Source of the DNA: Bacteroidales bacterium
Lineage (GTDB): Bacteria; Bacteroidota; Bacteroidia; Bacteroidales; P3
Direction of reading: 5' to 3'
DNA length: 37,591 bases
Assembly: GCA_017454015.1 (NCBI GenBank)
Contig: JAFTDW010000050.1
Location: 1 to 37,591 of the forward strand
The notes under the pieces were generated by a model that worked only from the letters and a program-made list of their open reading frames with translations, had not been told where the DNA came from and did not search any database. Both the position numbers and the translations under genes were made by a program. Positions 1 to 37,591 of the stretch are shown here, piece after piece (the stretch's first letter is position 1; each line of letters begins with the position of its first letter).

Positions 1-170
1 AACAGGAGCAGCACCAGCAACAACAGCAACAACAGCAAAACAAGAAAGACCAGAAAAAGCAAGACGCCGACCGAATGCTGGAAGCCGTGAAAAACAACGA
101 GCGCCAGACCCTCAAAAAGCAGCAAGAGGTACACAACGCCCGCGTCCACAAACTGGAAAAAGACTGGTAG
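1..170 (+). CDS. batC: BatC-like TPR protein, C-terminal end only
   Basis: The reading frame that enters at base 3 runs to the stop at 168-170 and gives about 55 residues. A glutamine run is followed by a lysine/glutamine-rich tail containing ADRMLEAVKNNER. A Gln/Lys-rich low-complexity region followed by a short helix of the type 'xxMLxAxxxxE' is how Bacteroidetes BatC (periplasmic TPR protein of the aerotolerance operon) normally ends. The next gene is batD, which fits the order batA-B-C-D-E. The TPR repeats themselves would lie left of the window, so the call rests on the tail and on synteny. The short direct CAG/CAA repeat makes the run prone to length change. Confidence 0.72.
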   Translation, partial: QEQHQQQQQQQQNKKDQKKQDADRMLEAVKNNERQTLKKQQEVHNARVHKLEKDW

Positions 171-246
171 CCCCTCTCCCACCCACCCTAAAACCCTCTA
201 ACCTTTCAACCCTTAAACCCTTTCTAACCCCCTTCCCCCTCCCTCC

Positions 247-2118
247 ATGTCCCATTCAAGAACAATAGCAACAATCATAACAACCCTGTTCCTCGCCCTT
301 GCAGCCACCGCTGCGGCGCAGAGCAGCAAGATCACCGTGAGGGCTCCCGCCGCCGTGGAGGTAGGCGACCAGTTTCAGGTGACTTTTGAAGTCAACAGCA
401 ACAAAGTGCGCGACTTTGGCAGCCCCACCTTCAAAGGCTTCAGCACGCTGGCAGGTCCCAGCACCTACACCAGCACCAACATGAGCTTCGTCAACGGGCA
501 GAGCTCCGTGAGCCACACCACCTCCTACACCTTCGTGCTGCGTGCCGACCAGGAGGGCTCCTTCAACATCGGGCAGGCCTTCTGCACCGTCGACGGGCAG
601 CGCCTCTCCAGCGACCCCTTCCGCATCAAAGTCGAGAATAGCAGCGGCCGCAACCAGCGCCGCCAGCAGCAAGCACGCCAAGACCCCTTTGCCGACCCCT
701 TCTTCGACCCCTTCGGCGGACGCCCCCAGCAGCAGCAACAGCCCGAGCCGGTGAAAATCGACGAGAACAGCCTCTTCGCACGCGCCTCCGTCGACAAGAC
801 AGCACCCTTCCGCGGACAGCAGATGATAGTAACCTACAAGATATATACCCAGGTGCCTATCAGCCAGTTCCAGATAGACAAGCTCCCAGGCAACAAAGGC
901 TTCTGGAGCGAAGACCTCAGCGACGGCAAGAGGATAAAACAATACGAGGAGACCGTCAACGGCCGCCGCTACCAAGTTGCCGAGATACGCCGCGGGGCTC
1001 TCTTTGCTCAGGACGACGGCACGCTGCGCATTGAGCCGCTCGACCTCGACGTGCTTGCCATGGTGCAGGTGCAACGCCGCCGCACAGGCACCATCTTCGA
1101 CCTCTTCGACGACAACTTCTTCAACCCCCATCAGGCTGTCGAGAAACACCTGAAGACCAACCCCATAAACATCAAGGTCAAGTCGCTTCCGCCTGCCCCC
1201 GACGGCTTTGGCGGGGGCGTGGGCAGCTTTAGCGCCAAGTCGCGCCTCAGCGTCGGCTCCATCAAAGCCAACGATGCCGTGACCTACAGCATCACCATCA
1301 GCGGCAGCGGCAACCTCATGCTTATCGACGAGCCCTCGCCAGCCTTCCCCGAGACCTTCGAGGTCTACGACCCCAAGGTGACCGACAACATCAGCCGCAC
1401 CGACGGCGGCGTCAGCGGCAGCCGCACCTACGAGTGGATACTCATCCCCCGCTCCGAGGGCGACTACACCATAGAGCCTTTCGAGTTCGTCTACTTCGAC
1501 CCCGCCTCGTCGTCATACAAGACAGCCACCACCGCTGCACACGACCTGCACGTCGACAAAGGCAACGCCAACGCCTCGCTCTCCGGCAGCCAGGGCAAGA
1601 GCGACGTGAAGCTCATCAATAGCGACATCAACCACATCCACACCGCCACCAAGCTGCAGCCTCGCAGCAAACTCTCGGGCACCCCGCTCTCCTTCTGGCT
1701 GCTCCTCGCCGCCATCCCCGTGGCGGCGGTGATAGTGGTCCTCGCCATGCGCCGCAGCCAGCGCCGCCACCAGGACGTGGTGGGCATGCGCCGCCGCCGC
1801 GCCTCGCGCCTCGCTCGCAAACGCCTCCGCAAAGCCGACGCACACCTGCGCCGCAACGAGGCCGAACCGTTCTACACCGAGATCTACCAAGCCGTGTGGG
1901 GTGTCCTCTCCGACAAATACAGCATACCGCGCGCCGAACTCAACCGCGAGAGCGTCCAGCAGTGCCTCGCCGACCGCCATGTCGACAGCGCCATAGTCGA
2001 CGATGTGATGCACACCCTCTCCGAGGTGGACTTCGCACGCTTCGCCCCGGGCGACCAGTCGGCACACATGAAAGACATCTACCAGAAAGCCCTCGCCATG
2101 ATCTCCAAGATAGAATAG
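247..2118 (+). CDS. batD: BatD, aerotolerance/oxygen-tolerance membrane protein
   Basis: The 623-residue product starts with a signal peptide (about residues 1-24, ending TAAAQ). It continues with an Ig-like periplasmic region beginning ITVRAPAAVEVGDQF, the usual BatD opening. A Gln/Pro/Asp-Phe-rich linker lies at about 136-170 (DPFADPFFDPFGG, common in this family), followed by further beta-rich domains. One transmembrane helix lies at about 481-501, followed by an Arg-rich stop-transfer segment and a cytoplasmic helical tail. The length is normal for the family. BatD is thought to work with the vWA proteins BatA/BatB and the TPR proteins BatC/BatE in an envelope complex; the biochemical role is not settled. 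It lies 76 bp after batC and 71 bp before batE on the same strand, so the genes are probably co-transcribed. Confidence 0.92.
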   Translation: MSHSRTIATIITTLFLALAATAAAQSSKITVRAPAAVEVGDQFQVTFEVNSNKVRDFGSPTFKGFSTLAGPSTYTSTNMSFVNGQSSVSHTTSYTFVLRADQEGSFNIGQAFCTVDGQRLSSDPFRIKVENSSGRNQRRQQQARQDPFADPFFDPFGGRPQQQQQPEPVKIDENSLFARASVDKTAPFRGQQMIVTYKIYTQVPISQFQIDKLPGNKGFWSEDLSDGKRIKQYEETVNGRRYQVAEIRRGALFAQDDGTLRIEPLDLDVLAMVQVQRRRTGTIFDLFDDNFFNPHQAVEKHLKTNPINIKVKSLPPAPDGFGGGVGSFSAKSRLSVGSIKANDAVTYSITISGSGNLMLIDEPSPAFPETFEVYDPKVTDNISRTDGGVSGSRTYEWILIPRSEGDYTIEPFEFVYFDPASSSYKTATTAAHDLHVDKGNANASLSGSQGKSDVKLINSDINHIHTATKLQPRSKLSGTPLSFWLLLAAIPVAAVIVVLAMRRSQRRHQDVVGMRRRRASRLARKRLRKADAHLRRNEAEPFYTEIYQAVWGVLSDKYSIPRAELNRESVQQCLADRHVDSAIVDDVMHTLSEVDFARFAPGDQSAHMKDIYQKALAMISKIE

Positions 2119-2189
2119 TACTCCCCTCTGTCCCGCCCCGCAACTCACCGTCAAAACCCCTCACCCCGTCAAAAACCTCTCATCCACCC

Positions 2190-2945
2190 ATGCCACACCC
2201 CAAAACCCTGCCAATAATCCTCGCCGCTCTCCTGTCGGCAGGCATAGCCCATGCCAACAACAGCTTCAGCGACGGCTGCCGCGCCTACGAGGCGGGGCAG
2301 TACGACAGCGCCGCGGCCTGCTTCACGCAGTGCCTCGACGAAGGCGCCGCCTCCGCCGACCTCTACTACAACCTCGGCAACACCTACTACCGGCTTGGCC
2401 GCCTGGCTCCCTGCATACTCAACTATGAGCGAGCCCTACTGCTCGACCCGCGCAACAGCGACATCAGGCAGAACCTGCGGCTCGCCAGCTCCAAGACCGC
2501 CGACAACATCGAGGCCATGCCCGAGCTGTTCCTCGTGGAGTGGTACTACAGCGTCATGCAGTGGCTCGGAGCCCGCGGCTGGCGCACCCTCGCCCTGCTG
2601 CTCTGCCTGGGGCTCGCCGCCGCCGTCTGCGGCTTCTGCCTCGCCGCCACCCCCGAAGGGCGCCGCCGCTGTTTCATAACCGGCGGTATGCTCCTGCTCC
2701 TGTTCGGCATAGCGCTGTGGATGGCGCTGGCTTCGTCGCGTGGCGCCGCGGCACGCCACGGCGCCATCATCATGCGCCCCTCCGCCACGGTAAAAAGCTC
2801 ACCCGACGGCGGCGGCGTCGACCGCTACATACTGCACGAAGGCACCAAAGTCTACATACAAGACCAACTCGGCGATTGGCGCAAGGTGCGACTCCCCGAC
2901 GGCAACACCGGCTGGATGCAACAACAAGATATTGAGGCAATATGA
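2190..2945 (+). CDS. batE: BatE, TPR and SH3 domain membrane protein
   Basis: I start the gene at the ATG at 2190 because the residues that follow form a good signal peptide (LPIILAALLSAGIAHA). An in-frame upstream extension would run back into batD and has no such signal. The 251-residue product has a TPR unit at about 30-95 (SADLYYNLGNTYYRLG, then NYERALLLDPRNSDIRQNL). Two transmembrane helices follow at about 133-155 and 165-185. A bacterial SH3-like domain occupies about 190-251 and ends in GDWRKVRLPDGNTGWMQ. This is the standard BatE layout. The last codons overlap the next gene by 4 bp (ATGA), which implies translational coupling with rseC. Confidence 0.9.
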   Translation: MPHPKTLPIILAALLSAGIAHANNSFSDGCRAYEAGQYDSAAACFTQCLDEGAASADLYYNLGNTYYRLGRLAPCILNYERALLLDPRNSDIRQNLRLASSKTADNIEAMPELFLVEWYYSVMQWLGARGWRTLALLLCLGLAAAVCGFCLAATPEGRRRCFITGGMLLLLFGIALWMALASSRGAAARHGAIIMRPSATVKSSPDGGGVDRYILHEGTKVYIQDQLGDWRKVRLPDGNTGWMQQQDIEAI

Positions 2946-3358
2946 CAGTAAGTCACGATGGCATAGTAAGTGCCGTAAGGCAGGGGTTGGTAACGGTCAC
3001 CGTCACCGTCAACTCCGCCTGCCACCAGTGCCACGCCCACGGCAGCTGCGGCTTTGCCGAAAGCAAGGACAAGACCCTTGAGATAGCAACCCCCGAATGG
3101 GAGCGTTACCACGTGGGCGACGTCGTCGTGGTAACCGTCAACGAGAGCTTGGGGCTTGGCGCCGCCCTCCTCGCCTACCTGCTGCCCGCCGCACTGCTCT
3201 TGGCGGTGCTCATGCCTCTCCTGCACCTGATGAGCGAGCCCCTGGCGGTACTGCTCACCCTCGCAGCCCTTGCCCTCTACTACATGGTGCTCTACCTCTG
3301 CCGCAACAAGCTGCAGAAGAAATTCACCATAGGCCTCTCCCACCCCTCAGCAGAGTGA
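2942..3358 (+). CDS. rseC: RseC/MucC-type SoxR-reducing system protein
   Basis: The 138-residue product carries an N-terminal Cys cluster (C27, C30, C36 in NSACHQCHAHGSC), typical of the RseC/MucC family. A beta-rich segment follows, then two transmembrane helices at about 76-98 and 100-122. In proteobacteria RseC is linked to sigma-E control and to the Rsx/Rnf SoxR-reducing complex. In Bacteroidetes it usually lies just ahead of rnfB. Here it overlaps batE by 4 bp and no rnf genes follow, so it appears to be part of the bat transcript. The family call is firm; the role in this organism is inferred. Confidence 0.88.
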   Translation: MTVSHDGIVSAVRQGLVTVTVTVNSACHQCHAHGSCGFAESKDKTLEIATPEWERYHVGDVVVVTVNESLGLGAALLAYLLPAALLLAVLMPLLHLMSEPLAVLLTLAALALYYMVLYLCRNKLQKKFTIGLSHPSAE

Positions 3359-3472
3359 ACGGCCTATCCAGCCACAAAGCCTCCACCTAACGCGCGTATC
3401 ACATGTATCCAGTCCAAAATGCACGTTCTTTTTCCGGCAATATATTTTGCCAATCCAAAAAAAGTCGTATCT

Positions 3473-3688
3473 ATGCAGTCGAAAACAGAGATTAAAATGG
3501 ATACCGTTACTTCCACAACCAGCACAGAGACAATGCGCACATCACACATCCGTCGTGGACGTAAGGCTCCAGCATCTGCACAAAACGCATTCGAGAAAAC
3601 ACCCGAAAGAGAGTTGATGTCGGTGGAGGAGTATTTCGATAAGGTCTGGGAACGCTATCTCGAAAAGTATGAAAACCTACAGAGTTAG
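3473..3688 (+). CDS. Small hypothetical protein, antitoxin-like C terminus
   Basis: The gene encodes 71 residues from the ATG at 3473; an in-frame ATG at 3419 would add 18 residues. I prefer 3473 because an AT-rich promoter-like stretch (TATATTTTG near 3441-3449) lies just upstream of it. The N-terminal half is Thr/Ser/Arg-rich and probably disordered. The C-terminal half (ELMSVEEYFDKVWERYLEKY) is an amphipathic helix. Small Bacteroidetes proteins that end in a 'S/TVDEYFxxV' helix are common and are sometimes annotated as antitoxin-like, but no toxin gene is visible beside it. It is more AT-rich than its neighbours. Whether it is expressed is unknown. Confidence 0.6.
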   Translation: MQSKTEIKMDTVTSTTSTETMRTSHIRRGRKAPASAQNAFEKTPERELMSVEEYFDKVWERYLEKYENLQS

Positions 3689-3775
3689 GATTTTCCATTG
3701 ACGACTACACGACAAATTAACGGCAAATACACGTCCGGCCACTTCCAATGCTACGGGCGCAAGTAGGGCTGTCGG

Positions 3776-5893
3776 TTAATTGTAGGCGTGGATGCCGCCT
3801 ATAAGCAGGTTGACGCCGAAGTAGGTGATGATTACACTCATGAATGCCACAGCGCAGTAGAGGTGGAAACGGCGAGGGTCGCTGTTGACCTTCAACGACG
3901 GATGCAGCGGCAAAGAGTAGACTATGAGGGTGATGAGAGCCCACACCTCTTTGGGATCCCACGTCCAGTAGTTGCCCCACGATATGTTGGCCCACAAGGC
4001 TCCTATCACAATGCCCAGCGCCAGCAGAAAGACCGCAGGGTAGAGCAGCAGCAGTCCCAAGGAATGGAGACGAGCCACCACGTCGGGATGCCTGCCGAGA
4101 GCAAGTCCGGCAATGCCACTCATCATAAGGAAGAAGAAGAGTGCATAAGCCATCATGACAACAGCCACATGGAGGCACAGCAGCGGCGAGCTGAGCACCG
4201 GCATCAGGCTGGTCACTGGCGGGTTGCTGCCGCTCATCATGGCCACCAGCAGGCAGAAACCCATGGTGAGCATAGCCACCGGCAAGGCCGTGGTGTGGCG
4301 ACGCGACAGGGCGAGGCCGAGCAAGCCTATGGCTATGGCCATGAGGTTCATGCTGTCGAACCCTCCGGCCATAGGCACATGCCCTCCTACCACCCAACGG
4401 AGCGCAAAGAGCAGCAGGAGGAAAGCCGTGAGCAAGGCAACCCACAGCACCGACAACCAGCGCAACACGCGTGGTGACTCGATGCCACGCCCCATGCAGT
4501 AGATGGCGTAGGCAAAGAAAAGGAGCCCGAGGGTGATGCCGAGCATGGCAAGCCAGCGGCCTGTGGTGAGGGCGTTGTACACGCGCTCCGCCTTGACCCT
4601 TGCCGGCGACGGCAACACCTCGGCAGCGACCTTCCATTTCATGAGTCGTTTTCTGGCTGCGGCAGTGTAAGCAAGCTTCCACTGCTCTTGCTGAGCGAAA
4701 ACGTTCTTTTGGAAGAGACGTGTCTTGGCAAAAACCTCTTCAAGCCCCGCGTAGTCACCGCTCACCACCAGCTGCTGGCAGTAGCCCAGCTGTTTGCGGA
4801 TAAAGATATACTCATCGTCGCCCACACACAGTGGCAGCGCGTCGTTCTGGGCATACCAGCCCACCGAACCGCTGCTGTCGGCCACGGGGTAGAGCTTCAG
4901 GCCGTGACCCGAGACCAGCATCTGCACGAGGTTCTCGCTCTCCGTACGCCTCTTGGGGCTCACCTGCTGCGCAAAATCCTCCCATTCGCTGTAGTAGAAA
5001 AGGAAACCGCTGAGGAACTGCTCCGGCGTCAACCCCTCGTAGGTGGCTTTGCCTGTGAGCTTGGTGGTGAAATCCTTGGCAAAAGTCTGCAACGGACATA
5101 TACGTCCCTTGTAGAGCACATACATCTCGCCCATTGCCGAGGCTGTCTGCCTGGGTAGCGTCTGCGGGGCGGCATGGACGGCCTCGGGGAGCAGCATGGC
5201 CAGCAGCAGTGCAGCGACAAGAGGCTTGCGCCCGCCGCGAGCTTCACTCGCGGCACCAGGCACAGACGACCTGTAGTGCTTTATAGTAAGCCACAGCAGC
5301 CCCAAAAGCAGCAGCGCGTAGCCGCAGTAGGTGACGGCAATGCCCCAAGGGTCGTGCGACACACTGAGGGTGGAACGCCCCTCTTCGTCGTAGTCTTCCT
5401 GGTAGAAACGGTAGCCGTCGCGACGGTATATGTGGTTCATCGAGATGTCGAAAGAGTCGCCGCAGGCGGAGATGTGGCTCACAAAGTCCATAGGCGTATG
5501 CGTGCCCGGATAGTTCACCACCTCAAAACTCTCCAGCGTCACAGCAAACGGCAGCGGCAGGGTGTCGGCGGCATCGGTCGCAAAGAGCGACGACGTCTCG
5601 CCCTGTGCGAGCGTCATGTGCCCATGCTGGCCCACCCATGTGGTGAGCGCCCCGCCAAGCAGTATGAGCGGCACGGCGACATAGACAAGCAGCTTCTCCG
5701 GACGGTTATACAACTTGTCCTTCACTATGGCGACAATGGCAGAGAGGGCCGTCAAAGCCATCAGCACTGCAAACCACCACGAGCCGTAGTAGTGGTCGCC
5801 CACCCAACCGGCCCCGCGGTATTTCTCGAAAATGGTGCCCGCGGCCAGCACGCCGACCACAAGCACCATCATGCAAACCTTTACCTTTCTCAT
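3776..5893 (-). CDS. ccsBA: Fused ResB-CcsA cytochrome c biogenesis protein
   Basis: The product has 705 residues. The N-terminal half is ResB-like: transmembrane helices near residues 5-22, 40-58 and 72-88, a large periplasmic region, and a further helix near 193-210. The C-terminal half is CcsA-like, with about eight helices and the haem-handling tryptophan-rich motif WGNYWTWDPKEVW at 639-651. Conserved histidines occur in the helix containing LHVAVVMMAYALFF and in HPSLK near the end. System II cytochrome c synthases carry haem across the membrane and attach it to apocytochromes; fused CcsBA is the usual Bacteroidetes form. No nrf genes lie next to it here. Residues about 397-417 (NVFAQQEQWK through RKRL) are encoded by a 64-bp repeat that is also found in ileS, see separate entries. 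They look like an insertion between the periplasmic domain and the conserved LPSPARVKAERVYN segment. Confidence 0.9.
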   Translation of the reverse strand: MRKVKVCMMVLVVGVLAAGTIFEKYRGAGWVGDHYYGSWWFAVLMALTALSAIVAIVKDKLYNRPEKLLVYVAVPLILLGGALTTWVGQHGHMTLAQGETSSLFATDAADTLPLPFAVTLESFEVVNYPGTHTPMDFVSHISACGDSFDISMNHIYRRDGYRFYQEDYDEEGRSTLSVSHDPWGIAVTYCGYALLLLGLLWLTIKHYRSSVPGAASEARGGRKPLVAALLLAMLLPEAVHAAPQTLPRQTASAMGEMYVLYKGRICPLQTFAKDFTTKLTGKATYEGLTPEQFLSGFLFYYSEWEDFAQQVSPKRRTESENLVQMLVSGHGLKLYPVADSSGSVGWYAQNDALPLCVGDDEYIFIRKQLGYCQQLVVSGDYAGLEEVFAKTRLFQKNVFAQQEQWKLAYTAAARKRLMKWKVAAEVLPSPARVKAERVYNALTTGRWLAMLGITLGLLFFAYAIYCMGRGIESPRVLRWLSVLWVALLTAFLLLLFALRWVVGGHVPMAGGFDSMNLMAIAIGLLGLALSRRHTTALPVAMLTMGFCLLVAMMSGSNPPVTSLMPVLSSPLLCLHVAVVMMAYALFFFLMMSGIAGLALGRHPDVVARLHSLGLLLLYPAVFLLALGIVIGALWANISWGNYWTWDPKEVWALITLIVYSLPLHPSLKVNSDPRRFHLYCAVAFMSVIITYFGVNLLIGGIHAYN
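4642..4705 (-). repeat. 64-bp palindromic coding repeat, copy A (in ccsBA)
   Basis: Bases 4642-4705 match 17123-17186 at 63 of 64 positions; the single difference is G4695 versus A17176. The core is an inverted repeat, GCAGTG-T-AAGC-AA-GCTT-C-CACTGC (4662-4685), giving a ten-pair stem with one internal mismatch. Flanking arms CGTTTTC (4647-4653) and GAAAACG (4697-4703) are also inverted. A further shared CCATTTCA lies at 4634-4641. In ccsBA the minus strand is read in the frame giving NVFAQQEQWKLAYTAAARKR. All three minus-strand frames of the element are free of stops. Confidence 0.85.
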
Positions 5894-5928
5894 GGTTATA
5901 CCCTATTGGAAACTGTTTAAATTTATAG

Positions 5929-5985
5929 TAACCTCTAAAATAGCCCTGAAAGGGCATAAATTATCAAGTGATATGCAAATAACAA
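5929..5985. repeat. REP-like double-hairpin element, copy 1
   Basis: This element lies in the leader region upstream of ccsBA. It begins TAACCTCTAAAATAG, as do two other sites (30241 and, more loosely, 37285). The first hairpin is GCCCT-GAA-AGGGC (5943-5955) and the second is TATCA-AG-TGATA (5962-5973). At the other sites the hairpins fall in the same positions with different stem sequences that still pair. That pattern supports a conserved structure rather than chance. The downstream AAATAACAAC also matches the 30241 copy. Confidence 0.7.
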
Positions 5986-5995
5986 CTTGGGAAAT

Positions 5996-6072
5996 TGAGA
6001 GCGCGTCCCTCCGGTGCAATTCTGGCCCAACTTATTTTTCAAACGTCACTAAAGATAATGAACGCGCTCACA
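5996..6072. repeat. 11-bp inverted repeat pair around 55 bp, intergenic
   Basis: TGAGAGCGCGT (5996-6006) and ACGCGCTCACA (6062-6072) are inverted copies with one mismatch (GAGCGCGT/ACGCGCTC is perfect). They enclose 55 bp without an open reading frame. The unit lies between the stop of the di-heme protein gene and the start of ccsBA. It could be a small non-autonomous element, an operator region or an RNA structure. I see nothing that decides between these. Confidence 0.4.
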
Positions 6073-6095
6073 AAGAATTAACAGGACTCACCATA

Positions 6096-7664
6096 TCAGA
6101 TGGCATTGATAAACTTCACCACGGCGTCGCGGTCGGCCTTGCTGAGTTGACGGAACTTCTCCACGCTCCAGCGTGCATCGCTCTGCGCGGCGCCATGCCA
6201 CATGATAGCCTCTATGACATTGCGGGCGCGGCAGTCGTGCAGCCTGTCGGCATGACCCGAGCAGATAGGAGCCAGTCCGCGCCCCCACAACGGCGTGGTG
6301 CGGCACCAGCCGGTGCGTATGTCGTTTTTCATGAAGAGGCGGTGCTGCACCATGTCGGTGTAAGGCCATATCTTCTGGTGGGGGTAGCGGGGCAGACGCG
6401 CGTCGCCGTTGGAGAAGAAGCCGTTGGGGTCGGAGAAGTTGTCGCTGCCCGTCACCCAGCTGGGACGATGGCAGGAGGCGCAGCCCGACTCGGTGAAAAG
6501 CTTCTTGCCGCGCTGTATGGCGGGGTCGCCAAGGTTGCGTGCCGCAGGCACGGCAAGGCCGCGGTGCCACACCATGAAGTTGACATAGTCCTGGTCGCTC
6601 ATCTCCACCGGCAGCTCGGTACTGATAAGATAGTTGTAGATATCCTGCTGCACGTCGCCCGTGCGGTTCCACTCGGGGAAGTAGTTGTAGAACTGGGCCT
6701 GCACCTCGGGGTCGTTGGACGCCGCGGTGGCGTAGATTGTGGGGTCGAGGCTGAGGTAGTGCTTGCGGCGGTCGCTGCGCGTCACGTTGGTGATGTTCCA
6801 TATAGCGTTGGCGCCGGCAGCGTCCTGCAGGGGGCCGCGGCTGAGGGCGTAGGTGAAGCGCTTGGGATGTGAGGTGTTGCCGTAGAGCGACGCCCAGTCG
6901 CCACCGGCCCAGATGGCGGGGTTGAGGGTGGCGCCCGCCGCCTCCTCGCGCTGGTATTGCGCCTTGAGCGAGTCGTCGGGTATGGCGTCAAGCAAGCCGG
7001 TGCCATAGATGCCTATGGTGCTTTCGAGGCGGAACCCCAGCTGAGAGTAGGGAGCCGACAGCGGCGCATAGAAAGCATCTTCGGGGATGGTCACCTCAGG
7101 GTAGATAAGGTCGTAGGTCTCGCCGTCGGGGAAGGTGTTGTTCCACTCGTCGGTGTACGGCAGCCACGCTATCTGTATCTTGTCCTCGTCGATAGAGGGC
7201 TTGAAAGGTGCCACGGCTTTGGTTTGCGGCATTCCCGCAACGGAGGACTCGTAGGCGTTGGTAGTGGTGTTGTAAACCACCAGCAGATAGCCGTTGCCCC
7301 AGTCGTCGGCACGGTAGCGCTCCATGCGGCGACCGTGTCCATAGCCCGGATGGCAGCTCTCGCAGCTGGAACGCACGTAGAGCGGGCCCAACCCGTTGAA
7401 GGGGGGATTGTTCTGAGTCACGGTGTGCTCAAAAAACATCTCGCCGTACTTAAAGGCGTTGACCATGCCGGCGTTGACCACCGCCGGTGTGGGGTCCTCG
7501 TAGGCCGAGGCGCTTTGGTTGAAGGTGGTGCCGAGCAGGCCTCCGGCGTAGGTCTCTTCGCTGACATCGGTCGGCGTGGGCTGCGGCTTGGGCTCGTCGG
7601 GTTCGCAGGCGACAAAGAAGAGCGCCGCCGCTGCGATATAAAAGAATGTCTTGAGCTGTTTCAT
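6096..7664 (-). CDS. Di-heme oxidoreductase lipoprotein (DUF1111 type)
   Basis: The 522-residue product has a lipoprotein signal (FFVAC, lipid-modified Cys20). Two c-type haem sites are visible: CESCH at 101-105 and a second CASCH near residue 394-398, followed by RPSWVTGS. This two-haem layout belongs to the di-haem thiol-oxidoreductase/peroxidase-like family usually labelled DUF1111. The mature protein should sit in the envelope and needs cytochrome c maturation; ccsBA lies just downstream. It is the last gene of a three-gene operon and starts 6 bp after the imelysin gene. The same pairing with imelysin is known in other bacteria and is linked to iron uptake, so an iron-redox role is likely but inferred. 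Confidence 0.85.
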   Translation of the reverse strand: MKQLKTFFYIAAAALFFVACEPDEPKPQPTPTDVSEETYAGGLLGTTFNQSASAYEDPTPAVVNAGMVNAFKYGEMFFEHTVTQNNPPFNGLGPLYVRSSCESCHPGYGHGRRMERYRADDWGNGYLLVVYNTTTNAYESSVAGMPQTKAVAPFKPSIDEDKIQIAWLPYTDEWNNTFPDGETYDLIYPEVTIPEDAFYAPLSAPYSQLGFRLESTIGIYGTGLLDAIPDDSLKAQYQREEAAGATLNPAIWAGGDWASLYGNTSHPKRFTYALSRGPLQDAAGANAIWNITNVTRSDRRKHYLSLDPTIYATAASNDPEVQAQFYNYFPEWNRTGDVQQDIYNYLISTELPVEMSDQDYVNFMVWHRGLAVPAARNLGDPAIQRGKKLFTESGCASCHRPSWVTGSDNFSDPNGFFSNGDARLPRYPHQKIWPYTDMVQHRLFMKNDIRTGWCRTTPLWGRGLAPICSGHADRLHDCRARNVIEAIMWHGAAQSDARWSVEKFRQLSKADRDAVVKFINAI

Positions 7665-7670
7665 AGTTGT

Positions 7671-8825
7671 TTAGTTGTTTTTTCTTATCGTTTCGATAAT
7701 TTCATCAAGGGTCTCGCTCAACTCGCCGCAGGCCTCCACCGCCTCGCCGTTGGCAGCTTCGCCGTAGTGCAGCGCAAACGGAGCCGGCATGGCGTTGATT
7801 TTCGACAGAGCCTTGTCGATGGCCGACAGCACCTTGCCGTCGAGTTCCTCGTCAATGCTTTTCACGTAGGCATGCAGAGACTTGCTCTCGTCGCGCTGCC
7901 CTTCGACACCGCCCATGTACACATTCTGTATGCTTATGATATTGTTGCGGAAGTCGGTGATTGACATGTAGCTGTAGGGCGACTCGATGTAGGTGATGTC
8001 CTCCCCGTGCCACGCGGCGTAGATCTTGCTGCTGCCCACCTCGTCGGCTATGTCGGTGCAGCCTTGCACTATGGCCATCAAGGCGGCGGCATGCGAGCCG
8101 TAGGTGCTGCCAGCCTTGCCGGCGTTCTTCATGTTCTGGCCATAGCTGTAGTCGCCGCCCGCCACGGTGTACTGCATCTCCAGGTCGTTGAGCTTGGCGA
8201 TATGGCTCGCCGGTGCGGCACTGCCCAGCCAGCCCACCTCGAGCTGGTAGCAGCGGTTGCGCAGGTCGCCGGCAACGGCCACCACATACTTCCACTGGTC
8301 GGCGGTGATGGCACTCGCGCTGCGAGGCTGCCCCTCGCGGAACAGTATATACTCTATGCCGTGAAAACCGAGCAGGGCGTTGCCCAGACGCTCGCCTGCC
8401 ACCACGTCGCCGTCCTCGCCATCGAGGGCCGCCAGCATGGCGGGGCTGTTCATCAGCGTGCTGAAGGCGTCCTCGTCGAGCGGCCAGCTGTCGATGTGCG
8501 GGTCGACGCCATAGTCGCCTGCGGCACCGAAGAGGAAGGCCTCGCTCCTCTCCCACTGCTCGCGGGCAGCGAGAAACGTCTGGCAGGCCTGCCGCAACCC
8601 CTGGTCTGTGGGACTGGCCTTGAGAGCCACCAGCTGCTCCACCAACTGTTCGGCATTGGAAGCCAAGGCACTGTAGGTGGGTGCCACGGCGTGGTCCACA
8701 AACTGCACCGCCACCGCCTGCGCCTTGCTGTCGTCGTCGGTGGTGGGTTTGTTGTCTTTCTCGCACGAGGCGAGGATTAGCGTGGCCGCCACGGCCACGG
8801 CAACTGTTCTGAAAAGCTGTTTCAT
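7671..8825 (-). CDS. Imelysin family lipoprotein
   Basis: The product has 384 residues and a lipobox LILASC (Cys21). The mature part is all-helical with the imelysin hallmark GFHGIEYILF (a GxHxxEY motif) and the segment DPHIDSWPLDEDAF typical of the family. Imelysin-like proteins (former peptidase M75) bind metal, often iron, at the cell surface or in the periplasm. There is no firm evidence that they are peptidases. The gene is 14 bp downstream of a beta-barrel protein gene and 6 bp upstream of the di-haem lipoprotein, so all three are probably one transcript. Confidence 0.88.
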   Translation of the reverse strand: MKQLFRTVAVAVAATLILASCEKDNKPTTDDDSKAQAVAVQFVDHAVAPTYSALASNAEQLVEQLVALKASPTDQGLRQACQTFLAAREQWERSEAFLFGAAGDYGVDPHIDSWPLDEDAFSTLMNSPAMLAALDGEDGDVVAGERLGNALLGFHGIEYILFREGQPRSASAITADQWKYVVAVAGDLRNRCYQLEVGWLGSAAPASHIAKLNDLEMQYTVAGGDYSYGQNMKNAGKAGSTYGSHAAALMAIVQGCTDIADEVGSSKIYAAWHGEDITYIESPYSYMSITDFRNNIISIQNVYMGGVEGQRDESKSLHAYVKSIDEELDGKVLSAIDKALSKINAMPAPFALHYGEAANGEAVEACGELSETLDEIIETIRKNN

Positions 8826-8839
8826 TGATGTACTTGTTT

Positions 8840-10192
8840 TTATTTATTGAAAAATCCCGCCCATGTTATGCCTACGGCACAATAGGGCTCGTTGTTGTAC
8901 TGGTTGGCGAGGAGTCGCACGCCGGCCTCGGCCTTGACGGCTATCTCCGGCAACGGGTAGTAGTTAAGGCCAACGCTCACCACCTGCCGCTCCGCCCACT
9001 CCACATCGGACCAGCCCTCCGCCGGCACAAAACTGTCGTAATGGTCGTAGCGGCCAAAGAGATAGAGCCGCCGCCCCGAAGCCCGGGGGCTCAGCGTCAT
9101 GAGGTCGAACCCAACTTCATGGGAGACATCCCAAGCCCACTCGCCCACGGCGGTATGGGGATAGGGGTTGCCCGTCATGGTGGTCTGGTTCTTGTTGCGC
9201 GTGCTGATGAGGCTGGCGTCGCCAAGGTGGCCGCAGTCAACATTGCCGCGCACCATGAAACGACGGCTACGGTAGGCAAAGTCGAAGCAGCCTATTGCCA
9301 GCGTGCCTTTGGCGTCGCGGTAGCGCGAAGTCGCCGTGTAGACCGCCGTGGTGATGTCGTTGTTGAAGGTGTTGCCCACGTATCCGCTCACGCTCAGCCT
9401 GAGCCCTTTGGCGCCAGTCCAGTCCACACGTGCGGCACCTGCCAGGCTGTTGGCAGGGCGGAACTCGTAGGGCGACGCGCTGCCGTTGTGTACCCAACCG
9501 GCATCGTTGAAGAGGTTGCTGTTAAGGGCAGGCAACAGCTGCACCTCATAGCGCCATGCGCCCCTCTTGCCCCACAGGCTCACTCCTGTCTCGTGCCACG
9601 TACACGGCATTATAGTGTTCTCGCCTTCGGGACGGTAGAGGCCGAAGAACTGCGTGGGCAGGTGGTTGCTGTTGGTCATGCCTACCGGCACCACTATATG
9701 TCCGGCACGGATATTGAGGCCTTTGCCGAAGCTCTTCTGCACCCAGAACTGCTCCAGAGCCACCTCGCCGCCACGCTCCACCTCCTGCTCAAACTCGCCG
9801 GTCTCTTCGGTCTCCTTCTCCACGGCGGCTTCCACGCCACCGTGCTCAAACTCTATCTCCGTGCCTATGCTCCAGCCGTGGCCGAAGTCGTAGCCCAGCA
9901 TGATGACGGCATGGGGCAGGTCGAGCCGCGAATAGGCCGGCGCATCGGCGTAACGGGCTGCATGTGAATAACGGAACACATTGTCGGAATAGAAGTGACG
10001 GCTGAACACCGCCTCGCCATAGCCACCCACGGTGAGGCGGCTGGGGGCTACAATGGTGTCGCGGGAAGGCAACGGCCGACCCTCCGCGGAAGAATTGTCG
10101 TGTGCCGTTTTGTGGGATGCAAAGCCAAACGAGGGCATCCCGACAAGAACTGAAACAACACAAACAACTAATACTTTGTTGATTAGTCTCAT
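8840..10192 (-). CDS. Predicted outer-membrane beta-barrel (porin-like) protein
   Basis: The product has 450 residues with a signal peptide (about 1-25). The mature protein has many short amphipathic strands, for example LTVGGYGEAVF, HAVIMLGYDFGHGWSIG and the final YCAVGITWAGFFNK, and an acidic insert near 120-140 (EEETGEFEQEVE). It resembles the phosphate-selective porin O/P type used in Bacteroidetes metal and anion uptake loci, but I cannot assign a substrate. It is the first gene of the operon with imelysin and the di-haem oxidoreductase. A -7 promoter box lies 24 bp upstream of its start. Confidence 0.78.
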   Translation of the reverse strand: MRLINKVLVVCVVSVLVGMPSFGFASHKTAHDNSSAEGRPLPSRDTIVAPSRLTVGGYGEAVFSRHFYSDNVFRYSHAARYADAPAYSRLDLPHAVIMLGYDFGHGWSIGTEIEFEHGGVEAAVEKETEETGEFEQEVERGGEVALEQFWVQKSFGKGLNIRAGHIVVPVGMTNSNHLPTQFFGLYRPEGENTIMPCTWHETGVSLWGKRGAWRYEVQLLPALNSNLFNDAGWVHNGSASPYEFRPANSLAGAARVDWTGAKGLRLSVSGYVGNTFNNDITTAVYTATSRYRDAKGTLAIGCFDFAYRSRRFMVRGNVDCGHLGDASLISTRNKNQTTMTGNPYPHTAVGEWAWDVSHEVGFDLMTLSPRASGRRLYLFGRYDHYDSFVPAEGWSDVEWAERQVVSVGLNYYPLPEIAVKAEAGVRLLANQYNNEPYCAVGITWAGFFNK

Positions 10193-10215
10193 CTCACTAC
10201 TTTTTGATACAAGTG

Positions 10216-10223
10216 CAAAATTA
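10216..10223 (-). promoter_or_regulatory. Probable -7 promoter box of the porin-imelysin operon
   Basis: Read on the minus strand this is TAATTTTG, matching the Bacteroidetes -7 consensus TAnnTTTG, 24 bp before the ATG at 10192. I do not see a good -33 TTTG box at the right distance (about 10243-10248), so the call is tentative. No convincing Fur-box palindrome is visible nearby. Confidence 0.4.
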
Positions 10224-10330
10224 GTGACTAATCGTCGGGCGTGGCGTCACCACTATTTAGTATTTTCGCCCCGTCCATCACCAAAAATAGCTAATGCGAC
10301 TCCTACCAATCGCCCTAAAACGAGGTCATG

Positions 10331-10524
10331 AACTGAGGTCATGTGGCGAGCCTGCGAACTGAGGTCATGAGCACCTATGAAATAAAAACAAGGACAGCGA
10401 ATAATACCTTGAAATCAAAATAATGAACCAAAGGTCATGAGCACCTATGAAATAAAAACAAGGACAGCGAATAAATGAGCAGCACCCGTAAAAATAAAAA
10501 CATGACAGCGAATAGCACCTATGG
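10331..10524 (+). repeat. Array A of the MSTYEIK short-ORF repeat
   Basis: This stretch holds several copies of a unit with GAGGTCATGAGCACC followed by TATGAAATAAAAACA and AGGACAGCGAATAA. Full units have their ATG at 10367 and 10437, a variant at 10475, and partial units (GAGGTCATG only) at 10322 and 10336. Units read as tiny frames: 10367-10423 gives MSTYEIKTRTANNTLKSK, 10437-10478 gives MSTYEIKTRTANK, and 10475-10588 gives a 37-residue variant that runs through the terminator. Bases 10331-10410 match 37414-37493 at 79 of 80 positions. No regular spacers are present, so this is not a CRISPR array. Confidence 0.8.
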
Positions 10525-10567
10525 AATAAAAAGAAGCCACCTGCGGAGCAGTTGCTCCGCAGGTGGC
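10525..10567 (-). terminator. Strong rho-independent terminator
   Basis: Perfect inverted arms GCCACCTGCGGAGCA (10536-10550) and TGCTCCGCAGGTGGC (10553-10567) form a 15-bp stem with a 2-nt loop. On the minus strand the stem is followed by TTCTTTTTATT. It lies 26 bp after the stop of the PepSY-like gene (10594), so it ends that transcript. Confidence 0.9.
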
Positions 10568-10593
10568 GTTATGGAGAGCAAAGTATAAGTTGA

Positions 10594-11628
10594 CTACTGT
10601 ATGTCGAACTCGTCGTAGGGCTGAGCCAAGAGGCCTATGAACTTGGATGTGTTGTCGAACTCCATACGGGTGTACACCTTTTGGCCGTGGCGTTTCTGGC
10701 TTATCACCACGTAGGTTATCGGTTTGGGGCGTTTGCCGTTCTCGTCGCGGAACTTGCTGTCGAACTCATACACCACCATCTTCTCGACCTTGTAGCGTTC
10801 GCCTTTGTATTTCTCGTCGAGATACTTGATAATTGCGCTGGTGTAGCGGTCTTTGATAAGGACCTTGCCGGTCTTCTTGAGTTTGTTGCTCTCAGCGTCG
10901 TAGACATACTCCATAGACTGTTTCTGGCGGTTGATGATGTAGAACACAAACTCGTCGCTGCCGCGGGCTGCAATGTCGGGACCGCGCAGCACACGCTGCT
11001 TGGGGCAGCGTTTCTCGAAGTCGGCCATGATAGCCTCCGAGGGCATGGGTTTCTCCTCTTTAGCCACGTCGGGCACTGCATGGGGGCGTTTGCGGGTGGG
11101 CTTGGTGCCGGTGGCACCGCTGACGTCGGTGGCCTCGGGGTTGTTGTGGGTGTAGTAGTCGCGCTTCACGGCGTCGGGGTCGGGGGCGGTGCTTTTCTGG
11201 AGCTTGCCGCGGGTGTCGAAAATAAGCTCGCAGTCGCTGGAGCCCACACCTTTCTTGACTATTATCATGCGGTAGTAGTTGTCGCCGCTGCGTTCCTCAA
11301 CATAGTCGGTGCTCTTGATACGGTACCCGGGATAGTTGTTGACGAAGTAGGTGTTCATCAGCGTGGGGCACTCCTCGAGGGCTATGGGGAAAGCGGAGTA
11401 CTGCCAGTCGCCGGTGTTGGTGAAATAGCAGCGTCCGGCCTGACCGTCGGTGACGAAGTCGGCTATGTATTGGCCCGGCTGGTGATACCATGTCTTGACC
11501 TTGTAGGACTCGTAGGTCTTGGCCAAGGTAGTGAGGACGGCCTGTGGCACCTCGGTCTCTTTTATCTTGGTCTGGGCCGCAAGCATGAGCGGCAACAGAG
11601 TCGCAACGAGAAAGAGCAGTTTTTTCAT
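10594..11628 (-). CDS. Secreted PepSY-like domain protein
   Basis: I take the start at 11628 (MKKLLFLVATLLPLMLAAQ, a clean signal peptide) rather than an in-frame ATG 33 bp upstream; this gives 344 residues. After the signal the first half contains two units of the pattern 'VPxxVxxxLxxxYxxxxVxxW...G.Y.A.F...G' (residues about 22-75 and 85-150). This is the PepSY-like/DUF2874 fold common in Bacteroidetes exported proteins. The second half (about 190-344) is basic and contains strands such as DEFVFYIINRQKQSMEYVYD, with no family I recognise. It is a single-gene unit with its own terminator. Function is unknown; it is probably periplasmic. Confidence 0.72.
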   Translation of the reverse strand: MKKLLFLVATLLPLMLAAQTKIKETEVPQAVLTTLAKTYESYKVKTWYHQPGQYIADFVTDGQAGRCYFTNTGDWQYSAFPIALEECPTLMNTYFVNNYPGYRIKSTDYVEERSGDNYYRMIIVKKGVGSSDCELIFDTRGKLQKSTAPDPDAVKRDYYTHNNPEATDVSGATGTKPTRKRPHAVPDVAKEEKPMPSEAIMADFEKRCPKQRVLRGPDIAARGSDEFVFYIINRQKQSMEYVYDAESNKLKKTGKVLIKDRYTSAIIKYLDEKYKGERYKVEKMVVYEFDSKFRDENGKRPKPITYVVISQKRHGQKVYTRMEFDNTSKFIGLLAQPYDEFDIQ

Positions 11629-11680
11629 ATACAGATAAGTACTAAAAAGACATTTAGTCATTTCGCAACAATAACGCGAA

Positions 11681-11714
11681 TTAAAATATTATATTGTTTA
11701 CAGGGTTCAAAAAA
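11681..11714 (-). promoter_or_regulatory. Candidate promoter of the PepSY-like gene
   Basis: On the minus strand a TTTTTTG run (11708-11714) is followed after 19 bp by TATTTTAA (11681-11688). Spacing and the -33 element fit the Bacteroidetes TTTG-N19-21-TAnnTTTG pattern, but the last two bases of the -7 box do not. The ATG at 11628 lies about 45 nt downstream of the expected start site. Confidence 0.35.
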
Positions 11715-11775
11715 GTTTAACGGCACATTGTCACCCTCACGATAAGTCCATCCTCTCTGTCGACTCTACCCCACT

Positions 11776-13077
11776 CTACTTTCCGTTCTTGAATATCACA
11801 TCCTTGCGGTCGGGGCTTATGGAGACGGCCAGCACGGGCACCTGCACAGCCTGCTCCAAGGCGGCGAGGTAGGTGCGCAGGGCCTCCGGCAGGTTGTCGA
11901 AGTCGGCAATACCCTGCAGCGATTGTTTCCAACCCTTGAAAGTGGCGTACTGCGGCTCGATGGGCACCGAGTTGTACTCAAAAGGAATGCGGTCGGTCTC
12001 TTTGCCTTCGATAAGGTAGTGGGTACACATCTTCACCTCGTCGAAGTCGTTGAGCACGTCGGGCTTGGTGACGAAGAGGTCGGTGACGCCGTTGAGCATA
12101 CAGCTGTAGCGCAACGCGGGGAGGTCTATCCAACCGCAGCGGCGCGAGCGGCCCGTGGTGGCGCCATACTCATGCCCTATCTCGCAGAGGCGTGCCCCCG
12201 TCTCGTCGAAGAGCTCCGTGGGGAATGGACCGGCACCGACGCGTGTGCAGTAGGCTTTGGTGATACCCATGACACGCCCTATCTTGGAGGGAGCCACACC
12301 GAGGCCGGAGCAGACACCGGCGGTGATGGTGCTGCTGCTGGTGACGAAGGGGTACGAGCCAAAGTCTATGTCGAGCATAGAGCCCTGGGCGCCCTCTGCA
12401 AGCACCTTGCGCCCCTCGGCGAGGCACTGGTTAATGTAGTACTCGCTGTCGATAAGCTTGAAAGCGCGGAGCGTAGCCATGGAGTCGAGCCATTTCTGCT
12501 CATACTCGGCAAGCGTGAGGCCGTCGATACGGAATGAGTCGACGTCGAACTTGAGCGTGAAGGCGGTCTGCAGGTGCTGGTACTTGAGCAGTTCATAACG
12601 CTCACGGAAGTCGTCCTGCACTATGTCGCCCACGCGGAGACCTGAACGCGCAATCTTGTCGGTATAGGCAGGGCCTATGCCTTTGAGCGTGGAGCCTATG
12701 CGCAGGTTGCCCTTGGCCTGCTCGTTGGCGGCATCGAGCATGCGATGGGTGGGTATGATAAGGTGGGCCTTCTTTGAAATCAACAGGTTGCGCGTGGCGT
12801 CGACATCGCGCTCGCGCAGAGCCTCCACCTCTCCACGGAAGATGCAGGGCTCTATAAGCACGCCGTTGCCTATCACGTTGACCTTGTCTTTGTGAAAGAT
12901 GCCCGAGGGGATGATGTGCAGCACGTGCTTGATGCCGTTGAACTCAAGGGTGTGCCCAGCGTTGGGACCGCCCTGGAAACGGGCTATAACTTCGTATTGC
13001 GGGGTAAGGACATCGACTATCTTGCCTTTGCCCTCGTCGCCCCATTGGAGGCCGAGAAGTACATCAACTTTGCTCAT
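11776..13077 (-). CDS. purA: Adenylosuccinate synthetase
   Basis: The 433-residue product begins MSKVDVLLGLQWGDEGKGK. This is the GTP-binding P-loop of PurA (GDEGKGK at 13-19), with the catalytic Asp14. GGPNAGHTLEF follows (His for catalysis). Further markers are GIGPAYTDKIARSGLRVGD, EGAQGSMLDIDFGSYPFVTSS, and TGRSRRCGWID with PALRYS before the C-terminal part. The length is standard. PurA joins IMP and aspartate with GTP to make adenylosuccinate in AMP synthesis. It is 80 bp downstream of the M20 hydrolase gene; a hairpin lies between them, so read-through may be partial. Confidence 0.97.
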   Translation of the reverse strand: MSKVDVLLGLQWGDEGKGKIVDVLTPQYEVIARFQGGPNAGHTLEFNGIKHVLHIIPSGIFHKDKVNVIGNGVLIEPCIFRGEVEALRERDVDATRNLLISKKAHLIIPTHRMLDAANEQAKGNLRIGSTLKGIGPAYTDKIARSGLRVGDIVQDDFRERYELLKYQHLQTAFTLKFDVDSFRIDGLTLAEYEQKWLDSMATLRAFKLIDSEYYINQCLAEGRKVLAEGAQGSMLDIDFGSYPFVTSSSTITAGVCSGLGVAPSKIGRVMGITKAYCTRVGAGPFPTELFDETGARLCEIGHEYGATTGRSRRCGWIDLPALRYSCMLNGVTDLFVTKPDVLNDFDEVKMCTHYLIEGKETDRIPFEYNSVPIEPQYATFKGWKQSLQGIADFDNLPEALRTYLAALEQAVQVPVLAVSISPDRKDVIFKNGK

Positions 13078-13105
13078 TTTGGTGTTGTGTTTTTATTCCT
13101 GTTAA

Positions 13106-13138
13106 TCCGGAGACACTTGATGCCAAGGGGGCTCCGGA
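13106..13138 (-). terminator. Hairpin between the M20 hydrolase gene and purA
   Basis: TCCGGAG (13106-13112) and CTCCGGA (13132-13138) form a 7-bp stem, and inside it CTTG/CAAG can pair further. On the minus strand it follows the stop of the M20 gene by 19 bp. Only a weak U-containing tail follows (TTAACAGGAATAAAAAC). It may act as an attenuating terminator or an mRNA stability element. Confidence 0.45.
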
Positions 13139-13157
13139 CAATCTGTTTTTCTCTGGT

Positions 13158-14360
13158 TTATTTTTTCTTTATCCGGTTGTTTAAAGCTTGCAGTGCGTTG
13201 TATGCCACGAGACCCGACGCGAGTTCAAGGCTGCGCTCGTCGACAATAAGGTTGGCGCGGTGCAGGTTGGCGTAGGGTGTGCCGGGCTGGTGTATGCCTA
13301 TGCGGAAATAGCATGCCGGAATCTTCTGCGCGAAGAAAGCAAAGTCTTCGGCGGTCATTCGCATATCGAGCCACTCCACGTTCTGTGCGCCGAGGTAGGC
13401 GCAGGCGTTGTCGTGCACCTGCTGTGTGCAGTCGTCGTCGTTGACCACGGGAGGATAGCCCTCGTCGATAAAGAGGTCGCACACAGCCCCCATGGCCTGC
13501 GCCGTACCCTCGCTTATCTGGCGTATGCGGCGGTGGCACTCGAGGCGCCACTGCGGGTCGAAGGTTCGGATGATGCCCTCCATGCGCACCTCGTCGGGTA
13601 TGATGTTGGTGCGGCCGCCCACATCGTTGATCTTGCCTATGGTGAACACCGTGGGCATGAGGGGCGAGGCGTTGCGGCTCACCAGCTGCTGCAATGCCAC
13701 CACTATGTGCGAAGCCACAAGAACAGGGTCGACACTGAGGTGCGGTGTGGCGCCGTGGCCTCCGCGACCTTTCACGGTCCAGTAGAGCTCGTCGGTCGAC
13801 GCCATGTAGCGCCCTTTGCGCATACCCACATGGCCGTAGTCCATCTCCGGCAGACAGTGAAAAGAGTATATCTCATTGGGCATAAGGCCAATGAAGAGTC
13901 CGTCGTCCATCATCATACGAGCCCCGCCGGGATACATCTCCTCGGAGGGTTCGAAGATAAGCATCACGGTGCCACGCATCTGGTGGCGCATGGCGGTGAG
14001 TATCTTGGCGGCGCCGAGGAGCGAGGCGGTGTGCATGTCGTGCCCGCAGGCGTGCATCACGCCGGGGTTCTCGCTGGCGAAGTCGAGGCCCGTGTTCTCG
14101 GCAATGGGCAGCGCGTCGTAGTCGGCGCGCAGCGCCACACAGTAGGCGTCGGGCTCTATGTCGCCACGGATTATGGCAGCCACTCCTGTCTTGCCGATAC
14201 CAGTGCGCGGAGAGAGCCCCATCTCTGTGAGACGCTCGGCAACAAAAGCCATGGTGCCGAACTCCTGCTGGCTGAGCTCCGGGTGGCGGTGCATCCAACG
14301 GCGCCACTCCACCACAGTGGCGGCACCGGCCTGCGCAAGACTTTTTATCTGGTCTATCAT
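13158..14360 (-). CDS. M20 family amidohydrolase
   Basis: The 400-residue product matches the N-acyl-amino-acid amidohydrolase/hippurate hydrolase branch of peptidase family M20. Visible markers are MHRHPELSQQEFGT (24-37), the metal site HACGHDMHTASLLGAAK (103-119, with Cys105 and His107), the catalytic/metal FEPSEE (136-141) and RGGHGATPH in the dimerisation domain. A final conserved His lies near residue 371 in IGIHQPGTPYANLH. Such enzymes remove acyl groups from amino acids or related amides in the cytoplasm; the substrate here is not predictable. It starts 35 bp after ileS and is probably in the same transcript. Confidence 0.9.
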   Translation of the reverse strand: MIDQIKSLAQAGAATVVEWRRWMHRHPELSQQEFGTMAFVAERLTEMGLSPRTGIGKTGVAAIIRGDIEPDAYCVALRADYDALPIAENTGLDFASENPGVMHACGHDMHTASLLGAAKILTAMRHQMRGTVMLIFEPSEEMYPGGARMMMDDGLFIGLMPNEIYSFHCLPEMDYGHVGMRKGRYMASTDELYWTVKGRGGHGATPHLSVDPVLVASHIVVALQQLVSRNASPLMPTVFTIGKINDVGGRTNIIPDEVRMEGIIRTFDPQWRLECHRRIRQISEGTAQAMGAVCDLFIDEGYPPVVNDDDCTQQVHDNACAYLGAQNVEWLDMRMTAEDFAFFAQKIPACYFRIGIHQPGTPYANLHRANLIVDERSLELASGLVAYNALQALNNRIKKK

Positions 14361-14395
14361 AGTCGCTTAACTGTTATGCTGCAACCCTTTACCCG

Positions 14396-17300
14396 CTAAC
14401 TGCGGCAGACGAGCACTTTGGCGTTCTGGCCGTCGAGGATTTCCACCTCCTGTGCCTCGGGGGCGTCAATGGTGTCGGCAAGGGTGAAGTCGGTGCAGAG
14501 TATCTCGGTGCAGATGTAATCCTTGTAGACCTCCACGGCGTGGTTCCACACACCGCCCTGGAGGGTTACCTTGATGCGGTCGGTCACGTCGAACGACTCT
14601 TTGCGAATGTTCTGTATACGGTTGACTATCTCGCGTGCCATGCCCTCGTCGCGCAGCTCGGGGGTGATGTTGATGTCGAGCGCCACGGTGACGGTGCCCT
14701 CGTTGGCAACCACCCACCCGGCAATATCCTGCGTGGCAATGGTCACGTCGTCGGGCGTGAGGGTGACGCTCTGCCCCTCCACGGTGAGCTGGCAGTCGTT
14801 GCCGGCTTCGAGGCTGCTTATCTGCTCTTGCGTGAGGGCAGCCACCGACACGGCTATGGCTTTCATTATCTTGCCGTAGCGCGGACCGAGGGTCTTGAAG
14901 TTGGGCTTGATATTCTTGACCAGCAAGTTGTTGTCGCTGCCTATAAGCTCCACCTCCTTGACATTGAGCTCGGAGCATATAAGGTGCTGCACCTTCTGGA
15001 TTTGCTGGCGCATCTCGTCGCCTGTGACAGGCAGCATGATTTTGGCCAACGGCTGACGCACGCGTATGTTGCTGCGCTTGCGCAGCGACAATCCCATGGA
15101 GCATATCTGCTGGGCCAGCTGCATGCGCTGCTCCAGAGCCTTGTCGACAAGCTGCGGATTGACCACCGGGAACGAGAGATGGTGTACCGACTGCACATTG
15201 TGGCGGTGGGTAGCCTCGTTGAGGTCGAGGAAGAGACGCTCGCTGAAGAACGGCGCTATGGGGGCCATGAGGCGGCTGAGGGTCTCCAGGCAGGTGTAGA
15301 GGGTCTGGTAGGCCGAGAGTTTGTCGTCCGACATGTCGCCTTTCCAGAAGCGGCGGCGGCAGAGACGCACGTACCAGTTGCTGAGGTAGGCGTCGACAAA
15401 CTCCTGCACGGCGCGTCCCGCGCGGGTGGGCTCGTAGTCGGAGAGTGCCGCGTCGACGGTGGCTGTGAGGGTGTTGAGCTCGGAGAGTATCCAGCGGTCT
15501 ATCTCGGGGCGCTGGGCATGCGGCACGTCGGGAGCCGAGTAGTCGAACCCGTCGATATTGGCGTAGAGGGCAAAGAAGCTGTAGGTGTTGTAGAGGGTGC
15601 CGAAAAGCTTGCGGCGCACCTCGTCGACGCCGTCGAGGTCGAACTTGAGGTTGTCCCAGGGCTGGCTGTTGGTTATCATGTACCAGCGTGTGGCGTCGGG
15701 GCCGTACTTGGCTATGGTCTCGAAGGGATCCACGGCGTTGCCGAGGCGCTTGGACATCTTGTTGCCGTTCTTGTCGAGCACCAGGCCGTTGCTCACCACG
15801 TTCTTAAAGGCCACGCTGTCGAAGCACATGGTGGCAATGGCGTGGAGGGTGTAGAACCAGCCACGCGTCTGGTCGACGCCTTCGGCGATGAAGTCGGCGG
15901 GGAACTGGCTCTCCTTGAGGTCGCCGCCCATGTAGTGTATCTGTGCGTATGGCATGGCGCCGCTGTCGAACCACACATCGATAAGGTCGGGTTCGCGGCG
16001 CATGGGCTTGCCCGAGGGGGAGCAAAGCACCACATCGTCGATATAGGGGCGATGGAGGTCGAAAGTGTCGGCGGCGTAGGGGTTGGAGGACATGAAGCCG
16101 GCCTTCACGGACTTCTCTATCTCGCCGCGCAGCTCGGCCACAGAGCCAATGCATAGCTCCTCTTTGCCGTCCTCGGTGCGCCAGATAGGCAGCGGGGTGC
16201 CCCAGTAGCGGCTGCGGCTGAGGTTCCAGTCCACAATGTTCTCAAGCCAGTTGCCGAAGCGGCCCGAGCCTGTGGCCTCGGGTTTCCAGTTGATGGTGCG
16301 GTTGAGCTCCGCCATACGCTCCTTGTAGGCCGTGGTGCGGATGAACCAGCTGTCGAGGGGATAGTAAAGCACGGGCTTGTCGGTGCGCCAGCAATGGGGG
16401 TAGCTGTGGGTGTGCTTCTCGCTGCGCAGCAACTTGCCCTGCTCCTTGAGCATCACCACAAGCTCCACGTCGAGCGATATGTCTTTGTCGCTCTTTGCGG
16501 GGTCGTAGGCGTTCTTGACGAATTTGCCTGCATACTGGGAATAGAGCTGCACGTCGACATTCTCCTTGACCCAGGCGGCGTCGAGGTCGGCGATGTTCCA
16601 GAACTTGCCGGTGCGGTCGACCATGGGGGCTTGCTTGCCGCTCTGGTCGTAGAGCAGCAGGTCGGCGATGCCGGCCTTCTTGGCCACACGGGCGTCGTCG
16701 GCGCCGAAGGTGGGGGCTATATGCACTATGCCGGTACCGTCGTCGGTGGTGACATAGTCGCCGGTGATGACGCGGAATGCCTCGTCGGCGTGCGCCGTGC
16801 GGTGCGTGCCTTCGGCACTGTTCACCACGGTGGGTTTCACCCACGGTATAAGCTGATCATAGTAGAGGCCTTCGAGACCGGCCCCCTTGCAGCGTCCCAC
16901 TATGGTGCAGTGCTGCAGACGGCTCTTCTCGGGGGGCTCGCCTTCGGTGTAGAAGTCGCCCACACGAGCCTCGGCCATCACCACGTAGCACTCGTCGCCA
17001 GTCTGCGGATGGGTGGTTTGCAGCAACACGTAGTCGATGTTGGGGCCCACGCAGAGGGCTGTGTTCGAGGGCAGTGTCCACGGTGTGGTGGTCCATGCCA
17101 CGGCATAGACCATTTCACTGCGTGAGTCGTTTTCTGGCTGCGGCAGTGTAAGCAAGCTTCCACTGCTCTTGCTGAACGAAAACGTTGGCGAAGCACCTGC
17201 CTGCAGTCCGAAGCGTCCAAACACATCGGCGGGGGCGCAGAGCTTGAACATGGCCACGCAGGTGGTGTCCTTCACGTCGCGGTAGCATCCCGGCAGGTTG

Positions 17301-17884
17301 AGCTCATGGCTCGAAAGGCCGGTGCCAGCGGCAGGGCTGAAAGGCTGTATGGTGTAGCCCTTGTAGAGCAGACCCTTGTCGTAGAGCTTCTTGAGCAGGT
17401 GCCAAAGGGTCTCTATATAATTGTTGTCGAAAGTTATGTAGGGGTGCTCGAGGTCTATCCAGTAACCCATCTGGCGAGTGAGCTCGTCCCAGAGGTCTTT
17501 GTATTTGAGCACCTCGGTGCGGCAGGCGCGGTTGTAGTCGTCCACGCTAATCTTCTTGCCAATATCCTCCTTGGTGATGCCGAGGGCTTTCTCCACGCCG
17601 AGCTCCACGGGCAGTCCGTGGGTGTCCCAGCCAGCCTTGCGCTCCACCTGGTAGCCCTTACTGGCTTTGTAGCGACAAAAGAGGTCTTTTATGGTGCGTG
17701 CCATCACATGATGGATGCCGGGCTTGCCGTTGGCCGACGGGGGGCCGTCGTAGAAGACATAGCTCGGACGCCCTTCGGCAAGTTTCTGTCCTTTGCCAAA
17801 TGCATCGGTATCCTCCCAGTACTTACGGATTTCGGTACCGATGGCAGTAAGATCAAGTTGCTTATATTCTTTGTATTTCATCAT
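14396..17884 (-). CDS. ileS: Isoleucyl-tRNA synthetase, with repeat-derived insert
   Basis: The 1162-residue product is a class I synthetase that charges tRNA-Ile. Markers are the HIGH-type site GIHH (56-59) within PPSANGKPGIHHVMA, AWTTTPWTLPSNTALCVG at the start of the editing domain (263-280), DVWFDSGAMPYAQ, and NKMSKRLGNAVDP (KMSKS loop near 709). The C-terminal half has the anticodon-binding and zinc-less extension common in Bacteroidetes. Just before the editing domain, residues 234-254 (TFSFSKSSGSLLTLPQPEND and the next Ser) are encoded by the 64-bp element also found in ccsBA, read in a different frame. This site is a surface connecting loop, so the enzyme should tolerate it. Start: two Met codons follow each other, and the upstream permease gene overlaps by 4 bp. 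Confidence 0.96.
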   Translation of the reverse strand: MMKYKEYKQLDLTAIGTEIRKYWEDTDAFGKGQKLAEGRPSYVFYDGPPSANGKPGIHHVMARTIKDLFCRYKASKGYQVERKAGWDTHGLPVELGVEKALGITKEDIGKKISVDDYNRACRTEVLKYKDLWDELTRQMGYWIDLEHPYITFDNNYIETLWHLLKKLYDKGLLYKGYTIQPFSPAAGTGLSSHELNLPGCYRDVKDTTCVAMFKLCAPADVFGRFGLQAGASPTFSFSKSSGSLLTLPQPENDSRSEMVYAVAWTTTPWTLPSNTALCVGPNIDYVLLQTTHPQTGDECYVVMAEARVGDFYTEGEPPEKSRLQHCTIVGRCKGAGLEGLYYDQLIPWVKPTVVNSAEGTHRTAHADEAFRVITGDYVTTDDGTGIVHIAPTFGADDARVAKKAGIADLLLYDQSGKQAPMVDRTGKFWNIADLDAAWVKENVDVQLYSQYAGKFVKNAYDPAKSDKDISLDVELVVMLKEQGKLLRSEKHTHSYPHCWRTDKPVLYYPLDSWFIRTTAYKERMAELNRTINWKPEATGSGRFGNWLENIVDWNLSRSRYWGTPLPIWRTEDGKEELCIGSVAELRGEIEKSVKAGFMSSNPYAADTFDLHRPYIDDVVLCSPSGKPMRREPDLIDVWFDSGAMPYAQIHYMGGDLKESQFPADFIAEGVDQTRGWFYTLHAIATMCFDSVAFKNVVSNGLVLDKNGNKMSKRLGNAVDPFETIAKYGPDATRWYMITNSQPWDNLKFDLDGVDEVRRKLFGTLYNTYSFFALYANIDGFDYSAPDVPHAQRPEIDRWILSELNTLTATVDAALSDYEPTRAGRAVQEFVDAYLSNWYVRLCRRRFWKGDMSDDKLSAYQTLYTCLETLSRLMAPIAPFFSERLFLDLNEATHRHNVQSVHHLSFPVVNPQLVDKALEQRMQLAQQICSMGLSLRKRSNIRVRQPLAKIMLPVTGDEMRQQIQKVQHLICSELNVKEVELIGSDNNLLVKNIKPNFKTLGPRYGKIMKAIAVSVAALTQEQISSLEAGNDCQLTVEGQSVTLTPDDVTIATQDIAGWVVANEGTVTVALDINITPELRDEGMAREIVNRIQNIRKESFDVTDRIKVTLQGGVWNHAVEVYKDYICTEILCTDFTLADTIDAPEAQEVEILDGQNAKVLVCRS
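17123..17186 (-). repeat. 64-bp palindromic coding repeat, copy B (in ileS)
   Basis: This is the second copy of the element at 4642-4705 (63/64 identical). Here the minus strand is read one base shifted relative to ccsBA, giving TFSFSKSSGSLLTLPQPEND. The shared CCATTTCA also occurs just outside it (17110-17117) but is separated from the element by five extra bases (CTGCG). The inner stem (GCAGTG/CACTGC around AAGC-AA-GCTT) is intact. Confidence 0.85.
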
Positions 17885-19092
17885 TTTGAATTGAACATTA
17901 TCTTCTCGCTGTTAAACATGCGTGTGAGGAGCCACACGCCTATAAAGGCATAGGCCACGTTGGCGGCCACCGTCACGAGCACAAACAACCAGCTGAGCTC
18001 GTGGGAGAATATCGCCGTCATGCACTCTATGGCGTTGTAGAACGGTATGAGGTACACCGCAGGGTTGGTGGCTGTAGCGTTTTGGAACATGGGCAGGAGA
18101 CCCGCCAGCATGATTACAAGCATGAAAGGAACCACCATGGTGCCCGCGTTCTTCATGTCCTTGGCCAGACCCGAGAGGAGGCTCAGCATCGTGGCCATGA
18201 GCAGGGCACTGGCAAGGATGACAAAGAGCAGGGCTACATAATCGGATGTCACATAGTTGAAATTCAGTATGTCGCCGGCATCGCCCGCCGGTATCATCTT
18301 GGGCAGCGAGAGGGCTATACCTATGAAACTCGATATGCCGCTAAGCAGCGAGAGCACGCTGAGACTCACTATCTTGCCCAATGCCAGTTCGCTGCGGCGC
18401 ATAGGTGTCACCAGCAGGGTGGCTATGGTGCCGCGCTCCTTCTCGCCAGCTATGGCGCTCGGAGCTATGGCCATGGTGCCGCTGAAGAGCATCATCATGA
18501 TGAGCATGGGCAGTATCTTGCTCCACACCATCGACGCTATGGCGTCGGGCGTCGCCATGTCGTACTGCGCCACCTCGTCGGTGGGGCGGTTCACGTCGAA
18601 GCGGTTGGCAAAACTCTCCTCGTAGGCGGTGAGGGCTGCCGTGAGGATGGTGTATACGCGGCTCGACGAGTTGTTGGCGCTGTTGTAGTAAACCTGCACA
18701 TTGGGGGCCGGCGTCATGCTCTGGGGGGTGTAGCAGGCCACAAGGCTGTCGAAAGCCTCCGGGAAGCGGAGCAGCACCATATTGGTGTCCTTGTCGGACA
18801 GCAGCGCCACGTCGGCGCTTATCTCGTCACCCGCGGGAGTGACGACGACATTGTCCGTCATGGCTTCGTCGATAACGGGGCCAAGCGACTCCGGCATATT
18901 CTGCACCTTGAGCACCACGGTGTCGTTCTCGCCATCGTTAACCATGCGCTCAATGCCACTGCCCATCATACTGTAGATGATGTATATCAGCAAGCCGGGC
19001 ATTATGACCGCCGAGAATATCAGCTGTTTGTCGCCGAAGAAGCGGGCAAACTCTTTCTTGATAATCGTCAAAGCATTACCTCTTGTTGTCAT
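17881..19092 (-). CDS. natB: ABC-2 type transporter permease (NatB-like)
   Basis: The 403-residue product has one N-terminal transmembrane helix (LIFSAVIMPGLLIYIIYSMM, about 24-43). A large extracytoplasmic domain follows (about 45-185), then five or six helices to the C terminus. The loop GEKERGTIATLLVTPMRRSELALGK is the signature of NatB/ABC-2 exporters, between the first two C-terminal helices. With the ATPase encoded just upstream (4-bp overlap) it should form an exporter. NatAB of Bacillus exports sodium, but the substrate here is not known. The stop overlaps the ileS start by 4 bp, so these three genes are translationally linked. Confidence 0.88.
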   Translation of the reverse strand: MTTRGNALTIIKKEFARFFGDKQLIFSAVIMPGLLIYIIYSMMGSGIERMVNDGENDTVVLKVQNMPESLGPVIDEAMTDNVVVTPAGDEISADVALLSDKDTNMVLLRFPEAFDSLVACYTPQSMTPAPNVQVYYNSANNSSSRVYTILTAALTAYEESFANRFDVNRPTDEVAQYDMATPDAIASMVWSKILPMLIMMMLFSGTMAIAPSAIAGEKERGTIATLLVTPMRRSELALGKIVSLSVLSLLSGISSFIGIALSLPKMIPAGDAGDILNFNYVTSDYVALLFVILASALLMATMLSLLSGLAKDMKNAGTMVVPFMLVIMLAGLLPMFQNATATNPAVYLIPFYNAIECMTAIFSHELSWLFVLVTVAANVAYAFIGVWLLTRMFNSEKIMFNSK

Positions 19093-19865
19093 TCCTCACC
19101 TCCTTTGCACTCTTTGTACAGGTTGAAAAAGCGGTCTTCGATAGTGTCGCCGCCGCACACCTCGGCCAATGTGCCGCAGAGTTTCATCTGCCCGTCGATG
19201 ATGATGCCCACGCGGTCGCACAGGCGCTCGACGAGCGAGAAGATATGGGTGGAGAGTATAATGGTCTTGCCCATGGAGCGCAGCTCCTGCAGGTAGTCGG
19301 TAACCACGCGGGCGGTGAGCACGTCGAGGCCGTTGGTGGGCTCGTCGAAGATTATTATGTCGGGGTCGTGCACCAGGGGAATCACTATACTGAGTTTCTG
19401 CTTCATGCCGGTGCTGAGGTTGGCCACCTTGGTCTCGGCGTAGCGGTCTATGCCGAAACGCTCAAACATCTGGGCCTTGCGCTGGCGCGACACCTGTTCG
19501 TCCACACCATGGAGCCGGCTGAAAAAGTCGTAGAGGTAGCTGGGGGTGAAGAAATCCTCCAGCTTGAGCTCCGAGGTGAGAAAGCCTATCTTGGCACGCA
19601 CGCCTGCGGGGTCGGATATGACACTGCAGCCGCCCAGCACGGCATCGCCCTCATCGGGATGTATGAGGGTCGAGAGCATGCGCAGCGTGGTGGTCTTGCC
19701 AGCCCCGTTGGGGCCCAGCAACCCGAAAATCTCACCGGCGTAGGCGGAGAACGTGAGACCGTCCACGGCCACCCGTTTCTTGAGAGTGGTATGCTCTATC
19801 TTCTGTTGTTTGCGCGAGAGCTGGAACGTTTTGCGCAGACCTTCGGCGCGTACTATCTCTTCCAT
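19089..19865 (-). CDS. natA: ABC transporter ATP-binding protein (NatA-like)
   Basis: The 258-residue product has the full set of ABC ATPase motifs: Walker A GPNGAGKTT (51-59), the signature LSTGMKQKLS, Walker B DIIIFDEPTNGLD, and the switch His in IILSTHIF. It pairs with the NatB-like permease. It is the first gene of the natA-natB-ileS-M20-purA series. A good -7 promoter box lies about 80 bp upstream. Confidence 0.92.
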   Translation of the reverse strand: MEEIVRAEGLRKTFQLSRKQQKIEHTTLKKRVAVDGLTFSAYAGEIFGLLGPNGAGKTTTLRMLSTLIHPDEGDAVLGGCSVISDPAGVRAKIGFLTSELKLEDFFTPSYLYDFFSRLHGVDEQVSRQRKAQMFERFGIDRYAETKVANLSTGMKQKLSIVIPLVHDPDIIIFDEPTNGLDVLTARVVTDYLQELRSMGKTIILSTHIFSLVERLCDRVGIIIDGQMKLCGTLAEVCGGDTIEDRFFNLYKECKGGEE

Positions 19866-19943
19866 TTATTGCACTAATGATTAGACTATTATAGGCATCA
19901 AAATCTTTGCGATGCGGCAAATAGTCTTCGTTGTTTTCGGTTG

Positions 19944-19977
19944 CAAAGATACGATTTTTTCTCCACTTATTTATAAA
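19944..19977 (-). promoter_or_regulatory. Promoter of the natAB-ileS operon
   Basis: The minus strand carries TATCTTTG at 19944-19951, an exact match to the Bacteroidetes -7 box. A weaker -33 element, TTTA, lies 22 bp upstream (19974-19977). The predicted leader is about 70 nt long. Confidence 0.6.
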
Positions 19978-20055
19978 AAAATAAACATGGTTTCATATGT
20001 ATAATAAAAAAACTGTTCCGCCGTTTTCGGTAGGCAAGGGCATAATAGCGATACA

Positions 20056-21225
20056 ATGACGGAAGCCTCTTCTTATCGTCCACGCAACCCAGGTCACGAC
20101 TACTACGGCAGGGGCGTCTATCTTGTCACCTTAGTGGTGAGCGGACGCCGTCCGCTGTTGTCGCAACTGGTTTCACCACCACTCGCCACAAAACCGCTCC
20201 AAAGCGGCCCTCTCGTCCTCACCCCTCTTGGCGAAGCCGTGCACCAAGCTTGGCTTCAGACTCCGGCACTTCAGGCCAAACACGGCAACCACGTGGCCGT
20301 ACACGCCTGCATCTGTATGCCCGACCACTTCCACGGTGTCATTGAGGTGAAGGAGCCCATGTCATGGAGCCTCGGCACCATAATACAGTCCTTCAAGTCT
20401 GCCTGTACCAGCCGCTTGCACGAGTTGCAAGGCCTGCCCAATGCCAGCTATCGACCATTAATGGTCGATTGCCAAAACCCCAACACCCCATCGTGGCTCC
20501 GCGAGAAAGCCGCCCACCACCACACCGAAGGCTCCCTGTTGAGCGTGCTTTCCAAGAAGCAGCGGCAGGAATACTACGCCATGGCGGGGCAACAGAAAAG
20601 CCCGCTCTTTGATGACAACTACGACGACACCGTATGCCTCGACGAGCGACACCGCGAAGCAATGATAGCCTATGTCCACGACAACCCTCGCCGAGCCCTG
20701 CTGCGACGGATGCTGCCCGATGTGATGCGACGCAGCCTCCACGTGACCATTGGCAACCGCAGCTATGGCACCTTTGGAAACCTCTTCCTGCTCCGATGGG
20801 CCAACAAGGTGCAGGTGCAGTGCCACCGGCGCCATCCTGCCACAGGAGAGCCCTACGAAAGCACCGCCGAATACACCCACCAACACACCCATTGGCTGGC
20901 TGCCATCCTTGGCGGGCAAACGGTGATAGTAACCCCGGGCATCTCACGCGGCGAGCAGATGATAAAGAACGAATGCATTGAGAATGGGTACCCGCTCATC
21001 CACCTGCAGAAAGAGCCCATAGGTCCCTATTGGAAACCTGAGCTCCGACGCTTCGAGGCCTGTGCCAACGGCAGCCTCCTCATCCTCGCCCCGTGGAACC
21101 TCGACGAGATGGGCAACGTGGCCGGAGTCCCTTCCGACAGCGACTACAGCCGATTCCACAATCTCAACACCCTCGCCACCGAGATATGCACCTTCTCCGG
21201 CGAAGCGAAAATAATAAAACAATAA
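20056..21225 (+). CDS. REP-associated (HUH, Y1-type) transposase-like protein with C-terminal SLOG-like domain
   Basis: The product has 389 residues. It opens with RNPGHDYYGRGVYLVTLVVS. The HUH metal motif follows in CICMPDHFHGVIEVKEPMS (His91, His93), and DERHREAMIAYVHDNPRRAL (about 195-215) is the usual end of the RAYT/Y1 domain. The helix after HUH (SLGTIIQSFKSACTSRL, about 105-121), where I would expect the catalytic tyrosine, has none (F113, C117), so activity is uncertain. Residues about 285-389 form a second domain: VIVTPGISRGEQMIKNEC, YPLIHLQKEP, then ANGSLLILAPW. It has the alternating strand/helix pattern of DprA/SLOG nucleotide-binding folds. RAYTs move or maintain REP hairpins, and hairpin elements of that type occur at three sites in this window. 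It is longer than a typical RAYT and may be domesticated. Confidence 0.8.
   Translation: MTEASSYRPRNPGHDYYGRGVYLVTLVVSGRRPLLSQLVSPPLATKPLQSGPLVLTPLGEAVHQAWLQTPALQAKHGNHVAVHACICMPDHFHGVIEVKEPMSWSLGTIIQSFKSACTSRLHELQGLPNASYRPLMVDCQNPNTPSWLREKAAHHHTEGSLLSVLSKKQRQEYYAMAGQQKSPLFDDNYDDTVCLDERHREAMIAYVHDNPRRALLRRMLPDVMRRSLHVTIGNRSYGTFGNLFLLRWANKVQVQCHRRHPATGEPYESTAEYTHQHTHWLAAILGGQTVIVTPGISRGEQMIKNECIENGYPLIHLQKEPIGPYWKPELRRFEACANGSLLILAPWNLDEMGNVAGVPSDSDYSRFHNLNTLATEICTFSGEAKIIKQ
20450..20469. repeat. 20-bp perfect palindrome inside the transposase-like gene
   Basis: The sequence ATCGACCATT followed by its exact reverse complement AATGGTCGAT spans 20 bases with no loop. It encodes part of YRPLMVDC in the linker after the HUH domain, next to the only tyrosine in that part of the protein. 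A perfect palindrome of this length is unlikely by chance in a window of this size. It could be a binding site for the protein itself or the scar of a palindrome insertion. Confidence 0.6.
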
Positions 21226-21257
21226 GGGGAACCTTCAGGTTTATAGAGCCCAACAAC

Positions 21258-21290
21258 AAAAAAGACACACCATTTCGATGTGTCTTTTTT
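21258..21290. terminator. Bidirectional terminator between the transposase-like gene and tRNA-fMet
   Basis: The arms AAAAAAGACACA (21258-21269) and TGTGTCTTTTTT (21279-21290) pair perfectly over 12 bp around a 9-nt loop. They give a U-run on either strand. It ends the plus-strand gene at 21225 and the minus-strand tRNA at 21294. A small hairpin AACCT-TC-AGGTT lies just before it at 21230-21241. Confidence 0.85.
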
Positions 21291-21293
21291 AGG

Positions 21294-21365
<72 letters not shown>

Positions 21366-21415
21366 CTCTCGGATTTCACTAACGATTATACGCATATCGC
21401 CCTTGAAATCGTTTG

Positions 21416-21447
21416 CAAAGATACGATTTTTTTCCCACACCACCAAA
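21416..21447 (-). promoter_or_regulatory. Promoter of tRNA-fMet
   Basis: The minus strand has TTTG (21444-21447), 20 bp, then TATCTTTG (21416-21423). This fits the Bacteroidetes sigma-ABfr consensus (TTTG-N19-21-TAnnTTTG) exactly. It is about 50 bp upstream of the tRNA 5' end. Confidence 0.8.
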
Positions 21448-21471
21448 CAAAAAATATCAACAGACTATATC

Positions 21472-22077
21472 TTACTGGTTGTCACTACCATAGCAACCAC
21501 CTTTCTCGTAGAAATGCATCTCGGTGAGATACTTGTATACTGGCGGAGTGACCAAATATTGCACCGACTTGCCCTCGGATATCATGTTTCGTATATAACT
21601 TGATGATATATCGATAATTGGGACATCAATCATCTCGACATTGGGGTGCTGAAGCCATTCTCCTCCGTCGTGACCTTGACGTGGATAGACATAAATCTTG
21701 TGGTTGTCGACAATATATTGGTAGTTGCGCCAGCGGTCGAAGGTTGTGAGGTTGTCGGAGCCCATGATGAGGCAGAACTCACGGTCGGGATACTTCTCAT
21801 GGAGTGTGGCGAGGGTTAGACAGGTGTAGCTCGGCACCGGCAGGTGCAGCTCAACATCGCAGGCACGCAACTTGTAGTTGTCGTCGACAGCCTCCCTCAG
21901 CATTGCCATACGGTGATAGTCGGCAAGCAGCGTCCCCCGCTGTTTCAGTGGATTGTGGGGCGACACAACAAGCCACACCTCCTCCATATCGGTGAGTTGA
22001 AGCATGGTATTGGCAATTATCAGATGCCCTACGTGCACTGGATTGAACGAGCCGAAGAATAGCCCTACCTTCTTCAT
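21472..22077 (-). CDS. nadD: Nicotinate-nucleotide adenylyltransferase
   Basis: The 201-residue product begins MKKVGLFFGSFNPVHVGH. This is the nucleotidyltransferase motif (GSFNPxHxGH, residues 9-18). The second family motif occurs as ISSSYIRNMISEG near residue 160. MGSDNLTTFDRWRNYQYI is typical of NadD. It adenylates nicotinate mononucleotide with ATP in NAD synthesis. The length is standard. It follows a secreted hypothetical gene by 46 bp on the same strand. Confidence 0.96.
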   Translation of the reverse strand: MKKVGLFFGSFNPVHVGHLIIANTMLQLTDMEEVWLVVSPHNPLKQRGTLLADYHRMAMLREAVDDNYKLRACDVELHLPVPSYTCLTLATLHEKYPDREFCLIMGSDNLTTFDRWRNYQYIVDNHKIYVYPRQGHDGGEWLQHPNVEMIDVPIIDISSSYIRNMISEGKSVQYLVTPPVYKYLTEMHFYEKGGCYGSDNQ

Positions 22078-22123
22078 GATTCTCTAAAACAGAGAGGGAA
22101 TGAATAACGATGACAGGAAAATC

Positions 22124-22720
22124 CTAATAGTATTTGTAGCGGCTGATGATGCCTATATGGCGCAGACGGCTGCCTTTGAAGGTGTATATCTGCCCCACTT
22201 CACCGGCACCGCTGATGACTTTGAGCACGTTGATGTCGCTGGTGTACGACTTGGGGAACTTGTTGAATATCACACCAAACACCTCCTGTTTGTTCATACC
22301 CACATGGACACCGTTTTCCAATACTATCTCAGCATCGGTTATTTTGCCGCCAAGCATCTCCACTTTCCCCGTGGCTATGGCGCGGTAGACGTCGAGGTAG
22401 CTGCCGTCGAGACGTTTCAGGGTGTTGACACTCACCGACATGGAATCGTAGAACGGCTTGTAGCCCGACTCACGGTACCATTGCAGCTGGGTCTGTGTGA
22501 TGTACTGCTCCACATTCTCGTGCTTGCCGATGGGATAAATCACCTGGTCGGCAAGCGAGAAAACTATCATGGTATCGGCAATGACCTTGATATCCTTAAC
22601 CATATACTCTGGACGAGCATAGGTCATCATACGCATAGCCTTGGCACGCGAACTCACCTGCTGGGCACCGGCCACATAAAGGCTGCAGAGCAGTATGGCA
22701 AAAAAAGCAAGTCTCTTCAT
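22124..22720 (-). CDS. Secreted hypothetical protein next to nadD
   Basis: The 198-residue product has a signal peptide (about 1-19, ending YVAGAQ) and no transmembrane helix after it. The mature part contains mixed strands and helices (for example DIKVIADTMIVFSLADQVIY and NGVHVGMNKQEVFGVIFNKFPK). I recognise no domain with confidence. The pattern 'GVxxGMxKxEVFxxxF' resembles periplasmic proteins with an SmpA/BamE-like turn, but that is a guess. It probably shares a transcript with nadD. Confidence 0.7.
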   Translation of the reverse strand: MKRLAFFAILLCSLYVAGAQQVSSRAKAMRMMTYARPEYMVKDIKVIADTMIVFSLADQVIYPIGKHENVEQYITQTQLQWYRESGYKPFYDSMSVSVNTLKRLDGSYLDVYRAIATGKVEMLGGKITDAEIVLENGVHVGMNKQEVFGVIFNKFPKSYTSDINVLKVISGAGEVGQIYTFKGSRLRHIGIISRYKYY

Positions 22721-22757
22721 AGGTAGCTATAGTATCAAAACAATTTTGACATTGTAT

Positions 22758-22822
22758 ATAACGCCTGTTTGCGAAAAATATTATTGCGACACGGAAAAAT
22801 TATTTTTCCACCACGGCGTTAT
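22758..22822. promoter_or_regulatory. Nested inverted repeats in a divergent intergenic region
   Basis: ATAACGCC (22758-22765) and GGCGTTAT (22815-22822) are perfect inverted copies. Between them GGAAAAA-TTA-TTTTTCC (22793-22809) forms a second hairpin. The unit sits between two divergent genes (minus-strand start at 22720, plus-strand start at 22891), where promoters for both must lie. It may be an operator pair or a small hairpin element. No clear -7/-33 pair is visible to me here. Confidence 0.4.
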
Positions 22823-22890
22823 TTTTTCATGGAGACACTATCCATACCATTCTCGCCGATACTGTCAACACAAGAAACCCCTGCCTCCCG

Positions 22891-23517
22891 ATGAGCGCCA
22901 AACCGCCGACGACCATACCCACGCTATACTCCATTTTCCACCAGATGGAGCAGTGCTGCGATGCCGAGGTGGAACGGTTGCTGCCGCTCGCGAGCCCCGA
23001 GCGGCGCGAGAAGGCTCTGGCCTACCGTCACCTGCAAGGGCGCTACGCCTGCCTGAAAAGTTACGCCATGCTCTGCGACCTGCTGCGCGAAGCCGGAGCC
23101 ATCGCCCCCGACGAGAAGCCGCTGTTCGGCTACGGCCCGCACGAGAAGCCTTTCCTCCGAGAGCTGCCCGGGGTGGAGTTCAGCATAAGCCACTGCGCCG
23201 CAGCCATAGCGGTGGCTGTAAGCAGCCAGCCGGTGGGCATCGACGTGGAACGCTTCCGCACCCCGTCGCCGTCGCTGCTAAGATACACCATGAACGAACA
23301 GGAACAAAGGCAGATAAAGACCGCAGCCGACTTCACAGAACTATGGACCAAGAAAGAGGCTTTGGCAAAACTCACAGGGCTGGGGCTCACCTCCGACCTC
23401 CGCGACATGCTGACGCACAAAAGCCCCGACATAATCCTAACCAGCGCCCTGTTTCCCGAAAAAGATTTTGCCGTCACCATAGCCCACACCGCCCCCTTAC
23501 AACGATACAAAGCGTAG
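22891..23517 (+). CDS. 4'-phosphopantetheinyl transferase superfamily protein
   Basis: The 208-residue product has the Sfp-type motifs. ELPGVEFSISHC (His101) comes first, then VGIDVERFR with the Mg-binding Asp118 and Glu120, then ELWTKKEALAKLTGLGL (WxxKEA at 152-157). These enzymes transfer phosphopantetheine from CoA to a Ser of acyl or peptidyl carrier proteins. The length (about 200) suits the Sfp/AcpT group rather than the short AcpS group. No carrier-protein gene is nearby, so the partner is unknown. The ATG at 22891 lies just before the conserved part. Confidence 0.88.
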   Translation: MSAKPPTTIPTLYSIFHQMEQCCDAEVERLLPLASPERREKALAYRHLQGRYACLKSYAMLCDLLREAGAIAPDEKPLFGYGPHEKPFLRELPGVEFSISHCAAAIAVAVSSQPVGIDVERFRTPSPSLLRYTMNEQEQRQIKTAADFTELWTKKEALAKLTGLGLTSDLRDMLTHKSPDIILTSALFPEKDFAVTIAHTAPLQRYKA

Positions 23518-23573
23518 ACTCCATACACAATAAGGCTTGCCGTTGAGCGTTATACTGAAAAAACAAAACCATT

Positions 23574-25979
23574 ATGAATATGAAAAACAAACAGAGAAAT
23601 TCGACATTGCTGACTGCCCTGTTGGCTTTCATGCTCCCCGTGGCAATGCTTTGCGCACAGGGCTATGACGAGGCCCCCACAAAGACCGAGTCGCCTTACT
23701 TTGTGGTTATCAGCGACCACGGCGAGACCGACGCGCTGCCTCTTAAGAGCACCACCGTCGACGCCACCGTGGTGGGCTCCATTGCCGACGTCACTGTACG
23801 CCAGACCTATGTCAACAGCGGCAAGCACCCCCTCGAAGCCATCTATACCTTCCCCCTGTCGACACGCGCCGCTGTCTACGCCATGCAGATGACCATTGGC
23901 ACGCGCACCATCACCGCCAAGATAGAGGAGAAGAAGAAAGCGCGCGAGGACTATGAGAAAGCCAAGGAAGAGGGCAAACGCGCCTCGCTGCTCGAGCAGA
24001 GCCGCCCCAACGTGTTCACCATGAACGTGAGCAACATCATGGTGGGCGACACCATAGAGGTGCTGCTGCGCTACACCGAGCTGCTGGTGCCCGAGAAAGG
24101 TGTCTACTCCTTTGTCTACCCCACCGTGGTGGGACCGCGCTACACCGGCAAGAACAGTGCCAAAGACGGCGAGAGTTTTGCCGCCGCACCCTACACCCAC
24201 GCCGGCGTGCCGCCTACCTTCACTTTTGGCTACAACCTCTCGATACGCGCCGGCCTTCCGGTGCAGGAGGTTGGCAGCACCTCGCATAAAGTGAAGGTTG
24301 ACATGGTGGACCTGCGCCACGCCGAGGTAACCCTCGACAGCAGCGAGCGGCTCGGCTCCAACCGCGACATCATTGTCAACTACTCGCTGCGCGGCAACGC
24401 CATAGAGAGCGGCGCCATGCTCTACGAGGGTGCCGACGAGAACTTCTTCCTCATGATGGTGCAGCCGCCCAAACGCGTCAACAAAGCCGACATACCGCCA
24501 CGCGAGTACATCTTCATCGTCGACGTGTCGGGCTCCATGTGGGGCTTCCCTATGGAGATCACCAAGAAGCTGATGCGCAACCTCATAGTGAACCTCGAAC
24601 CGACAGACCGCTTCAATGTGGTGCTCTTCTCCAGCAACCTCAAGGTGTTCAGTCCCTCATCGGTGGAAGCCACACCCTCCAACGTGGAGCGAGCCCAGAA
24701 GTTCATAGAGGGCGGCAACAACTGGAGCGGCACCGAGGTGCTCGACGCTTTGCGCAAAGCCTACGCGCTGCCGTTGCCCGACCAAGACATGGCTCGCACC
24801 TTTGTGATAGCCACCGACGGCTACGTCACCGTGGAGCGCGAGTGCTTCGAGATGATACGCAAGAACTGCGGCAACACCAACTTCTTTGCCTTCGGCATAG
24901 GCAGCTCGGTCAACCGCTACCTCATCGAGGGCATGGCCTTTGCCGGTGGCGGCGAGCCGTTCATTGTCACCAAGGAGTCGGAGGCCTCTGTCATGGCCGA
25001 CCGTTTCCGCCAGTACATAAGCACTCCGGTGCTCACTCGCATCAAGTTCTCCACACAGGGTTTCAACGCCTACGACGTGGAGCCGAAGGTCTCGCCCGAC
25101 ATGATGGCGGAGCGCCCGATACTTATCTTCGGCAAATACAAAGGCAAAGCCTCCGGCAAGCTCACCGTGAGCGGCAAGGTGGGGCGCAAGCCGTGGAGCA
25201 CCACGGTGGACCTCGCCAAACTCACCCCCGACACCGCCAACAGCGCACTGCGCTACCTCTGGGCCCGCGAGCGCATCAAATACCTCGACTACCTGTCCAA
25301 CCCCGAATCCAACTGGCGTAGGGATGAACAGCCTACCGACAGCATAAGCAAAGAAATTCTCGGCCTCGGTCTTAAATACAACCTCATGACCAACTACACC
25401 TCGTTTGTAGCCATCGACGAAGTGGTGGTCAACAAAGACGGCAAGCTGGAGCGCGTGCAGCAGCCGCAGCCCATGCCCGAAGGGGTGAGCGACTTTGCCA
25501 TAGGCCACGCCCGTGGCGAGAGCGGCATGGTGAAGATGAGCAGAAACGTGATGAAGACAAACAGAACCAACGGCATACACAACAACAACGTTGTCACGCT
25601 CGACGCGGTGGCCGAAGAAGAGATAACCGACAACCCGTCTGGAGACGAAGTGTTTGTGGTGGTCGAGACCATGCCGGAGTTTCCTGGCGGCATGGACTCC
25701 CTCATGGCGTTCCTGCACGAGAACATAGTATACCCGCAGGAGGCCCGCGTAAAGAAAATCTCGGGCAAGGTGTTTGTGTCGTTCACCGTGGAGAAGGACG
25801 GCTCTTTGAGCGACATAAAGATCCTGCGCGACCTCGGATACGGATGCGGCAATGAGGTGTTGCGCGTGCTGCGCCTCATGCCTCGCTGGAAACCCGGAAT
25901 GCAACAGGGCAAGCCCGTCCGCTGCCAGTTCACCCTGCCTGTGATGTTCAAACTCGATGACAGCGAAGGGGTGAAATAA
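23574..25979 (+). CDS. VIT-vWA protein with TonB C-terminal domain
   Basis: The 801-residue product starts with a signal peptide (about 1-29). It has a VIT domain at about 40-165 (VGSIADVTVRQTYVNSG, EAIYTFPLSTRAAVYAM, RPNVFTMNV). A vWA domain with intact MIDAS DVSGSM follows at about 310-480. A TonB C-terminal domain occupies about 700-801 (EFPGGMDSLMAFLHENIVYP, then GKVFVSFTVEKDGSL). VIT-vWA proteins are envelope proteins thought to act in metal-dependent adhesion or complex assembly. The TonB_C domain normally contacts outer-membrane receptors or works in peptidoglycan binding. There is no transmembrane anchor other than the signal peptide, so it is probably periplasmic. The fusion is notable, but I am not sure how rare it is. 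Confidence 0.85.
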   Translation: MNMKNKQRNSTLLTALLAFMLPVAMLCAQGYDEAPTKTESPYFVVISDHGETDALPLKSTTVDATVVGSIADVTVRQTYVNSGKHPLEAIYTFPLSTRAAVYAMQMTIGTRTITAKIEEKKKAREDYEKAKEEGKRASLLEQSRPNVFTMNVSNIMVGDTIEVLLRYTELLVPEKGVYSFVYPTVVGPRYTGKNSAKDGESFAAAPYTHAGVPPTFTFGYNLSIRAGLPVQEVGSTSHKVKVDMVDLRHAEVTLDSSERLGSNRDIIVNYSLRGNAIESGAMLYEGADENFFLMMVQPPKRVNKADIPPREYIFIVDVSGSMWGFPMEITKKLMRNLIVNLEPTDRFNVVLFSSNLKVFSPSSVEATPSNVERAQKFIEGGNNWSGTEVLDALRKAYALPLPDQDMARTFVIATDGYVTVERECFEMIRKNCGNTNFFAFGIGSSVNRYLIEGMAFAGGGEPFIVTKESEASVMADRFRQYISTPVLTRIKFSTQGFNAYDVEPKVSPDMMAERPILIFGKYKGKASGKLTVSGKVGRKPWSTTVDLAKLTPDTANSALRYLWARERIKYLDYLSNPESNWRRDEQPTDSISKEILGLGLKYNLMTNYTSFVAIDEVVVNKDGKLERVQQPQPMPEGVSDFAIGHARGESGMVKMSRNVMKTNRTNGIHNNNVVTLDAVAEEEITDNPSGDEVFVVVETMPEFPGGMDSLMAFLHENIVYPQEARVKKISGKVFVSFTVEKDGSLSDIKILRDLGYGCGNEVLRVLRLMPRWKPGMQQGKPVRCQFTLPVMFKLDDSEGVK

Positions 25980-26001
25980 TATCGATAGCGGATAACAGCG
26001 C

Positions 26002-27156
26002 ATGGCGACACCCCATTCACCTGCACTCCAAAAAGCCCTGCACATAGCGCTGCTGAGCCTGTTGCTGTTGGGGTGCGGCGGCAAAGGCTCGCAACAGCAA
26101 GCCGACACGGCAATGGTCGAAGAGCCTGTGCCGACCGACACCGTGCAACGTTGCTCCATCACCTTCATCATGGGCGAGGACCGTTCCGCGGCCAACCCCT
26201 ACTACAGCCTTGCCGGCTTCTACTACCGCCTGTCGGCAAAAGACCGCACCGACCGCGTGGTCGACAACCTCGCTTCTCTCAGCGAGGTGATAAAGTACCT
26301 CAACGCCAACCCCGCACCCGACAGCTGCCCCTACGGCGTTGTCAACCTCGTGTGCCACGGCAACGGCTTTGTCGACCTCGAACCCACGGTGACACGCAAC
26401 GGCAAGCGCATTTCGGTGGCATCGCTGCAGGAGGCCATGAAACGTCACCGCCTGCCAATGCCCGACTCCGCCGTGGTCGATTCCCTCACCATCATACACC
26501 TCCACGGATGCGGCATAGGCAACAACAGGCCGCTGCTTAAGGCTATGCGGCAGGCTTTCGGCGACCGCCCGCGGGTGGTGGCTTCAAAACTCTTTGAATG
26601 CTACATTCACGGCTCCGCCAACCACAACCCGCAGAACATCATACACTACTACGCCTACGCGTGGTATGCGTTCCAAAACCCCGACTCCACACCCTCCACG
26701 GCGCAACTGGCAAAGCAGTTCAAGAAACGCTATCCCCACGAGCATGTCGACTGGCAGTCGGCACTGAGCCGAAGCACCCCCTCGTCGCTCAACGAGCCTT
26801 ACCATTTCAGCTATATCGTCCCCTGCCGCTACGAAGAGATCTACGGCACGCCACAGGAACTGCCACCCCTCAACAGCCGCAAACAACGGCTACAATGGGA
26901 GGCCGACAACGCCGACTTCCAACAGCTCCTTGCCTCCACGGGTATCGAAAGGCAATATTACAGGGTACGCTTCTACCGCCAGACCTATGCGTCGGGCGAC
27001 AGCCTGCTGTGGGGTATCAAGGTCAAGGCCCACGCCGGTGTGGTCTGCGTGCTGAAGCCACTCGTGACCACCGACAGCACCACCAACGCTCCCCTACCCT
27101 TACACCCGCCGCTGGGAGACACGGCGGTCTTCTCTGTCGCGGACAAGGCGGACTGA
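26002..27156 (+). CDS. Lipoprotein with possible clan CD (caspase-like) His/Cys dyad
   Basis: The 384-residue product has a lipobox LLLGC (Cys25). I know of no named family. A region at about 110-175 contains GVVNLVCHGNGF and SLTIIHLHGCGIG, that is a hydrophobic strand ending in His119-Gly and a second hydrophobic strand ending in Gly-Cys170. This is the layout of the catalytic dyad in clan CD cysteine peptidases (caspase, gingipain, clostripain, CHAT). The distance of 51 residues is within the usual range. The rest is not recognisable. The gene follows the VIT-vWA gene by 22 bp. Its last 57 bp overlap, tail to tail, the FISUMP fragment on the other strand, so its true C terminus may have been altered by that junction. 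Confidence 0.68.
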   Translation: MATPHSPALQKALHIALLSLLLLGCGGKGSQQQADTAMVEEPVPTDTVQRCSITFIMGEDRSAANPYYSLAGFYYRLSAKDRTDRVVDNLASLSEVIKYLNANPAPDSCPYGVVNLVCHGNGFVDLEPTVTRNGKRISVASLQEAMKRHRLPMPDSAVVDSLTIIHLHGCGIGNNRPLLKAMRQAFGDRPRVVASKLFECYIHGSANHNPQNIIHYYAYAWYAFQNPDSTPSTAQLAKQFKKRYPHEHVDWQSALSRSTPSSLNEPYHFSYIVPCRYEEIYGTPQELPPLNSRKQRLQWEADNADFQQLLASTGIERQYYRVRFYRQTYASGDSLLWGIKVKAHAGVVCVLKPLVTTDSTTNAPLPLHPPLGDTAVFSVADKAD

Positions 27157-27450
27157 GAAACCGCAGTAACGCTCGCTCCAGTTGTCCAGCGAAACCATCG
27201 GGCCGCAGAAAGAGACGCTGTAAGCATACGACTCGTTCACATGCGTCGACGACCAATAATAGCCGTAGGTGCTGACCGAGTTTACATTGGTGCCAAAGCG
27301 GGCACCTGCCGCCGGAAGGAATATGGCGTCGCCACCCTCCATCAAAGCCCATTCTGAGTTCTGGTAGGTGTTGCTGTTGTAGTAAACACTGCCATTGTTG
27401 ACAGAGGAGGGCTCGGTCACCCCTGCCGGATGGCCGTAATCACTAATCAC
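27100..27450 (-). pseudogene. 5'-truncated FISUMP/DUF1566-type fragment
   Basis: The frame starts only at a GTG inside a short repeat and gives 116 residues. They are the tail of a much larger surface protein: GGDAIFLPAAGARFG, YGYYWSSTHVNES, then SERYCGFSVRLVRD is the typical end of FISUMP-type domains. No signal peptide and no upstream part of the gene is present. The 5' break coincides with a 12-bp perfect hairpin at 27442-27468. It overlaps the end of the plus-strand lipoprotein gene by 57 bp. I read it as a decayed remnant of a surface protein gene. Confidence 0.75.
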
Positions 27451-27468
27451 TAATTTTTAGTGATTAGT
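27442..27468. repeat. Hairpin of TCACTAA heptamers at the FISUMP break point
   Basis: The arms ACTAATCACTAA (27442-27453) and TTAGTGATTAGT (27457-27468) pair perfectly around TTT. The arms themselves are made of repeated TCACTAA/TTAGTGA heptamers. It lies exactly where the reading frame of the truncated FISUMP gene begins, so it may mark a recombination joint. It could also act as a terminator on either strand, although the tails are short. Confidence 0.55.
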
Positions 27469-27499
27469 AGTGAATTCTATTAATTTTTATGATTCCCCA

Positions 27500-27558
27500 T
27501 TTATTCGCTGTCCGGGTTTTTATTGTACGGCGGCTCACGACATTAGTTCATAGCCTCG
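27500..27558 (-). repeat. Diverged MSTYEIK-type repeat, single copy
   Basis: Read on the minus strand this matches the array unit over 58 bases without gaps, 44 of 58 identical by eye. It begins CGAGGCTATGAACTAATGTC and ends GGACAGCGAATAAA. The short frame from the GTG at 27536-27538 reads MSRRTIKTRTANK and goes on to a 24-residue peptide. In the conserved IKTRTAN core both base changes relative to the arrays are silent (ACA to ACC, AGG to CGG). Confidence 0.6.
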
Positions 27559-27607
27559 TTTCCGGACATTTTTAGAGGCCGCCCAATAGTCGTGCCCCAT
27601 TAACAAG

Positions 27608-27637
27608 CAGTGGCAACGTCTTTAAACATTGCCACTG
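27608..27637 (-). terminator. Hairpin after the small peptide gene
   Basis: CAGTGGCAA (27608-27616) and TTGCCACTG (27629-27637) form a 9-bp perfect stem. An outer imperfect pair, TTAACAAGCA with TGCTTGCTTAA, extends it across the stop codon of the minus-strand gene at 27653. The U-tract on the minus strand is weak (CTTGTTAAT), so efficiency is doubtful. Confidence 0.5.
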
Positions 27638-27652
27638 ACAGTTATTGCTTGC

Positions 27653-27841
27653 TTAATACGTGTTTGTCCAGAATGATTCGTCGTCTCCTGACAGCCAGTT
27701 ACCCGACTCCGACCGTTCCTCTGTTGCGGGCGACCCTGGGTCGGACAAAATTAGAGTCTGCCTTAAGGTGAGCGCAAAACCTTTCTCGCTTTTGAACTCA
27801 ACCGTTGCTAGTTCTGGGGGGATATATTGTTGTTTGACCAT
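27653..27841 (-). CDS. Small hypothetical protein downstream of the fimbrillin-like gene
   Basis: This gene encodes 62 residues, MVKQQYIPPELATVEFKSEK and onward. Short Bacteroidetes proteins that begin 'KKxYIxPELxxVxFxSEKGFA' and end in an acidic Trp-containing tail (here NWLSGDDESFWTN) are common next to fimbrillin or surface lipoprotein genes. There is no signal peptide. It lies 78 bp downstream of the large lipoprotein gene on the same strand and may be co-transcribed. Function is unknown. The sequence pattern and the ATG support a real gene. Confidence 0.7.
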   Translation of the reverse strand: MVKQQYIPPELATVEFKSEKGFALTLRQTLILSDPGSPATEERSESGNWLSGDDESFWTNTY

Positions 27842-27919
27842 GTTATTTGGAGAGAATGCAAACTATGATTTAAAAAACAGAATAAAAGTCAACTACTGAT
27901 TCAACCTGATTGACAGACA

Positions 27920-30022
27920 TTAGGGGGTGTACGTTGGAAATACTTGAGATTGGTGGTGAAAAGTTGTTGTTTTACCCGTCACTGATAACGTGTTCGTACA
28001 TGTTGAACTTGGCGTATTGCCATTGACAACGCTGGTTTTCATGATAAAAAAACGGGTTGGGTTACCGCAGTTCATACCATCTGTCACATATTTATCAATC
28101 GAGTAATTATTATTATAACTGGTGACAGCCTGGTTGTCGATAACACCCGTCACCTCACAGTTGGAATCCATATAGTAAGCCATATTCAGGCCCAGCTTGT
28201 TGCATCCTATAAGTCCGCCACAAAACATAGCAGCCGTGGGCTTGTAAACTCTTACGTTGTGATGTGCCTTGCAATTGATTAACTCCAGCCTGCCGCCACG
28301 GGTGATGTTAGCCACAACCCCACCATAGCGTATATTTTTGAGATTGGGGTCAAAAACAAGCGTATTTGCACCTTGGTCATAGGTAAAGTTTTCCACTATA
28401 GTAACGTAGCAATTGTCACCCGCTTTCTGATATGTATGGCTTCCGTTTCCATCGCCAACGTCAATACGTCCAATTGCGGGACCAAACTGGTCGACGAGAA
28501 CTGAACTTGCATCCTGCGAATTATCTATGGTAACGTTGCTCACATAGCAGTTGCGGATAGTGACACCTGTCTGGACAAGACCAACAATGCCGGCGGCGTA
28601 GAAGTCGGTCTGGGTTTTGTCAGACAACTCGCTATTGGCATTAGCCGCTATATGTATATTCTGCACAGTGCAATTCTCTATCACTATGCCCATCTTGTCG
28701 ACAACGGCATATACGCCACCCACTGCCGTGGCATAGTTGCCGTCATAGCCTATAATCTTTTCCTTGATGTGGGCAAAATCGTAACTGGCATCGCTTAAAT
28801 TGAGGTTTCGTATAGTGATACTGTCGCCCGATGTCTTGCCGAAAAGACCGCAGCAGTTGGGCTCGTTCTCATTCTCGCTACTTGCAATGAAATTGCTTAT
28901 CGTGTGGCCCTGCCCGTCGAAATAGCAACGCGTGTTACCACCTAAATTATAGTAATGTATAGGGGTGAGCTCTTCCCCCTGCATGTCAATGTCTGCAACA
29001 ACTACATAGTTGGAAGTGTGATAGTGTCCACTACCGTCCGACGTGGACCACAAGGAATCCATGGCTTCCGTAAGGTTTCTCAATTCGTCGGCAGAACCTA
29101 TTTCGTATAAATTTATGGGGTTGCCATTGTCGTCTGTACCTTGCTGTACGTCAAAAAGGTCTTCGGCAGTCTGCTCGGCATCGTACTTGGCCACGGCGTA
29201 GCCGAGACACGACCTGCCTATGCTGTTGTTGCGGCTGGCCGTCGAACGGCTGTAGATATAACGGCTGCCTTGCTTGTGGCTATACACCCTTATAGTAAAC
29301 ACGCTGGCATCCGTCCCCACCGGCAGAATAGGCACCTGCACGTCGAGGTACTGGCCTGCATCTACGTGCTTGGGGGTTTCAACAAAGTGGATAACCACAG
29401 AGTCTGCCACACCCCTCTTGTTGGGTGTAATTGCCGGGGTGCTGCCGTCAGCAAATCTACTGATATCGAATGTGACATTCCCGCACAGCTGGTACTCGCT
29501 GTTTACAAGCACTATCCTGTCAAGGTCGAGGCCGTGCGACTTATCGTTTTTCACGCGGACTGTCAATGCAGCCGTAACATGGCCGAAATGCAACTCCGTA
29601 GGGATTGCAGTACCACTATAGTAAGCAGCCATGGGCAGCCCTTCGAGCACTTGCATGCCGCCAGACTCTTTGTAGAAGTACTGATGCGGGACGGCGATGG
29701 TGTAGTTTGTGCTACTGTTCGACACATATACACTCGACGGATACACCGCCATGCATCTATTCTGGGGACCCAACGCCACGTCCGAAGCCGTAGCTTCGTC
29801 GCTGCCACTCGACACCGATACGGTGTATACACTGTTGTTTATTCGAACATCTTCGCCGTTCAGCCAATATGTGTATTTCCCGGCAACAGCCGCCTTACTC
29901 GCATTGGCATCCGGCTCAAATGCGCTGGCATACAATCTGATAAATTGAGTGTCGGCATCTTTCACACAGCCGGCAAACAGCGCCGCAACAGCAAGGCAGA
30001 GTATAAAATATCTTGTACGCAT
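27920..30022 (-). CDS. Fimbrillin-family-like surface lipoprotein with beta-helix region
   Basis: I start at the ATG at 30022, which gives MRTRYFILCLAVAALFAGC (lipobox LFAGC, Cys19) and 700 residues. The N-terminal 250 residues have the look of fimbrillin (Mfa2/FimA-type) proteins: NCRMAVYPSS-type segments (here QNRCMAVYPSSVYV), FGHVTAALTVRVKN, and paired beta-sandwich strands. The C-terminal part contains repeated strand units with Asn/Cys turns (ITIRNLNLSDAS, GIVIENCTVQNIHI, GVTIRNCYVSNVTI, GRLELINCKAHHNV). These form a GLUG/right-handed beta-helix type repeat. It is probably surface-exposed, perhaps an adhesin or fimbrial tip. The gene is more AT-rich than its surroundings, suggesting acquisition or rapid change. 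A C9 run lies upstream. Confidence 0.75.
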   Translation of the reverse strand: MRTRYFILCLAVAALFAGCVKDADTQFIRLYASAFEPDANASKAAVAGKYTYWLNGEDVRINNSVYTVSVSSGSDEATASDVALGPQNRCMAVYPSSVYVSNSSTNYTIAVPHQYFYKESGGMQVLEGLPMAAYYSGTAIPTELHFGHVTAALTVRVKNDKSHGLDLDRIVLVNSEYQLCGNVTFDISRFADGSTPAITPNKRGVADSVVIHFVETPKHVDAGQYLDVQVPILPVGTDASVFTIRVYSHKQGSRYIYSRSTASRNNSIGRSCLGYAVAKYDAEQTAEDLFDVQQGTDDNGNPINLYEIGSADELRNLTEAMDSLWSTSDGSGHYHTSNYVVVADIDMQGEELTPIHYYNLGGNTRCYFDGQGHTISNFIASSENENEPNCCGLFGKTSGDSITIRNLNLSDASYDFAHIKEKIIGYDGNYATAVGGVYAVVDKMGIVIENCTVQNIHIAANANSELSDKTQTDFYAAGIVGLVQTGVTIRNCYVSNVTIDNSQDASSVLVDQFGPAIGRIDVGDGNGSHTYQKAGDNCYVTIVENFTYDQGANTLVFDPNLKNIRYGGVVANITRGGRLELINCKAHHNVRVYKPTAAMFCGGLIGCNKLGLNMAYYMDSNCEVTGVIDNQAVTSYNNNYSIDKYVTDGMNCGNPTRFFIMKTSVVNGNTPSSTCTNTLSVTGKTTTFHHQSQVFPTYTP

Positions 30023-30113
30023 ATCAATCAATCTTATGATATTTTAACATTTAGCAGCTTCTCACCTAACCGAAAAATTAGCATTACAGGATGTTAAAAT
30101 AAGTTAAAAAATA

Positions 30114-30122
30114 CCCCCCCCC
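30114..30122. repeat. Homopolymer of nine C (G9 on the coding strand) upstream of the surface lipoprotein gene
   Basis: This run of nine C residues lies 92 bp upstream of the chosen start of the fimbrillin-like gene, in an otherwise AT-rich region. Homopolymer G/C runs of this length are rare and prone to slippage. If the promoter candidate at 30186 is right, the run lies in the 5' leader rather than between the promoter boxes. Confidence 0.75.
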
Positions 30123-30185
30123 TAAACACACATTGAATTAAATAACAATTATTTATACGAAATATCATCAACTCAATCAATTTTG

Positions 30186-30193
30186 CATAGGTA
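30186..30193 (-). promoter_or_regulatory. Candidate -7 box upstream of the fimbrillin-like gene
   Basis: On the minus strand this reads TACCTATG within AAAAAATCGTACCTATGCAA. The context is the same as the TCGTATCTTTGCA seen at other promoters in this window, with two differences. If used, the leader would be about 155 nt and include the G9 run. It is weak evidence only. Confidence 0.3.
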
Positions 30194-30240
30194 CGATTTT
30201 TTTGTCACTTATACAACACACATTGAGAATATTTAACAGA

Positions 30241-30347
30241 TAACCTCTATAAATAGCCTCGGAGAGGCTAAACGCACGAAGTGCTAATAACACCATACGC
30301 AGTGTGGTGCAGCATGATAAGAGAGTAAATGCATCTCGAAGAGGTGC
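30241..30347. repeat. REP-like cluster of four consecutive hairpins, copy 2
   Basis: Four short hairpins follow each other, each with a 3-nt loop. The first is TAGCCTC-GGA-GAGGCTA (30254-30270) and the second is GCAC-GAA-GTGC (30274-30284). The third is CACCATAC-GCA-GTGTGGTG (30291-30309, one G-T pair) and the fourth is GCATCTC-GAA-GAGGTGC (30331-30347, one G-T pair). The leading TAACCTCTATAAATAG matches the element at 5929. The cluster lies between the fimbrillin-like gene and the antitoxin-like gene. It looks like a compound REP (BIME-like) element. Confidence 0.8.
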
Positions 30348-30379
30348 GACAATAAAGAATTAATAGAACCCACCTTTAA

Positions 30380-30610
30380 TCATCCCCCGTATCTTACTGC
30401 ACGCACTTCTTCCATTATTTCCTCATCGGTGAGCTGCGGCTGCTGAGGACGACTGGCAACGAAGCGGTCGAGCATTTGCTCACGAGTTTCTGACTGCCAC
30501 CCGAACTTGCGTATGAGTTCTTTAAGTAACGCCCAGTCTGACATTGGCACGTTGAGGTACACGCCCTGCAAGACAGGGGTGTTTGTGTTGTTTACTGTTG
30601 CCGTTTGCAT
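30380..30610 (-). CDS. Orphan antitoxin-like small protein
   Basis: The 76-residue product has the frame of a Bacteroidetes small-protein family: 'PVLQGxYxNVPxxDxxxLKELxxxxGW' followed by 'SRPxxPxLTDEEIMxEVxAVRYG'. Members are often found as the first gene of RelE-type toxin-antitoxin pairs. Here VLQGVYLNVPMSDWALLKEL and LTDEEIMEEVRAVRYG fit well. No toxin frame lies downstream within the 300 bp of intergenic DNA, so it is an orphan, or its partner has been lost. It sits beside the hairpin cluster in the AT-rich stretch. Confidence 0.68.
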   Translation of the reverse strand: MQTATVNNTNTPVLQGVYLNVPMSDWALLKELIRKFGWQSETREQMLDRFVASRPQQPQLTDEEIMEEVRAVRYGG

Positions 30611-30742
30611 ATCAAGAGTGTTTTTGCTTACTATAACGACGATTTATGACTTTTATTGCATTGGACTCTCGAATGCATCAGCTGCACTAAAATATATATG
30701 GTTGTGGGGTGTGGTGAGGGTTTGGGAGCCGATTAGGGGTGG

Positions 30743-32347
30743 TCAGAAACCCATGCCGAACATGTGCCAGAAGCGGTGCTCGAGCTGGAGCCATGCGTAG
30801 CAGGTCTCGTCGTAGACCGAGGTGGTATAGGCGTTGAGTATGCTGGCTATCTGTTCATTGGCTTCGTCGCGCTCGTACATCACCACGTCGCGCTCAAGTT
30901 CCGGCAGACCTTTGAACGCCTTGTTCTCGTAGTTCAGCACCTCGTCGAGCATTATTTTCTTGGTGCGCTGCCATGCCACGGTGGCCAGCTTGTTGGCCTT
31001 GCGGTATTTCCAGAGCACGGAGCCTTCGTTGTAGGCTTTTTGTCCGCACACGTCGAACTGCTGAGGCAGGTGCGTAGTGCCGCAGAAGATAGGAATGCGG
31101 GGGCTCTCGCCTGGGTTGTCGACGGACATCCAGCAGATGCCACCCACCTGGTCGGGCAGCCAGTTGCGCAGCTGAATGATATGCGAGTAGGAGCACCATG
31201 CAACGGCAATGGTGCGGCGGAACTCGACGGCACCGGGCTGCAGCATGTTGTAGGTGCGCTGCATGTAGCCGCCGAGCCAGGGGTTGGCTATGGGGCTTAT
31301 GATGGTGTCGTTGTAGATGTTGCCACGCTCGTTGCGACGGTTGACAATCTTGAGGTTCTGGCACATATCGAGCTCGGTGCCCTCGTAGGTGCTACGGAAC
31401 AGCTCTATGACCTTGCGCACGTCGACATTGGCGTCGGGACGGACAGAGAAAGGCAGCTCGTCCATATCCATGGTGAGGCCGAGGGATGGTGCCAGCATGT
31501 TGAGGATGAAGTACTCGCGTTCGCGGAAGTTCTTGTCGTTGGCATAGGAGCTGTTGAAGGCTTTCCAGAACACAAAGTCGCCCTTGCCGTCCCACAGCTT
31601 GTATTTGCGTGCCACCTTCTCGACGTTGTCGGAGGCCATGAAGTAGTCCTTGTTCTGGCGCTGCATCTTGCCGATGCGCGGTATGTTGGCGCTCACGCCC
31701 ACATGGTCGTCGGGTATGCGCTGGGCAGCCCAGACGCCGCCAATCTTGTCGGGGCCTTCGCCAAGTATCTCCATCTGCCACACCTCGTTCTTGTCGGCTA
31801 TGGTGATGCACTCACCTGCGTCGCCGTAGCCGTACTGCTTGATGAGCGAGCCGATGAGACGTATGGCGTCGCGTGCGTTGTCGCAGCGTTGCAGGGCTAT
31901 GCGCTGCAGCTCCTCGATGAGGAACATGCCGTTGGGGTTCTTCAGCACGTCGGGGCCGGAGAAGGTGGTCTCGCCCATTGCCAGCTGTTTCTCGTTGAGG
32001 CAGGGGTAGGCGGTGTTGAGGTAGGCGTAGGTGTGAGCGACCTGTGGTATGGTTCCGGCGAGTTTGAGGCCTGTGGTGTCGCCGTAGTAGCCTGTGTGCG
32101 CTGTGCCTTTATAGACAGGCACGGTGGCGCCGGTGCCGTAGTCGGCGGCAGGCTCGATGTGCATCCATGTGCGGTAGCGACCGTCGCAGGTATGGGAGGT
32201 TATGACAGAACCGTCGGTAGAGGCTCTGCGGCCCACCATGATACTGGTACAACTCTGCCCCTCGTATTCGTCGGAGGGAAGCGGCTGCGCCGTGGCGCCG
32301 AAGGAGACGACAAGAGCCGCAAAAATCAGCAAGAAGGCTTTTTTCAT
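30743..32347 (-). CDS. Secreted C69 family dipeptidase
   Basis: I start at 32347 (MKKAFLLIFAALVVSFGATA, a signal peptide), giving 534 residues; the in-frame Met 45 bp upstream adds a poor leader. The mature N terminus contains the nucleophile Cys33 in GQSCTSIMVGRRASTDGSVI. This is the hallmark of peptidase family C69 (dipeptidase A, an Ntn hydrolase). SHTCDGRYRTWMHIEP and the segment GMFLIEELQRIALQRCDNARDAI are also typical. It cleaves dipeptides and is probably periplasmic. It lies 72 bp downstream of the phosphofructokinase gene on the same strand and could be read from its promoter. Confidence 0.9.
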   Translation of the reverse strand: MKKAFLLIFAALVVSFGATAQPLPSDEYEGQSCTSIMVGRRASTDGSVITSHTCDGRYRTWMHIEPAADYGTGATVPVYKGTAHTGYYGDTTGLKLAGTIPQVAHTYAYLNTAYPCLNEKQLAMGETTFSGPDVLKNPNGMFLIEELQRIALQRCDNARDAIRLIGSLIKQYGYGDAGECITIADKNEVWQMEILGEGPDKIGGVWAAQRIPDDHVGVSANIPRIGKMQRQNKDYFMASDNVEKVARKYKLWDGKGDFVFWKAFNSSYANDKNFREREYFILNMLAPSLGLTMDMDELPFSVRPDANVDVRKVIELFRSTYEGTELDMCQNLKIVNRRNERGNIYNDTIISPIANPWLGGYMQRTYNMLQPGAVEFRRTIAVAWCSYSHIIQLRNWLPDQVGGICWMSVDNPGESPRIPIFCGTTHLPQQFDVCGQKAYNEGSVLWKYRKANKLATVAWQRTKKIMLDEVLNYENKAFKGLPELERDVVMYERDEANEQIASILNAYTTSVYDETCYAWLQLEHRFWHMFGMGF

Positions 32348-32419
32348 ACTTGGTATTGGGAATGAAAAGAATGTTTTACTCAGAGTAATCAAAGTAATCG
32401 GAATAATTGGAGTACTCTG

Positions 32420-33649
32420 TTACCACTCGAGGATTTTCATGAAGTCGTAGTCTTCGGGGTTGGGCAGGTATTTGGCGGCGGCGGCATAGTCGGCCGGGGT
32501 AATGTAGTCCATTATGTTGCGCACGTAGGCCTGAACCTCTGCGGAGTCGGGGTTGACCTGACGGGGCGGTATCTTGCCTGTGGCAGGGTCCTGAAGGTCT
32601 TTAAGGAAGAGGGGCGAGACGTTGCCCGCATGATCCACATAGACCATGCAGCCTGTGGCACCTTGCGAGAAGAGATTGTATACTCCCATGCCGAGCTGGG
32701 TGCAGTAGGTGAGGTCGTAGGCTATGGGCGTTTGGCAACGCACTTCGTAGCCTATCTCCACGGGGCGCGTCTTGGCCTTGATGCCCAAGGCTTTGAGTTT
32801 GCGTTCAAGCATGTCGTTGAAGAGCACGGCCTTGCTCACCTTGCCCAGTTCGGGGTGGCCGTGGTCGTCGTAGCTAAAGTTGACGCCGCTCTTCTTTATC
32901 TCGTCGTCGCTGAGCAGGTGGAACACACCCTCTGAGATCATGGCCGCGCCGTAGGGGACACCCATGATGTTACGCTTCACGATACAGGAGACCACGAGGT
33001 TGACAATCTTGTCGCAGGTGATGGTGGTGCGGTTGAAGAACTCGGGTATGACGACCATTGGGTAATGGCAGGCCTCGGCGATGCCGAAGGCGAGATGGCC
33101 GGCGGAGCGGCCCATGGCACTCACCACGAACCAGTTCTCGCTGGTGCGGGCATCCTCCATGACGGTGTTGCCAATGACGGTGCCCTGCGCCTTGGCGCTG
33201 TTGAAGCCGAAGGTGGGACTTGCGGCCGGCAGCGGCAGGTCGTTGTCTATAGTCTTGGGCACATGGATGTTGGCGATGGGGTAGTGATGGCTTTCGAGGA
33301 ACTTGGCGACGCGGTTGGCGGTGCTTGCGGTGTCGTCGCCGCCGACGGTGACCAGCAGCTTCACCTCGTTGTTGCGGAAAAAGTCGAGGTTGAAACGGTG
33401 CTCAAAGTCGTCGTCGGTAGGTTTGAAGCGGCTCATTTTAAGCATGGAGCCGCCGCGGTTGAAGATGTCGTCGGCCGTGAGGAAGTCGATGTCCTGCATA
33501 CGGGGCTTGTCGGTAAAGAGTGCGCTGTAGCCAGAGTGCAGGCCGATGACGCGGTAGCCGTGGCGCAGGAAGGTCTTGGCGACGGAGGCGACCACAGTGT
33601 TCATTCCCGGGGCGGGACCGCCGCCGGTGAGTATTGCTATAGATTGCAT
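32420..33649 (-). CDS. 6-phosphofructokinase, PPi-dependent type
   Basis: I start at 33649 (MQSIAILTGGGPAPGMN), giving 409 residues. A longer frame upstream runs through the promoter and the terminator of the neighbouring gene and is not credible. Residues 103-107 are GGDDT and 131-137 are PKTIDND. ATP enzymes have GGDGS and PGTIDND, while Asp106 and Lys132 are the residues that mark pyrophosphate-dependent enzymes. The sugar-binding MGR is at 179-181. The predicted reaction is therefore fructose 6-phosphate plus PPi to fructose 1,6-bisphosphate, which is reversible. A good promoter lies about 40 bp upstream. Confidence 0.9.
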   Translation of the reverse strand: MQSIAILTGGGPAPGMNTVVASVAKTFLRHGYRVIGLHSGYSALFTDKPRMQDIDFLTADDIFNRGGSMLKMSRFKPTDDDFEHRFNLDFFRNNEVKLLVTVGGDDTASTANRVAKFLESHHYPIANIHVPKTIDNDLPLPAASPTFGFNSAKAQGTVIGNTVMEDARTSENWFVVSAMGRSAGHLAFGIAEACHYPMVVIPEFFNRTTITCDKIVNLVVSCIVKRNIMGVPYGAAMISEGVFHLLSDDEIKKSGVNFSYDDHGHPELGKVSKAVLFNDMLERKLKALGIKAKTRPVEIGYEVRCQTPIAYDLTYCTQLGMGVYNLFSQGATGCMVYVDHAGNVSPLFLKDLQDPATGKIPPRQVNPDSAEVQAYVRNIMDYITPADYAAAAKYLPNPEDYDFMKILEW

Positions 33650-33690
33650 AACCAGTAAGTTGCTACTATTATATGTATGAATTATTTTTG

Positions 33691-33724
33691 CAAAGATACA
33701 CTTTTTTTTGCAAATAGCCTCAAA
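33691..33724 (-). promoter_or_regulatory. Promoter of the phosphofructokinase gene
   Basis: The minus strand has TATCTTTG at 33691-33698 and a TTTG at 33721-33724, spaced by 22 bp. The ATG at 33649 is about 35 nt after the expected start site. The -33 box lies next to the U-tract of the btuG terminator. Confidence 0.65.
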
Positions 33725-33731
33725 AAACACG

Positions 33732-33772
33732 AAAAAAACACGTGGGCAAAGCCTTGCGGCCCTGCCCACGTG
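33732..33772 (-). terminator. Rho-independent terminator of the btuB-btuG operon
   Basis: CACGTGGGCA (33739-33748) and TGCCCACGTG (33763-33772) form a 10-bp perfect stem. On the minus strand it is followed by seven T residues (33732-33738). It comes 21 bp after the btuG stop. Confidence 0.9.
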
Positions 33773-33793
33773 GAGTTGAAGTGAAGTTATTAA

Positions 33794-34852
33794 TCAAAAT
33801 ACGGTTTTGCAGGGATATAGACCTGTCTCGGCCTGCCATTTCTTGTTGCCGCGGAGGTCGAAGCAGAAAATGTCGCCATTGGCGCCGTAAACGCCGGTGC
33901 CGATGAAGAGGAGGTTTTTCTGAGGATCGACATTGAGGCAGTAGGCAGCGGAGAGCGAAGAGGCATGGCTCTGGAGCATTTCTTCGGAGAGAGCGGTGGC
34001 AATGTCGACTCTGTAGAACTTGGCTACGGGAGTCCAGTTCTCGTCGTACTCGGTGGCGTAGCCGTAGATGGTGTTGGAGTTATACACATCGAAGACGGTG
34101 AGAGCCACGGGCAGGGCGGTGACGCTGTTGTCGGTTGTGTTGACGACCACAGTCTTGGCGGGGTTGGCACCGTAGTCGCCAAGGCAGTTGACAACAATCT
34201 TAGTGCCGTCGAGGACTTTGACCATCTTAGGGTTGCTGCCCACGGTGATGCTGCCTGTCTCGGTGAAGTTGGCGAGGCGGACGACGCGCAGGGTGCTGTC
34301 GTAGTAGTAGTTGCCCTCGGCATCGGCAATGTAGCCGCTGCAGACATAGATGTTGCCGCCGGCTACGCAGAGCTGCTCGGGGTTGTTGCCGCCGAGCTGG
34401 CAGGTCTGTGCAATGGTGAGCGTAGCGGTGTCGATACGCACGACGCTGTGGGGGTTGTAGCAGCTTACATAGAGCTGGCCGTTGTGGGGCGCGATGTAGC
34501 GGGGGTAGAGGTCGCCCATGTCGATCTGCTTGGTGCTCTTGCCCGTGGCGGGGTCGACGACCTCTATCTTGTTGGACTCGGAGACGGTGACGTAGAGTTT
34601 GCTGCCATAGCGGACTACGTCGCAGGCGAGGTCGCCAAGGCCGCGGCCGTTGGCTTCGCTGAAGAAGCCTTGCTTGATGGTGCCTTCGTCGAGGTTGACG
34701 GCGTCAAGGGTGGCGTTGTTGCCGCCCCACGAGCCTTCGCAGAGCACATAGGCTTGCGGGGTCGCAATCTCGGGTTCGGGGTCGTCCTTTTTGCAGGAGA
34801 CGGCGGCTAACAAGGCAAGCACGCCGGCAATCATGAAAATGTGTTTTTTCAT
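33794..34852 (-). CDS. btuG: BtuG-like surface beta-propeller lipoprotein, vitamin B12 capture
   Basis: The 352-residue product has a lipobox LLAAVSC (Cys20). The mature part is built from repeated YncE/NHL-type blades: GDLACDVVRYGSKLYVTVSE, NKIEVVDPATGKSTKQIDMG, HNGQLYVSCYNPHSVVRIDT, AGGNIYVCSGY, and CLNVDPQKNLLFIGTG. Gut Bacteroides have a beta-propeller surface lipoprotein, BtuG, encoded beside btuB, that binds B12 very tightly and passes it to BtuB. This gene lies 66 bp downstream of a TonB-dependent receptor gene under a cobalamin riboswitch, so BtuG is the natural call. A generic YncE-like protein is the alternative. Confidence 0.8.
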   Translation of the reverse strand: MKKHIFMIAGVLALLAAVSCKKDDPEPEIATPQAYVLCEGSWGGNNATLDAVNLDEGTIKQGFFSEANGRGLGDLACDVVRYGSKLYVTVSESNKIEVVDPATGKSTKQIDMGDLYPRYIAPHNGQLYVSCYNPHSVVRIDTATLTIAQTCQLGGNNPEQLCVAGGNIYVCSGYIADAEGNYYYDSTLRVVRLANFTETGSITVGSNPKMVKVLDGTKIVVNCLGDYGANPAKTVVVNTTDNSVTALPVALTVFDVYNSNTIYGYATEYDENWTPVAKFYRVDIATALSEEMLQSHASSLSAAYCLNVDPQKNLLFIGTGVYGANGDIFCFDLRGNKKWQAETGLYPCKTVF

Positions 34853-34918
34853 TGTTTTGAAAGTTTTTAGGGTTATACTTTTATGATTTTTTTCTTGGTA
34901 TTCTGAATAATTTGGGGA

Positions 34919-37000
34919 TTAGATATTTAGTATTAGCACAAGCAGGTAGTTGCGGCCCATCATGGGGTAGTTGCGCACTACTTCGTACTGCACGTCGAAG
35001 AGGTTCTGCACCTTGAAGCGCGCGGTAATCTCAACGGGTTTTCTGTCTTTGCGCAGCACAAACTGGCGGCCAATGGCGACGGAGTGGTCGGCGTAGGCTG
35101 GCAGCTCGCTCTGCGGTGTGTTTTGCTGAAGGCTGTAGCGTTTGCCTACGCACATGACATCGTAGACCACATCGACCCAGCGGCTGTGCATGGCGAGGCC
35201 TGCGCCGCCGCTGTGGCGCGGCGTGTAGGGTATCTGGTGGCCGTAGGTTTTGCTGCCTGGGGTGGTGGAGTCTACGGCGCACTGGAGGCTGTAGCTCAGG
35301 TGTGCAGTCCACTCTACGCCACCAAGTTCCATGTCGAGGTCGACGCGGGTGTCGAGGCCATTGATACCCACCTTGCCGAGGTTGGCCATGGACCAGAGGT
35401 ACATGTTTTGCATGGGCATGGCAATGATTTTGTTGCTGACAAGGTTGTGGTAAGCGTCGACTGTGGCAGCCATACGTCCCTTGCCGCTGGCAAGGAGGCG
35501 TGTGTGCGCTAAGCCGAGGTTGACCTGATGGGCGTGCTCTGGCTGAAGGACATGGCTTACGGTGTAGTAGTAGAGCTCGTTGAAGGTGGGGATGCGGTAG
35601 GTCTCCTTGTAATAGAGACGGGCTTTGAGGGAGGAGCGCGGCAGGCTTGCAATGGTGTAGTTCACACCGCAATAGGGGGTGAGCTTTGTGGGGTAGCGTT
35701 GCTGCGGGGCGTCGGCGGGCATGTCGGCTATGGCGGTGACAAGGAGGTTGGCATTGGCGGCGAGCCTGTCGCCGGCGTACTCGGCGGCGAGTGCCGCGAG
35801 GAGTGAGGAGCGGCTGACATGGCTGTTGCGTGGCAGGTTGCTGAGCAGCGAAGAGTGCCATGCGTCGCCGCTTGCGGCGACGGAGAGCCCGAAGGGGGTT
35901 GTGTAGCGGTAGCAAAGGCTGCCGTAGAGTTCCCGCTGGCGGTAGTCGTTGTGGATGAAGTTGCCCTGGGTGTTTGGGGCGGCGGTGTCCTCGTAGATGT
36001 CGAGGCTTTGCTGCAGTTTGCCGAGCAGCTGCAGGCTGTGGGCGTGGAGGTTGAGGCGGTAGCGTGCCTGCACGAAGGAGAGACGCTCCTCGCTGTGCTC
36101 GGAGGCTTTGATGTGGTATAGGCGCACGGGGCCTGGCAGTGCGTGGTAGGAGGAGAGGTGGTGGGCTTTGATGGAGAGATGGCGTTGGTCCGAGGGGCGA
36201 TATAGGAGGTTGGCATCGAGCGTGGTGCTGTGCATCTGGGAGTTGCGGCGCACCTCGCGCGAGCTGCTGTCTTGGCGGGAGGAGGTGTAGTAGAGGGTGA
36301 ATGGGTAGTCTCCGCGGCACCGAGTGTGGTTGCCCTGCAGCGAGAAGCTGAGCTTTTCGGTGACACGTTGCTGCCATGCCAAGGATGGGGCGAGGAGGCC
36401 GAAGGAGCCGCCCCTGAAAGCGAGACGCAGGCGCGTTGGGTGCTCTTTGTCGACGGTGGGGAGGCTGCTTTCGAGGCTGAGGAGGTTGCCGGCGGAGTAG
36501 GCACGAGCCGACTGCAGAAGGCCGTCGTACTGGGAGGAGGTGAAGCTGACGTGGCGCACCCCTTCGACGAGGTAGCTGCCGAGGTCGACCTGGCCGTTCT
36601 GGGCGTCGCCGACAACGATGCCGTCGATGACGAGGCTGCTGAACTGACTGCTGAGGCCGCGTGCCGAGAAGCTCTTGATGCCGCCTATGCCGCCGTAGTC
36701 GCGGATGGTGACGCCGGTGAACTCCTTGGCAACGTCGCTGAGCTGGGAGGAGAGGTGCCGCTCAAGGGTTTCCTGGGAGATGGTCTGCGTTGGGGCAGTG
36801 GTGGATACGTTGTTGCGTGGAGCCACGGCGCTGACGCGCACCTCGCGGAGGCGAGTGGGGTGCTTGGCGGCGGTGTCGGACGGCTGCTGGGCATGCAGGA
36901 GGATGGCCGAAAGGGAGAGCACGGCGAAGAGTGCCACAGCCTTTAGGGACTGCAACGCACGCATCAAAAGACCATCATGCCCGATAGCGTTTCGTATCAT
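34919..37000 (-). CDS. btuB: TonB-dependent outer-membrane receptor, BtuB-like
   Basis: The chosen start is the ATG at 37000, directly after an A8 run, giving 693 residues. A second good start at 36964 (MRALQSLKAVALFAVLSLSA) would give 681. A longer frame to 37108 runs through the riboswitch and is rejected. After the signal peptide comes a TonB-box-like LREVRVSA. A plug domain follows (TISQETLERHLSSQLSDVAK, IRDYGGIGGIKSFSARGLSS, LVIDGIVVGDAQNGQVDLGS), then a long beta-barrel ending YPMMGRNYLLVLILNI. The cobalamin riboswitch in the leader and the BtuG-like partner downstream point to import of vitamin B12 or other corrinoids. Confidence 0.92.
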   Translation of the reverse strand: MIRNAIGHDGLLMRALQSLKAVALFAVLSLSAILLHAQQPSDTAAKHPTRLREVRVSAVAPRNNVSTTAPTQTISQETLERHLSSQLSDVAKEFTGVTIRDYGGIGGIKSFSARGLSSQFSSLVIDGIVVGDAQNGQVDLGSYLVEGVRHVSFTSSQYDGLLQSARAYSAGNLLSLESSLPTVDKEHPTRLRLAFRGGSFGLLAPSLAWQQRVTEKLSFSLQGNHTRCRGDYPFTLYYTSSRQDSSSREVRRNSQMHSTTLDANLLYRPSDQRHLSIKAHHLSSYHALPGPVRLYHIKASEHSEERLSFVQARYRLNLHAHSLQLLGKLQQSLDIYEDTAAPNTQGNFIHNDYRQRELYGSLCYRYTTPFGLSVAASGDAWHSSLLSNLPRNSHVSRSSLLAALAAEYAGDRLAANANLLVTAIADMPADAPQQRYPTKLTPYCGVNYTIASLPRSSLKARLYYKETYRIPTFNELYYYTVSHVLQPEHAHQVNLGLAHTRLLASGKGRMAATVDAYHNLVSNKIIAMPMQNMYLWSMANLGKVGINGLDTRVDLDMELGGVEWTAHLSYSLQCAVDSTTPGSKTYGHQIPYTPRHSGGAGLAMHSRWVDVVYDVMCVGKRYSLQQNTPQSELPAYADHSVAIGRQFVLRKDRKPVEITARFKVQNLFDVQYEVVRNYPMMGRNYLLVLILNI

Positions 37001-37040
37001 TTTTTTTGCGACCCTTTCCTCGAGGGCTTTGATGTAGCAT

Positions 37041-37244
37041 GGCTTGGCAGGTCTTCTGACTTTCCTGCTTGCTTCCCCATGCCTTCCCACGCGCCTATGG
37101 CGGCGCACAGTGGCTTGTTTGCTGCTTGGGGAGCTTTGTCTTGCAGGATTACAGCAGCGGGACTGTTGCCGATTTTCACGGCATTCCCTTTTGACACACA
37201 GAGGGTTGCAGCACTTTCACAACTCTCTACACGGTGACCAAACC
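37041..37244 (-). promoter_or_regulatory. Cobalamin (B12) riboswitch
   Basis: Read on the minus strand, the conserved core AGGGAATGCCGTGAAAATCG is followed by GGCAACAGTCCCGCTGCTGT, the B12-box region. The 3' side has AAGTCAGAAGACCTGCC, the conserved J6/3-P3 end. The closing stem P1 can be traced: GGTTTGG (37238-37244) pairs with CCAAGCC (37041-37047) with one G-T pair. The promoter -7 box is 6 bp upstream, so P1 starts at or near the first transcribed base. About 40 nt separate the aptamer from the btuB start. That stretch contains CCTCGAGG and the A8 run and may hold the expression platform. High cobalamin should lower btuB-btuG expression. Confidence 0.93.
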
Positions 37245-37249
37245 GAATG

Positions 37250-37283
37250 CAAAGATACGAAAAAAAACTAAATGATTACTAAA
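37250..37283 (-). promoter_or_regulatory. Promoter of the btuB-btuG operon
   Basis: The minus strand has TATCTTTG at 37250-37257 (exact -7 consensus). TTTA (37280-37283) lies 22 bp upstream as a weak -33 element. The REP-like element at 37285 abuts the -33 side. Confidence 0.7.
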
Positions 37284-37284
37284 G

Positions 37285-37332
37285 GTGACATCTAAAAATA
37301 GCCTCGGAGAGGCTAACTCTCAATTGTTGAGA
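37285..37332. repeat. REP-like double-hairpin element, copy 3
   Basis: The element starts GTGACATCTAAAAATAG and then has TAGCCTC-GGA-GAGGCTA (37299-37315, identical in stem to the 30254 hairpin). TCTCAA-TTG-TTGAGA (37318-37332) occupies the position of hairpin 2 in the other copies, with a different stem. It separates the btuB promoter from repeat array B. Confidence 0.7.
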
Positions 37333-37370
37333 CCCGCGAACTTGTTGAGCGAACCCCGCACAAGGAACCA

Positions 37371-37591
37371 TTGGTCATGAGCACAGATGAAATCAAAAAT
37401 ATGTACAGCGAATAACTGAGGTCATGTGACGAGCCTGCGAACTGAGGTCATGAGCACCTATGAAATAAAAACAAGGACAGCGAATAATACCTTAAAATAA
37501 AAAATAATGAAATGAGCAGCACCTATGAAATAAAAACATGAATAGCGAATAACTGAGGTCATGAGCACCTATGAAATTTAAAACATGAATA
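37371..37591 (+). repeat. Array B of the MSTYEIK short-ORF repeat, running off the window
   Basis: Units with ATG at 37377 (MSTDEIKNMYSE), 37450 (MSTYEIKTRTANNTLK), 37512 (MSSTYEIKT) and 37561 (MSTYEI), plus a partial GAGGTCATGTGACGAGCC at 37419, fill the right end. Bases 37414-37493 match array A (10331-10410) at 79 of 80 positions. The 3' stop codons differ between units, so the peptides are not all equal. The array continues beyond the window. Confidence 0.8.

Follow-up and report, generated by a model that had tools for sequence, protein, structure and literature searches.

The window analysed here, a stretch of 37,591 nucleotides, comes from a Bacteroidales draft genome that is 94% complete and belongs to the genus of Candidatus Colimorpha. 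Two genes on its minus strand, ccsBA and ileS, each contain a copy of a short palindromic element (Table 1). An earlier note had reported that positions 4642–4705 and 17123–17186 are identical at 63 of 64 bases and are read in different frames. We confirmed the identity, and the translations of both genes place the two segments in shifted frames. The 64-bp match is a portion of a 72-nt unit common to ccsBA and ileS, which is comprised of AACGTTTTCG, a hairpin, AGAAAACG and a tail. The ccsBA copy consists of a 59-nt part with the A core and the tail ACTCATGAAATGG, and the bases right after it (4633–4631, minus strand) are AAG. In the ileS copy an extra CGCAG precedes TGAAATGG, near the 3′ end, and the copy is read one frame over relative to that in ccsBA. 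When folded as DNA, the two coding strands gave z-scores of −2.6 and −2.2 (2/200 and 7/200 shuffles equal or better), and the opposite strand, folded for the ccsBA copy alone, gave −1.9 (11/200 shuffles equal or better).

Table 1 Features of the window.
Feature	Position	Strand	Description
ccsBA	3776..5893	minus	ResB-like and Cytochrom_C_asm domains (Pfam), with the element between the two matches
Palindromic element	4634..4705	minus	72-nt unit in frame in ccsBA, reads NVFAQQEQWKLAYTAAARKRLMKW, residues 397–420
Second dispersed short repeat	10331..10532		GGTCATGAGCACC...GACAGCGAATA
ileS, isoleucyl-tRNA synthetase	14396..17884	minus	tRNA-synt_1 and Anticodon_1 domains (Pfam)
Palindromic element	17110..17186	minus	72-nt unit plus 5 extra bases, inside ileS
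tRNA gene	21294..21365	minus	Rfam match
Second dispersed short repeat	27498..27544		Inverted
34-base repeat	30238..30271		Inverted repeat TAGCCTCGGAGAGGCTA, possibly terminator-like
Cobalamin riboswitch	37029..37257	minus	Rfam match
34-base repeat	37283..37316		88% alike to the copy at 30238..30271
Second dispersed short repeat	37367..37582		

We searched the host genome for further copies. A 74-base query gave 58 matches, while the 3′ end of the unit matched at 71 places (up to 3 mismatches, 0 for a reversed control pattern) and the 5′ end at 121 places (up to 2 mismatches, 3 for the reversed control). Across the 389,190 bases surrounding these matches we counted no fewer than 118 copies, distributed over 91 sites, where copies separated by gaps below 40 bases were merged into one site; the earlier note had known of two. 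The count of 118 is a lower bound that covers 100 of the 121 5′-end places and copies retaining the 5′ end, and it takes in one overlapping inverted pair (C27). Since the copy number is this high, a chance match between the two founding segments is excluded. At least 11 copies are identical over 75 nt (15 of 95 candidates were scored), and the flanks differ between separate sites, which suggests that the element spread recently in the host genome; the earlier note had taken the near-identity of the first two copies to imply recent spread or gene conversion. More than one unit is present at 20 of the 91 sites, and in 19 of these 20 all units share a single, head-to-tail orientation. Several copies sit at contig ends, so that the element may help to fragment assemblies of genomes like this one.

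The head-to-tail copies define the boundaries of the unit, in the order AACGTTTTCG, core, AGAAAACG and tail, after which AAC appears again. The spacing between starts on the same strand was most often 72 nt in the host genome (13 cases), followed by 86 (5 cases), 76 (4) and 87 (2), with single cases of 83 and 122, the latter spanning an interrupted copy; tandem units in other Bacteroidales are spaced by 72 to 88 nt (12 cases). In the uninterrupted copies (100 of 118), the part that runs as far as AGAAAACG measures 59 nt in 72 cases and 69–70 nt in 28, and the tail resembles ACTCATGAAATGG in 62 (T1) and AGGGTTGCGAAGAAACC in 38. The left junction is AAC in 90 of the 100, and the right junction following a T1 tail is AAC in 52 of 62 and AAG in 6 of 62. 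Further to the left there is only a slight bias (A at −5 in 28/52 and at −4 in 26/52, C or G at −1 in 41/52), as counted from a fuzzy pattern that misplaces a few starts. The general unit, 72–88 nt in length, comprises AA, CGTTTTCG, NTAAGCC, a variable bulged hairpin, GGCGAGAAAACGA, a short variable hairpin and AA, and the commonest core in the host genome deviates from the GCC/GGC part of this arrangement. With regard to the terminal inverted repeats, the target-site duplication and the autonomous parent element of a MITE, we observed subterminal CGTTTTC/GAAAACG and AA at each junction, and saw no parent near the copies at 80 loci.

Eleven of the 91 sites lie within open reading frames that we judged to be real genes by length and homology. 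The genes with the element are ccsBA, ileS and those for a GH92 protein, a protein that has both GH3 and beta-lactamase-family parts, NAD synthase, a UvrD-type helicase, two pseudouridine synthases (one aligns to RluD, the other has an S4 domain), an acyltransferase, a CHU_C-domain protein and one protein that is metalloprotease-like by eye and has no Pfam match. Pfam was applied to all 11 element-bearing gene products and named 10 of them. The element lies inside a Pfam match in the GH92 protein, the RluD-like protein and the acyltransferase, and between matches in CcsBA, the GH3 protein and the helicase.

The 11 genic copies use sense frame 0 six times, sense frame 2 three times, sense frame 1 once (ileS) and an antisense frame once (GH92). 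This usage agrees with the 72-nt consensus, because the latter is open in sense 0, sense 2 and antisense 0, with sense 1 closed by the TGA of ACTCATGA. In the ileS copy, CGCAG lies directly before this TGA and shifts it out of frame. The proposal that the coding strand is open in all three frames holds for the 64-bp segment but fails for the full 72-nt consensus, where the TGA closes one sense frame. We also considered openness of all frames as a general design and rejected it: 80 distinct units from across the order had a mean of 2.55 open frames out of six, modestly above the 2.31 of shuffled units (3/200 shuffle sets reach it), and sense frame 2 was closed in 80/80. The narrower idea of a DNA element that survives within genes is upheld by the 11 genic sites, which involve several frames and unrelated genes. 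For the remaining 80 of the 91 sites no surrounding gene could be demonstrated. Genomes of this kind normally consist largely of coding DNA, so the element seems to avoid genes.

Comparison with relatives reveals sites that lack the element. In CcsBA, the aligned segments of all 29 genus relatives span the site and lack the 24 residues, and the flanking matches abut to the base in several of them, in accordance with the clean insertion anticipated in the earlier note. For IleS the same comparison was less sharp: the segment, conserved blocks included, is longest here, at 94 residues against 55–79 in 29 relatives, but it is too length-variable to define an exact empty site. The RluD-like protein aligns to the solved RluD structure up to residue 106 and resumes at residue 133, over which the structure runs from 110 to 112, and the element forms residues 108–131. 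Similarly, a stretch of 48 residues in the GH92 protein corresponds to 19 in a solved homologue, and 24 of the 48 derive from the element. In the isolate Hoylesella loescheii An865, two tandem 81-nt units are in frame in an O6-methylguanine methyltransferase gene, between the two Pfam matches of the protein. The element accounts for odd insertions of 24–27 residues in enzymes, or 54 residues where two units are in tandem. At the DNA level, pBUN2-type Bacteroides plasmids carry a 78-nt unit in an IS1380-like gene, inserted at AA^C relative to another copy of the gene that is without the unit. This plasmid gene provides the one empty site at the DNA level, the rest being at the protein level, and no insertion polymorphism was seen among strains of a single species. 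An assembly artefact, to which a draft genome with copies at contig ends might be prone, has a negligible probability, given the separate sites with distinct flanks, and is refuted by the presence of the element in the isolate genome of H. loescheii An865 and in records of complete circular Bacteroides plasmids.

The element is widely distributed. A pattern with exact ends and a free core matched 28 of 120 genus genomes (control, 0), and a scan of a genome collection with the architecture pattern gave at least 112 stretches. The 80 matches listed include Prevotella, Prevotellaceae, Hoylesella, Alistipes, Phocaeicola, Paludibacteraceae, Bacteroidaceae and Candidatus Colimorpha among named Bacteroidales, and the rest are labelled as unclassified Bacteroidales or Bacteroidetes, apart from one titled only uncultured bacterium and another titled bacterium P3; no other phylum is named among these 80. 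Candidatus Colimorpha onthohippi, a genus mate of the host, carries copies of the element. Strict copies number 1 to 70 in each of 21 carriers, with the most in the host (70) and 19 in H. loescheii. These strict counts, the genus count and the collection scan all demand exact ends and are lower bounds. In Bacteroidota genomes sampled outside the order, 0 of 389 matched; the phylum sample as a whole gave 1 match in 395, the host itself, and included only five other genomes of the order. In the genome collection, a 25-mer taken from the host core had no exact match, and the host unit likewise matched nothing among 24 genomes from the order's other families, which shows only that the host core is local. 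Since the 25-mer is absent while the architecture pattern matches widely, the flanks stay and the cores differ. Mobile replicons are also represented, with 26 plasmid records having a blastn match (in Bacteroides, Parabacteroides, Phocaeicola, Prevotella and Segatella), one match in viral contigs, and, in phage records, none to the host unit and two to the order-wide form. The pBUN2-type plasmids of Bacteroides and Parabacteroides have a single 78-nt unit in an IS1380-like transposase region (L334:3011-3088).

Judged from these sequence matches, the family spans the Bacteroidales with variable hairpins, far beyond the two copies with which we began. The earlier note knew of no such family in this order, and the literature listed by our searches, with preprints and most subscription journals outside its coverage, gave no description of one; the papers listed with the ten-base AACGTTTTCG held none of five longer motif strings.

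We then compared the structures of the units. Although the cores vary between species, the bulged hairpin that they form stays similar; the tail forms a second small hairpin with varied arms, 82 of 87 tails being able to pair over at least 3 bases. Covariation was analyzed for 24 units of the 66-nt class with distinct bodies and tails of 10–12 bases, from a set of 99 places of all classes, 40 of them of the 66-nt class. Pairing was observed in 94.2% of 667 cells, against 83.0% in shuffled alignments, and 77 cells had changed on both sides, against 24.1; 0/500 shuffles, which do not preserve relatedness among units, reached either value. Changes on both sides occurred somewhere in 14 of 28 pairs (9.5 in shuffles), and sliding the partners lowered pairing to 35–46%. 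Further pair types were not above shuffles (22 against 21.9, 285/500 reach). The outer seven pairs never vary among the 24 units, and for the small tail helix the share of paired cells is 75.8%. Because only five paired cells are G-U, we infer that the element is more likely to pair as DNA than as RNA.

Strong covariation with conserved flanks might also be found in a functional structured RNA or regulatory element under selection, for which the spread would be secondary. We regard this as very improbable, given the few G-U pairs and the following observations. Rfam at gathering score left the element unmatched in the window and in ten carrier loci, and the surroundings of the ccsBA copy had no Rfam match even at E values up to 1. 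Unrelated genes contain copies in different reading frames and also in antisense orientation, no neighbour gene is constant across 80 loci, and the number of strict copies ranges from 1 to 70 between carriers.

We propose that these units represent a new Bacteroidales family of palindromic elements that are mobile but non-autonomous, a reading to which we assign a probability of roughly 0.75. The dispersal, the precise unit boundaries, the arrays, the gain of whole units at AA with AA on either side, the empty sites, the conserved architecture and the covariation are all direct observations. In the mechanism that we envisage, a strand would fold alone into a long imperfect hairpin and a small second hairpin, and this single-stranded hairpin is probably the intermediate, on which a trans-acting recombinase would act. 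The whole unit would enter at an AA dinucleotide, in most cases AAC, so that each junction carries AA, and insertion beside an existing unit would create the head-to-tail arrays that share AAC. A copy inside a gene would be retained if it adds a net length divisible by three and is read in an open frame. That AA is the target as a general rule is suggested mostly by junctions from one genome.

The closest parallel is found in the Rickettsia palindromic elements, as the earlier note had suggested: in both cases a palindromic repeat is in frame in unrelated genes and also occurs outside genes. The Rickettsia elements are so described in PMC10969869, which gives their length as around 150 bp, against 72–88 nt for the Bacteroidales units. 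They end in CGTC according to PMC3733652. CGTC, on either strand, is found in 1 of 81 units of the host (first bases) and in 6 of 80 order-wide units, in none of these six within 8 bases of an end. The second small hairpin and the head-to-tail arrays sharing AAC are further differences. Thus, on these descriptions, the Bacteroidales family works like the Rickettsia palindromic elements but falls outside them by length and by the CGTC end. Within the Bacteroidales, BrickBuilt of Porphyromonas gingivalis is likewise a small dispersed repeat, described in PMC4596501 as a MITE that contains a 23-nt tandem minisatellite and is always intergenic; the comparison is by description.

The units also resemble REPs in being short, dispersed hairpin repeats that are now and then intragenic, as PMC3733652 reports for pseudouridine synthase and repair genes. 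CGTC repeats have been reported in Bacteroidetes among other phyla (PMC3733652). This raises the alternative that the element is of the REP/REPIN type and is moved by a RAYT, a Y1 tyrosine transposase of the IS200/IS605 kind. The Y1 transposase (PF01797) was the sole enzyme searched genome-wide, and its genes exceeded the cut-off in 40 of 59 genus genomes and in 10 of 21 element-bearing genomes, a frequency that would suit such a partner. However, the host draft, richest in strict copies of the 21 carriers, has no Y1 match, and neither do nine other carriers; four of these ten carriers have 9 to 70 strict copies. In addition, element ends occurred in 0 of 10 Y1 loci examined (around 2–3 kb each, among the matches listed). 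GTAG, on either strand, is present in 1 of 81 distinct units of the host and in 1 of 80 order-wide, and within 8 bases of the end in 0/81 and 0/80. From the search of PF01797 in the host, the 59 genus genomes and the 21 carriers, and from the 10 Y1 loci, we rejected mobilization by RAYT, and consider this alternative highly unlikely. As described, REPs of the GTAG and CGTC types are 20–40 bp long and tagged and form head-head or tail-tail dimers, with head-tail dimers rare or negligible, whereas the Bacteroidales units are 72–88 nt long with untagged ends, and 19 of their 20 multi-unit sites have a single orientation. The REP super-families are excluded by tag, length and dimer orientation, and the GTAG REPs also by the RAYT result.

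We looked for a mobilizing gene among the neighbours of the element. At 80 named loci, 1058 open reading frames (at least 80 residues, within 3 kb) gave largest clusters of 4, 3, 3 and 3 loci, none of which by eye resembled a recombinase. A phage-integrase-family gene forms a cluster of two loci, within 3 kb of copies (L225 and L283, with Pfam applied to the L283 protein). Integron attC sites are bulged single-strand hairpins with a crossover beside GTT and the core consensus GTTRRRY. The folded strand of the Bacteroidales element likewise bears bulges, and AA^C reads as G^TT on the other strand. An integron-like system, in which attC-like hairpins are inserted as single-strand cassettes at G^TT by a tyrosine recombinase, is therefore an alternative with several points in its favour: insertion at AA^C, AA at both junctions, head-to-tail arrays sharing AAC, and the integrase-family gene near copies at 2 of 80 loci. 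Nevertheless, we hold it to be unlikely, since just 26 to 29 of the 87 units from across the order have GTTRRRY at the tail end, the figure varying with the placement of that end, and the arrays seen have no cassette genes between units.

Movement may also require no dedicated enzyme, if hairpins give rise to new copies by template switching or gene conversion while DNA is replicated and repaired. Of the 72 A cores of the host, 3 carry an inverted loop and 2 are perfect palindromes. Both are changes expected from template switching when hairpins are copied, and they also suit the mobile hairpin proposed above. The tandem arrays, and the lack of a commonly linked gene at the loci surveyed, are compatible with this explanation. 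We nonetheless find it rather unlikely, because the precise unit ends at unrelated sites, the AA at the junction and the end sequences that are constant across the order suggest that the ends are recognized. A mobile family with end recognition could be taken one step further, to order-wide, protein-tolerated mobile hairpins that have their own site-specific recombination, where an undescribed recombinase inserts the folded strand whole at AA^C, with an integron-like outcome but neither cassettes nor an attC consensus. We put this forward as a doubtful, though conceivable, extension of the proposal.

Rickettsia, the best-known bearers of in-frame mobile palindromes, are hard to grow and manipulate. 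A family in Bacteroidales, with isolates among its carriers and with near-identical recent copies, would make both the movement of such elements and their tolerance by proteins testable. The effect of the Rickettsia palindromic elements on proteins is called unexplored in PMC10969869.

Finally, other repeats were encountered alongside the element. The second dispersed repeat of the window (GGTCATGAGCACC...GACAGCGAATA) has 46 matches in the 389 kb around element copies, 5 of them in the window. At seven places the palindromic element is broken up by this second repeat. Genus relatives (L057, L059, L067, L069 and L076) have another hairpin repeat, with an AGCTTGC loop and a GCGAGAGCAGAGG arm, whose core is similar to that of the palindromic element and whose ends are different.
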